NCBI GenBank assembly: GCA_963924555.1
Contig: OZ004593.1
Location: 682,001-746,000 of the forward strand
Source: Crambe crambe
Taxonomy: Eukaryota; Porifera; Demospongiae; Poecilosclerida; Crambeidae
Reading direction: 5' to 3'
DNA: 64,000 nucleotides
This document shows, piece by piece, positions 1-64,000 of this stretch. Numbering within the stretch: the stretch's first letter is position 1; every line of letters starts with the position of its first letter. A model generated the notes under the pieces. That model was given only the letters and a program-made list of their open reading frames with translations. It was not told the origin of the DNA and did no database searches. A program made the translations under genes and the position numbers.

Positions 1-47
1 TGATCATGCGTCTCCTAAAACCAAAGAAACCAAAAAAGGATAAGGTC

Positions 48-104
<57 letters not shown>

Positions 105-3100
105 GGTCTATCTTTATAATTGTGTACTAATGGTCTTCTCTCTATCTATGTACATTACATATTCCTGCCAAATCATGTTATGTTCCTCTCACTCACCACC
201 CCGCCCCCTCTTGTGGGTGGGGGAGGTCCCATATGAGGATACAGTGACAACAAAATGATATCAATTATTTGTGTCCCAATTTCAGGTTGCCGTGGATACA
301 GACAAAGAGAAGACTCCTGTAGAAGATGAGACTGAAGTGCCTCCTGTAGCAGTGAAGGACGATGGGACTGAAGAAAGTGCCCAAGTGGACGAGGAAGAGG
401 AGGAACAGCAAGGGGAAGAGGAAGGGGAGGGGCAGGGAGAGCAGAGGGAGTGGCAGGAAGTTCAGGAACAACCTCAACTTGACTTAGCAGTGAGTGTAGA
501 CCTAATGAGACTAATGTTTGTTTGTTTTTTATTAATTTATTTTACAGGGTTAATGAGACTAATGTTTGTTTTTATTCATTTATTTTACAGGGTGTTTTTC
601 AGGAGCAGTTCATGCAAAGTAAGTGTGTTTCTTAGTGATTGTGATGTCATTAATAATTGTCTGTTCAGACCCAGAGCAGCTGCTGGCTATGCAGGGTATG
701 ATTCCTGATGAAGAAGCCATGATGAATCTGGCCATTGCCCTCAGTTTGGTGAGTCTTGCACAAATCCCTATAACTGCCCCCTTCCCCCTGTATGAAATTT
801 GGGTGGCCACTGCCTTTTGTTTGTGGTGTGGTTGCTTGAAGAGTACAGGAGAGTGTACTTCAGTGTTAGCTCTTTTCGTGTCATGGTGCTCTTTTTATGT
901 CATGCACTCGTGACCCCGTGGCTAACACACATCAACCACAGAATGGTAAAGGGTAGCCACATTTACAGGTACTGGTGCATAGTATGGTAAATTTAATATG
1001 CTTTTGTCATGTAGGGTAATGAAGGGGGTGGGGCAGGAGGAGGAGGAGGTGGTGCAGGAGCGGGCCAGGGAGGTTTGCAGGCCTACTTTCAAGATTTGAT
1101 GGCATCCCAAGGTAATGGAAATGCTGAAGGGGGTGGAGCTGCCAGCAATGCAACCGGTGAGGAGGGTGTTGACCCTCCACCACCTCCCCCTCCCTCTCAA
1201 CCTCCAGAGGTACAAGGTGAGGAGTGACGAATCTGACGGTGACTCAAACTGCTGTGAAATTTGATTACCACTTCTTTCCTTTAGTTCCACCAGAAGGCGA
1301 GCAGGCCAATTCCCTTCAGGCTTCTCCAGCTCCCCCAGATCCTGCCCCCCAGATCTCTGAAATTGTAGAGATAGAGGAAGAACGTTCCCATAGCTCCTCT
1401 CCTTCCTCCCTGTTCAGCATTCCTGCTGATGAGGACACACATTTGCTGAGTCAGCTAGAAGGAGTCCTTCGTGAAGGAACTGCCACTCCCTCCGAGTCCC
1501 AAGGGGGGAGGGATCAGTTGGGAAGAGGAGTGAGAGATGACAGTGGAACTGGTAACGAGACCAAGGGAAATCGGGAAGAGGAAACCCCTGATAATCACGA
1601 TATGAACTCTGAACCTGAAGTGGTGAGCAGCATGGAAGAAGACACTGGTGAAGATGATCAAACTCTTGTGGAGAATCTGAGCTTGAAGTTGGAAGAAGAG
1701 AGAGAGGTACAGGATCCCTCGGCAGCACCGAGTCCAGGGGAAGAGGCTAGCGTACGTCTTGCTGTCCTCAGGAAGCTTTTGTTGGCTCGACTGGTGCAAA
1801 ATGTCGGTCTCCTGGAAGGTGTTGGAGGGATGCGTTCCATGTGCTACCTTCAGGTCAGTGGTTTATTTATTCGTTGTTTGGGAAAGGCAGGGGGTTAAAG
1901 ATGAAGTCAAGGTGTGGTTTGTTTATCAAACAGAGATGCATTAATTAGCAGGGATTTTTTAGGCCAAGTTCTTGCTGCTGACTAGGTTAGCTCAGATTGA
2001 TCAGGGCAAAATGCCCACCTTTAAAAAAAACAACCCTTATGTGGGTCATGAATGTTACAACAAACAGTTGTAATGAGTATATTCTTACCGAGGGTATCTC
2101 AATTTTCCAGCTAATGATGTTTCTGGTGACTAATTTGGAGTGCTGTCGTGAAGACTCGGAGATTCTTGTCACTACTCTTCAGACGCTCTTACAGAGACTC
2201 CATCTGGACGAGGAAAACCTGCCTGACGATGCCGCCATCAAAGGTCTGGTGGACCGCAACAAACAGCAAGAAGTCTTCCTCCTCTACTTGAGGTTCTTCA
2301 ACATCCTCATGTCTCGCAGGAAGATGAAAGGAGAAGACAATAAGGTAACCATGTTATGTGACCAGTCATGAGACAGTCACATGACCTTAAAATTAAAATG
2401 GCAACGTGGTAGCATGTCACGTGACCAGTCACGAGATTATCACATGACCTAAAAAATGGCAACTGTATTGCTGCAGAGCTGGAAATAAGATGTGATCATA
2501 CATCTAGTAGCCAGCAGTTATTTCTAGCTCTGCAGTGCTGCACTGCTTATATTGGGTGACTGTGATGATACAGAATTGGTGTACTGACAAACCAGCAGTG
2601 GAGACTGCATCATCTATACCCAAATTTCTGAGCACTCAATTTATCAGTGTATCAGTGTATTGTATACATGTGAGACAGTTAAAATGGCACCGTGGTAGCC
2701 ATATCATGTGACCAGTCATGAGATAGTCACATGACCTTAAAATGGCAATGGTAGCTGGTGATATTGGGTGACTGTGATGATACAGAATTGGTGTACTGAC
2801 AAACCAGCAGTGGAGACTGCAACATCCGGACTATGAGCACTCAATTTATCAGTGTATCCCCCAGTCATGCAAAATAAAAGCTTACAAGGAATCTCAAAGG
2901 ATTGATATTTTGCTGTGTTCTAGGTGTCTTATAACTCTCACATGTTGTGGTTCCTGACGGCTCGGACTCTTCTGTGTCACTCCAACATCATGGCCTTCTC
3001 CAGGAAGATGCTCTCCGCTATCATGGCCCAACCACGCTGTCTGGAGGTGTCAGAGGTGAGTAGGGGAGTGTAAGGGGTATGGGGTGTGGTCAGGTAAGAG

Positions 3101-6100
3101 GGCATGGGGTATTGTCAGGTATCATGGTGCTGTTTGGAGGTGGTGGGGGTGTGGTCAGGTAAGTGGAAGATAGTTACTAAGTTGGAGCTTGCATTGAACT
3201 TGGTTATTCAGTTAGAAATGAAGTTGCTTACTTTCCCTCACAATGAACACCAAATATGGCTATCTAAAACAATGATGTCACTACTATTAGTTTCCCCTCC
3301 CACGCTTTTTTTTTTTTTTTGAATCTTTGAATGTGTTTTAGTACAGCCCATCCCTGCAATAGAAATGGGCTTGCTTGCTATTGCATCACCACTCTTGTGT
3401 GTCTCAGTCCTTATCTTCCTTTCCTCTGTTGTCTACCATTCTTACCTTGTGGATTCTCACACAAGACTAGAGAAAGAGTGTCAGGTACAAAGAAAAACGG
3501 GATGTTTAAGCTGAGTTGGAATATAGTGATGCTTTGAAATACTATGTGGGCCTAATCAGGTTTGTCTCTTTCATTCTTGGAGGATCATTAGCAGTTTTGA
3601 TTACATATCTTGTACGGGACTGGGAGAGAACGAAGAAAGAAAGTGAGAGAACTTTAAATCATCTAATTAAAGGAGCCAGGGAAAGATTTAACTCGAGCAA
3701 AAAATATAAGTGAAGATATCAGGACGAGTTTGATCGTCGCAAAAAGAATGCGGTAGAATATGAAAAAGACCGGGAAAAGATTCAGAAGGAGGTGGCTAAC
3801 TTCAAAACAAGGCAGTTTAGTAAGGACAGAAGCAACAGAGCCAAAATCACACAATTGAGGTTGAGAGAAGGAGCTTTGATGAAAGAGCTCATCGAAAGTA
3901 CAAGCAGCAAAGACAAACTCAAATACCAGTTGAAGTCTGTGATTTCGGATAAGGAAAAACTCGCACAGGAGCTAGTCAATGAGAGGCGGCAGAAAGAGGA
4001 ATGGCTGCGAGACGGAAGGAAGCCAAGCTTATCTGATGTGTGTGCGTTCATATTGAGCAATATATGGTGGCTATTCATAAAGCTCTTGTGGGTTCTTTTC
4101 TGTTCGTTGATCATTTCCATCTTTCTCTTGTGCTGTGTTTTGCTCTATTTTATTGTGGTTCATGTTGTTGATAGAATTAAGAGGCACATTTGGTAGGTTT
4201 ATTATTCTTAAGTCCTCCCTTGAGCTGTTAGAAATGAATTTAGAACTGCTTCCGTATCTTTTCTACCATCATCACCTTGTTGAATGAACCCTCAGCACGC
4301 ACTGAAAATGCTTAGTTATAACAAGTATTGATAATTATTACAGATATTGAGCAGATAACTGGTGAGCAGGAGGTATTTAAAAGTATTCATTTTCAATCAT
4401 AAAGCAGTTGAGCTAGCTAGCATGTTTCTACTACAGAGTTCACATGCTTGTAGCCTCGTCCCCAGGCGTAGGAGGGGCCTGGGGACGAGGCTAACATGCT
4501 TGGAGAACTCCAATTATAATGGCTACATAAAGCTTGTCATGAGCAACACAGTCGTAGACTTGTCACTAAAGACACTCCAGCTTATTAATATTTATGGTGT
4601 TGCTCTACACCACTAAACAGATGCAGATCAGCTCACCTTGCCTAAAACATTTCAGATAGAGTAGGTAATGGTCGGCAGGCTGAAGTGTGTATAGGCTATC
4701 TAGTATTATTGGAAAGCTTGCCCTTCTTTCCGGAATGAAGCCTTTATCCAAAAATCAGCTCAATTTAAACACTGGAGAGAATCATCTAGACATCGTTAAG
4801 GCTGAAATTGAAGCGTTCTAATCGCTACTGGCAGCGTGGTGGATGTAACAGATACACACAAAGCCAAATGTATTGAGTCTATATAGTACGGAGCTGGAAT
4901 CTTGCTTATCCAAAAAACTGCTTCATTTAAACACTGGAGACATCGTTAAGGCTGAAATTGAAGCGTTTTGATGGCTACTGGCAGTGTGATGGATGTAACA
5001 GATACACACACACACAACTACTGTAACGCGCTGAGGGTTAGTGAATGCTAAATATGGCTATCTCATAATTAACTACTACATTCCCCTCCCTTATTTTTTT
5101 TGAATATTTTAGTACAGCCCAGCCCAAGAAATGGGCTTGTTTGCTTATTTATATTGCGTCTTATTGCTGGGCTCATTCCTTGTCTTCCTATCCTCTGAAG
5201 TCTACTATTCTTACCTTGTGGATTCTCACACAAGACTGGAGAAAGAGTATCTGGTACAAAGAAAAATGGAATGTTTAGCTGAGATGGAATATAGTGGTGT
5301 TTTGAAGTACTATGTGGACCTAATCAGGTCTGTCTCTCTCTTTCTCGGAAATTTTTTGATAGTTATGGACTTAATTCATTCATGTTATTCATAACTCGTA
5401 TGATGTCATATTTTATGATATGAATATTAACACGTGTCGAGATGACTTAAGTCATGAATATCACTCTAAAACCATGAAGTATGCACTGCTGTCCCTCCCA
5501 CTTGTGAATAGTGCTAGGTTAGTAGAAATGAGGCTGCTCGCTGTTACGTCAGTTCTCTTGGTCCTTGTCTTTTTCTCCTCTTGTGTCTACCATTTTCATC
5601 TTGTGGATTCTCTCAGAGAGACAGAGAAAGAATGTCTGACAGAGAGCAGAGATAAAGAAAGAACTGAATGTCTTGCTGAAGTAGAGCAGTCTTTTGCTGT
5701 CAAGTACTATGTGGAGTGGGTGTTATTTGTGTCTGGTATCAGTGGATTTATCCTGGTGATGGTGGTCGTTTATTTGGCATGGAAAGATTGGCAGAGGAGA
5801 AAAGACGAATACAAAAAGGATTTGAATGCATACAGGCAGCAACTGGATGCAAAAGAGAGAATGGAGGCTGAATTTCGTTCTAAAGTCGGTCATTATAAAG
5901 ATGATGTTGAGAATGTTGTTGTGGAGTATCAGAGAGGTTGGCAGGAGGCTCAGAGGGAAGCTGCTTTCCTGAATATGAAGATACAGCGACAGCACGTGAA
6001 GGACAGGAGCAACTGGGCCAAGATCACACAGTTGAGGAAAAGAGAAGGCACTTTAAAGAAAGAACTTGAGGCAAAATCAAAGATCGAAGATGAACTTGCT

Positions 6101-9100
6101 TTGGAGAATGAGAGACTTGCAAGGGAGTTGGAAAATGAGAGAAAGGTGAAAGAGAAAGAGATGGAGGACTCCGAGAGACTTGCAAAGGAGTTGTTGAATG
6201 AGAGAAGAGGGAGAGAGAGGGAGATGGAAGATTTAAGACAGGTTGTTTCGGAGAAGGAGAGACTTGAAAGAGAGTTGTCGAATGAGAGGAGAGAGAGAGA
6301 GAGGGAGATGGAAGATTCAAGACGGGTTATTTCAGAGAAAGAGAGACTTGCCAGAGAATTGTCAAATGAAAGGAGAGAGAGAGAAAGGGAACTCAGGAAT
6401 GAACCAAAGTCTCTGTTTAGAAAGGCGGGAGAATTTTTTCGTTTGATGTAGTTATCACATTTTGTATCATTTTTGCTGGACTCAGTTATGTAGTACCGTT
6501 AAGTCAAGATAAAGATCTAACCACAACTATGTCCCCTCCCACATTTGAAATTTTGAATTTTGAATAATTAATTGTTTACCAAAAAAATGAAGCTGCTTGC
6601 TACTATATCAGTGCTGCTCTTTCTCTCAGTCCTTGTCTTCCTGTCTTCTGGTCTCTACCATTCTCACCTTGTGGATTCTCTTAGAGAAATAGAGAAAGAA
6701 TGTCTGACAGAGAACAGAGATGTAGAAAGAACTGAATGTCTTACTGAAGTAGAGCAAAGTCTTGTTGTCAAGTACTATGTAGAATTGGTGTGGTTTGTGT
6801 CTGGTATCAGTGGACTTATCCTGGTGATGGTGGTCGTTCATTTGACATGGGAGGTGATGAAAGACTGGCAAAGGAGAAAAGAGAAGTGTGCTGGGTATGA
6901 GATGGATTTAGCCAGACAAAATAGCATTATTAATGCATACAGGAAGAAACTAGGCACAAATAAGAAAGTAGAGTCCAAAATTCGATCTAAAGTGGATCGT
7001 TATAAAGTCGACGTTGAGAATGCTGTCCTCCAGCAGGTGGAGTACGAGAGAGGTTTGCAGGACGCTCAAAGGGAAGCTGCTTTCCTGAACATGAGGATAC
7101 AGCGACAGAACGTGAAGGACAGGAGCAACTGGGCCAAGATCACACAGTTGAGGAAAAGAGAAGGTACTTTAAAGAAAGAACTGGAAGCAAAATCAAAGAG
7201 CAGGGATGAACTCGAGGATAAACTCGGTTCTATTGCTTTGGAGAAAGAGAGACTTGCAAGGGAGTTGGCAGACGAGAGGAGGGAGAGGGAGAGACAGAAG
7301 GAGGAGTTTTTAAGAGAGCGAGCCATGCTTGAGGAGGCAGCTGGAGTGGCACAGCAGCAAGCGTGGGCCGAACATCAATCTCGTCCTCCGCCTGCTCCAG
7401 TACATAGACCTCCTCCAGTTGATCAACAAGAAGATGGGTTCAGAGGTGATCGAAGGTCTAGGCATCAAGCAAGAGAGCAGAATGATGGAGGGAGCTGCTT
7501 GATATCATAAAGAAAGGACATTCCTAAAGGAACCTCTCTCTCTCCCTCCCTCCATATCACATAGTTAGTCAATGCTGAAGTTTGAGTATTAGTATTATTT
7601 TCACCAACTGATAAACAGTGCTTTAGTATTAAACAATGCTTATTAGTGTTAACTAATAAGGTCACGAGGTATGTGTCGCATCCATAGCTGGAATTTATAG
7701 TCTGTGTATGAATATGATTAATTGACACGTGACCATTTGTGAATACTATCAGGTTTGTTTTTTACTACCGTAGTGGAGTGAGTGGATCATTATCGGAGAA
7801 ATGAAGTACCTGATTCCAGTTTTTGCTCTATTCTTGCTTTTCTTGTTGTGTCAACTTCTTCCTTTTTACCAAACTCACCTCAAAGAGTCTGTCAGAAAGA
7901 TTGAAAGTGACTGCAAGGGTTTGAATCAGACTGATGAAGAAAAGATCGAGTGTCTAATCAACTTGAGACAAACTCAGGGTCGTTTGTTCCCTGTAAAGGT
8001 AGCACAGATCTTTTTCATATGTGTTGCTGTGTTGGTATTTGGTGTGACTGCTAATATGGTGTGGGATTTGGAGAAAAAATTTAGAGGCTATAAAATGAAG
8101 TTTGATGAGAATGGGGAGATAATCGCTGCCTACAAGAGCCACCAAAAAGGAGTCAAAAAGGATGAGAGAGTTTTGCAGAGAGACTTGGATCGGAAGACGG
8201 AAGATAACATGAGGCTGAGAGAGGAGGTGGAGAGACAGCGACTGGTGATTGAGAGGCAAAGACAGAAGATAGAAAAACAGGAAGAAAGAATAGACTTCCT
8301 TCAAATGGCAGATACCACAACAGTAGTGCAGCAGTCTCCTTTGAACAGAGTTGGACACAACCCTCCCATGGACCGAAGTGGACAAAGAGAGAGTCATGAG
8401 TCTAATAGCAACACAAACCTGTTCATTTGTTTGTGTGTAGGTGTGTGTGGGATAGCAATTGCATTTGCTGTGACTCTCTTGTATAGTTTCTGATATCAGA
8501 TTTCTTTCCCTCATTATATAAGTGCAGTTTCGCACCTGACGCTCACTACCTGGTGCTCACCACCAAGAACTTTAAGTTAAGATATCTGGAGTTTACTTAC
8601 TTTAGGATTCATGCAGCTCCTGCTCATTTCCCTTTACCAATCCTCTGGGTGGTCTTTCACCTTTCTTCCTGAAGCAGTATGTCAAAAGAATACTGTTGGT
8701 GTGTTTCCGGCTTATGGTTTCATGTGTAACGTCAGCTTGTGCAGCCTATCAAGTTATTCTGATCACGCGAGTATTTGGCCTCGTGACTTGTAGTCGGCCA
8801 AATTTTTTATACTGATCAGTGCTGTGAATTGAACTGAATGATGTCTTCAGAAACTGAAATGAAATCTTCAGTTACTTTCATTTATCTTTTTGACGTGGAA
8901 TATGAAGCTCTATTGGTGTTGTGTGTAGTGGCCTTAGTGACCTTAGCCTTACTTTTGGTGTTGGACTTGAAGAAGGAGAGAGAAAGGAGTGAAGAGTATA
9001 GGGTGAGGAGTGATGAGAGAGAGATGAACTCTCGGAACATAATCAATGCTCAGAAGAGACGTCTAGCAATGGCAAAAAAGGATTTGGCCGATAAGACGAA

Positions 9101-12100
9101 TAGGATACAGAGGCTGGAAGAAGAGTTAAATCTTCATATGACAGGCTTAGGATCAGGTCTGCATCGACCAGCTATGAGACTCCGTTGGGAAATAAATTGA
9201 AATGGATAAAGAGTTAGATCCAGAATATCTGTTTAATTCTTGTTCTCGTATGCTATCAACTTCGTTATTTAGTTGTATTATGACAAAAACTTCATTCAGC
9301 ATTAAAAAAAAAATGTTTATTGAAGTGATAAAAGTTGTAACTGTAGCTTTGGCGAGATTTGATTTTGACATTCCATACCCTATAACTGGTGGATATAGCC
9401 TAATTTCTGGTTTATTATGGTTGTAGGATGCATCCAGCTCCTCTCCACCCTTTACCAATCCTCTGGATGACCTTTCACCTTTCTTCCTGAAGCAGTATGT
9501 CAAGGGACATGCCGGTGATGTATTTCTGGCTTATGGCCGCCTCATGGCAGAGATCCTCCTGGTCCTTCCTTGTCAGGTACATCCATGCATGCTAAGAGTT
9601 GAATGGTATATAGGTGGGCAGGACATTATAAATTATAAAGTGCTGTAAACTGACGGGTTTGGCCTTTCCAAACAGCTTTGTGACGTATTTTGTCGTGTAG
9701 CTTAAGAAGACCAGTGAGATGACAAGTCGACTCCCCACACCTGACTTTGGGCCGAATTGGATTGAGACGCTCTGTGATGTGAGTCAATAATGGTCTTCAT
9801 CATAGTCCTTCATTGCTCTACATTATGTCAACTCTTTTTAGTTCTTACTCAAGGTCTCTCAGACTTATGGAGTGGGAAGACGTCATGTCAGAAAGGTTAG
9901 TCATGGATGTGAATCACATTATTGTCACATGATCGTCACGTGATAGCCACATTGTCTCTCTAGCTATTGCTACAGATTTGTGGTTCCAAGGACAACTACC
10001 GTCAGACCAGAGATGTCCATGCCCTCAAGACCTACATGAAGGTTGTCATGGATACATGCCAGGGGGCTGGGTTTGATCCTGATGGGAGTTCCAGTGGCAA
10101 TAGTGTTACTTTGAACCTTGGCTACAAGGCCATGCTGAATTTGATAGAGCAGCTCAAGGCGTGTGGTGAGGTGGCCTCCATGAGGACATGCAACTGGCAG
10201 GTTTACTGTCAGAGGGAGAAAAGTAAGATTGTTAGCATTATTTTATCATCATACATTCATTTCCTTTCTGCTTTCTAGAAACACTTCCTTATCTCTTCCA
10301 AGCTCTGTTTGTTCTCGATGGAGGCCTTGCTCCCCTAATCCTCCAGTTAATTCACTCTGCCCTCTCGGGGACACCACCCAGCAAGGAGGAGAGGTACAGT
10401 CCAGAGCCGGATGCTGGATCCAAGTCCCATATCTCTTCTAGGAACTCTCGTCGCAAGGAGATGGAGGAGCACAGGAAGTCCAAAGAGAAAGCTAAAGAGA
10501 AGGAGACCAAGGTGTCTATTGTAGGTGAGTCATTCCTAGTCCACCCTGTGTAACAATGCTTATCTTGCCCCTCCTCCTCCCCTTACCCTCCCCTCCTCCT
10601 CCATCCCTCCCCTCCTCCTCCCCCTCCATCCCTCCCCTCCTCCCCCTCCCCTTCCTCCTCCATCCCTCCCCTCCTTCCCCTCCCCCTCCTCCTTCCTCTC
10701 TAGTGCCCAACAAAGAACTGTGCAAAGCACTGGTCCAAATGTTTCTCTCTTTTGTCGACAACCTCTCCTTGTCCCGCTTCTCTGAACTATTCCTCCTTCA
10801 GGCCAACTCCTCCCCCATTCGTTGGCAGGCCCATCGCCTCATCCATTGCCTGTACGAGTACTCCTCCACTCCCGAGCGAGTCTCCCTTGTGGAGATCCTA
10901 TGGGGATTGTGGCCCAGCATGCCCAACCACGGCCACAAGGCTGCCCAGTTTGTGGATCTCCTTGGATACCTCACTATTTCCACCCCCCAAGTCCTAGAAA
11001 AGGTGAAGTTGTACTATCTTGAAGTAATATAGAGATAATAGATTTTTGAACCAGGGCTATACCCATAATGTTAATGTTATTCCATGGTGATGTTGTACTG
11101 TACGTGTCATTATTATGGAGCTAATTGAAACAGGGTTATACCCATAATGTTATGCTATGGTGAAGTTGTACTTTGAAGTCATTATTATATTATTATAGTT
11201 ATTACAACAGGGTTTTACCCATAGTGCTAGCTATACAGTACTGTGTTACTGCATAAGTTGAGTGGTGAGTTTTCTCTGTACTTGCAGGATTCTCTGTGTC
11301 GGTCGTATGTGGAAAGAGCCGTTTCCCTTTTGAAGAAGCAGAACTCGCTACTCGGCTCTCATCCTAACTCACACATCTACTCCCAGCTACGATCGTTGGT
11401 TGATTTTGATGGTTTCTACCTGGAGAGTGAGCCGTGCTTGGTATGCAATGACCCAGAGATCCAGTCCTCAGTAAGTATCCATGATTTACTAGTAGATTAC
11501 TAGATGATTTACTAACTTTTGTTGTTTTATCAGATGCTGAAGCTCCAATCAGTGAAGTCCGAAATTCGTTACACACCTAACATGATTCTGGTCAAACTGG
11601 TTGGCTCTCACTCCATCTCCCAGATACTGCTACGCATATCAGACATCAAGAGAACAAAGATGGTGAGTGGTGGGCAATAATTGGAAGAATGTTTTTAAAA
11701 TTATATTTGCAGGTTCGTACGGTCAATGTTTACTACAGCAACAGAACTGTTCAAAATGTCATTGAACTGAAAAACAAGTGAGTGTTAATTAATTGTCGCT
11801 CCCCTCAATTGAAATTGTCTCCACCTCTTAGGCGCAGTCTATGGCTGATGGCCAAGAGCTGTAGTCTCACAGCAGGTCAAAATGAGGTCAAGGTACGTTT
11901 ATAGTTCTCTCATGAAGTAACTGGATATTTTAACCTTTTATTTTCTCTCAGATTGACTTCCCCCTTCCCATAGTGGCCAGTAATATCATCATTCAGTTCT
12001 CTGATTTCTATGACAACCTCCAGGTATCCATGAATGTACCATAGTTTGCCACTAATCATTACATGACATGGAGAATGTGAATATCTGAGTTAAGACCTTT

Positions 12101-15100
12101 TTTTTGCGGTTAAAGTTCCAGTGGAGGGTGATTTGATACTTCCCCTGGCGTTCCAATCGCAGATAGTAAATAGTTGTCATGGATCAAGGCACGAGTGGGG
12201 TATTTATCTTGTCACGTCTCCTTCAATGACATGGCAAGACGCTTGCTCACTTACATTGATTCTGATTCTGATATTCACCATAGCAGGGAAGAGGGAGGGA
12301 GGGGAGGAGAGGGAGGGGGGGGGGGGGAGAGAGAGAGAGAGAGAGAGAGAGAATCATCTGTTTAATCAATCAAAATTATTCCAGGGAAGTTCCGAGATGC
12401 TTCAGTGTCCCCGTTGCCAGGCAACTGTTCCCGCTCACCCCGGGGTTTGTGGTACGTGTGGTGAGAATGTGTACCAGTGCCACAAGTGTCGTGCCATCAA
12501 CTATGATGAGAAGGACCCATTCCTCTGCAATGCCTGTGGCTTCAGCAAGTATGCTAAGTTTGATATCTTCATGGAAGGAAAGTCTTGCTCTGCTGTGGAC
12601 CCTATTGAGTCAGAAGAAGACAGGCTGAAGGTATATTTACACATTTAGACAGTGATAGCAAATGGTGGTACAATGAAATAGTGTATAAGCTAAGGTGAAG
12701 TCGTATCAATCTCCAAATAATGCACACCTTCAATAATGCACACCTATGATGAATTTAGAATTGCATTTCCACCACCTGCAGACCACATCAAGTATCAACC
12801 AGCTGCTGGAGAAAGCTGACAAGATCTACAGGCAGCAAGTCAGCCATCGGAATGAATTAGACCAGCTGCTACTTTATCTGGCCAGTGGTACTCCTATTCC
12901 AGCAAGAAACGTGAGTAATCAGAGCTCATTTACATTGCATTAATGTTGGTTTAAATGTCTTAGTGGAGTTCTCTTGCCAGTGGAGTTAATAAGGGAATCC
13001 AGCTGGTTGCCCATCGCTACTGTGTGGAGTGCAAGGACATTTACTCTGAACTGAGCAAGATCATCCAGAGTGTTCTTGCATCGAGGAAGGAGCTGGTGAA
13101 GTATGACACACACAAGGGAGAAATGGCTGTCAAAGAAGTGGATCAAGAGGATGGTCCTCATCTCCTGTCCCCCACACCATCACCTTCTATCACTCCATCT
13201 GTTATGAGAGTGAGTCCCTGTCATATCATCATCATTATATCCATTCCTAAACTCTACTCGATCCCAGTTCCCTGTCCAATCGACCACACCTCCAACCACG
13301 CCCCTTCTTCCCTTCCAACCCCTGCACCACCAGGGGAGGTGTTATGGTTGTGCCTCTGCAGCTACCGAACACTGCATCACTCTGCTCAAGGCCCTCACCT
13401 TCCAGACCAGCACCCGTCGTCCGCTGGTGCAGGAGAAACTCATACGAGAGTTGGTGGAGGTCAACTTGAGATCGGGAAGTCCCCAGATGCAGAGGGACAT
13501 ACGGAAACTGCTATGTCAGCTCACTAGGTGGGTGGAGCCAGGGGTGTGGTTATTTTTATTCAGTGGAATTTCCTTTGGATTGTAGAGATGATGAAAGTGC
13601 TACAGCAGAATTGAACGAGTTGCTTTACTCTCGAATTATGGATCGTCTCAAGTCAAATCATTTGGATCCAAATTTGGTATGTAGATTCAGAGAGGGAAAT
13701 AAATGTTTATTCATGACTCGTGATGCTGTGTTTCCAGGCCTCGCTTGTTCGACCTGAAATGCTTCTGCTGATGGCCTCCCTGGACATGGAGGATTCTTGT
13801 TGGGAGCAGAGGCTCAGGACAGGTAAGCTGTGAATGGGTGGAGTTTTATCGTAACTTTCGATGCTTTATCCACTCACTTGCAGTGGTCCGGCTTTTCAGG
13901 AAGTCTCAATCGTACACCAGTCCAGCTGTGATGTCGGGAATCACCATGATATGCCTCAAAATAATGCACACTTTGATCCATCCTCGTGACTCTAAGTCAA
14001 ACAAGAATGTATGCCAGCAATAAGAGACTCAAATAGTTGAAACTCTTTTATTTTTGTGTCTCTCCATCTTTTTCCTTGTTCAGAAGCCTCCAGCAGTTGC
14101 TAACGCTGAACTACAAAGTGACCAGATCTGCATGCATGTTTCAGGATGGCTCTGTAATGACCCTCGGGCCTCATTTGAGAACTGGAAGGAGTTGTCACAA
14201 CAAAAAAAGTTGGAGCTAAACTCAATGGACAAGGAGAAGATGCATCAGTTCAGACTCATGGAGAAGTATGCAAAGATTTGGAGGGAACGAACAAAGAAAG
14301 GTTAGAGATTGAGTGAATCTTTTGGTGGATTCGTTTTGATTCCCTCCTCTCATCATTCCACAGTGTCTCAATTCCGTTCCTCCTTGCGCCAAGCGTCCTG
14401 GCTACGTTCCATGTTGTTCAACCCCTCCAGTCAGCCTGCCAGACGTTCCACCTGCAACATGATAGCCTCTCTTAGTCATGGGGAGGCAAGGCATCGGCAG
14501 ATCCTCGATCTCCTCTGTGGGTCAGTTTATACAACGAACTACACAGTCTAGAAATAAGGGAGCAAAGTTGAAATTTTATAAAATGCATAATTATTGTATT
14601 GTCATCTAACCTCCGAGTAACATACACTTCGGGATCTGTCCTTCGTCTGGATATTGTCCTTGGAGGGTCCTTCATTGGAGGTTTCATTGTATTGGCAAAA
14701 CAAGCAACTGACAAGAGTACCCTGTATTGCTTAATTATTCTGTATGATAATTGTATTGCAGCTTCCTTGATGATGTTGGTTCAGCTGGTGAACACGCTCA
14801 AGAATTTTTGGAGCTGCTGAAGGCCCTGACGGAGGATTCTGATGGAAAGTGGAAGTCCTACCTCGCCATGAGGGGCGTGCTCCCTCGTATTGGGGCGCTC
14901 ATCACCTCCGAAATAGAAAATCTCCAACACCTGGAGGAAACCACACTTAGTTCAGACCTCTCTCAAGGATATGCCCTCAAGATGCTTACTAGTAGGTTGC
15001 TATGGTTAGGGATCACATGACAATCAATCATCTCTTTTTTTCCTTCTAGCTCTACTCCAATCCTTCCTCTCTGTTGATCGGATCAAGCAACTGTTCAAAG

Positions 15101-18100
15101 GAAGACTTGTGGGTATGGTCCTCAATGGATACCTCTCCTTGAAACGGTAATTGAAAGTTTAGCAGGTACCACCATGTATGTTGAGTATTCTCCTCCCTCC
15201 CCTCTCAGTCTGGTGGTGCAGAGGACTAAGAGAGTGGACGAGAGTCGTGACCTCCTGCTGGCAATGTTGGAAGACCTGACCTCTGGGACTGAAGAGGAAC
15301 GTCAGGCCTTCATGGCTTCCTGTGTGGAGACCCTCAACCACTTCAAACAAGTTGACCTCATCACTCCCATATTCGTCTTTGAACAACTCTGCAATATCAT
15401 ACGTCCTGTAAGCAATACATACCCTGGAGTGTACTGAATCAGCATGTGGAATATACTGAGTCTTCATGTGTAGTATACTGCATGTACATGTAGAGTATAC
15501 TGAATTGATATGTGAAGTATACTGAACTTCTGTAGGAGGAGAATGATGTGGGTGAGTTCTACCTCTCCTTGGAGAAGGACCCTCAGCAGGAAGAGTTCCT
15601 CCAGGGACGCATGCAGGGGAACCCGTATCCTTCCTCCTCCCCCGGCCTCGGTCCTCTCATGAGAGATGTCAAAAATAAGATATGCACAGGTGAGTGGGAG
15701 TGTCAAGGAATATCAAACTGTGTTGCTATGATGAGTCATCACACATCACGACGGTCTTCTGACCTACTCACTCTGTGGAGAGAATTTTGTGTGTCTGAGC
15801 TGTCTCTGTTCTAATAGTATCCACCCCCTCCAGGATTGCTATTAATAGCATATCAAATCATGTATGTCTTCTCCCTTAGACTGTGAATTGGTTGCCCTTC
15901 TGGAGGATGATACTGGAATGGAACTGTTGGTATGCAACAAGATCATCTCCCTGGACCTCCCGGTTAAGGAGGTATACAAGAAAATATGGTGTGCTCAACA
16001 AAATGTACGTAAGAGATCGACTGCTGTAACTTAACAAAGACAATCTTACCCTAAGAGATGGCAGCCTTTAACTATTTTAAGGAATGTCTGTTGAACTAAG
16101 ACTATTACTCTGTCTTTCCTTTAGCACAATGACTGCATGCGTGTGATCTATCGTATGCGTGGGCTCCTTGGGGACGCCACTGAAGACATGATTGAGCAGT
16201 TGGACGACGGCAAGGACAAGGACACCAATGAAGAAGAAGAGTACAAAATGGCTGCCATTTTGAGCAGCTGTGGAGGGCTGGATTCCATCTTGTCCAGGCT
16301 GAGTCATGTCAAGGACTTCATACAGGGTCATGGTCTGATATCGGCTGCTCTCAAGTTGCTTGGTTTCTGTGCAAAGTTGAAAGTGAACAGACAGTATTTG
16401 CTACACCCTCGACTCAACACGCTCAATGTATTGCTTGGGACATTGGATCAGGTATGGATAATGACTCAATTTGCTTAACCTTGTACCTAGTCCTATTTTT
16501 TATTGCGGGGGGTTAGAGGGGGGCAGCGCCAGTTTTTCCTGGAATTTCGGGGAAATAGGATACTATTGTTACACTGTGTATGGCCTGGGGTACCAGGATC
16601 AGCAATATATCTTATTTGATATAGGCCCTTCACTATGAGGAGCGTTTTGGGAATGGCATAGGAGCACTGGTGGCAGAGAGTGTGCTCAGAGTGACTGAGC
16701 GTATCCTCCAAGAGGCAAGCAGCACCAAACAGATCCTTGTTCGCTCTACAAGCCAAGAAGTAAGAAATTAGTATTCTTCAACTTCTGTTGAGAGCTTGCT
16801 CAGTTACTATGGTAGCATAGCATAATGAAGGGGGAAAATCATGTTTTTCTTATTCCATTGTAGGGATTCATCTCTGCCCCAGAGAACCAGATGGAAGGAG
16901 ATGACCAACTTCAAGTGTTCCTGAAGCACATAGAGAGTCCCTTTGTGCAGTCGAACCTGACCCTCCGAGAGGGTCTCATGCACATCATTCCTTTCCTCAC
17001 CTTTGGAGTCACCAAACACATGAATGTTCTCCTCCAACACTTTGCCCCATATCTGAACTTTGAAAAGTGAGCTACCAACTGTGCATATGAGGATTCCAGT
17101 GACTACTAAATCATGATACAGCTGTTATTATGGGGACGTGTCTGATCATGTCTTGCACCTCTCTCCTCTAGATTTGATAGTGAGCGATCGCCTGAAAATA
17201 GACTTTACTTGGACTGTTTCTGTGTTGTGGCCAGAGGCATAGGGGTTAGTCTCAATACAGGGTGGGTGTGGCTTATGGTATTAGTGGCCAGATGAATGAG
17301 TCATCACACATAACGACGGTCTTCTGACCTACTCACTCCATAGATAGAGTTTTGTGTGTCTGAGGTTTCCATATCGGTGTTTTACCGTGATATTTACCAT
17401 CTTCCTACAGAAAGACGCAAGTGGAGAGAAGCTAAAGGACCTGGCCATAGAGATGAACATAACTCCCTCAGCTGTCACTTACCTCAAACAAAAGGTTCCC
17501 CAGAAATTGTAAGCCGGTCGCTCATTATAGTAGTCTCTTAGCTTGTCTTGACTGCACGTTGATTTCTAGCACTTCACTGGATACCCCCGAATGGAAGTCC
17601 AGCATTGCACAACCAAGTCTCCCATACGTGTTGAAGATGCTGACTGGCCTCTGCCATTGGCACTCCAAGACCCAGGAAGCCTTACTCACTGTTGTTGGTG
17701 AACTACACTTGTTGGAACAGGTGGCATCGGACCAGCACATAGGAACACTAGCCGAGAACCTACTGGAGGCAATGATGGAAAACAAGGCTTGCCAAGATGA
17801 GGTATTTCTATGGAGTTAACCTCACTCTAATTATAAGAATATATTTTTAAATTTCTCTTACTGTCATGCTAATTATATTGTTTAGATTAAACAAGTACGG
17901 AAAACCACTCGTCAGGAAAAGAAGAAACGAGCCATGGCCATGCGTGCCAAGGAACTGGGTTCTCTGGGGATGGAGGTGAATGAGAAAGGTCAGGTGATTG
18001 CAGCCAAGTCCACTCTGGTGAAGGAGATGGAGAAAGAACTGGTGGATGAGGTTGGTCTCAAGTGCTGCATTTGTCTGGAGGGATATCGCAACCAGCCTAA

Positions 18101-20152
18101 CAAGGTGTGGGAATTGATGTCAAAATAACGACTTTTCTTTTCTTATGTTGACCTTTGATCTTTCTGTTCTGTAGATTTTAGGAGTTTATACTTACACACG
18201 GAAAGTGACGTTAGACGAGTTTGAGAACAAACCAAAGAAGACCAAAGGTTATTCAACCGTATCTCACTTCAATGTCGTCCATTACGAGTGCCATTCTTCT
18301 GCAGTAACGTCAGTATTCTAAGAATTTACTAGTCCATAATAGTAACCATTATAGTAATATGGGTTCAAAGGTCATTATTTGGTGGTTCCCCTGTTACACC
18401 TCAATAGTACCAACCAAGTGTGATCATTGGTCACCCTTTCATCGTTAATTATTTTGATCATGTGATTAAGGTTGGCCCGCAGTCGTGATGAGTGGGAGAG
18501 TGCTATGTTGCAGAACGCCAACACCAAATGCAATGGACTCCTCCCGATCTGGGGCTCAGAAATCACCGAAACAAACTTCTCCAGCTCCTTAGCCAGGCAC
18601 AACAACTTTCTGCAGGAGTGTACAGGACTCTTTGACCACTCCTACCACATACTAGTCCACGATATCAGGCTCCTCCTACTGCGCTTTGCATACGAGAAGT
18701 CTTTTAGTGCTGAGAGTGGTGGAGGAGGTCCTCAGAGTAATCTCTACCTCCTTCCTTACGTCATGCATGTGGCCATTTATGTTCTGAACACGTGAGTTGA
18801 GAGAGAGAGAGAGAGAGATCTGAACTACAAAGGTGATGTGATTGTGATGTGATTGAATGCAGGACTCGATGTTACCAACGTGAAGAAAAGAATTTGGACA
18901 CTTTCTTGTCGGCACCATCGGACAAATGGGTGTCTTCATCTTATGAGGTTGGAAGGAGGTGCATATTATTGCGAACGAGTTCAGGTTGTGTTCCTCTCAT
19001 CTGTAGCTTGATGGTCCCCAGCATGCTGTGGTCCAGTCCTTGTTCCTCCACTCCTTGGCACAATGGAAGCAGCATCGACTCACTTTCCTTCGTCGTCTCC
19101 TTGTTCTAGCTCATTCACGCAGCATCAGTTCTGCTCCCATCAAAAAGTGAGTGATGATACACAGTAGTTGGGAAACTTGAAAGATGTACTTTTTATTTTC
19201 CTTTTAGCTTGCCCTCTTCTGATCCTGCTGACTTTGCAGTTTACAAGCCTTTCTTGATTCTATTTGGAATGGTTGATGGTCTTCAAAATGCCTTAAAGGT
19301 AACAATGATGACCAGTCCTTCAGTCCAAAGTAGAATCTAATGTTACGCATTCATTTTCGGCTACTCTTTAAACTTTGGTTCACCAACTCATGACTACTGG
19401 TGGCCATGGTCTAGACATTTGGTAGTAACCATTATAGAACACATGATGGAAGTTTGGAAGAAAACTGAGCAAATTCAATAAAGTTTCTATATATGATTGT
19501 AATTTCCCCTCAGGAGGCCAGCCTGGAGGACTCTGTGTGTGGTGCTGACATTCCCCCTGCCATGCTGGAGTTTATTAGGAACAATGACGTAGCTGTGATG
19601 GAAGGATGTGACAAGGTAAAGTGAAATTTCCTGTCATTATTACACGATAATGATCCATTGATGTTCCAGGTGTTGACCCTTTACCAGGAAAAGTTACTAA
19701 CTGTAGACTCCTTTGGGGTATTCTGTCAAGTTATAGGTAAGATACCTGCTGGATAGAAAGTGTGTGACTTGTGATGAGTGGTGCGCACTTACAGTGCACA
19801 GTGTAACCTCCGAGTAAAGGACACTTTGGAATCAGCCACTTTGTTCTTTGTGGAGAGGTTGTCCTTTTCTCTCTTTTTTCAGAGATTAAAACTACTAAAT
19901 GCTATGGGAAAGGGGCCCAAAAGCTTTGTTGGAAGGTCACCTTTCTTGGCAGGTCCTTTATCGGAGGTCACACAGTAGATCCATAAGTGAAATTTCTGTT
20001 TTACGGTATATGCTTGACATCCATTGGTCACCAGAGAGATGACTTGATTTGGACCAATCACCTTGATGAGTGTGTTTTGTATTACTGCAGGCATCGATGC
20101 TATTGCTAACCAAGAGAACTTTATTATTGAACTGATAGAATCTTTAGTTTAG
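1..20152 (+). CDS. UBR4: UBR4 (p600) giant E3 ubiquitin ligase, C-terminal half, about 48 exons; 5' end lies outside the window
   Basis: UBR4 is a very large N-degron E3 ligase; human UBR4 has about 5,180 residues. Here about 2,550 codons are read from roughly 48 exons: 1-44, 286-489, 591-618, 669-748, 1015-1216, 1285-1853, 2111-2344, 2934-3055, then 9427-9576 onward to the last exon, 20091-20152, which ends in TAG. The match to the vertebrate C-terminal half is collinear. Examples are [20 protein letters not shown]-type repeats, EFDGYYLES-like DFDGFYLES, the zinc-ribbon exon, [28 protein letters not shown]-like [27 protein letters not shown] and [10 protein letters not shown]. An acidic low-complexity stretch lies at 310-470. 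The UBR box should lie upstream of the window. All exons seem open. The acceptor before 18471 is AAG, where the duplicate copy has TAG. The intron 3056-9426 is unusually long and contains other genes. Confidence 0.93.
50..101. repeat. (TC)n microsatellite in a UBR4 intron
   Basis: An uninterrupted TC dinucleotide run directly follows the donor site of the first visible UBR4 exon. Slippage-type simple repeat. Confidence 0.95.
500..590 (+). repeat. Tandem duplication of an intron 3' end
   Basis: The block taatgagactaatgtttg...ttattttacagg occurs twice in a row. The copy ends near 548 and near 591, so two potential acceptor sites exist for the short UBR4 exon at 591-618. The second one is favoured because it keeps the short exon in frame. 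Local slippage duplication. Confidence 0.75.
2345..2930. repeat. UBR4 intron with internal direct repeats
   Basis: A block of about 61 bp beginning attgggtgactgtgatgat occurs at about 2549-2609 and again at 2761-2821. It is preceded in both places by gtgaccagtcatgaga/agtcacatgacc motifs (2357-2385 and 2708-2740). The pair looks like one local duplication of about 200-350 bp inside the intron. No coding potential seen. Confidence 0.75.
3294..3303 (+). promoter_or_regulatory. CCCCTCCCAC box upstream of nested gene 1
   Basis: The decamer CCCCTCCCAC lies about 60 bp before the ATG at 3365. The same or nearly the same box lies 27-45 bp before three other members of the nested family, so a shared promoter element is inferred. 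Confidence 0.45.
3365..4196 (+). pseudogene. Nested family member 1: two-TM coiled-coil gene, broken
   Basis: The reading begins [12 protein letters not shown] and keeps the family landmarks [14 protein letters not shown], a second cysteine, a second membrane segment near [14 protein letters not shown], and the coiled-coil motif [13 protein letters not shown]. Against its neighbour at 5131 it has one extra A in gtttaagctgag (about 3507), which shifts the frame. An in-frame TGA follows AAATATAAG near 3712. Beyond that the frame is open to 4196 and ends in a long extra hydrophobic segment ([18 protein letters not shown]). It lies inside the UBR4 intron on the same strand. Decay of a once-functional paralogue is the simplest reading. 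An unannotated splice form is possible but no good introns were seen. Confidence 0.6.
4451..4493. repeat. Short perfect inverted repeat (17-bp arms)
   Basis: TAGCCTCGTCCCCAGGC at 4451-4467 is mirrored by its reverse complement at 4477-4493 around a 9-bp spacer. A very similar single arm (TAGCCTCGTACCCAGGC) lies at about 43799-43815. It resembles a tiny foldback element or the joined ends of a MITE. Confidence 0.7.
4751..5010. repeat. Direct repeat pair between nested genes
   Basis: A block of about 100 bp with tttaaacactggaga, catcgttaaggctgaaattg and gatgtaacagatacacaca occurs at about 4755-4862 and again at about 4914-5010, with several differences. The stretch 4200-5080 otherwise shows no coding signal. 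Confidence 0.75.
5083..5090 (+). promoter_or_regulatory. CCCCTCCC box upstream of nested gene 2
   Basis: CCCCTCCC about 40 bp before the ATG at 5131, matching the box before nested genes 1, 3 and 4. The intervening T-rich stretch (ttttttttgaat) also resembles that of gene 1. Confidence 0.4.
5131..5394 (+). CDS. Nested family member 2: short, truncated two-TM paralogue
   Basis: An 87-codon frame. It has the family N-terminal membrane segment, the luminal motif [12 protein letters not shown], a single remaining cysteine of the usual pair (ECLAEME), and a second hydrophobic segment ([13 protein letters not shown]). It then stops where the coiled coil should begin. It is the closest relative of broken member 1, so it is probably a 3'-truncated duplicate. 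Whether it is expressed cannot be told from sequence. No database family is recognised. Confidence 0.5.
   Translation: MGLFAYLYCVLLLGSFLVFLSSEVYYSYLVDSHTRLEKEYLVQRKMECLAEMEYSGVLKYYVDLIRSVSLFLGNFLIVMDLIHSCYS
5493..5501 (+). promoter_or_regulatory. CCCTCCCAC box upstream of nested gene 3
   Basis: CCCTCCCAC, 27 bp before the chosen ATG at 5528. Shared with genes 1, 2 and 4. Confidence 0.4.
5528..6451 (+). CDS. Nested family member 3: intact two-TM coiled-coil protein, 307 residues
   Basis: A single-exon frame. The ATG at 5528 was chosen over an upstream in-frame start because it gives [11 protein letters not shown], aligning with the starts of its paralogues. TM1 is about residues 3-22. A 40-residue loop holds LVDSLRE and a cysteine pair (C36, C48). 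TM2 is about 62-84. The rest is a long, highly charged coiled coil with tandem repeats of the pattern [20 protein letters not shown] (about residues 190-290). Both ends would face the cytosol with the cysteine loop outside or luminal. It resembles no named family I can identify. The repeat-rich 3' part is likely to vary in length by slippage. It sits within the UBR4 intron on the same strand. Confidence 0.75.
   Translation: MRLLAVTSVLLVLVFFSSCVYHFHLVDSLRETEKECLTESRDKERTECLAEVEQSFAVKYYVEWVLFVSGISGFILVMVVVYLAWKDWQRRKDEYKKDLNAYRQQLDAKERMEAEFRSKVGHYKDDVENVVVEYQRGWQEAQREAAFLNMKIQRQHVKDRSNWAKITQLRKREGTLKKELEAKSKIEDELALENERLARELENERKVKEKEMEDSERLAKELLNERRGREREMEDLRQVVSEKERLERELSNERREREREMEDSRRVISEKERLARELSNERRERERELRNEPKSLFRKAGEFFRLM
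6533..6542 (+). promoter_or_regulatory. CCCCTCCCAC box upstream of nested gene 4
   Basis: The same decamer as before nested gene 1, 45 bp before the ATG at 6587. It is followed by a similar A/T-rich stretch with ttgaat repeats. Confidence 0.45.
6587..7510 (+). CDS. Nested family member 4: two-TM coiled-coil protein with C-terminal CAAX box, 307 residues
   Basis: A single-exon frame from the ATG at 6587 ([11 protein letters not shown]). TM1 is about residues 3-22. The loop has [12 protein letters not shown] and a cysteine pair (C39, C51). TM2 is about 66-88. A coiled coil follows with the family signature [20 protein letters not shown], then a proline-rich linker ([14 protein letters not shown]). 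The C-terminus is Cys-Leu-Ile-Ser, which fits a CAAX prenylation signal with Ser as last residue (usually farnesyl). Membership of a shared family with the gene at 5528 is clear along the whole first 220 residues. The CAAX tail is absent from the other members. Function unknown; a membrane-bound tether or scaffold is only a guess. Confidence 0.78.
   Translation: MKLLATISVLLFLSVLVFLSSGLYHSHLVDSLREIEKECLTENRDVERTECLTEVEQSLVVKYYVELVWFVSGISGLILVMVVVHLTWEVMKDWQRRKEKCAGYEMDLARQNSIINAYRKKLGTNKKVESKIRSKVDRYKVDVENAVLQQVEYERGLQDAQREAAFLNMRIQRQNVKDRSNWAKITQLRKREGTLKKELEAKSKSRDELEDKLGSIALEKERLARELADERRERERQKEEFLRERAMLEEAAGVAQQQAWAEHQSRPPPAPVHRPPPVDQQEDGFRGDRRSRHQAREQNDGGSCLIS
7511..7800. other. Spacer between nested genes 4 and 5, nothing recognised
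   Basis: About 290 bp, A/T-rich with several ttagtatta-type near-repeats (7585-7650). No CCCCTCCCAC box was found before gene 5, unlike genes 1-4. Confidence 0.5.
7801..8493 (+). CDS. Nested family member 5: three-TM coiled-coil protein, 230 residues
   Basis: A single-exon frame starting [13 protein letters not shown]1 is about residues 4-22. The loop has a cysteine pair (C38, C51) and one N-glycosylation sequon (NQT). TM2 is about 66-86. A shorter coiled coil (about 105-175) with [20 protein letters not shown] follows. A third hydrophobic segment lies at the extreme C-terminus (about 206-228, [20 protein letters not shown]), giving a tail-anchor-like end. It is more distant from members 1-4 but shares the architecture and the spacing of the cysteines. 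No known family is recognised. Confidence 0.72.
   Translation: MKYLIPVFALFLLFLLCQLLPFYQTHLKESVRKIESDCKGLNQTDEEKIECLINLRQTQGRLFPVKVAQIFFICVAVLVFGVTANMVWDLEKKFRGYKMKFDENGEIIAAYKSHQKGVKKDERVLQRDLDRKTEDNMRLREEVERQRLVIERQRQKIEKQEERIDFLQMADTTTVVQQSPLNRVGHNPPMDRSGQRESHESNSNTNLFICLCVGVCGIAIAFAVTLLYSF
8606..8724 (+). pseudogene. Degenerate extra copy of a UBR4 exon
   Basis: About 120 bp with clear nucleotide similarity to the real UBR4 exon at 9427-9546 (for example cctttaccaatcctctgg and ctgaagcagtatgtcaa). It keeps a tag acceptor before it but has indels that break the frame. It follows nested gene 5 just as the real exon follows nested gene 6, so a tandem duplication of [nested gene + exon] is inferred. 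Confidence 0.8.
8838..9200 (+). CDS. Nested family member 6: short one-TM coiled-coil protein, 120 residues
   Basis: The frame starts [11 protein letters not shown]. It has one membrane segment (about residues 23-43, [20 protein letters not shown]) followed by a charged coiled coil ([19 protein letters not shown]) that resembles the coil of nested gene 5. The first membrane segment and the cysteine loop are missing, so it may be a 5'-truncated duplicate of gene 5 using an internal start, or it may lack upstream exons. Confidence 0.5.
   Translation: MMSSETEMKSSVTFIYLFDVEYEALLVLCVVALVTLALLLVLDLKKERERSEEYRVRSDEREMNSRNIINAQKRRLAMAKKDLADKTNRIQRLEEELNLHMTGLGSGLHRPAMRLRWEIN
10556..10700. repeat. 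C/T-rich polypyrimidine intron
   Basis: Nearly pure pyrimidine intron of UBR4 made of CCTCC/CCCCTCC units, ending in the acceptor at 10701-10703. The long frames on both strands here are low-complexity artefacts. Confidence 0.85.
11003..11287. repeat. Intron with three diverged direct repeats
   Basis: The UBR4 intron contains three imperfect copies of a block with cagggttatacccataatgtta and ggtgatgttgtact (near 11050, 11130 and 11207). Noncoding. Confidence 0.65.
12315..12352. repeat. Poly-G tract followed by (GA)n
   Basis: A run of 13 G followed by a GA dinucleotide run inside a UBR4 intron (12024-12384). The rest of that intron has no recognised content. Confidence 0.9.
12385..12630 (+). 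other. UBR4: UBR4 cysteine-rich zinc-binding exon
   Basis: This exon encodes a run of CxxC pairs: [25 protein letters not shown], then [14 protein letters not shown]. Vertebrate UBR4 has the same cysteine pattern at the corresponding place. It was not copied into any of the partial UBR4 duplicates in this window. Confidence 0.9.
17886..18308 (+). other. UBR4: UBR4 catalytic hemi-RING region
   Basis: Two exons (17886-18104, 18176-18308) encode the [20 protein letters not shown] helix, then [16 protein letters not shown] and [10 protein letters not shown]. The Cys/His pattern matches the atypical half-RING that gives UBR4 its E3 activity. The following exon (18471-18791) carries the conserved [19 protein letters not shown]. 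The assignment rests on memory of the vertebrate protein. Confidence 0.85.
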
Positions 20153-20257
20153 TGAAACATTCTTATTTTAATGTTCCATTTTGTTGTGGCTTTCATGAGT
20201 GTATAGAATTAGAAGATTGACTGTTAGTACAACTGCAGCAATGTGAAGGTACATCAT

Positions 20258-20378
20258 GCAGTTGATACACCTGGGCACTGCACTGGGACTGAGGCATCCA
20301 CACAAAGATGCAGACCTTGCATGTGGAAGATAAAGTGATGGACACCAGTATATGTTCCCACCTGGTTCAGTTATAATC
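20258..20378 (+). pseudogene. Relic of a death-domain exon (the type used by the GTPase gene at 36229)
   Basis: About 120 bp aligns at the nucleotide level with the death-domain exon at 40230-40370 (cctgggcactgcactggg, atgcagaccttgc, gtgatggacaccag) but with deletions. It lies between the end of UBR4 and the first GTPase gene. The same relic occurs at about 35563-35670. Confidence 0.75.
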
Positions 20379-20527
20379 CCTTGGGTATTTATTGAACAAC
20401 TATAATACCTTGAGACATTGCCTCTGCAAATGAGCAGATCCTCTGTCAATGCATGCAAGTGATTGTTTCACAGTCCCAAGGGGTAGACATGCGAGGATTG
20501 TGTTTGTGAACACTCATTGATCTGGTC

Positions 20528-20603
20528 CCTAGATCCCACCAGTCTCCAAGATGGGAGATGAGCTGCTGTGTACCAGGAGGAATTCAGCACAGGGTCTGGC
20601 TAG
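20528..20603 (+). pseudogene. Relic of the GTPase exon 3' end
   Basis: The sequence tccaagatgggagatgag...gtgtaccag and cagcacagggtctggct matches the end of the large GTPase exon (24690-24765) with a gap. A shorter form occurs at 35927-35968. With the relic just upstream it shows that a GTPase/death gene once ended here. Confidence 0.75.
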
Positions 20604-21024
20604 GAGTTGATCTTATTGTTGTGGCTCTATTTGTGCCACTCAAGTTATAACAATACTTTACTCTACATATTAATAGGCTATAGCTTTTGGTACATGCAAA
20701 TGCAAAGTTGTTGTACTGGTAGGCTACTGCAGGCCCTGAAGGCATTGCACTGTGCAGCATCTCGGGGTGGAGATCTTGTAGAGTCCACAAGAGACAGTCA
20801 GGAAGTAGTGGAGAGTGGCTCCGTGCCATATACATTACACCCCCCAGCCACTTCCGCAGCACAGGATGCAATAATGGTGACGACGAGAATAGCTACAGAA
20901 GTCACGTGGTACTTACATATTTGTGGAGCCCCACCCACCAATAGATAACTTCTGCACCACACCCAGTTTCGCCCCACAGCCTGGCGAGGCTAAGTCTGGC
21001 CTTAACGCCAGGCTATGCTTCACG
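20604..21024. other. Upstream region of GTPase gene 1
   Basis: About 420 bp, similar to 35969-36228 upstream of GTPase gene 2 (shared ctcggggtggagatcttgtag, cagaagtcacgtggta, ccccacccacca). It contains an imperfect palindrome tctggccttaacgccagg just before the ATG. A promoter is presumed here but no TATA box was identified. Confidence 0.4.
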
Positions 21025-24000
21025 ATGGCAAGTTATCAATTACGGAAGGTAAGTTGTAATACTGGTTGATCATGTTAATGACGATTATGGATCCATGATC
21101 AACAGCTTGCTAGCTAGTAGGCGGTTAAACTTGCAGCTGCATACAGACAGGTAGCAACTAACTGTGGCAGCTGCCGGTCGTAGTTTTAGCTTTATTGAAA
21201 CTTGTACTTGGTAGCTAGCATAGGTCTATAAAAACTGGATAGCAGCTATTTTAACTTGCCTCTAGGCATAATTTTAGTGCCTATAGACTTTGCTTTTGAA
21301 AATAGCTAGTTAGTTACTGTTTAGCTATTGTTAGTTGTATCAGGTGGTGAGTCAATTTATCTATCCTCACAGATAAGGGAGGAAATTGAGAGAAAGAAAA
21401 AGGTGAGTTAGTGCTGTGTGTGTGTGTGTGGTAAACCTTCTAGAGACCAATATTCATACCATGCCATATTTGGTTATTTCCCATAATTCATGGCACTAGA
21501 GTCACGTTATCATGTGTAGATAAGGACTTATGATGAAAGGTTCATATCCTGCTATACCATCACCCTCATTCTATGCCCACTCATAACCCTGGGAGTGAAA
21601 GCAGGCTGTGTGCAGTGAAAGGTTGCTCATTGGCCCACTAAACTACATGACCTTAAAGTAGATGTTACCAGCATATTGTCCTCCATGTTCGATGGATGTG
21701 TCTCATTCAGTGTCCGTGCAGGACCCCTGCTCGAGTTTTACCAAGAAATGCTGACTCAACATGTAACCATATACCCCCAGCTGAGGGAATTGTGTGGGTC
21801 CTAGAGACTCATGGACCCCATGGCTGTATAGAGCATAGTTCACTCTATATATCCTCCATGTTTGGAATCTACAACTCAGATGCCTTGCATGCTGTACTCC
21901 TGCTCAATTTTCTCCAAGCATTTTGACATACAAATCTCTACTCAAGTGTGCCGAGGGAAGTGGGCGTGGTCTATTGAATCATAGACCCCTTGACCTTATA
22001 GAGCATGATTCACTCCAAGTTTGGAGGCCATAGCTCACATGCTGTGTGTGTGGTGATTTTTTTGTCGTGCATGATGGCTGTCTTTGTGTGTTGGTTGTAT
22101 GGTTGTCTCACCTTCTCTCTCTCACTCCTCACAGTGGAAGGAATCCTATCAGAGGAAGGCAAACTATCAGAGTCTCATAAAGCACTGTGAACAGGTGAGT
22201 GATGAGTGTAGCAGTGGTGTGATGAGGGCGTGGCATGTGGCCCAGTCCATACCTGGTGTGTGTTCCATGTGTGCAGAATATTGCTGGATGTCAGAAAAGC
22301 ATCAATGACCCCTCCACTGATAAGAGTGAGAGGGAAAGGCTAAAGAGGGAGGTGAAGAAATATAAGGGAAGGATCCAGGGGCATGAAAGTAATATTAATA
22401 GCTGTGATAAAGAAATTATCGCCTTAGGAGGTAAGTCACAATAAAAATACAAAGAAGTCATGTGTTATGGTTAATTAATTTTAGCATGATAAAATAATTA
22501 TTAATGTAGAATTAAATTTAATACGCATGTCACACTTAAGTAAGGTTAATTAGTATAAAACTTAATTAATTAAAAGGAGGTGAAATTAATTAATAATGTC
22601 TCAGGCCATAACTTTAGAATGCAATGAGCTATCAACTTCAAACAAAGTGCATTCTGTTCAAAAAAATTATTTCTTTCAGTCCTTGTGACTCAGTTGTGAT
22701 GTAATTAAGCAGGAGTATGAACTGTATAATTGTCCCTATAACATTTATACAATACTTGAGTGTATTGTAATTTTACTGACTGTTTTGCAGGTTATATCTC
22801 ACCCATTTTTGATGTGAAAAATCGAGACCTCTTCAATGCAGCCATGCGAGGCGGCCACATCAAGTTCATACCTTTGGGAATAGGCATTTTTGGTTATGCT
22901 GGTTCTGGGAAGAGTCATGTTCTGGCATTGATGTTAGGGGAACGCCCTCCTCGATTGCGCATCAGCACAGCCTGTGCCACGAAGCCCGTACGAGCCATAT
23001 CCCATAGTAGGATTGGGAGAGGTGGCAGGAAATTCAAGAGGATATGCGACAAAGATTACTCAAAGATGATGATGAAGACAGCAAGGGACAGTGTTGCTAG
23101 AAGCAGTGAGCCAACAGGCTTCATATTTAAGTTGAGTGAGAACCTACGCAAGGTTTTGTACACTCCCCCCAAGCCCACCGACCAGGTAGAGGAGGATTTA
23201 ATAGTAGATTTCGATCAACCAGGAGAGGACGTGGAGTCGTTGGAAGACCAGACTGTTGGAGACGTAACTGACAGTGGTGGACAGCCCCAGTTCTTGGAAA
23301 TACTTCCGAGGTTTATTGATAACCTCTCCCTCGGCATACTGGTGACCGACCTCAGCCAACGTCTGGATGACTATCCCATGAATTACTACTTCAACGACCA
23401 GGGGCAGTCTGTTGGAGAAGGAGTGAAGTCATCACTCACCAACGAGCAGATTCTCCGTCGTTTCATGCAGATGATCGTATCCAAGTCTCAGGGAAGTAAA
23501 TGTGTGAGGTTTGTATTTGTGGGTACGCATCGGGATTTGGAACACATGTGCACTGAGTCAAGAGAGGAGAAGAATCGTAAGCTGAAGGACATTGTCGTGT
23601 CCTTTGGCCTGGAAGATAGTGTCATTTACCAAGATCGACAGTTTAACAAGTTGATCTTTGCCCTCAACGCCAAGAATCCCAAACATGTGGATCGTCAAAG
23701 AGCTGATGAACTGGTAGATCTGATGATGGATGGATCTTCCGCTCGTTCCATCACCATCCCAGTCAACTATTATGGTGTGGAGTTGACTCTAAAGCAAAAG
23801 GTGCAGGAGTCAAATCAGATAGCATTTCCTGAGTCAGAAATCCTGAGTTTAGTATCCCACTACCACTTCAATGAGGAGTCGTTGAAAGAGGCTTTGAGAT
23901 ATCTTCACGACATTAAACGGATCTTCTACTTCGAGGAGGATTTTCCTGGCGTGGTGATTGGAGAGCCTCAGGCTGTTCTTGATAAGCTGACTGAGTTGGT

Positions 24001-25626
24001 GGCGTACCACATCGAGCTGACCACCAACCCCAAGAAGCAGGAAGCACTGGAAGGGAAGTGGAAGAAGTTCAGTCAGTGTGGGATCCTCAACATCGACTGT
24101 CTGAAGAAGTTCCCAGGCCAGTATGTGGAGGGTGTGTTCTCTCCTGCCGACATGATGAAGTTGTTTGAGAAGCTGTTCATTGTGTCAGAGGTGAATCAGG
24201 GGGAGTATTTGATGCCGTGCGTCCTACCTGTGGATCCACAGACCAGCTGCAATCCAGAATGCGAAACACAATCGGTCCCACCCATGGTCCTCCACTTTAC
24301 CAGAGGTGTACCAAGACATGGGGTCTACTGTGGCACCATATGCCACGTGATGACTGAGACCAAGTGGAAGCTGTTCAAAGATCCCACGACTGGCGAGCCA
24401 TTTCACATCACCAGAAATAGCGTCCATTTCTCTATTCCCGGCTATCGAGGGAAGGTCACCATCAATGACAGCCTCGACTCCTTCTTCCTGGTGTCTCTCC
24501 ACATCCCTCGTGATGTACCGTCTTATTCTCAAACTCTATCTCAAATGTGCATAGAGGTCCGAGATACCCTCATCAAGGCAATCAACGATGTCACAGACAA
24601 GCTGAACTATACTCCAGACAGCCCCGAGGTGGCCTTCCTGTGTGAGCAACACAAGGACCTTCCCCTCCATCCTGCCACAATCTCCAAGATGGGAGATGAG
24701 TTGCTGTGTACCAAGAATAATGACAAAGGAGGAGCTCTAACTGACCAGCACAGGGTCTGGCTCAAAGGTGAGTGAAGTTAGTTTCATTTATTGTAATTCA
24801 TGTGTCTCTCTGTGAATCAGGAGCTGCTTCTACTTCCACATCGCCTCACTCTTATCTAGTTCATCAAACAGGAATCACTTCCCCTCATGCTCCACCCCCT
24901 GACTCCACCCTTGTTCCTCCTCTTCCATCTTCTTCTCATGGTAAGACAGATTATGGTTCTATACCACTGAGACTGGTTTTAGAAGTCAATCTGTTAATTA
25001 TAGTTGTCATTTTCTCCAGTTGTTGACTATCCATCGTACGTATCCTCCCTCCCTGCCTGTGCCCACCCCCTCCTGGAGCGACAGTTGGACTGGGACCATG
25101 GGGGAGTGGACCGAGACCTGAACACCATAGCAGATGACATGCTGGATTGGGAGACGAAACTCTCCACTTCTCTGAAACTGACCGCTACTGAAATACACGA
25201 TATCAAATTTTTGCACCCTGACCCTGTTCTCCTGAGGTAAGATATGGGCATCTGTAGAGCAAGAGATTTTGAAATGCATATGAAAAAAATGAACTAAAAC
25301 TTTCCCATGTAATTTCCCACTGCATGGAAGTTTAATTCATGTATGTCTGGACTTGCTGATATATTTTGTGGTGTACTTATTTTTGTGTGCAGGAGAGCAG
25401 TGTTGAGGAAATGGAAGGAGAAGGAAGGTCTGCATGCCACCTACGGGAACCTGTTGAGGGTGTGTTGTGAGGGAGGAGACACAAGTACTGCTCAAGTCAT
25501 CTGTCACACACTGAGGGAGAAGACAAAGGAGGAGGGTAAGTATTCAACCACTTGTATCCCAACCACACTACTTGTTGACCCTCGTAATCTATGTCCCATT
25601 CAGCACCTCTTCATTGGAACTACTAA
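21025..25626 (+). CDS. P-loop GTPase (ROCO/COR-like) with C-terminal death domain, gene 1, about 915 residues
   Basis: Nine exons in compatible phase: 21025-21048, 21373-21402, 22135-22194, 22277-22430, 22791-24767, 24821-24940, 25020-25236, 25393-25535, 25604-25626 (TAA). A short charged coiled N-terminus precedes a P-loop GYAGSGKS (residues about 124-131), a G3-like DSGGQPQF (about 250-257) and a G4-like FVGTHRDLE (about 334-342). A winged-helix-like stretch (KKFSQCGILNIDCLKKF) suggests a COR-type segment. A Ser/Pro-rich linker leads to a death-domain fold (LDWETKLSTSLKLTATEIHD to TAQVICHTLREK). The role is inferred as innate-immune or apoptosis-type signalling, by architecture only. A near-identical paralogue lies at 36229 with a different death domain. 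The G4 motif differs from canonical NKxD. Confidence 0.82.
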
Positions 25627-25759
25627 CTAGTGAAGACATCAGATTTCTTTGGAATTTGAACCAGCATAAACTGAGGACCAGCATAAATGTATCAGTAGTA
25701 ACACAACACAACACTCCACACCTTCCACATGATATTTTAAATAATTCTTTAAATATTTA

Positions 25760-26475
25760 TGATTATAAATTTAAAAAGACACGCTTTATTTGGAGATTAT
25801 AAACTGTACCAACAATCAAACATTGTTTAGTCACTTCATGAACAGCATCTTGTAAGTTGTAAGTCCAGGAGTACTTGAGGGTGGTGTTGTAAGGAATGGC
25901 AGAGGGGAAGGAGATGTGGATTCCATCACTCTCTTGACTGGACTCCAAGATAACGTCTTCATAGGGTCCCAGGAGGAATATACTAGTGTCACTTGTGGTG
26001 ACCGGCTGTCACAGAACAACATCCTCACCTTTGGGATAACAACATGAAAGGAGTTGGTAATTATTATGCACTTATGTTAGGTCTTTATATACCTGGCACA
26101 GGAGGGACAAAGGTGATGGCATACACCCATCCTCCATCCTATAGCATCAAGAAACCAACTTGGATGAAAATGAAGTCATTACTAGTTAACTCTAACTCAC
26201 CTTTGAAGCAGTGTACCATGTCATCTGGTCTGCTGTATCATTCTGAACCCTCCATGGAGTGCTATTGTAAATGGCCTCTCTCCATTAATCTAAATGTCAA
26301 TAACTTCAGTTAGAGTCTCCTGTACTGTTTCTTGGAAGAAGTCATCTCACCTCAAGCTATGTTCCCATCTGTAGAAGCCTATCCTTCAAGGTGGGCAGGA
26401 TCCTCCCATCTGCCGTGGTCCAGCAAGTTCCCATTGCAGATGGACGGAGGACACCAGTTGCATCAAAAGTTGTGT
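25760..26475 (-). pseudogene. Alpha-L-fucosidase C-terminal relic, copy 1
   Basis: Read on the minus strand, the segments GRILPTLKDRLLQMGT, WRVQNDTADQMTWYTASK, GGWVYAITFVPPVP and FLLGPYED match the order of GH29 fucosidase C-terminal segments (animal FUCA1 has DGT..FEERLRQMGSWL and WRSQNDT..VWYTSK). Intron-like gaps with splice-type ends separate some of them. In-frame stops (for example after LQMGT, and within the gaagatgttgttctgtga segment) and phase shifts make it nonfunctional. The upstream catalytic part is absent. Two more copies exist at 48835 and 61570. Confidence 0.72.
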
Positions 26476-26559
26476 GACATTGCAGGACATTGGGTATGTA
26501 GTCTAATATCCAAATATTGCACACCTTCATTATTTTTTAATAATGCACAGCTATGACGA

Positions 26560-28160
26560 ATTAACCACCTGCAGACCACATCAAAGTCTCGTGGGTCCGA
26601 CCCTAGTATCGACCAGTACTGCTGGAGACCAGTCATCGGAATGAATTAGACCAGCTACTACTTTATCTGGCCAGTGGTACCTATTCCAGTCAGAAATGTG
26701 AGTAATCAGAGCTCATTTACATTGCATTAATGTTGGTTTAAATGTCTTAGTGGAGTTCTCTTGCCAGTTGAGTTAATAAGGGAATCCAGCTGGTTGTCCA
26801 TCGCTACTGTGTGGAGTGCAAGGACATTTACTCTGAACTGAGCAAAATCATCCAGAGTGTTCTTGCATCGAGGAAGGAGCTGATGAACACAAGGGAGAAA
26901 ATGGCTGACAGAGGTAGATCAAGAGGATGGTTCTCATCTCCTCCCCCCCACATCACCTTCCATCACTCCATCTGTTATGAGAGTGAGTCCCTGTCGTTAT
27001 ATCCATTCCTAAACTCCATTTTCCTGTCCAATTGACCACACCTCCAACCACACCCCTTCTTCCCTTCCAACCCCTGCACCACCAGGGGTTGTGCCTCCTA
27101 CAGAACACTGCATTACTCTGCTCAAGGCCCTCACCTTCCAGACCAGCACCCGTCATCCGCTGGTACAGGAGAGAATTGGAGGTCAGTTTGAAGTCAGGCA
27201 GTCTGTCAGCTCACCAGGTGGGTGGAGCCAGAGGTGTGGTTATTTTTATTCATTGGAATTTCCTTTGGATTTAGAGATGATGAAAGTACTACAGCAGAAT
27301 TGAATGAGTTGCTTTACTCTCGAATTATGGACCGTCTCAAGTCAAATCACTTGGATCCAAATTTGGTATGTAGATATCAGAGAGGGGGAAAACATTACTT
27401 GTGATGCTGTGTTTCCAGGCCTCACTTGTTTGACCTGAAATGCATTTGCTGATGGCCCCTCTGGACATGGAGGATTCTTGAGGACAGGTAAGCTGTGGAG
27501 TGTAACTTTATCCACCCACTTGCAGTGGTCCGGCTTTTCAGGAAGTCTCAATCTAATACCAGTCCAGCTGTGATGTCTGGAATCACTATGATATGCCTCA
27601 AAATAATGCACACCTTGATCCATCCTCGTGACTCCAAGTCGAATAAGAATGTATGCTAGCAATAAGAAACTCAAATAGTGTTTATTTTGTGTCTCTCCAT
27701 CTTTTTCCTTATTCAGAAACCTCCAGCAGTTGCTAACGCTGAACTACAAAGTGACCAGATCTGCATGCATGTTTCAGGATGGCTCTCTAATGACCCCCGG
27801 GCCTCGTTTGAGAACTGGAATATATCTTGCCATTCAACAGTACAGATTGACATGACAGAGAGACAGCTTCTTGAGGTAATGTAGAGCATTCTTCCCAATG
27901 AAAAGTGGTCAGAGGGTGGAAGATATCCATTTATACTGAAGAATGTCATCAGTAATTACTGACCTTTAAACCTTCCAATAGGTAAGGATTGTTAACAAAA
28001 TGGCCGAGATTGAGAACAGTGTGCTTTTAAGGAGAAAGCTAGGCCTAAAGTATACACCTCCAGAACAAGGAATCTCTCAGGATGAAGACGCCAGGATTTT
28101 TTCCGCCATCTGCAGTGTGCGCTGGAGCTACTAGAGGTAGAGGAGACCGAACGTCACAAC
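26560..28160 (+). pseudogene. Partial UBR4 copy (exons about 21-27) with chimeric 3' exons, copy 1
   Basis: Nucleotide similarity to UBR4 12780-14196 runs through several exons and introns, but with many indels. The first exon has an altered interior and hits a stop at GAATGAATTAG. At 27820, in the middle of what was the exon at 14084-14300, the sequence switches to unrelated DNA encoding NISCHSTVQIDMTERQLLE. It then splices to VRIVNKMAEIENSVLLRRKL and onward to 28150. That tail is not recognised. This copy has lost one base relative to the copy at 63720-63912, so its tail is frameshifted near 28100. It belongs to a block duplicated at 60505-64000. Confidence 0.8.
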
Positions 28161-28204
28161 TCTCACACCTACTGAAAGGCGGTGGATAACGATTTTATTG
28201 GATT

Positions 28205-28440
28205 CATAGTGAGTAGATCCATCTTTGGTCTCCTGAAAATAAAAGACCATTTTTTGATATTTCCCCAAGGCATGCAGCGACCTGGTAAATTTTGTGAAAA
28301 ATTTTTTTTTCATTTAACTGATCAATTTAGGTTTTAAATAAATCTAGGCATCATGCTGGAGGGTTGGATTAACATTTAAGTGTCATTGGTCTCCTGAAAA
28401 AAAAAAAGACCATTTTTTGATATTTTCCCAAGGTGGACCT
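28205..28440. repeat. Repeated hairpin-like module (ggtctcctgaaaa...agacc)
   Basis: A module of about 55 bp, tttggtctcctgaaaataaaagaccattttttgatatttccccaagg, occurs at about 28213-28268 and, slightly altered, at about 28387-28433. A third copy lies at about 63930-63976. Each has a short stem (GGTCT/AGACC). It may be the end of a small mobile element. It flanks the mitochondrial insert on its left. Confidence 0.6.
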
Positions 28441-28499
28441 GGTGAACTTTGTGAAAGGGTGCCATTAAGTTAGGCTCCATTTTTATCTGTGATGGAGAC

Positions 28500-28736
28500 G
28501 TGGGATTTGGGCTATATCATTGGGAGTTCGGTTAGCAGCTAATATTTCTGTGGGGCATTTATTATTTGTGATTTTATTGGGATTTGCTTTTAAATGGAGC
28601 CTTTTTAGTGGGTTGAATTCCATTATTAGTGATGGTGTTCATTATTTTATTGGAGATGATGGTGGCGGTGATTCAAGCTGATGTGTTTAGTTTGTTAGTG
28701 ACTATTCATATTAGAGATGGAATTGAGTTCCATTAA
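28500..28736 (+). pseudogene. atp6: Mitochondrial atp6 3' end (numt)
   Basis: AISLGVRLAANISVGHLLF and, after a frame change, FSLLVTIHIRDGIEFH followed by TAA at 28734-28736 match the conserved ATP6 C-terminus. Only the last roughly 80 codons are present. Confidence 0.82.
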
Positions 28737-28817
28737 TAAGGTGTTATTATCTGATTTATAGGCTTAATGGTAAAGTATCTATTTTCGGGGTAGGGGATTG
28801 AGGGTTAAAGGTTAATA

Positions 28818-28889
28818 GTTTGTAGCTTAATGGTAGAGCATTTACCTTCTAAGTGAAAGGTTGTTGGTTCAAATCCAATTGGGCTTATA
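28818..28889 (+). tRNA. trnR: Mitochondrial trnR(ucu)-like (numt)
   Basis: A D-arm-like agcttaatggtagagca, an anticodon stem tttac/gtgaa with loop cttctaa (anticodon UCU), and a T-arm-like ggttcaaatcc can be seen. The acceptor stem pairs poorly. It lies directly before cox3, as in demosponges. Not expected to be functional in the nucleus. Confidence 0.65.
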
Positions 28890-28919
28890 GAATAAAATGG
28901 TGAAAGTTAATTTTAATAA

Positions 28920-29690
28920 AGGGGTGTTTCATCCTTATCATTTAGTAGATTCAAGTCCATGACCAGTGGTGTGGGTGATAGGGGTGTTTTCTCTTGTCTC
29001 GTGTATTTCCATTATGGTGATTTTTAGTGCCAGGTTTAATTATTATAGTCTGGACCGTGATAATGTGGTGACAGGATGTGATTAGAGGGGCTACTTTCCA
29101 GGGGCATCATACGGTTATTGTTAAACGAGGGTTGAAATATAGGATGCTTTTGTTTATATTATCTGAAGTGTGTTCATTTTATTTTTTGGGGGTGTTTTTT
29201 CATAGTAGTTTAGCACTGGTGGTAAGTATAGGAGGGGTGTGACTGCTGGTTGGAGTGAGTCCTTTAAATCCTTTTTCTATTCCTTTATTAAATACGGTGA
29301 TTTGATTTTATTGAGTTCGGGGGTAACAGTGACTTGGGTTCATCATGCGATAATTAGTGGAAGGAAAGAGAAGCAATAATAGGTTTGGGTTTAACGGTAG
29401 TGTTGGGTTTAATATTTACTGGGTTACAGGGGATGGAGTATTATCAGGCTCCTTTTACTATATCTGATTCGGTTTATGGTTGGACTTTTATATGACGACG
29501 GGTGCGCATGGGGGGGGGGGGGCATGTTTTAATTGGAAGTACTTATTTATTAGTTAGTATATTTTGATTGATGAATAATCCATTGACTAGGCCTCATCAT
29601 GTTGGGTTTGAGGTGGTGACTTGATATTGACATTTTGCAGATGTTGTTGGTTGTTTTTGTTTGTTTGTATGTATTGATGAGGTTCTGTAT
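28920..29690 (+). pseudogene. cox3: Mitochondrial cox3 (numt)
   Basis: FHPYHLVDSSPWP near the start, FQGHHTVIVKRGLKYRMLLF and ILSEVCSFYF in the middle, and a frame near the end containing RPHHVGFEVV, match COX3 in order. Several frame changes and a poly-G run at 29510-29522 interrupt it. Nonfunctional. Confidence 0.85.
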
Positions 29691-29844
29691 TGACCTTTAA
29701 GGAGTCCACTGAGTCATTTTTAGGCTTTAGCTGGTGGGCTTGATCGGTTCGAGTCCTTTGCTTTTAGTGGGGAGTTGAGATTATTTTTTGAGGGAGAAAT
29801 TTAGATCTTTAGATCTAGTGGGAGAGAATTTATTTTATTTGGAG

Positions 29845-29922
29845 ATTGTTTAAAGAATTAGGTTAATGGTAAATGAAGGGCCTTCAAAGTTTTAGATAGC
29901 GGTTTGAGTCCACTATTCTTTA
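29845..29922 (+). tRNA. trnW: Mitochondrial trnW(uca)-like (numt)
   Basis: Acceptor halves aagaat and attctt pair around gttaatggtaaatg, an anticodon loop ttcaaag (UCA), and a T-arm-like ggtttgagtccac. The stretch 29690-29780 just before it may be a further, degraded tRNA (trnQ would be expected) but the anticodon could not be read securely. Confidence 0.6.
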
Positions 29923-29937
29923 TAAGGGAAATTATTT

Positions 29938-30010
29938 AAGGCATGACTAAAAGGTAAACGTGTTTGGTTTAGGTTCAAAGTTGTATAGGTTCAACTCCTA
30001 TTGCTTTTTA
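29938..30010 (+). tRNA. trnL: Mitochondrial trnL(uag)-like (numt)
   Basis: Stem tttgg/tcaaa encloses loop tttaggt (anticodon UAG). The T-arm is ataggttcaactcctat and the acceptor halves are aaggca and tgcttt. Identity is tentative. Confidence 0.5.
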
Positions 30011-30069
30011 AGAGAGAAGTGAAATTTTTTAATTTTTAGATTGTTAATAAGTTTGTTAATTTTAAATTG

Positions 30070-30142
30070 TTGGATGGGGTAGCTTAAAGGTAAAGCAATA
30101 GATTGTTAATTTGAGGATATTGATTCGATTCTAATCTTTGTC
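30070..30142 (+). tRNA. trnN: Mitochondrial trnN(guu)-like (numt)
   Basis: A D-arm tagcttaaaggtaaagca, a loop ttgttaa (anticodon GUU) and a T-arm-like ttgattcgattctaa are visible just before cob. The stems have mismatches. Confidence 0.5.
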
Positions 30143-30154
30143 TGTTGTTTCGGA

Positions 30155-30921
30155 GTATGTCTAAAGAGGGTGTTTTGCTTCAGTTGATAGTTTTTTTATT
30201 GATTTGGGGGCGCCTTATAATTTTAGTTATTTCTGAAATTTTGGTTCTTTGTTAGGATTTTGTTTAATTATTCAGGTTATAATAGGGATATTTTTAGCTA
30301 TGCATTATTGTCCTGAGATTGATTTAGCATTTAATTCTGTGGCTCATATTACTAGGGATATAAATGGGGGTTTTATATTAAGGTATTTTCAGGCTAATGG
30401 CTTCTTTGTTTTCTTAAGTGTGTTATTCATATAGGGTGAGGGTTGTATTAGGGGGTTATACTAAATGATTAGTTTGAAGTGTGGGGGTGGTAATATTTAT
30501 TTTAATGATATTGACGGCTTTTATCGGTTATGTCTTGCCTTGAGGTCAAATGTTGTTTTGAGCTGTGATGGTAAATTATCTACAGTTCCTTATGTAGGAG
30601 AGGGAATTGTGAGATGAATATGGGGGGGTGGGGTTTAGTGTTTGGAATGCAACGTTAAATAGGTTTTTAAGTTCACATTATTTCTTTCCCCTCATCATAG
30701 TGATATTAGCAATAGTGCATTTAATGGCTCTACATGAGGTACGTAGGTTCAGGTAATCCCATGGGGGTGGAATGTGAGATGGATAAAGTGCCTTTTCATT
30801 TTTATTATGCTTTAAAGGATGTCTATGGGATGTGGGTTGTAGTCATAGTGGCAATAGTGATTGTTAGTCAGTTTCCTTGGTGATGCTGAGAATTTTAAAG
30901 AGGCTGATTCTTTAGTGACCC
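30155..30921 (+). pseudogene. cob: Mitochondrial cob, 5' two thirds (numt)
   Basis: [61 protein letters not shown] and [16 protein letters not shown] follow in the normal cytochrome b order. Frame breaks occur between them. The gene is cut right after SLVTP, where UBR4-derived sequence begins. Confidence 0.88.
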
Positions 30922-33900
30922 CGAGGGGAATCCTTATCCTTCCTCCTTCCCTGGCCTCGGTCCTCTCATGAGAGATGTCAAAAATAAAATATGCACAGGT
31001 GAGTGGGAGTGTCAAGGAATATTAAACTGTGTTGCTATGATGAGTCATCACACATCACGACGGTCTTCTGACCTACTCACTCTGAGGAGAGAGTTTTGTG
31101 TGTCTGAGCTGTCTCTGTTCTATTTATAGTATCAAGGGTTGCTGTTAATAGCATATCACATCATGTATGTCTTCTCCCTTAGACTGTGAATTGGTTGCCC
31201 TTCTGGAGGACGATACTGGAATGGAACTGTTGGTGTGCAACAAGATCATCTCCCTGGACCTCCCGGATAAGAAGGTATACAAGAAAATATGGTGTGCTCA
31301 ACAAAATGTACGTAAGAGATTGACTGCTGTAACTTAACAAAGACAATCTTACCCTAAGAGATGGCAGTCTATAACTATTCTAAGGAATGTCTGTTGAACT
31401 AAGACTATAACTCTGTCCTGACTGATCTTTCCTTCAGCACAATGACTGCATGCGTGTGATCTATCGTATGCGTGGGCTCCTTGGGGACGCCACTGAAGAC
31501 ATGATTGAGCAGTTGGACGATGGCAAGGATAAGGACACCAATGAAGAAGAAGAGTACAAAATGGCTGCCATTTTGAGCAGCTGTGGAGGGCTGGATTCCA
31601 TCTTGTCCAGGCTGAGTCATGTCAAGGACTTGATACAGGGTCATGGTCTGATATCGGCTGCTCTCAAGTTGCTTGGTTTCTGTGCAAAGTTGAAAGTGAA
31701 CAGACAGTATTTGCTACACCCTCGACTCAACACGCTCAATGTATTGCTTGGGACATTGGATCAGGTATGGATAATGACTTCACCTTACTCAATTTGCTTA
31801 ACCTCGTACCAGTCCTATTTTCTTATTGTGGGGGCGGGAGAGCAGCACCCGTTTTTCCTGAAATTTTGGGAAAATAGGATACTATTGTTACACTGTCTAT
31901 GTATAGCCTGGGATATCAAACGTATTTACCTTACGCAAAAGTATCACTGCACTAGGATCTGCAATGTTGACCACCCTTTACCCACTTTCCTCTCCCACTA
32001 CGAGGAGCGTTTTGGGAATGGCATAGGAGCACTCAGAGTGACTGAGCGTATCCTCCAAGAGGCAAGCAGCACCAAACAGATCCTTGTTCGCTCTACAAGC
32101 CAAGAAGTAAGAAACTAGTATTCTTCAACTTCTGTCGAGAGCTTGCTCAGTTACTATGGTAACATAAGGGTGAAAAAATCATGTTTTACTCATTCCATTG
32201 TAGGGATTCATCTCTGCCCCAGAGAACCAGATGGAAGGAGATGACCAACTTCAAGTGTTCCTGAAGCACATAGAGAGTCCCTTTGTGCAGTCGAACCTGA
32301 CCCTCCGAGAGGGTCTCATGCACATCATTCCTTTCCTCACCTTTGGAGTCACCAAACACATGAATGTTCTCCTCCAACACTTTGCCCCATATCTGAACTT
32401 TGAAAAGTGAGCTACCAACTTGTGTAAATAGGTGCATATCAGAGAGTGGTAGGATTCTAAAGAGAATCTATCATTATGTGGACATATCTGGTAGACACAT
32501 TCATGTCTTGGTTCATTCTTCACCTCTCTCCTCTAGATTTGATAGTGAACAATCGCCTGAAAATAGATTTTACTTGGACTGTTTCTGTGTGGTGGCCAGA
32601 GGCATAGGGTGAGTGGGTGTGGCTTGTGATCACTTTGATGAGTCATCATACATCACCACGTTACTCACTCCATGGAGAGAGTCAAAAAAATCAGGTTTCC
32701 ATATCAGTGTTTTATTGTGATATTTACCATCTTCCTATAGAAAGATGCAAGTGGAGAGAACCTAAAGGACCTGGCCATAGAGATGAACATAACTCCCTCA
32801 GCTGTCACTTTCCTCAAACAAAAGGTTCCCCAGAAATTGTAAGCTGGTCGGTTGTTCATTTTAGTAATCTTCTTAGCTTATCTTGACTGCACGTTGATTT
32901 CTAGCACTTCACTGGATACCCCCGAGTGGAAGTCAAGCATTGCACAACCAAGTCTCCCATATGTGCTGAAAATGCTGCCATTGGCACTCCAAGACCCAGG
33001 AAGCCTTACTCACAGTTGTTGGTGAACTACATTTGTTGGAACAGGTGGAATCAGACCAGCACATAGGAACACTAGCCGAGAACCTACTGGAGGCAATGAT
33101 GGAAAACAAGGCTTGCCAAGATGAGGTATTTCTATGGAGTTCACCTCACTCTAATTATAAGAATATATTTACAATTTTCTCTTACTGTCACGCTAATTAT
33201 AATGTTTAGATTAAACAAGTACGGAAAACCACTCGTCAGGAAAAGAGGAAACGAGCCATGGCCATGCGTGCCAAGGAACTGGGTTCTCTGGGGATGGAGG
33301 TGAATGAGAAAGGTCAGGTGATTGCTGCCAAGTCCACTCTGGTGAAGGAGATGGAGAAAGAACTGGTGGATGAGGTTGGTCTCAAGTGCTGCATTTGTCT
33401 GGAGGGATATCGCAACCAGCCTAACAAGGTGTGGGAATTGATGTCAAAATAACGACTTTTCTTTTCTTATGTTGACCTTTGATCTTTCTCTTCTGTAGAT
33501 TTTAGGAGTTTATACTTACACACGGAAAGTGACGTTAGACGAGTTTGAGAACAAACCAAAGAAGACCAAAGGTTATTCAACCGTATCTCACTTCAATGTC
33601 GTCCATTACGAGTGCCATTCTTCTGCAGTAACGTCAGTATTCTAAGAATTTACTAGTCCATAATAGTAACCATTATAGTAATATGGGTTCAAAGGTCATT
33701 ATTTGGTGGTTCCCCTGTTACACCTCAATAGTACCAACCAAGTGTGATCATTGGTCACCCTTTCATCGTTAATTATTTTGATCATGTGATTAGGTTGGCC
33801 CGCAGTCGTGATGAGTGGGAGAGTGCTATGTTGCAGAACGCCAACACCAAATGCAATGGACTCCTCCCGATCTGGGGCTCAGAAATCACCGAAACAAACT

Positions 33901-35456
33901 TCTCCAGCTCCTTAGCCAGGCACAACAACTTTCTGCAGGAGTGTACAGGACTCTTTGACCACTCCTACCACATACTAGTCCACGATATCAGGCTCCTCCT
34001 CCTGCGCTTTGCATACGAGAAGTCTTTTAGTGCTGAAAGTGGTGGAGGAGGTCCTCAGAGTAATCTCTACCTCCTTCCTTACGTCATGCATGTGGCCATT
34101 TATGTTCTGAACACGTGAGTTGAGAGAGAGAGAGAGATCTGAACTACAAAGGTGATGTGATTGAATGCAGGACTCGATGTTACCAACGTGAAGAAAAGAA
34201 TTTGGACACTTTCTTGTCGGCACCATCGGACAAATGGGTGTCTTCATCTTATGAGGTTGGAAGGAGGTGCATATTATTGCGAACGAGTTCAGGTTGTGTT
34301 CCTCTCATCTGTAGCTTGATGGTCCCCAGCATGCTGTGGTCCAGTCCTTGTTCCTCCACTCCTTGGCACAATGGAAGCAGCATCGACTCACTTTCCTTCG
34401 TCGTCTCCTTGTTCTAGCTCATTCACGCAGCATCAGTTCTGCTCCCATCAAAACGTGAGTGATGATACACAGTAGTTGGGAAACTTGAAAGATGTACTTT
34501 TTATTTTCCTTTTAGCTTGCCCTCTTCTGATCCTACTGACTTTGCAGTTTACAAGCCTTTCTTGATTCTATTTGGAATGGTTGATGGTCTTCAAAATGCC
34601 TTAAAGGTAACAATGATGACCAGTCCTTCAGTCCCAAGTAGAATCTAATGTTACGCATTCATTTTCGGCTACTCTTTAAACTTTGGTTCACCAACTCATG
34701 ACTACTGGTGGCCATGGTCTAGACATTTGGTGGTAACCATTATAGAACACATGATGGAAGTTTGGAAGAAAACTGAGCAAATTCAATAAAGTTTCTATAT
34801 ATGATTGTAATTTCCCCTCAGGAGGCCAGCCTGGAGGACTCTGTGTGTGGTGCTGACATTCCCCCTGCCATGCTGGAGTTTATTAGGAACAATGACGTAG
34901 CTGTGATGGAAGGATGTGACAAGGTAAAGTGAAATCTCCTGTCATTATTACACGATAATGATCCATTGATGTTCCAGGTGTTGACCCTTTACCAGGAAAA
35001 GTTACTAACTGTAGACTCCTTTGGGGTATTCTGTCAAGTTATAGGTAAGATACCTGCTGGATAGAAAGTGTGTGACTTATGAGTGGTGCGCACTTACAGT
35101 GCACAGTGTAACCTCCGAGTAAAGGACACTTTGGAATCAGCCACTTTGTTCTTTGTCGAGAGGTTGTCCTTTTCTCTCTTTTTAAGAGATTTAAACTACT
35201 AAATGCTATGGGAAAGGGGCCCAAAAGCTTCGTTGGAAGGTCACCTTTCTTGGCAGGTCCTTTATCGGAAGTCACACAGTAGATTCTAAGTGAAATTTCT
35301 GTTTTACGGTATATGCTTGGCATCCACTGGTCACCAGAGAGATGACTTGATTTGGACCAATCACCTTGATGAGTGTGTTTTTGTATTACTGCAGGCATCG
35401 ATGCTATTGCTAACCAAGAGAACTTTATTATTGAACTGATAGAATCTTTAGTTTAG
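30922..35456 (+). pseudogene. Duplicate of the UBR4 3' exons (exon 32 to the end)
   Basis: Collinear with 15618-20152 including introns. It starts in the middle of an exon ([17 protein letters not shown]) and ends at the same TAG. Many exons are unchanged, and long intronic stretches in the 3' part differ at only a few positions, so the copy is recent or gene-converted. Two differences are telling: an in-frame loss of 18 nt in the exon near 32030, and an 11-nt loss in the exon near 32970 (atgctgccattgg against atgctgactggcctctgccattgg), which shifts the frame. It lacks the first 4,000 or so codons and any visible promoter, so it is most likely a pseudogene. It could still act as a conversion donor. 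Confidence 0.85.
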
Positions 35457-35562
35457 TAAGACATTCTTATTTAATGTTCCATTTTGTTGTGGCTTTCATG
35501 AGTGTATAGAATTAGAAGAAGATTGACTGTTAGTACAACTGCAGCAATGTGAAGGTTTTATA

Positions 35563-35968
35563 ATGTGCAGTGGGCACTGCACTGGGACTGAGGCATCCAC
35601 ACAAAGATGCAGACCTTGCATGTGGAAGATGAAGTGATGGACACCAGTATATGTTCCCACCTGGTTCAGTTATAATCCCTTGGGTATTTATTGAACAACT
35701 ATAATACCTTGAGACATTGCCTCTGCCAATGAGCAGATCCTCTGTCAATGCATGCAAGTGATTGTTTCACAGTCCCAAGGGGTAGACATGCGAGGATTGT
35801 GTTTGTGAACACTCATTGATCTGGAGCACAAATGCATTGAGTTAAGGAGGAAAGAATCGGAAGCTAATAGAGATGGTGAAGTCATACTCCAGATAGCCCC
35901 GAGGTGTCATGTGGTCCGCCAGCTTGCCACAGTCTCCAAGATGGGAGATGAGCTGCTGTGTACCAAGG
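35563..35968 (+). pseudogene. Relics of death-domain and GTPase 3' exons, second copy
   Basis: The same relics as at 20258-20603. The death-domain fragment lies at about 35563-35670 and the GTPase tail fragment at about 35927-35968. They are followed by the shared upstream region of the GTPase genes. Confidence 0.7.
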
Positions 35969-36202
35969 GTCGTGTAAAAAGGATATAGTTGTATCTCGGG
36001 GTGGAGATCTTGTAGAGGCAAGTTTATATACTCCACACAGTTGTTATTGGGTCTGAAATCGAAGTAGTGGAGAGTGACTCCATGCTATTAGCAGATAGCT
36101 ACAGAAGTCACGTGGTATCTTACGTTGTATTTGTGGAGCCCCACCCACCAAGGGATAACTTTCTGCACCACACCCAGTAATAGTTTCGCCCCACTGCTTC
36201 GT

Positions 36203-36228
36203 GTAGTCTGGCTTAAAGCCAGACTACG
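36203..36228. repeat. Perfect hairpin ending right at a start codon
   Basis: GTAGTCTGGCT and its reverse complement AGCCAGACTAC are separated by only 2-3 bases. They end 1-2 bases before the ATG of GTPase gene 2. The corresponding place in gene 1 (about 20990-21015) has only an imperfect version. Confidence 0.7.
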
Positions 36229-39200
36229 ATGGCAAGTAAGGAATTAGAGAAAGTAAGTTGTAATACTGATGTTAATGATAATTGATATGGATCCATGATC
36301 AACAGCTTGCTAGCTATAGGCGGTTAAGTTTGCAGCTGCATACAGACAGGTAGCAACTAACTGTGGCAGCTGCCGGTCGTAGTTTTAGCTTTATTGAAAC
36401 TTGTACTTGGTAGCTAGCATAGATCTATAAAAACTGGATAGCAGCTATTTTAACTTGCCTCTAGGCATAATTTTAGTGCCTATAGACTTTGCTTTTGAAA
36501 ATAGCTAGTTAGTTACTGTTTAGCTATTGTTAGTTGTATCAGGTGGTGAGCTAATTTATCTATCCTCACAGATAAGGGAGGGTATCAAGGATAATAAAAG
36601 GGTGAGTTAGTGCTGTGTGTGTGTGTGGTAACCTTCTAGAGACCAATATTCATACCATGCCATATTTGGTTATTTCCCATAATTCATGGCACTTGAGTCA
36701 TGTTATCATGTGTAGATAAGGACTTGTGGTGAAAGGTTCATATCCTGTGTTAGCCCATCACCCTCATTCTATGCCCACTCATAACCCTGAGAGTGAAAGT
36801 AGGCCGTGTGCAGTGAGGGGTTGCTCATTGACCCACTAAACTTCATGACCTTAAAGTAGATGTTACCAGCATATTGTCCTCCATGTTTGGTGGATGTGCC
36901 TCATTCAGTGTCTGTGCAGGACCCTTCAGTTTCGCCAAGAAATGCTGACTCAGCATGTAATGATATACTCCCCAGCCGAGGGAATTGTGTGGGTCCTAGA
37001 GACTCATGGACCCCATGGCTGTATAGAGCATAGTTCACTCTATATATCCTCCGTGTTTGGAATCTACAACTCGAATGCCTTGCATGCTAGACCCCTGCTC
37101 AATTTTCTCCAAGCCTTTTTTGACATACAAATGTCCACTCAAGTGTGCCGAGGGAAGTGGGCGTGGTCTATTGAATCATAGACCCCTTGACCTTATAGAG
37201 CATGATTCACTCTACAAGTTCTCCAAGTTTGGAGGCCGTAGCTCACATGCTGTGCGTGTGGTGATTTTTTTTTGTGGTGCATGATGGCTGTCTTTGTGTG
37301 TTGGTTGTATGGTTGTCTCACCTTCTCTCTCTCACTCCTCACAGGGGAAGGCATGGAGGCAGGGGAGAATAAAGGTCTATGAACAGGTGAGTGATGAGTG
37401 TAGCAGTGGTGTGATGAGGGCGTGGCATGTGGCCCAGTCCATACCTGGTGTGTGTTCCATGTGTGCAGGGGATTGCTAGATGGCAGAAAAGCATCAATGA
37501 CCCCTCCACTGATGAGAGTGAGAGGGAAAGGCTGAAGGGGGAGGTGGAGGGATATAAGGGACACATCCAGAAGCATAAACAAGAAATTAATGGCTATAAT
37601 AAAGCAATTCTTGCCTTAGGGGAAAAAGAAGGTAAGTCACAATAATAATTATACAAAGTACAAAGAAGTCATGTAATAGTGATGTTGTGGTTAATTAATT
37701 TTAACATGATGATGTAATTAATGTAGAATTAAATTTAATACGCATGTCACACGTAAGTAAGGTTAATTAGTATGAAAATTAATTAATTAAAAGGAGGTGA
37801 AATTAATTAATAATGTCTCAGGCCATAACTTTAGAATGCAATGAGCTATCAACTTCAAACAAAGTGCATTCTATTCCAAAAAATTATTTCTTTCAGTCCT
37901 TGTGACTCAGTTGTGATGTAATTAAGCAGGAGTATGAGCTGTATAACTGTCCCTATAATTGATTTATATAATACTTGAGTATATTATAATTGTACTGACT
38001 ATTTTGATTGTTTCGATGCTTTTTTCTTAGTTACTTTAGCCATTTCTGATGTGAAAAATCGAAACCTCTTCAAAGAAGCCATGCGAGGTGGCTACATCAA
38101 GTTCATACCTTTGGGAATAGGCATATTTGGTTATGCAGGTTCTGGGAAGAGTCACGTTTTGGCGCTGATGTTAGGGGAACGCCCTCCTCGGTTGCGTATC
38201 AGCACAGCCTGTGCCACAAAGCCCGTACGAGCCATATCCCACAGTAGGATTGGGAGAGGTGGCAGGAAATTCAAGAGGATATGCGACAAGGATTACTCAA
38301 AGATGATGATGAAGACAGCAAGGGACAGTGTTGCTGGATGCAATGAGCCAATAGAATGCAGTGAGCCAACAGTTAAGTGGAGTGAGAAGCTACGCAAGTT
38401 TTTCGAAAGGTCCCCCAAGTCCACTCCCCCCACTGCTCCCCCTGACCCCCCTGACCCCACTGACCAGGTAGAGAAGGATTTAATAGTAGACTTCCTCCAA
38501 CCAGGAGAGGATGTGGAGTCGTTGGAAGACCAGACTGTTGGAGACGTAACTGACAGTGGTGGACAACCCCAGTTCTTGGAAATACTGCCAAGATTTATCG
38601 ATGATCTCTCCCTCGCCATACTGGTGACCAACCTCAGCCAACGTCTGGACGACTATCCCGTGAATTACTACTTCAACGACCAGGGGCAGTCTGTTGGAGA
38701 AGGAGTGAAGTCATCACTCACCAACGAGCAGATTCTCCGTCGTTTCATGCAGATGATCGTATCCAAATCTCAGGGAAGTAAACGTGTGAGGTTCGTATTT
38801 GTGGGCACGCATCGCGATTTGGAACACGTGTGCACTGAGTTGAGAGAGGAGAAGAATCGTAAGCTGAAGGACATGGTCGTGTCCTTTGGTCTGGAAGATA
38901 GCGTCATTTACCAAGATCGACAGTTTAACAAGCTTATCTTTGCCCTCAACGCCAAGGAGCCTGAAGATGTGGATCGTCAAAGAGCTGATGAGCTGGTAGA
39001 TCTGATGATGGATGCTTCTGCCGCTGATTCCATCATCATCCCAGTCAGCTATTATGGTGTGGAGTTGACTCTAAAGCAAAAGGTGCAGGAGTCAAATCAG
39101 ATAGCATTTCTTGAATCAGACATCCTGAGTGAAGTAGCCCACTACCACTTCAACGAGGAGTCCTTGAAGGGAGCTTTGCAGTATCTTCACAATATTAAGC

Positions 39201-40515
39201 GGATCTTCTACTTTGAGGAAGATTTTCCTAATGTGGTGATTGGAGAGCCTCAGGCCGTCCTCGATAAGCTTACCGAGTTGGTGGCATACCACATCGAGCT
39301 GACCACCAACCCCAAGAAGCAGGAAGCACTGGAAGGGAAGTGGAAGAAGTTCAGTCAGTGTGGGATCCTCAACATCGACTGTCTGAAGAAGTTCCCAGGC
39401 CAGTATGTGGATGGTGTGTTCTCTCCTGCCGACATGATGAAGTTGTTTGAGAAGCTGTTCATTGTGTCAGAGGTGAATCAGGGGGAGTATTTGATGCCGT
39501 GCGTCTTACCCATGGATCCTCAAACCAGCTGCAATCCGGAATGCGAGACACAATCGGTCCCACCCATGGTCCTCCACTTTACCAGAGGTGTGCCAAGACA
39601 TGGGGTCTACTGTGGCACCATCTGCCATGTGATGACTGAAGCAAAGTGGAAGTTGTTAGAAGATCCCACGACTGGCGAGCCATTTCACATCACCAGAAAT
39701 AGCGTCCATTTCTCTATTCCCGGCTATCGAGGGAAGGTCACCATCAATGACAGCCTCGACTCCTTCTTCCTGGTGTCTCTCCACATCCCTCGTGATGTAC
39801 CGTCTTATTCTCAAACTCTATCTCAAATGTGCATAGAGGTCCGAGATACCCTCATCAAGGCAATCAACAACGTCACAGAGAAGCTAAACTACACTCCAGA
39901 CAGCCCCGAGGTGGCCTTCCTGTGTGAGCAACACAAGGACCTTCCCCTCCATCCTGCTACAATCTCCAAGATGGGAGATGAGTTGCTGTGTACCAAGAAT
40001 AATGACAAAGGAGGAATTCTAACTGACCAGCACAGGGTCTGGCTCAAAGGTGAGTGAAGTTAGTTACATTCGTTTTGTAATTCATGAATTCATGATTGGG
40101 TGTTGACTGTATATGCACCTCCAGAAACTATATCTGCTTCTTCCAAAAAAGCCACTTCCCATAACCTATCAACAGCTGACCACTTCAAAGTTGCTAAAAT
40201 CCTTGAGGATCTGAATAATGTGCAGCTGATACGCCTGGGCACTGCACTGGGGCTGAAGTATCCACACTTGCAGAGGATGCAGACCTTGCCTGACGATATG
40301 GTGTTTGCGTGGTTGAACATGGAAGACGAGGTGATGGACACCAGTGGTATTCCCACCTGGTCCAGTTTGATCAAAGCCCTAGAGGACACCGACCAGAAAG
40401 GGGTTGCTTCACGCATCAGGAAAGGTAAGTTTGGACCACCCTATTGTGTTGATGATCATGTGATGTATTGTATCTATAATCCCTCATAGAGCAACACAGT
40501 AACCACCACAAGTGA
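36229..40515 (+). CDS. P-loop GTPase with C-terminal death domain, gene 2, about 867 residues
   Basis: Seven exons in compatible phase: 36229-36252, 36572-36601, 37345-37386, 37469-37631, 38031-40049, 40125-40424, 40490-40515 (TGA). The large exon is about 93% identical to that of gene 1 by eye, with the same P-loop GYAGSGKS, DSGGQPQF and FVGTHRDLE motifs. It has a longer proline-rich insert (about 38410-38465). The C-terminus is a different death domain, DHFKVAKILEDLNNVQLIRL to SSLIKALEDTDQKGVASRIRK, joined directly without the Ser/Pro linker exons of gene 1. The N-terminal coil exons are also more diverged. Location and role are inferred to be as for gene 1. A diverged receptor or adaptor interface is likely because both ends differ. 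Confidence 0.83.
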
Positions 40516-40789
40516 ACCATTCACATCACATAACAGTTTGATCCTTTTTGTGTACCTGTCTGTAGCTGTGTATATGTTTTGTTGACGACCTTTTACCAAA
40601 TATTATTGCACTCACGCACGCGCGAGACCAGACTATAGTAGTCTAGCTAGACTAGCCAGATTTATAATAATCGTTCTGCAGGTGGACCGAGGTGAGTGCT
40701 GGGATATGTGTGTCTTTGAGTGTAATATCGATCCTCCTCCTATACACTAACAGCAGTATCATAACTCTGGGAGTGCGCTTTATTCTGCT
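40516..40789. other. Spacer between GTPase gene 2 and RTEL1-like copy A
   Basis: About 270 bp with a run of gtagtctagctagactagccaga (40636-40660), reminiscent of the hairpin arm at 36203. No gene seen; a promoter for copy A may lie here. Confidence 0.4.
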
Positions 40790-41972
40790 ATGGAGGATGG
40801 AGAGCACACAGTATGTCACATTAGTGATGTGGTGGTGGAATTTCCCTTTCAACCTTACTCCTGTCAGCTGGCCTACATGGAGAAAGTCATCCAGGCCCTG
40901 CAAAAGGCAAGTCCTCATGGACACCTCCTGAACTAATCATCCCATTCAAGATGTTATAGGTTTCAGATATGGAACTGCTTTCCTTTGTCCCATTCCCAGA
41001 CCCAGAGTCGCCATCATTGGTTCCAGGGAGCAGCTATGTATCCATGGAGAAGTATCCAAGAAGGAGACTAATGCCCCCCCCCCCCCAATTACCTTCATAA
41101 TCGATTTTTCTCTGAGGTTCACTTATGCCGAGCAAAAGTGAAGAACCACAGCTGCTTCTACTACAACAACACTGATGGTGAGTTTTGCTGACATGGCACT
41201 TATCGGGTGGTATTACTTTCACAATGCAGTGAGGAGATTGAGTGGGATTGAACAGGTGATGGACGTGGAGGACCTCGTGCTAGTTGGTAACAGGCAAAAG
41301 TAGGTGTGGCCTTCATATTACATGGAAGAGATGAAGTAATCCTCTTCCATATACAGAATGTGTCCTTATTATCTAGCAAAGGAGCTGAAGTCCAATGCAG
41401 ATGTGATATTCATTACATACTAGATTTAAAGGTCAGAATAGAGTCATGTGACTGTCATATGATATGGATTAGTCCCTTTTTTTGTTTGTTTGTTTGTTTG
41501 TTTGTTTTTGCAGACTCGGCAGATGCATGGTGTGGATGTGGAAGGGACTGTGGTGATATTGGACGAGGCTCACAACATAGTGAGTATTGGATGTCGAGGG
41601 TGACCTTTGTCTCACTGTTAGTGATTGTTGCACTCATATGTACGTAGGAGAGGGTGTGTGAGGACTCTGCATCCTTTGACCTCACGTCTAGTGACATTGC
41701 CCTGTGCATAGGAGACATTTAGCCACATTCTTCTCAAGTACAAGCCGGACACTGATAGTCCCCAGGAGGAAGGTGGGTGTGGCACAAAGGGGCAGGCCCT
41801 CAGTTACTGTTGCTATGCATGTTTTTTCAGGAGAGGAGGAAGACATTCAAGATTATGTGAACTTAAAAGGTCAATTTAATAGTTTGTGTGGTGGTTGATG
41901 CTATTACCCTGAATCTCTTTCAAACCCTCCATGTTTTGGATACTTTGTAGCATCCTTACCCTTTATGAAATG

Positions 41973-42052
41973 CCTTGCCCTTTGACCCTTCATGGTATTA
42001 CCCTTGCCCTTTGACCCTTCATGGTATTACCCTTGCCCTTTGACCCTTTATG
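41973..42052. repeat. Three tandem 29-bp repeats
   Basis: ccttgccctttgaccctt(c)atggtatta recurs three times in an intron of RTEL1-like copy A. Copy B has a shorter form near 59245-59290. Confidence 0.8.
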
Positions 42053-43074
42053 ATATCTGCAGAGTTTTTTCTGGCCATTGAGAGGACACTTGATAAAGTC
42101 ACTTTTCCTAGTGGCAAGAAACAGGAGGTAGTCATGCCTGGAGAGTGAGTGTTGGATGTGTATCTTATGTTAGTCATCAGTCTTGACTTCTTCCTCCAGT
42201 TACATCTTTAAGTTCTTCGGTTCTGCTGGTCTGAGACAGGACACATGCAGCATGTTGCTGGACCAGTGTGCCAAGGCCATCACTTTCCTCACCACCGACC
42301 CTCACTCCGTCCACAGAAATGGAAACAACATACAAAAGTTTGTGGATGCTGTCAAGGTTAGAAGAAGCTTAAAAATATTAGCATATCAATAACTGCCTTG
42401 TAGAGTTTTGGAATATTTGTTTCTTTTCTTAGATTGCGTTCAGCTCTGCCTCCACCCCCTCAGGCCGGAATGCCTCCCATCACTATAAAGTGTTCATCAA
42501 GTCTGAAGAGAATCTTTACAAGAACAAGAAGACTAACACATGGACTGTATCTCCATCAGACACAGCAAAAAGAGAAAGTAAATCAAAAAAAAATATTATG
42601 TCTTGTTGAAACTATTTCTTGTTGCAGTTCGTACCATTAGCTACTGGTGCTTTAGTCCTGGACATGCCATGGCAGATCTAGTGAGACAAGGAGTATGATC
42701 CGTCATCTTGACCTCAGGCACTCTCTCTCCCCTCAACTCCTTCTCCTCAGAACTTCAAATGTATGTTCCTTCTTCAAACCTCCTCCTATTAGGTTCATGT
42801 TAACTCAATTTTCTACCCCCTTCTACTACTGCTGCTGTACGTAGAGATTTCCCCATCAGCTATGAGGGTCCTCACGTCATCATGGAACAGCAGATCTGGG
42901 TGGGTGTGGTCTCAAAGGGATGTGATGGCATAGCTCTCAACTCGTGTTATAACAACAGGTAACTAACTGGTTAATAATATCAATATGGTGGTATATTCTT
43001 TCTCCTTTTCTTTCAAAGGACAAATCTCTCCTACCAGAGTAGCCTTGGAAACACTCTTGGTAAGTTTATGGATA

Positions 43075-43160
43075 AGAGTCATGTGCCAGTCTCATGTGCA
43101 TGGATGAGAGTCATGTGCCAGTCACATGTGCATGGACGAGAGTCATGTGCCAGTCACGTT
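43075..43160. repeat. Tandem 31-bp repeats (gagtcatgtgccagtcacatgtgcatgga)
   Basis: Nearly three copies of a unit rich in CATGTG/CACATG hexamers in an intron of RTEL1-like copy A. Confidence 0.8.
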
Positions 43161-43471
43161 ATGATTGTTCTATGTCTTTCATTATAGTGAACTTCTCTGG
43201 TTCTGTACCCCATGGTCTCCTTGTCTTCTTCCCCTCCTACCCAGTCATGCATGGCTGTGTGGAAAAGTGGCGGGTGAGCTCTTATATCACATGACCCTGT
43301 CACATGACCACATGCACCTGAGGCACCATCATCATGTGCTATGTACATTTTATCACATGACTTGATAGGAGAGATAGGAGAGTGGAAATATGCAAATGAT
43401 TGAGCAAAATAAATCTGTCTTCCTGGAACCAAGGAGAAAGGCTGAATTCAACCCAGTGAGTTGTTATTTGT

Positions 43472-43505
43472 GTTTGTTTGTTTGTTTGTTTGTTTGTTTG
43501 TTTGT
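43472..43505. repeat. (TTTG)n microsatellite
   Basis: A tetranucleotide run in an RTEL1-like copy A intron. A similar run lies at 41480-41506. Confidence 0.9.
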
Positions 43506-44273
43506 TCATTGTTTGTTGGTTGTGTTTCTAATTGCAGACGATGGATGCATTCTACGAGCATATCACTGACCCAGCTCACAATGGTGCTGCCTTCTTTGCT
43601 GTGTGTCGAGGGAAGGTAAGTTGGGAAGTGTCATCATGTTTTTCATTCATAATGTTATCCTCTCTCTCTCTCTCTTGAAGGTGCGTGAGGGTTTGGACTT
43701 TGCAGACATGAATGGAAGAGCAGTGGTGATCACTGGTCTCCCCTACCCTCCAAGAATGGACCCAAAGGCAAGTGTGTGTATCCATCCTTACCCATCCTAG
43801 CCTCGTACCCAGGCTTTATCTTTTGTGGGGAGGAGGAAGTTGTAGACTACTAAAAAGTGTAATGGATCCCAAGGATTTAACACATGCAATGTAAGCCACA
43901 CCCTTTTCCTCTTCCTGTTTGAGGAATACAAGCTAGCATTATGTAATCCATTCCCTATGGATATAATACATGTCATGGTTTGAAACTCACTGGATTTTTA
44001 AATTTTTGGCAGGTGATGTTGAAGATGGAATACTTGCAGGACAATAAGCATTGTCATGATGTAAGTGTCTATCAACTACCATTAACATACCACATCACAC
44101 ACTATCCAGCAAAGCACATTGTTGGCATCTCCTGTCTCAGGGTCTGAGTGGGGATGAGTGGTACAAGCAGCAAGCATCCCGTGCAGTCAACCAAGCCGTG
44201 GGGAGAGTCATTCGACATAAACACGACTATGGCGCCATCATACTCTGTGACGAAAGGTACTTGAAATTGAGAA

Positions 44274-44313
<40 letters not shown>
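44274..44313. repeat. (GA)n microsatellite
   Basis: An uninterrupted GA run in the last intron of RTEL1-like copy A. Confidence 0.95.
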
Positions 44314-44316
<3 letters not shown>

Positions 44317-44532
44317 CACTTCTAGGTGTCATGGAAGTCCTGGATTCTATATTATGGGAAACCTCTCTCTATTCATGCATGTAGATTTGGGTCGTCCAGT
44401 GCTGTGAAGCAGCTGCCTCAGTGGGTGAGACCTCATGTGAAGACCTACAGCAAGTTTGGAGTGGTGCAACGCGACCTCAACCTTTTCTTCAAGAATGCAG
44501 AAAAGGAGGTGAATTAATGTCACTGTCCCTAA

Positions 44533-45095
44533 TTAGAGGGACGTTTTCCCAGCAGATCTACTAGGATTGACATTAATTCTCTTGCCACCTGTTGGCGTGC
44601 AGATCTGCACTTTGGTTAAACGCTCCTTCTCCTCTGCAACGATCAAAGCTTTCTCCTCTGCCTCTTTCTGCTGATCAGAGATGTCCGACTCAAAGTATGT
44701 TTTCCTCGAAAGCTGTACAAAATAATAACTCAAGTTGATCGCTCAATAATATTACGGAGGAGACTCCCTCCAAAAGAGGGCCTTTGTATATACAAAATGA
44801 CCTACGTAGGGCTGAGGACAACCTCCTACAAAAGATAAAAGTTTGGGTCCCAAGTATGTCTGTTATTTGGAGGTTCATATCATATTATAGGCACTCTCAC
44901 AGTTTCCATTGCCACTTCAATGCGGTCCATCTCAGTGACGGCAGTTTGAATGGAATGTGAAGCATCAGGATCTCTCTCTTGAGAGATCAACTTGCGCACG
45001 ACCTGCTCCAAGTTCTGGAGCAGTTGTCTATCAATTAGAAGTTTCAAGAGAGACTTCATGGAAGGTAATAGTTGAGAGAGTCGCAGACAGGGCAC
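44533..45095 (-). CDS. Unrecognised minus-strand gene tail, two exons
   Basis: On the minus strand an exon ending ...TAVTEMDRIEVAMET (about 45070 down to 44906, donor gtgaga) could join an exon starting LSRKTYFESDISDQQKEAEE (about 44714 down to the stop at 44533). The encoded stretch is charged and helix-prone. It starts immediately after the end of RTEL1-like copy A, in tail-to-tail orientation. No upstream exon was recognised; in the part above 45100 the frame is lost. It may be a fragment carried in by duplication. The product is unknown. Confidence 0.35.
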
Positions 45096-45143
45096 AGAAT
45101 GCCAGTGTGGTGGACGTCCATCTACCCAGCAAGGTCCCCAGAA

Positions 45144-45172
45144 GTATGTATGTATGTATGTATGTATGTATG
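45144..45172. repeat. (GTAT)n microsatellite
   Basis: A short gtatgtat run. Confidence 0.9.
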
Positions 45173-45214
45173 TGGAGCCGAGTCACTGGTTTGGGCTTGT
45201 GAGTGGGAGACCGT

Positions 45215-45380
45215 GAGATGGAGTCCCACCAGTGACATATTGTGTTTATCCATTCTTTTCATCAGCATTAATTTGCTAGTGAATATCCATACCACCAGTC
45301 AACACCCAATTTTTCATGTACATGGAGGATGGAGTCCTACCAGTGACGTCCATTCTTTTCTCACTACCATTAATTCCCCC
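45215..45380. repeat. Local direct repeat
   Basis: gatggagtcc(c/t)accagtgac followed by tccattctttt occurs at about 45218-45262 and again at about 45328-45362. Confidence 0.7.
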
Positions 45381-45429
45381 CACATAATCATTGTGTTGTG
45401 TGTCCTCTATTAGAAGTTCTATTATAACT

Positions 45430-46612
45430 AATGTACCCAGAGACCCAGGACAGACATCAAGCTGCCCTTCCACCAGCTCCTTCAACCTCAAGTACAGGTC
45501 TCAAACGTTGAGTGCTGAGCATGCGCACATTGTTGTGAGAAGGGATAAGTTACTAGAAAATGCTCTACTTGAAGTCAGAAAGACCAGATTTGATCCCACC
45601 AAACTCCTGAATGTAAGTGATGTCCAATGTGTGCATGGTCTTGGGAGACTGGCTATAATTTACTGGCTTTCTCTACTATTTCGTTCTTCGATGCAGGTCC
45701 AGTTTGTAGGGGAGGAGGCAGTGGATACTGGAGGGCCCACCAGGGAATTTTGGAGACTCTTCATCCAGGAAGTGGTTAGGCATTACTGTGTTGAGGATTC
45801 GGGGATGTGCCTGTTTGTCAAGAACTTACCCGCATTGGAAGTGAGCGGCATGTGAAAGAGATGTTAGGATCCTCTACATAGCCTAATAGTGACCGCATAG
45901 TAATAGCTATGCATTTTACATCTGGGAGGGCTCAGCGTATGGTACTATTTATTTTTATCCACCCCATTCAGAGTGAAGATTTCAAAATGATTGGAAAACT
46001 AGTGGCGACGTCCATAGTCCAGGGAGGCCCTGGATTACCTGTGTTTTCCCCTGTTGCATACAATAACATCTGTACTACTGAGAAGTATTCTGAGAAGTTC
46101 TCTGCACATGCAGGGGATAGCAGACCCATTTGTCAAGAATTTGCTTGAGATGGTAAGGTGGAATTAAGGGTCTATGGCAGCGTTTTATTTCCCTCCTTAT
46201 CTGTATGGAACCACCCAGAATAGGGATACTGTGTATACCATCTCTCGTCATGTCAGACAAGGAATCGTTAAAATCGTGCTGAACCTGTTTTCCCTTTGCA
46301 GACTATTTCAAGAATCCCATCTTCAGTAGTAAGGAAGCGAGAAGGAGCATGCTGCATATTTTCATGGATTTCATTGAAGAATGTGAAGGTGTGTAGCCGG
46401 TGACCCTTACCCATATGAATAACCCATGGGTAATGACCTATGGGTGCATGTTTGATACCACAGTTGGGCTCTCTCACAATCATCTGGTGCATGTCTTTAG
46501 AATGTGTTGTGAAGACGGAGGCTGGTGAAGTGGTGGGATTAGAAGATCCGATGATTTTTTCTCTGGCACGAAAAAAGAGCTTCCCTTGGGCTGCCAACCC
46601 TCGAATTTACTG
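45430..46612 (+). pseudogene. HECT E3 ligase fragment (G2E3-like N-lobe)
   Basis: Exon-like pieces give IVVRRDKLLENALLEVRK and FDPTKLLN, then (45697-45840) VQFVGEEAVDTGGPTREFWR, then (45971-46080) FKMIGKLVATSIVQGGPGLP and FSPVAYNNI. This is the N-lobe of HECT domains as found in G2E3-like ligases, where GGP(T/R)REF is a hallmark. Two later exon-like pieces (46303-46389, DYFKNPIFSSKEARR onward; 46500-46612) continue less recognisably. The C-lobe with the catalytic cysteine was not found before the sequence loses coding character near 46900. It is therefore a fragment or relic; a gene with unseen exons is less likely. Confidence 0.6.
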
Positions 46613-47477
46613 AAGGCAACCTGGCCACATCCAGTACCTGTCTCCCGAATTTGAGAATCCTGATAGACCATTCCACATACTCCAGTTTCAAGCACTATAT
46701 GACTCTCTCCCTAATGGGACAAAATGGTTTTGGTTCTATTCAAGTTCATGTTTGTGTGTGTGTTAGTGGGTGCTGGAGGAGATCCTCCCCTTGACCGAAT
46801 CGCTGGACCCCACTGGGACTGGTGCAACAATTTCAAGTTCAATAATTCTGAGTTGTCAGGCGCATTTGCTGTGGCTTGAATTATGGCAGGGGTGCATGGG
46901 GTTAAATTATGGGTGACCTGGCTGTTCACTGCAGAGAGTTGGTCTCAGAGTAGTCATCGGGATGACCTACATATCATAATCTGCATAGTAATTAATGCTA
47001 TGACAGTGATTGGCAATACCTTATGATCTTCAGGTTGCTCATCTGAACTTGCATCACTGCTCTGCTCAGACCCTCCACTGCAATGAGGTAATAATTAGCC
47101 ACGAGAGATGAGTAGTGGCTGCATGATAAACACCTGCAAATATCTTGTATCGATCTTGACAGGTGCAAGAACTGCTAATATGTTTCTATTTTGAGTAGCA
47201 TTAAGTCTAGGTTCGCCATCTGTGATGGTAAAATTAATTTTGATGATTGGATGCAAGAGTGTGTAAGGAATTATTAGCTAATACCCTTAAATGGCACATC
47301 CTTTGGATACCACGCAGGCCTATTCTGCTCCATAAAAAAGTTCCTTCTGTGTCCTGGGAAAGAGGCTGTTGAACATTGTTACGTAGATAGCTACATAAAG
47401 AAATGTCTCCACCTGGATTCAGAATTTCAGGAATGAGTTTGTATAGCTGATCACTCCCGTACTCTTTGGAGTGCAAT
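46613..47477. other. Stretch with little recognisable content
   Basis: A minus-strand frame at 47234-47500 (…EYGSDQLYKLIPEILNPGGD…) has an ordinary amino-acid mix and could be an exon of an unknown gene, but nothing supports it further. The rest (46700-47230) shows only short frames. Confidence 0.3.
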
Positions 47478-47596
47478 ATCAAACGTGGTTTGGATTTCAT
47501 TGCTGGCTTGGCTATATCAAATGTGGTTTGGACTCCATTGCTGGCTTGGCTATATCAAATGTGGTTTGGACTCCATTGCTGGCTTGGCTATATATA
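47478..47596. repeat. Three tandem 39-bp repeats
   Basis: caaatgtggtttggactcca followed by ttgctggcttggctatat is repeated three times. The first copy is slightly diverged. Confidence 0.9.
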
Positions 47597-48417
47597 CTTA
47601 CTACGTAAAAATAAGTGGATACTGTGATGGAAGAGCGACTCAAACTTGAATTTTTCCAATACTATGAAATTTTGCTCATATGATCTGGTCCTGAGTTAGC
47701 AGAATTAGAAAAATTAACAATCCTTTATGAAAAAAAACCACTGTCATACCTTCCCACACAACCTGACTTCGACCTTTAGTCCATTATGACGAAACTTGGT
47801 TGGTATGGGTAGTCTTTTGTAACCACTTTTGGGACTATACATGACGTGTTCATACATACGTACATACTCCATGAAAAATAAGATTTTTATACCCTGTGAG
47901 CAATCTGTTTCCAGTGACGAGTATTAGCTTTTCTAACTCTATCCATGTCAGATGATTTTTGGCTTCTGGAATCAATACCTAAGTCACTTCAACATGCATT
48001 AATTTGGCATACCTTCTTTATTTCTTCATCTTGAGGATCCATTTATTGGTAACCTCATTACAACACTTACTATTTGTAGGAGCAGCCATTACTATCACTT
48101 GCTATACATGTGGTGGTGGTTTGCAGCTGACCTCATTCGTAGACTTCCTTGGTCTCTTTTCCCCCTAATACGATAGCAATATGTTACAACACTGAGATTC
48201 TACCCGTGGGGAATCACTGGGGACATCAGACATCTTCTCTCTGCTGCACTGCTGGCCACTAATGGGACTACATGGTAGTGTGGTCTACACACATCTCCAA
48301 CCACATGACCACATCACATACCCAATACACCAAAGTGTCCACATCCCAATGGTCCCACATTGCTAATCAATGGTGTTCACAACGTCACATTGATTGGGGA
48401 CTATATAGGAATTTTAT
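47597..48417. other. Noncoding stretch, nothing recognised
   Basis: About 820 bp with no frame above 60 codons of convincing composition, no RNA gene and no clear repeat ends. Confidence 0.4.
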
Positions 48418-48640
48418 AGAGGTCACACCTGGTATCATAGATCAGTGTGTCCTTAGTCCAGTTCCAATGATGAAGGAGCCAGACGACACCTATGAAATAG
48501 AAATAACAAGGATTAGTTCGCACTATGATGAAGGAGCCAGACAACACCTATGAAATAGAAATAATATGGATTAGTTGTTAAAGTAATGGTCACACCTGGT
48601 ATCATAGATCAGTGTCCTTATTCCAGTTCCAATGATGATG
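48418..48640. repeat. Local duplication with ggtcacacctggtatcatag
   Basis: ggtcacacctggtatcatagatcagtgt...ccagttccaatgatga occurs at about 48421-48472 and again at about 48587-48636. Inside the first unit, gatgaaggagccaga-acacctatgaaatag is itself doubled (48470-48505 and 48529-48560). Confidence 0.8.
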
Positions 48641-48720
48641 TCCCATTCAGCACCTCTTCATTGGAACTACTAACTAGTGAAGACATCAGATTTCTTTGGA
48701 ATTTAAACCAGCACAAACTG
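48641..48720 (+). pseudogene. Last coding exon of the GTPase/death gene, orphan copy
   Basis: cacctcttcattggaactactaactag after a cag acceptor matches the final exon of GTPase gene 1 (25604-25626) and its 3' flank. No upstream GTPase exons are present here. It marks the left part of a third copy of the block. Confidence 0.75.
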
Positions 48721-48834
48721 AGGACCAGCATAAATGTATCTGTAGTAATGCAACACAACACTCCACACCTTCCACATAATAATATTTTAATAATTGTTGA
48801 AATATATATATTTTTATGATTATAAATTTGATAT

Positions 48835-49530
48835 TCATAACCTCATGAGAAAGACACGTTTTATTTGGAGGTTATAAACTGTACCAACAACCAAACATTG
48901 TTTAGTCACTTCACGAATAGCATCTTGTAAGTCCAGGAGTACTTGAGGGTGGTGTTGCGGAGCGGGGAAGGAGATGTGGACTCCATTACTCTCTTGACTG
49001 GACTCCAAGACAGTGTCTTCATAGGGTCCCAGGAGGAATATACTAGTGTCACTTGTGGTGACCGACTGTTGCAGAACAACATCCTCACCTTTGGGATAAC
49101 AACATGAAAGGAGTTGATTATTATGCACTTGTGTTAAGTCTTTATATACCTGGCACAAGAGGGACAAAAGTGATGGCATACACCCATCCTTCATCCTATA
49201 GCATCAAGAAACCAACTTGGATGAAAGTGAAGTCATTACTAGTGAAACTCTAACTCACTTTTGAAGCAGTGTACCATGTCATCTGGTCTGGGTCTGCTGT
49301 ATCATTCTGAACCCTCCATGGAATGCTATTGTAAATGGCCTCTCTCCATTAATCTATTTGTCAATAACTTCAGTTCAGTTAGAGACTTCAGTATTTCTAT
49401 TTCATAATTTGATATTGTGTCTCCTATGCTCCCATCTGTAGAAACCTATGCTTGAAGGTGGACAGGATCCTCCCATCTGTCGTGGTCCAGCAAGTTCCCA
49501 TTGCTGGACGGAGGACACCAGTTGTATCAA
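48835..49530 (-). pseudogene. Alpha-L-fucosidase C-terminal relic, copy 2
   Basis: The same antisense relic as at 25760-26475. In this copy the segment GEDVVLQQSVTTSDTSIFLL with LGPYEDTVLESSQESNGVH is open where copy 1 has a stop, but other indels remain. It is interrupted on its left-hand (upstream) side by the transposon complex starting at 49551. Confidence 0.7.
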
Positions 49531-49552
49531 AAGTTGGGTGAACAGACTAGCG

Positions 49553-49561
49553 CCTAGGGAG
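49553..49561 (+). repeat. Element A target-site duplication, left (CCTAGGGAG)
   Basis: The 9 bp directly before the left inverted repeat, identical to 55780-55788. Nine bp is the usual length for Mutator-like elements. Confidence 0.9.
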
Positions 49562-49611
49562 GCGATTTTAAAATTTGGGCTCAGTTTAGGGGTCAAAGGT
49601 CGCATATTAAC
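49562..49611 (+). repeat. Element A left terminal inverted repeat, 50 bp
   Basis: Exact reverse complement of 55730-55779. The coding start lies only about 46 bp inside it, so the promoter probably overlaps the inverted repeat. Confidence 0.95.
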
Positions 49612-49657
49612 TCTTTCTGTCTCTAACAAAATTGGCGGTTTTGGCGCGCTGTTGAAA

Positions 49658-49922
49658 ATGAAGAGGCTTAGTCTCAGCCTAAAAAAGAAGTCCAAACGAT
49701 TGGATGGGCATAAAACTTTCAGAGAACCTGGGGTGTATCTTGATGGCTTGTCATATCCTTCAGGCATTATGAACTCAGGGAATAACTGCTATGCAAGTGC
49801 TGTCTTGCAATGTCTATTCAACCTTCCCGGGTTTGCACTCATTGCCAAGGAAATATGGAGGGTCCATCCAGACAACTGCAACAACACTTGTTCTAACATC
49901 AGTATGTATGGGTCATTTTAAA

Positions 49923-50012
<90 letters not shown>

Positions 50013-52416
50013 GCTAAATAAAATAAATTTGTGCACAGGTTCTATTTGTAGCCTTGGAGCAATCAAGTTAATGCTTGGAGATTATAAGTATGGAGTGAAG
50101 AGCCATTCCATCACAGCCCATCCACTGCTTGCTTCTCTGCCTGGTAAAATAGGCAAATTAAATTATAATACACTCACTCTAATATTAATTTTCTAGATAT
50201 ATCTACAGGACTGAAAATAGGCCACCAAAATGATGCCCATGAGTTCTATTTGGCACTTCTTGACAGCATTGAAAACAAATTGGATGAGACGTATGTTCAT
50301 ACACATACGTGTTATTCATCCAATATTTAATCTTCTTCCCTAGGGGTAAAGCTGTCATTAACTCTTCCCTTAACATGGATATACAGAGCCAACGTAGGTA
50401 TTTAGGCATATAATAACAGCAGTGATACTTTTGCAGTCCACAAAAAGGTTTATAGATAATGTATGCACTTTCAGTCTCATGTACACAATGTGGGTACAAG
50501 TTACAAGAAGGATGCATAATAAGAACACCATGTTTGGAATTGCAAGTGAGCAAAAATAAAGTGCATGTATGTGTTAGTTATGACTGTTATAACCTTCAAG
50601 AGCAATAACCCAGTCAACATTCAAGACCTGTTCTCTGAATGGCTGGATGGAGAAAGTTCTATTGGGTCATGTGGGAGGTATCAATCAATCACCTAATGAT
50701 GTGGCAGACTTAGCATTATTTTAATAAACAGGTGTCATTGTGAGGAAGTTCAGTTAGAAGCTAAACATGGATTTCTTATAACACCCAAGTTGCTTTGCAT
50801 TCATATCACTGAACTACATTCAGAGTATGTAAATTTTCCTTACTAAAATAATTCATTGTTTATTGTAATTACACAGCATCCACAAGAATTCTAATGTGCA
50901 GATTCAGGTTAGAATTAATTCGTATCTACCATCAATTATCATAACCATGAATTTCAGAATTATACTCTCAAAATCCCAAATCAAAAATGCCAGTACCACC
51001 TTGTAGGAGTTGTGGTTCATCAGGAGCTAACTAAACAACTAGGACATTATATCTCCTTTATCAGATCATTGAAGGACCCGACAAAATGGTTTTATGCTGA
51101 TGACAGCCATGTAAGATTATTATTTAAGTACTGGACAAGTTAAAATCAAACTATTCATACAAAATTAAATTTCGCAAAATACACATTTAAAGTTCATGCA
51201 TGCTATTTCTCCAGCTACTGATTGCAATGTGTGAACTTTAAGCAAAATTTAATTTTTGATTTTTAACTTGTACCCTTCACATAATTATGATTTTCTTTAC
51301 ACGGGATATCTCAGGTCATTTCTGTGAGTATTGCAACTATCCTTCAGCAGCATCCATTTATACTCTTTTACGAACTCCAAGATGGTAAATAGCTAGCTAA
51401 CTATCATCTTCCAACTATAACCCACAAAATTAATAGAGAAAATGCTGCCGCTACTTTCACTGTATTCCAGCAGTAGGCTTCTTGGTAAACAATGGCTGAC
51501 AGATGAGGTAAACATATTATGTGTACACAAGATATCCCAATGCAATTTGAAATGATGCTAGATCATTGAGACATACTTCAACCTGATAGCTGTGGAAGGA
51601 GAAAGAGTGAGTTGGACTAAATTTTTACCAGCAACAGTCTATACCAATGCTATAATAATAGGCAGGAAAGAAAGTCAAGGTTTTTAACGGGCGATTTCTT
51701 GACACATACATGAACCGTGGATTTTCATGCCTCCCATCACCTTATCGTTCAGTAAGATAATGAATAACAAAAGCCATGAATAAAAAATTCATACATATCT
51801 ACATAATAGAAAGACATTCTGCACCACGATCTACTCTTTTACATCATCAATGACAAAGAGATTCATTGGACACTCTTGGTACCAGCTGAATATTATATTG
51901 GTTCAGTCTTTTCATGTCTTACTCAAAGGTGTTGGATATGAAAAAGAAGGAGGCTACTTATTATGACTCATTGCTGAAGGAAAACTCAGTTTATATGCAA
52001 AAAACAGTGTAAGGATAATGTGACGAGCCTGCCTTAGGTACGAATGTACAAAATCCTGTAGCCATACACCCAGCAAGCTCTATCAGGCTCACCCTCAATG
52101 TGCTAACATGCACTTTGTAATAGATACTTTGTTCTATATAGGTTATATTTGAACCAGTTGGCTGCAGATTCTCCCTTTAATTGGAAAGAATGGACATACT
52201 TGAACCAGAAAGTAAAGACTACGTAATACTCCTTGCTGCTATTCTAAAAAATGCATGGTCATTAATCCACAGAAAATGCCCGCTCAGACCAATGGATCAG
52301 ACTGTGGGGTGTTCATATGTCAAGTAATTGCTTATTTTATCTCTCGATAATGCTATAATCTTTCACTTCAGTATGCAGTACACATTATGAGAGAAGACCC
52401 AATGGGATTTGCACAG

Positions 52417-52453
<37 letters not shown>

Positions 52454-55400
52454 CATTACGTATGTGTGTTATACGTACCTTACAGGAGGATATGGGCATC
52501 ATGAGGAAAATTATGTACGAAGAAGTGCTCAGTGGACACCTATTGTAAGTTAACCTACATAACATCATGCAGGACTGGTAGATATACCATTATAATAGAA
52601 GCAGAATGGAAAGGGAAAACCTCCTCAATCAAAGAGTGGGTGACCAAGAAGCTTATTATAATCCACAGTTATTCTTGGAGCCATTGCAAGCCAAATGCTT
52701 GCATAGGACACTTATCTCATCAACCCAAAGGAAGGGATTAAAAACGGAACTCGAAATCATTAATGTTAGCACTAGCACTTTGCCTATGCAACAACCACCA
52801 CCTGCGAAGAAACTAAAACTGGCCACACCACTTATTATTCAAGAACCTACTCCCCAACAGCTTTGCACTCTTTTAACATCCAGCAACACAACACTTCAGT
52901 CTCAGAATCATAATTCAATGCACCTATCACCACAAAAAAATGTATCCCCATCTCCACCTCCTTACAGTCCTATTACTAGTCCTCCTGATTCCCCTATCAC
53001 TTCATCCAACAATTCTGACACTTTTCCCCCCCAGTTTAATACAAATTTTGAGACACCTGCACTTGGCCATATCATAGCACATGATTATCTCCCACCATTG
53101 CTACACGAAATTCTCCCACCCGCTTACACTTATATCTTTCAGAAGATCAGTTTTAACCCAAGTAATTTGGCATGCTGTACTACTTTTTTGATTAATTCTC
53201 CCTCACAAGAGAGTGCAACAAAGTGGATTACTGATTTTCAAGAACAAAACAAGACAACCTATAGAATAACACGGGGTACTCAGTGTAAAGGTAAGAGGAT
53301 CATCTATAAGACAGTAAGGCATTGTCAACACAAGAGAAAAAAATCAAAAAGAACACTGAAAAGGCAGGAGAGTATCAGGAATAAAAAGACCGAGTGCAAT
53401 TCAAATTTCACTTTAAGAGTATACAATAGTGTCACCACTAAAAATAGCATTCACAAAAATCATCCCTGTGAAGTTATCCTTTCCTGGGATCATAACCATT
53501 CCCTCAATTGTGCCAAAGCACTCAGCTTTAGGCCTATCAGTCAAGACACAGTGGAAAAATTTCATTTATACTTTGATCAAGGTCACTCACCTTCTTCAGC
53601 TTTGCATTTACACCAGCTGAACCTTGCCATTAAGCATGATGAAGACCTGGAATACGCAAAAGCTGACCGGTCCCTCAATCCTCAGTACAGTGATGTTTTT
53701 TATCTGTATAAGAAGTGGCGGATAAAGAATCATGGCGAACAAAATGGGGAAGTTATGTTTGAAAAACTGGATGTAATGATCCAACAATACAACAAAGAAT
53801 TTGGATCTGAAGGGGGTAGGGCTTTTCTCCAAAAGTTTGAACGCAGCATTGACAGCAAATCCGAAGATATACCTGGGAAGAGTATTGACACTCCCCTTGT
53901 GCTGGCTGTGTGCACACCACTGATGGCAAGAGCTCACACCTTGTTACAACAGGCTGGTGAACTGGTGTATTGTGACAGTACATCTAGCTTAGACAGGTGC
54001 AGTTGTCCTACTTTTGTTTTTAGTACATCAAGCTCAGGAGGTGGGATACCGCTAGGTATTGTTGTTACTTCAGGAGAAAGTGAAACTACAATCATGGAGG
54101 CATTTGCATACCTTAGAGCTCTTCTTCCAAGCAATGCTTTCTTTGGCCGAGGCAGTAGAGGCCCACTAATGTTCATCACTGATGATTGCGAAGCGGAAAA
54201 GAATGCACTGAAAACTGTCTGGCCAGAATCGAGGCAGCTTCTCTGCATTTTTCACTACCTGCAGAGTTGGTGGAGATGGTTGTGGGATTCCACTCATGAT
54301 ATTCCCAATGAGAAAAGAAGACCGATAATGAATATCATACGGTCTCTGGTATATATAACCAGTGAGAAAGATTTGGGAAAAAGCTATGAGGATCTGACAA
54401 ATCCTGACATACCTAATAGCTTTGTAAATCAATACCCCAATCTTCAGAAGCATTTACAATCTTTTTGGAAGAGAAGATCTGAGTGGGCATTATCCCATAG
54501 GGTTTGGGATCTCACAAGAGGGAATCATACAAACAACTATGCCGAAGCAGGCATAAGAGTACTCAAAGAACTTATATTTGGAAGAGTCAAAGCATATAAT
54601 CTCATCCAAATGTACCAGTTCATAACAACAACAATGGATACTTACTATTCCAGTAGACTGTTGGATATCGCACATAGCAGATTCCGGCCAGGCCTTTCTC
54701 TTCGTTACAGAGAGCTCAACAAGCTACAGAATAATATTACTACTATCACCCATGCTAGAGATGGCATTTATGTAGTTCATGAACAAGTACAAATTAAAGG
54801 ATTGGAAGTTATGCTGGAATACCTAGTGGACATGGAACTGGGTGTGTGCTCTTGTTCAACTGGGTGTACAGGAGCAGCTTGTAAACACCAAGCTGCAACA
54901 GCTAAAAAGTTCCAACTTCCTAGCACAACTATAGCCCCAGTGCACTCCAAGGATTCAAGGCACCTTTTTGCAATAATTGCAAGAGGGGAACACAATACAA
55001 AAGGGATTGAATTCTATGCTGGCTTACAAGATGAAGACTCAAACAACATTTATACTCATAAAGGTAACCGTACTTCAAAGTTCTGTAAGGATAGTGTGGA
55101 AAAGTTCAGTGATTTAGAAGATACATTGGTGATCGATGTGACCGATAACACCATTAATGAATCTAAGGAGCAGGAAAATCAGATGCAGTCATACAGAAAA
55201 TCTTTAACAGATATAGTGGATGATCTCATGGAAAGATTGCTTGAGGGAGATCATAACTTGATCTCGGGAATCAACCACTTTATAAAGTCGTACAATAAAA
55301 TGGAAAAGTCCCCATCTCCCAACAGTACAATATCTTACGCGCTTCATAATTTTGGAAAGTCTGACAGTAAGTTAGTTAGCTAGCTACAGTTATGTCTGTT

Positions 55401-55665
55401 GTTGAAAATTTGTTGTCAAATAGGAACTGTGTGGTCAAGTGGCAGACATGGCTCCTATATTAGGACCAATGCTGCAGGAATTCAGAGGAGGAGGAAAGGT
55501 CTGTCAAAGGGAACTAAGATGGCACCACAGGGAAGACCAATGAAGTGGAAGCTACATAAAAACAGTATACCACCCAAAGCTAAGCGTCCCAAGCAACCCC
55601 ACAATCTAAGCCTGAAATTCAGAGACAGAAAAACTTGCCACAATTTACCTTATACTTCATCATAG
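49658..55665 (+). CDS. USP-Ulp1-MULE transposase polyprotein, about 1,520 residues
   Basis: Exons: 49658-49901, 50039-50143, 50197-50290, 50344-50393, 50475-50545, 50601-50677, 50732-50824, 50877-50907, 50958-51110, 51315-51384, 51437-51507, 51562-51606, 51671-51751, 51810-51878, 51929-52008, 52142-52211, 52273-52323, 52372-52416, 52486-52544, 52605-55366, 55424-55665. They total 4,563 nt with no stop. USP (C19) domain: Cys box GNNCYASAVLQCLFN (C44), GHQNDAHEF, zinc-binding CTQCGY and CHC, His box GHYISF (H285), WFYADD. Ulp1 (C48) domain: WLTDEIIETYFNL, HWTLL (H414), YYDSL (D431), QTNGSDCGVFIC (Q473, C479). A long Ser/Pro linker and a Cys/His finger (…WDHNH) follow. The MULE DDE core has YCDSTSS (D977), FITDDCEAE (D1046/1047) and TNNYAEAG (E1167). 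SWIM finger CSCSTGCTGAACKH. Basic tail. The protease-to-transposase join (52544/52605) is inferred from phase. Confidence 0.88.
49923..50012. repeat. (ATT)n microsatellite in element A
   Basis: About 90 bp of ATT units in the first intron of the transposon gene. Confidence 0.95.
52420..52451. repeat. (CA)n microsatellite in element A
   Basis: A CA run in the intron before the last Ulp1-coding exon. Confidence 0.95.
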
Positions 55666-55729
55666 ATACATCCATGCACAGTGCATTGTGATCTCGCTTT
55701 GTATATTGCGCTGCGCAGGCGCCTAGAGG

Positions 55730-55779
55730 GTTAATATGCGACCTTTGACCCCTAAACTGAGCCCAAATTTTAAAATCGC
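55730..55779 (-). repeat. Element A right terminal inverted repeat, 50 bp
   Basis: Exact reverse complement of 49562-49611. Confidence 0.95.
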
Positions 55780-55788
55780 CCTAGGGAG
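55780..55788 (+). repeat. Element A target-site duplication, right (CCTAGGGAG)
   Basis: Identical to 49553-49561. Confidence 0.9.
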
Positions 55789-57611
55789 AGGGCCTAGGGA
55801 GAGGAACGTTGCCAGTTGACCTTCGACCCCTATAATTGGGTTCTCTATTATGCGCATGCGTATATTAACGTCATAATAAACTTTGGACTCTGCTCTTCCT
55901 ACATAATAGTATAAAGTCCTACACAATCCCTGTTAGCTATCTCTACTAACTGACTAATGGCTCCATTTATCGCAGGAATCATATTCTTTTTGGGAGCAGC
56001 TTGACTACAGGACAATGAGGTAAGGATAACTAGACCTTTTGCTGTTGGGATTTGAAGCAATACCCCTCTTTCCACCTGATAGTTGCCTACCTTTTTTCCA
56101 CAGCTGCCCTGCTGTCTTAGGGAGAAGTGTGTCCTCCTCAGTGATCTCTGACCAGATGTTAGAAAGATATCAGTTCCTGCCTGAGGAGAAGTCCTTGGAC
56201 TGTCATCTTCTTGCAAAGCAGTAGAAGAGATTCCAATATAGAAAAAAGGTATGAAGTAGGTCAAGTATACTTGATCTGTTTTATAGGACACAGGATTGAT
56301 TTTTGTGCTAGATTAGCATTGAGGATTCAGTTGGAAGGTTGGCTTTACAAGCCTGAGGTTTCCTTTTCTCAAAAAAGATCTCAGAGGGTCTTGTTTTGGT
56401 ACTGGCAATACTGTGAGGGTGTTCTCTTTGGCTTTCAAGGCTGTATTGATCAGGGATTTGATGTCTTTGACTGTGTTGATATCATTAGCATGAGAGCTGT
56501 TGATGAATTCCTTCTCTGTAGGAGGTCAGTTTGAAAGGACTGCGTTCTGTCTTGTATAGGTTCTCCAGCAGCTCCGCCTGCTGGAGAACAACGGGTGATT
56601 TTTTAAAGTTCCCGTTACAAGTCTTGTGCAGGGTAGAATCTCCCAGCATACCTTAGCCCACTATGCCATCTTCCCTTCTATGTGGTCAATAGAATACTGC
56701 AAATACCCTTTGATGTGTGAAATCACCCCTATTCCTTCACTAATAGTTGGGGAGAACACTGCTAGTAGGTCCATGCCACTTACAAAAAAGAAAGAACAAA
56801 GTAAGCTCATTCTCAAAATAAGATTTGACTACTGTTGTCTGAATGAAGAAACTATAATTATTATAATAGTGTGCCTATACTTTAATGTATAGCATGTGGA
56901 AGATACCACTACAATTAATCGGCAGAATTTAACAACTTACTTTTCTCTTCATGCCCTTAAATCACTTTTATTTCATTGTTAAAATATTTTCGTATCATGT
57001 TAAATGACGAAAATTATTTACAAACGAAATGTGTAAGTAGTCAATTAGTAGATATGAAATTAATTCAACATGAAAAATGGAAAGGTATATAGAATATGTA
57101 CTTGGTCAAAAAATCATTATTTTTCATACCTTATATTCATGTACATACTTTTCATCAGACCTATATCAAATTTGTTTGCATCTGCTTGCTCTCCATAAGT
57201 TATCAGGGTTTCATGCAGCGAGGGGGAAAGGGGGAGATCCCCTCTGATTAAAATCCCCCCTTAACCAATTACTGAAATCGAATGTATCTTTATATAGCAC
57301 ATTTTTCTCACACAAGCACGTCCCCTGGTTATACTTGTATTAAAATGTATTATTCTGTCTAACCATCCAGGTGTTACTGAAGCAGTGGGCTCGAATCCAG
57401 AGTTCTTTCGTAACTACGCTTGGTTATGCCTCTGATGTTATAAAAGACAGCTACATCCTGGAATTGAATTTCTGTTCTAGCTATAATATGTACATATTGT
57501 AACTCATACACATTTAAATTTGGAGTGTTGATATACCTTCAATTTTGTACATAGCAATTGCAGCCATATATATATACTTTTGCATGTGTCACTAGAGCAT
57601 GCGCGATTACT
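55789..57611. other. Interior of element B, no recognised gene
   Basis: Frames up to about 130 codons exist on both strands around 55900-56530 but their composition is unremarkable and they do not resemble a transposase. 56880-57480 is A/T-rich. If element B ever encoded a protein, it cannot be identified by eye. Confidence 0.5.
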
Positions 57612-57662
57612 TGGGGTCGAAGGTCGACTGGCAACGTTCCTCTTCCTAGGCGCTAGTACCTT

Positions 57663-60163
57663 ATGGAGGATGGAGAGCACACAGTACGTCACATTAGTGA
57701 TGTGGTGGTAGAATTTCCCTTTCAGCCTTACTCCTGTCAGCTGGCCTACATGGAGAAAGTCATCCAGGCCCTGCAAAAGGCAAGTCCTCATGGTGCACAC
57801 CTCCTGAACTAAACTAACCTCTTCCTTTCTAGAACACTAACGCCATTTTGGAGTCACCTACTGGGACTGGGAAGACACTGTGTCTGCTGTGTGCCACTCT
57901 TGGGTGGAGGGAGAACCTGGTGGAAAAACTGAGGCAGCAATCTGGGGATCCAGGGGACCTGGGAGGAGAAGGGGAGGAGCTAGATCCATGGGACTGTCCC
58001 CTACCCTCAGGTGTGTGTGTGGGGTAGGTAGCAGGGATAGTCATCAACGGTGAGAAGGATTTTAATATCTTCTGATGCAGGTAGGAGTGGAGTAATGTCC
58101 AACGTCCCAAAGATCATTTATGCCTCTAGAACTCACTCACAATTCTCACAAGTCATCCAAGAGCTCAAGAACACCAAATACAGGTAACTATAGTAACAGG
58201 GTACAGGTTGCCAAGTCCACTGTAAAGGATTCTCCTCTTTGGAGATAAAATCCCTTTACCTATTGGTTCCAGATATGGAACTACTTTCTTTGTGTTCCAT
58301 TCCCAGACCCAGAGTGGCCATCATTGGTTCCAGGGAGCAGCTATGTATCCATGGAGAAGTATCCAAGAAGGAGACTAATGCAGAGAAGGTACTCTCCTTT
58401 GAATCCCCCCCCCCCCACCCAATTACCTTCATAATTGATTTTTCTCTAAGATTCACTTATGCCGAGCAAAAGTGAAGAACCACAGCTGCTTCTATTACAA
58501 CAAAACTGATGGTGAGTTTTGCTGACTGGACACTTATCAGGCAGTGGATTATTTTGGCTGATATGCAATGCAGTGAGGAGATTGAGTGGGATTGAACAGG
58601 TGATGGACGTGGAGGACCTGGTGCTAGTTGGTAACAGGCAAAAGTAGGTGTGGCCTCTATATTGTAACGATTAGTCCTCCTCTTCCATATACAGAATGTG
58701 TCCTTATTATCTGGCAAAGGAGCTGAAATCCAATGCAGATGTGATATTCATGCCCTATAACTACATACTAGATTTAAAGGTCAGAATAGAGTCATGTGAC
58801 TGTCATGTGATGTGGATTAGTCCCTTTTTTGCAGACTCGGCAGATGCATGGTGTGGATGTGGAAGGGACTGTGGTGATATTGGACGAGGCTCACAACATA
58901 GTGAGTAAGATGACGAGGGAGACCTCACAGTTATGATTGGTTACTCTCGTATGTACGTAGGAGAGGGTGTGTGAGGACTCTGCATCCTTTGACCTCACGT
59001 CTAGTGACATTGCCCTGTGCATAGGGGACATCAGCCACATTCTCCTCAAGTACAAGCCGGACACTGATAGTCCCCAGGATGAAGGTGGGTGTAGTCACAA
59101 AGGGGCAGGCCCTTGGTTACTGTTGCTATGGATATTATTTCAGGAGAGGAGGAAGACATTCAAGACTATGTGAATTTAAAAGGTCAGGTGAATAGTGGTG
59201 TGTGGTGGTTGATGTTATTACCCAAATTTTGGATGCCTGTCTTACCCTTGCCCTTTGACCCTTCATGCTTGCCCTTTGACCCTTCATGATATCTGCTGAG
59301 TTTTTTCTGGCCATTGAGAGGACACTTGATAAAGTCACTTTTCCTAGTGGCAAGAAACAGGAGGTAGTCATGCCTGGAGAGTGAGTGTTGGATGTGTATC
59401 CTATGTTAGTCATCAGTCTTGACTTCTTCCTCCAGTTACATCTTCAAGTTCTTCGGTTCTGCTGGTCAGAGACAGGACACATGCAGCATGTTGCTGGACC
59501 AGTGTGCCAAGGCCATCACTTTCCTCACCACCGACCCTCACTCCATCCACAGAAATGGAAACAACATACAAAAGTTTGTGGATGCTGTCAAGGTAAGAAA
59601 AAGCTTAAAAATATTAGCATATCAATAACTGCCTTGTAGAGTTTTGGAATATTTGTTTCTTTTCTTAGATTGCGTTCAGCTCTGCCTCCACCCCCTCAGG
59701 CCGGAATTCCTCCCATCACTATAAAGTGTTCATCAAGTCTGAAGAGAATCTTTACAAGAACAAGAAGACTAACACATGGACTGTGTCTCCATCAGACACA
59801 GCAAAAAGAGAAAGTAAATCAAAAAAATATTATGTCTTGTTGAAACTATTTCTTGTTGCAGTTCGTACCATTAGTTACTGGTGCTTTAGTCCTGGACATG
59901 CCATGGCAGATCTAGTGAGACAAGGAGTACGATCCGTCATCTTGACCTCAGGCACTCTCTCTCCTCTCAACTCCTTCTCCTCAGAACTTCAAATGTATGT
60001 TCCTTCTTCAAACCTCCTCCTATTAGGTTCATGTTAACTCAATTTTCTACCCCCTTCTACTACTGCTGCTGTATGTAGAGATTTCCCCATCAGCTATGAG
60101 GGTCCTCACGTCATCACAGAGCAGCAGATCTGGGTGGGTGTGGTCTCAAAGGGATGTGACGGC
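57663..60163 (+). CDS. RTEL1-like XPD-family helicase, copy B, N-terminal two thirds, 3'-truncated
   Basis: About 15 exons, from 57663-57779 and 57833-58010 (Walker [18 protein letters not shown]) through 58081-58183 ([17 protein letters not shown]), 58307-58388 ([14 protein letters not shown]), 58835-58900 ([10 protein letters not shown], the DEAH box), 59436-59593, 59669-59811 and 59862-59994 ([30 protein letters not shown]). The reading stays open and the exons keep good splice sites. The first intron begins GC instead of GT. The homology stops near 60163 (KGCDGI) where GTPase-derived DNA begins, so the second helicase lobe (the part seen in copy A from HGLLVFFPSYPVM to GRVIRH) is missing. 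RTEL1 is a telomere and recombination helicase. This copy alone would lack an essential lobe. Its ATG lies about 10 bp from the end of element B. Confidence 0.82.
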
Positions 60164-60166
60164 ATT

Positions 60167-61401
60167 CTCTCTCCCACGTGACCAAGTCAAGATCACCATC
60201 AACGACAGCCTTGACTCTTTCTTCTTGATCACTGTCCATGTCTCTCCAGAAGCATCCTACAATGCTGAAAGTATCTCTCGCATGTGTACCATGATTTGCA
60301 ACACTCTGGTGAAGGCCATTGCTGAAGTAACAAAGAAGCTTAATTACACTTCACACAACCCCGAGGTTGCCTTTCTCTGTGAGAAGCACAAGGCCACTTC
60401 CCTCCATCCCGCTGTGAGGTCTGAATATGGCAGTGATCTGACATGCACTAAACATCACATCAAAGGAGGGACTCTAACTGATCAGCACAGGGTCTGGCTC
60501 AAAGGTGAGTGAAACTAGTCATCACTTTCTTATAATTCATGTGCTCTCTCTGTGAATTGATTTAGGAATTGCTTCTTCTACTTCCACAACTCCTCACTCC
60601 ACCTCAGTTCATAAAACAGGGGTCACCTCCTCTCATCCTCCACCCCCTGACTCCACCCCAGTTCATCATATCCCATCTTCTTCTCATAGTAAGTCTACAA
60701 TAATGAGATGTTTAATAAGTGATTTAGTTCCATAGTGACCTTGTGCAAGGACTTTACTAAGTCTTATTTAGTAGACCTATTATTATTATAAGTTAAAAGT
60801 CACTCTGTCTACACTTCCTCCAGTTGCTGACTATCCATCGTACGTATCCTCCCTCCCTGCCTGTGCCCACCCCCTCCTGGAGCGACAGTTGGACTGGGAC
60901 CATGGGGGAGTGGACCGAGACCTGAACACCATAGCAGATGACATGCTGGACTGGGAGACAAAACTCTCCACTTCTCTGAAACTGACTGCTACTGAAATAC
61001 ATGATATCAAATTTTTACACCCTGACCCTGTTCTCCTGAGGTAAGATATGGGCAGCTGTAGAGCAAAAAATTGATAATTAACTAAAAATTTTCACTGCAT
61101 GTCAGTTTAATTCATGCATGTCTGGACTTGCTGATATATTTTGTGGTGTACTTATTTTTGTGTGCAGGAGAGCAGTGTTGAGGAAATGGAAGGAGAAGGA
61201 AGGTCTGCATGCCACCTATGGGAACCTGTTGAGGGTGTGTTGTGAGGGAGGAGACACAAGTACTGCTCAAGTCATCTGTCACACACTGAGGGAGAAGACA
61301 AAGGAGGAGGGTAAGTATTCAACCACTTGTATCCCAACCACACTACTTGTTGACCCTTGTAATCTATGTCCTATTCAGCACCTCTTCATTGGAACTACTA
61401 A
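60167..61401 (+). pseudogene. 3' part of a GTPase/death-domain gene, joined to RTEL1-like copy B
   Basis: Exons 60167-60504, 60566-60688, 60824-61040, 61167-61310 and 61379-61401 correspond to the last part of the large exon and the four following exons of GTPase gene 1, with the same type of death domain (LDWETKLSTSLKLTATEIHD). The first part (INDSLDSFFLITVHVSPEAS) is clearly diverged from genes 1 and 2, while the death-domain exons are nearly identical to gene 1. The P-loop region is absent. The frame at the helicase junction does not run through (the helicase reading hits a stop at cccacgtga). Confidence 0.75.
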
Positions 61402-61569
61402 CTAGTGAAGACATCAGATTTCTTTGGAATTTGAACCAGCACAAACTGAGGACCAGCATAAATGTATCAGTAGTAACACAACACAACACTCCACACCTTC
61501 CACATAATATTTTTAATAATTGTTGAAATATATATTTTTTATGATTATAAATTTGATATTCATAACCTC

Positions 61570-62235
61570 ATGAGAAAGACACGCTTTATTTGGAGGTTAC
61601 CAACAACCAAACATTGTTTAGTCACTTCACAAACAACATCTTATAAGTCCAGGAGTACTTGAGGGTGGTGTTGTAAGGAACAGCAGAGGGGAAGGAGATG
61701 TGGACTCCATCACTCTCTAGACTGGACTCCAAGACAGTATCTTCATAGGGTGGAATATACTAGTGTCACTTGTGGTGACCGGCTGTCACAGAATAACATC
61801 CTCACCTTTGGGATAACAACATAAAAGGAGTTGATTATTATGGACTTGTGTTAGGTCTTTATATACCTGGCACAGGAGGGACAAAGGTGATGGCATACAC
61901 CCATCCTCCATCCTATAGCATCAAGAAACCAACTTGAATGAAAGTGAAGTCATTATTAGTTAACTCTGACTCACTTTTGAAGCAGTGTACCATGTCATCT
62001 GGTCTGCTGTATCATTCTGAACCCTCCATGGAGTGCTATTGTAAATGGCCTCTCTCCATTAATCTAAATGTCAATAACTTCAGTTAGAGTTCTTGGAAGA
62101 AGTCATCTCACCTCAAGCTATGTTCCCATCTGTAGAAGCCTATCCTTCAAGGTGGGCAGAATCCTTCCATCTGCCGTATCCAGCAAGTTCCCATTGCAGA
62201 TGGACGGAGGACACCAGTTGCATCAAAAGTTGTGT
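61570..62235 (-). pseudogene. Alpha-L-fucosidase C-terminal relic, copy 3
   Basis: The same relic as at 25760 and 48835, with its own small deletions (for example about 10 bp lost near 61750). It follows the orphan GTPase 3' end in the same order as in copy 1. Confidence 0.68.
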
Positions 62236-62279
62236 AACATTGCTAATATCCAAATATTGCACACCTTCACTATTTTTAA

Positions 62280-63913
62280 ATAATGCACAGCTATGACGAA
62301 TTAACCACCTGCAGACCACATCAAAGTCTCGTGGGTCCGACCCTAGTATCAACCAGTACTGCTGGAGACCAGTCATCGGAATGAATTAGATCAGCTACTA
62401 CTTTATCTGGCCAGTGGTACCTATTCCAGTCAGAAATGTGAGTAATCAGAGCTCATTTACATTGCATTAATGTTGGTTTAAATGTCTTAGTGGAGTTCTC
62501 TTGCCAGTGGAATTAATAAGGGAATCCAGCTGGTTGGCCATCGCTACTGTGTGGAGTGCAAGGACATTTATTCTGAACTGAGCAAAATCATCCATAGTGT
62601 TCTTGCATCGAGGAAGGACCTGATGAACACAAGGGAGAAAATGGCTGACAGAGGTAGATCAAGAGGATGGTTCTCATCTCCTCTCCCCCACATCACCTTC
62701 CATCACTCCATCTGTTATGAGAGTGAGTCCCTGTTACTATTATTCCTAAACTCCATTTCCCTGTCCAATTGACCACACCTCCAACCACACCCCTTTGTGC
62801 CTCCTACAGAACACTGCATTACTCTGCTCAAGGCCCTCACCTTCCAGACCAGCACCTGTCGTCCGCTGGTACAGGAGAGAATTGGTGGAGGTCAGTTTGA
62901 AGTCAGGCAGTCCCCAGATGCAGATGAACATAAGGAAACTGCTGTGTCAGCTCACCAGGTGGGTGGAGCCAGGGGTGTGGTTATTTTTATTCATTGGAAT
63001 TTCCTTTGGATTGATAAATTATAGAGATGATGAAAGTACTACAGCAGAATTGAACGAGTTGCTTTACTCTCGAATTATGGACCATCTCAAGTCAAATCAC
63101 TTGTATCCAAATTTGGTAAGAGAGGGGGAAAATATTACTTGTGATGCCGTGTTTCCAGGCCTCACTTGTTTGACCAGAAATGCATTTGCTGATGGTCTCC
63201 CTGGACATGGAGGATTCTTGAGGACAGGTAAGCTGTGGAGTGTAACTTTATCCACCCACTTGCAGTGGTCCGGCTTTTCAGGAAGTCTCAATCTAATACC
63301 AGTCCAGCTGTGATGTTGGGAATCACTATGATATGCCTCAAAATAATGCACACCTTGATCCATCCTCGTGACTTGGCGAATAAGAATGTATGCTAGCAAT
63401 AAGAAACTCAAATAGTGTTTATTTTGTGTCTCTCCATCTTTTTCCTTATTCAGAAACCTCCAGCAGTTGCTAACGCTGAACTACAAAGTGATCAGATCTG
63501 CATGCATGTTTCAGAATGGCTCTCTAATGACCCCCGGGCCTCGTTTGAGAACTGGAATATATCTTGCCATTCAACAGTACAGATTGACATGACAGAGAGA
63601 CAGCTTCTTGAGGTAATGTAGAGCATTCTTCCCAATGAAAAGTGGTCAGAGGGTGGAAGATATCCATTTATACTGAAGAACGTCATCAGTAATTACTAAC
63701 CTTTAAACCTTCCAATAGGTAAGGATTGTTAACAAAATGGCCGAGATTGAGAACAGTGTGCTTTTAAGGAGAAAGCTAGGCCTAAAGAATACACCTCCAG
63801 AACAAGGAATCTCTCAGGATGAAGACGCCAGGACTTTTTGCCGCCATCTGCAGTGTGCGCTGGAGCTACTAGAGGTAGAGGAGACCGAACGTCACAACTC
63901 TCACACCTACTGA
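62280..63913 (+). pseudogene. Partial UBR4 copy with chimeric 3' exons, copy 2
   Basis: Collinear with 26560-28160 and sharing its departures from true UBR4, including the switch from the UBR4 exon to the NISCHSTVQIDMTERQLLE sequence. Both therefore descend from one already-chimeric copy. Here the tail exon (63718-63912) is open through EQGISQDEDARTFCRHLQCA and LELLEVEETERHNSHTY to a stop. The family of this tail is not recognised. The repeat module tttggtctcctgaaaa follows at 63928. Confidence 0.8.
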
Positions 63914-64000
63914 AAGGCGGTGGATACATCTTTGGTCTCCTGAAAATAAAAGACCATTTTTTGATATTTCCCCAAGAACAGTATGTTCCTCTGCTCCCAT

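Follow-up and report, generated by a model that had tools for sequence, protein, structure and literature searches.

A sponge MULE transposon whose predicted transposase shares one reading frame with a USP-type and a SENP-type protease

A 64,000-nucleotide stretch from the sponge Crambe crambe (hereafter the window) contains a MULE transposase downstream of two protease domains, one of the ubiquitin-specific (USP, C19) and one of the Ulp1/SENP (C48) type. This raises the question of whether the proteases belong to the transposon and, if so, what they might do for it. A sequence-only reading of the window had placed all three in one gene of 21 exons with consistent phases. Our rebuilt model of that gene (49658..55665, forward strand), for which coding scores were used first and the exons were then assembled manually from three-frame translations, encodes a fusion protein of 1525 amino acids; it is open up to the terminal stop, all of its introns are GT-AG, and their phases are consistent. 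Models based on coding scores alone were dropped, as they missed short exons or set them wrongly. The protease and transposase parts are separated by an intron at 52545..52598 (forward strand, phase 2, donor GTAAGT), which, if left unspliced, leads immediately to a TAA. The junction proposed earlier, 52544/52605, stands insofar as the acceptor at 52605 is in frame, but that at 52599 is equally so, and the intron may thus end at 52598 or 52604. In our model, exon 20 (52599..55366, forward strand) holds a linker, a zinc-binding-like region, the MULE core, and a SWIM-type finger, and exon 21 (55424..55665, forward strand), which has exon matches in four related copies (L039, L040, L041, and L042), holds the C-terminal tail and the stop. 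Retention of the intron between exons 19 and 20 could additionally yield the two proteases free of the transposase, possibly in a regulated manner.

In a Pfam run on this protein (matches considered to an E value of 5), three domains scored above their curated cut-offs, bearing out the domain content read earlier from the letters. The USP/UCH domain (PF00443, amino acids [aa] 36 to 325, exons 1 to 10, 49763..51371, forward strand; E = 2.5e-35) contains the expected letters N39, C44 (at 49787), H285 (51045), and D303 (51099), as well as a CxxC...CxxC zinc ribbon (C167/C170/C212/C215). The Peptidase_C48 domain (PF02902, aa 348 to 516, exons 11 to 19, 51490..52524, forward strand; E = 1.4e-19) is SENP1/2-like, with SENP1/SENP2 as its best match (8.5e-26), and has the full His-Asp-Gln-Cys set (H417 at 51864, D434 at 51965, Q476 at 52285, and C482 at 52303). 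The MULE core (PF10551, aa 982 to 1078, 53974..54264, forward strand; E = 1.2e-9) begins at the first letter of a triad located by eye, D982 (53974), D1051 (54181), and E1172 (54544). We presume the catalytic roles of these USP, C48, and transposase residues. Also by eye, a zinc-binding-like region of exon 20 (C765, C789, H821, and H823) and a SWIM-type CxC...CxH motif (C1273, C1275, C1284, and H1286; 54847..54888, forward strand) were recognized. SWIM was not among the Pfam matches of the window protein up to an E value of 5; it was above cut-off in the homologues P0089 and P0124.

The gene lies inside a whole transposon, as had been supposed. The element measures 6218 bp from one terminal inverted repeat (TIR) to the other (49562..55779, forward strand), is bounded by a target site duplication (TSD), and shares its terminal bases with five near-identical copies. 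Its TIRs are 54 bp long and 98% identical (left, 49561..49614, forward strand; right, 55727..55780, reverse strand), the first base of the left one and the last base of the right one being part of the TSD. The perfect 9-bp TSD, CCTAGGGAG, occupies 49553..49561 and 55780..55788; the right copy is followed by 13 bp that repeat the TSD, AGGGCCTAGGGAG. At L030, a paralogous site without the element contains the sequence once. MULE/Mutator elements have TSDs of 9 bp, and the window element combines such a TSD with TIRs and a MULE domain with D, D, and E, which places it in this superfamily. A retrotransposon was rejected, given the TIRs and TSD and the absence of reverse transcriptase from the Pfam matches. 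The five copies differ from the window element by 0.3 to 0.4% and are located at at least three sites; two of their loci are in opposite orientation. The element moves as a unit: the copies in the window, in C10, and in C9 (L013) have three different perfect 9-bp TSDs (CCTAGGGAG, GTTGTGCTC, and CCTAGTCTA). At L011 and L012, a TSD was sought and none was found. Four of the five copies are broken under our gene model.

The same arrangement is present in relatives within the genome. The sequence-only reading had named copies with the transposase alone as a sign of a single captured host gene; two further transposase-related families were instead found to carry both proteases upstream, in the order USP, C48, MULE. 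The sister family is about 70% identical, with TIRs at both ends of L039 and L040 and at the right end only of L042, and TSDs that match at seven of nine positions in L039 and eight of nine in L040. The exon 19/20 donor and acceptor are conserved in L039 and L042. These copies are decayed, with stops in L040 and L042 and Gln in place of the C48 His in L040, and L039 and L042 gave no match to the exon with the USP Cys. The second family is only 35% identical in the transposase; it has 93-bp TIRs (95.7%), a 9-bp TSD, CCGGTCCGG, and a phase-2 donor at the same exon 19/20 position as the window, and a short-motif search did not find the zinc ribbon in its USP. Since both families retain the order of the three domains, the combination is old rather than the result of one recent capture, as judged by sequence comparison. 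The same check gave a counterexample, L041, in which the transposase is kept and protease sequence is almost absent; the proteases can therefore be lost.

Substitution patterns point in the same direction. For the window versus L039 and L040, the dN/dS of the USP is 0.17 and 0.14, respectively; pN and pS are 0.15 and 0.77 (L039) and 0.18 and 0.78 (L040) for C48 and 0.15 and 0.76 (L039) and 0.17 and 0.76 (L040) for the transposase, whereas the linker between C48 and transposase is less constrained (pN = 0.35). By these estimates, both proteases are under purifying selection comparable to that on the transposase core. Genome-wide, a UCH match (E up to 0.1) lies upstream of 14 of 54 MULE matches, on the same strand and no more than 9 kb away; 2,000 random placements gave 0.13 such cases on average and never more than 3 (121 of 122 UCH, 54 of 54 MULE, and 68 of 68 C48 matches entered the placement test; in the random control, contig extent was set to the highest match coordinate and at least 300,000). 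Chance domain matches were rejected on the basis of this excess, the E values, and conservation in relatives. The remaining 40 of 54 MULE matches are without an upstream UCH at the threshold used, a count that overstates the lack because at least the MULE matches of L039, L040, and L042 are included although USP exons are present there. MULEs in general do not need these proteases.

We consider the best explanation, with a rough probability of 0.62, to be that this is a TIR-bounded MULE transposon whose USP deubiquitinase, SENP-type Ulp1, and transposase form one polypeptide, the proteases acting locally on protein tags. Its basis lies at the sequence level: the element ends, the TSD, the single frame, the catalytic letters, selection, and the architecture in related families and predicted proteins. 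A division into two genes, with the TAA after exon 19 closing a protease gene and the ATG at 52606 opening one for the transposase, is quite unlikely. Unspliced exon 19 does run into that stop, and family 2 has another ATG near the same place; however, only about 60 bp would separate the two genes, in any gene, reading past a phase-2 GTAAGT donor in this frame yields TAA, and the window ATG is AGG in L039 and L042 despite conserved surrounding codons. Moreover, five predicted proteins from other assemblies (P0089, P0120, P0122, P0123, and P0124) combine the C-terminal half of the USP, C48, and the transposase, all of them starting inside the USP domain and being known as predictions whose DNA may contain introns. 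Pfam scans covered 18 of the 130 proteins P0001 to P0130 (8 + 3 + 7, all within P0001 to P0126); in viral contigs searched for relatives of P0089, two stretches fit a pattern and neither encodes one. Capture of host sequence by MULEs has been reported (PMC13317346, and in the titles of papers on Pack-MULEs), yet recent capture of host USP and SENP genes as useless passengers is scarcely tenable and largely refuted, as order, junction, and selection are maintained across TIR-bounded families with transposases only 35% identical. It is likewise very unlikely that the proteases cleave a precursor and free the transposase: the product is long, with two cysteine proteases at its N terminus, but C19 and C48 enzymes cut after ubiquitin-like folds, and Pfam found no ubiquitin-like domain in the window protein up to an E value of 5.

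The other alternatives concern the substrate. The best structure match of the USP is Ubp8 (8.8e-13), the histone H2B deubiquitinase of SAGA, which is in line with an anti-silencing role in which SENP and USP mainly strip SUMO and ubiquitin from chromatin or silencing factors, so that the element stays expressed. USP15 and USP36 match nearly as well (7e-11), however, and although Arabidopsis VANC genes with Ulp1 accompany hypomethylation of related elements, the part of PMC13317346 that reports this calls the Ulp1 function in VANC unknown; we regard this role as possible but somewhat unlikely. Action on repair factors after DNA cleavage, which would influence how the site is repaired and not guard the transposase, has a precedent in the repair role suggested for the Ulp1 and OTU domains of Ginger (PMC2836005); the sequence gives nothing to separate it from self-protection, and we hold it to be unlikely.

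Under the preferred reading of a single fusion polypeptide, the proteases would act at the element ends because they are tethered to the DNA-bound transposase. The predicted USP would deubiquitinate the transposase and its complex, shielding the transposase against turnover, and the predicted SENP domain would take SUMO off the transposase or off silencing and repair factors of the host that gather there. Hosts use SUMO and ubiquitin signals successively on DNA-bound proteins; hence, both proteases would be needed, removal of one tag alone being insufficient. The modifier acted on may be ubiquitin, SUMO, NEDD8, or another.

Parts of this architecture have precedents. Zisupton is an animal DNA transposon that, like the window element, has Ulp1; it belongs to a different superfamily and is not known to have a USP. 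The association of Ulp1 with plant MULEs and Zisupton noted in the sequence-only reading holds for plant MULEs of Arabidopsis, melon, rice, and grapevine (PMC13317346 and PMC2836005) but omits the Mutator elements of hydra and lancelet, in which Ulp1 has already been reported (PMC2836005). As for a USP plus a Ulp1 in an animal MULE, which the sequence-only reading did not know to be described, no C19 with C48 on a MULE was found in the titles and abstract starts of open PMC papers, among the matches listed, Repbase Reports being outside this scope. Like the window element, Kaonashi (KI/KIU) and the remaining plant MULEs with Ulp1 are Mutator type with a conserved C48 (PMC13317346 and PMC2836005). 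In Kaonashi, however, KIU is one of three genes of a non-TIR element, with no USP mentioned in the part of PMC13317346 drawn on, whereas the sponge element has TIRs and, in our model, carries USP and C48 in the transposase gene itself instead of a separate Ulp1 gene. The hydra and lancelet MuDR elements, compared here by description only, are animal MULEs with Ulp1 for which the part of PMC2836005 drawn on mentions no USP; they and the window element are possibly of the same lineage. Ginger1 similarly fuses its transposase to a protease, but the transposase is integrase type and the protease is C-terminal and, in a table of PMC2836005, either Ulp1 or OTU but never the two together. Helentron Helitrons also have two deubiquitinase classes, VTD and OTU, per transposon protein but are rolling-circle elements with different protease families (PMC9741609). 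A Trichomonas protein fuses transposase_11 to Peptidase C19 and thus resembles the window element in having a USP-class domain on a DNA transposase; it is from a protist, the transposase family is another one, and no Ulp1 is mentioned in the part of PMC2836005 used.

USP and C48 also occur together in an integrase-type, Ginger-like repeat of the same genome (L045); a DDE_3/mariner-like transposase, in P0111, is a further partner with weak support. We tentatively propose that USP plus SENP could be a recurrent transposon module, perhaps independently joined to at least three unrelated transposases (MULE, integrase type, and DDE_3), because clearing both ubiquitin and SUMO at the transposase would lift a restraint that eukaryotes in general place on transposition. 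Were the pair to recur with transposases of unrelated types, a curiosity would become a rule. With active proteases, the element would be a natural covalent test of which tags, ubiquitin, SUMO, or both, restrain a DNA transposase; it would unite the reports of Ulp1, OTU, VTD, and C19 in transposons as a single counter-defence strategy and would provide tethered DUB-SENP enzymes for a direct search for substrates. The arrangement shared by related elements suggests mobile DNA that is armed against the protein-tagging system of the cell.

The gene at 49658-55665 on the forward strand reads through 21 exons, as the sequence-only reading had proposed, with GT-AG boundaries at all introns and a single terminal stop, and encodes a predicted protein of 1525 aa. 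In a profile search of this protein, three of the domains claimed for it exceeded their Pfam cut-offs: a UCH/USP (C19) peptidase at aa 36-325 (2.5e-35), a Peptidase_C48 (Ulp1/SENP) domain at aa 348-516 (1.4e-19), and a MULE transposase at aa 982-1078 (1.2e-9). The closest solved structures are Ubp8, USP15, and USP36 for the USP part (best, 8.8e-13) and SENP1 and SENP2 for the C48 part (best, 8.5e-26). The letters expected for USP, C48, and transposase catalysis were all found, and presumably play those roles. The SWIM finger also claimed is visible as a pattern by eye, but the predicted protein has no Pfam match to it.

The gene lies between 54-bp inverted repeats that are 98% complementary, and the whole element (49562-55779; 6218 bp) has perfect 9-bp duplications, CCTAGGGAG, on either side. 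Such ends, together with an open gene, bear out the earlier impression of a whole element. An empty paralogous site elsewhere in the genome contains the 9-mer once; relative to it, the filled site has 13 additional bases on the right, repeating the 9-mer. The insertion flanks (49500-49561 and 55789-55850) are themselves a dispersed repeat, also present at C16:812964, C1:5147974, C9:552750, C9:509250, and elsewhere.

Across the genome (143 Mb in 119 contigs, the window being C16:682001-746000), five copies of the element were found: that in the window, one on C10, and three on C9. Divergence from the window copy is 0.31-0.44% in the remaining four. The C9 copies (L011, L012, and L013; 7.46-7.54 Mb, mixed orientation) are 0-1 base apart. 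Target duplications are GTTGTGCTC for the C10 copy and CCTAGTCTA for L013. No matching duplication surrounds L011 or L012, and their flanks are common to both and swapped, which suggests that a segment of this locus was duplicated and inverted, as if through the element. Only the window copy is open in this gene model; exon 1 is two bases short in the C10 copy, and exons 6, 20, and 21 are altered in length in the C9 copies, whose exon 11 donor is GC.

USP, C48, and transposase also occur in this order in a sister family (L039 on C5, L040 on C8, and L042 on C19), with 62-74% amino acid identity to the window domains. TIR-like ends were found on both sides of L039 and L040, with imperfect 9-bp duplications (7/9 and 8/9), and on the right alone in L042; a relative, L041, is nearly devoid of protease sequence but has the transposase. 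Between the window copy and L040, with dS near or beyond saturation, dN/dS was 0.14 for the USP, pN/pS was 0.18/0.78 for C48 and 0.17/0.76 for the transposase, and pN was 0.35 for the linker. Decayed parts are absent from these figures, since only codons found by tblastn were counted (266/330 USP and 181/192 C48 codons for L040; 191 and 150 for L039). Decay in the sisters includes stops in L040 and L042 and a C48 His that reads Gln in L040, and no exon with the USP Cys was found in L039 or L042. A second family (L043, L044, and L046, with further C12 copies known by coordinates only), whose transposase is 35% identical to that in the window, likewise has USP and C48, with catalytic boxes, upstream of the transposase. 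Its TIRs measure 93 bp (95.7%), the target duplication of its C10 copy is CCGGTCCGG, and its ends start with GCGA, as do those of the window family.

Two genes, a protease gene ending after exon 19 and a separate transposase gene, had to be considered, because exon 19 runs into a TAA if its phase-2 donor is left unspliced and exon 20 contains an ATG at 52606. However, this ATG is AGG in L039 and L042, in which the codons on either side are conserved and the exon 19 donor GTAAGT and its acceptor are kept. The junction in the second family (L043) has the same phase, with donor GTAAGC, although an ATG lies near it there too. Further, the C-terminal half of the USP, C48, and transposase lie within single predicted proteins from other assemblies, namely, P0089 (1490 aa), P0120 (1357 aa), P0122 (1326 aa), P0123 (1164 aa), and P0124 (1512 aa), which are 5 of the 12 matches of one protein search; all such homologues start inside the USP domain and were read as proteins only, so introns in their DNA are possible. 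The last four have UCH, C48, and MULE matches in Pfam (MULE over cut-off in P0120 only) and match the window transposase at 1e-86 to 1e-123 (BLASTP). P0089 has Pfam matches to C48, SWIM, and, below cut-off, MULE, its USP part being recognized from solved USPs (best, 4.6e-9) and the window protein (1.2e-7). P0121 has USP and C48 and ends in the transposase, and P0125, from Dendronephthya gigantea, has C48 and MULE.

Genome-wide, 14 of 54 MULE matches had a same-strand UCH match in the 9 kb upstream, 10 had a C48 match there, and 9 had both, versus 2 and 2 downstream; random placement gave, for UCH, 0.13 on average and never more than 3 in 2000 trials. These counts use exon-wise matches (E up to 0.1) and include near-identical copies that are not independent. 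Because matches are exon by exon, some copies escape the count, L039, L040, and L042 being outside the 14. A further MULE type (L047; C1:4326500-4335000) has an upstream USP and a C2H2 finger below cut-off, with no C48 listed; a second USP start lies at its right end.

The protease pair extends beyond MULEs. A second repeat is marked by ten UCH matches of similar extent, two of which were compared in sequence (L045, C18:4281500-4289500, and L050, C8:3277500-3287300; 96-98% identity across most of their length), the others being known by coordinate only (C1:7369889, C11:5074452, C10:4003498, C11:5322809, C9:6095375, C16:3941217, C14:2936003, and C5:8527489). L045 encodes integrase H2C2 and rve domains plus a USP; it has no Pfam C48 match, and C48 boxes, PLQTNTSDCGVFIC, HSSHWILVV, and YMDS among them, are present. 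At its 5' side lies a ~155-bp tandem array, and no reverse transcriptase was among the matches in three forward frames. This repeat type looks Ginger-like. P0111 (1214 aa), in which a weak N-terminal DDE_3 match (5.9e-4, below cut-off) precedes two regions of C48 and a USP, may represent another transposase type with the same two proteases arranged differently. C48 also matches, at profile positions 89-186, a set of repeated open frames (C8:8970864, C8:9003561, C11:6167650, C10:285862, and others), many of them 238-278 aa long and with no MULE match nearby; these are another C48-bearing repeat.

Ginger1 transposases are reported to carry Ulp1 or OTU, Ulp1 is known from Mutator elements in plants, hydra, and lancelet, a Trichomonas protein joins transposase_11 to C19, and a repair role has been proposed for Ulp1 and OTU in Ginger (PMC2836005); Helitrons with VTD and OTU deubiquitinases are described (PMC9741609), and a review of Ulp1 in plant MULEs gives its function as unknown (PMC13317346). 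The sequence-only reading knew of no description of a USP plus Ulp1 on an animal MULE, and no such pair on a MULE appeared in titles and abstract openings among the matches listed from the open literature. The separate parts are thus known, and their combination looks new. As both enzymes would be tethered to a DNA-bound transposase, local action is indicated. We regard the structural statement itself as near certain (probability, about 0.95). The most likely targets, yet a guess to which we give slightly less than even odds, are ubiquitin, which would be taken off the transposase complex, and SUMO, which would be taken off the same complex or off host silencing or repair factors.
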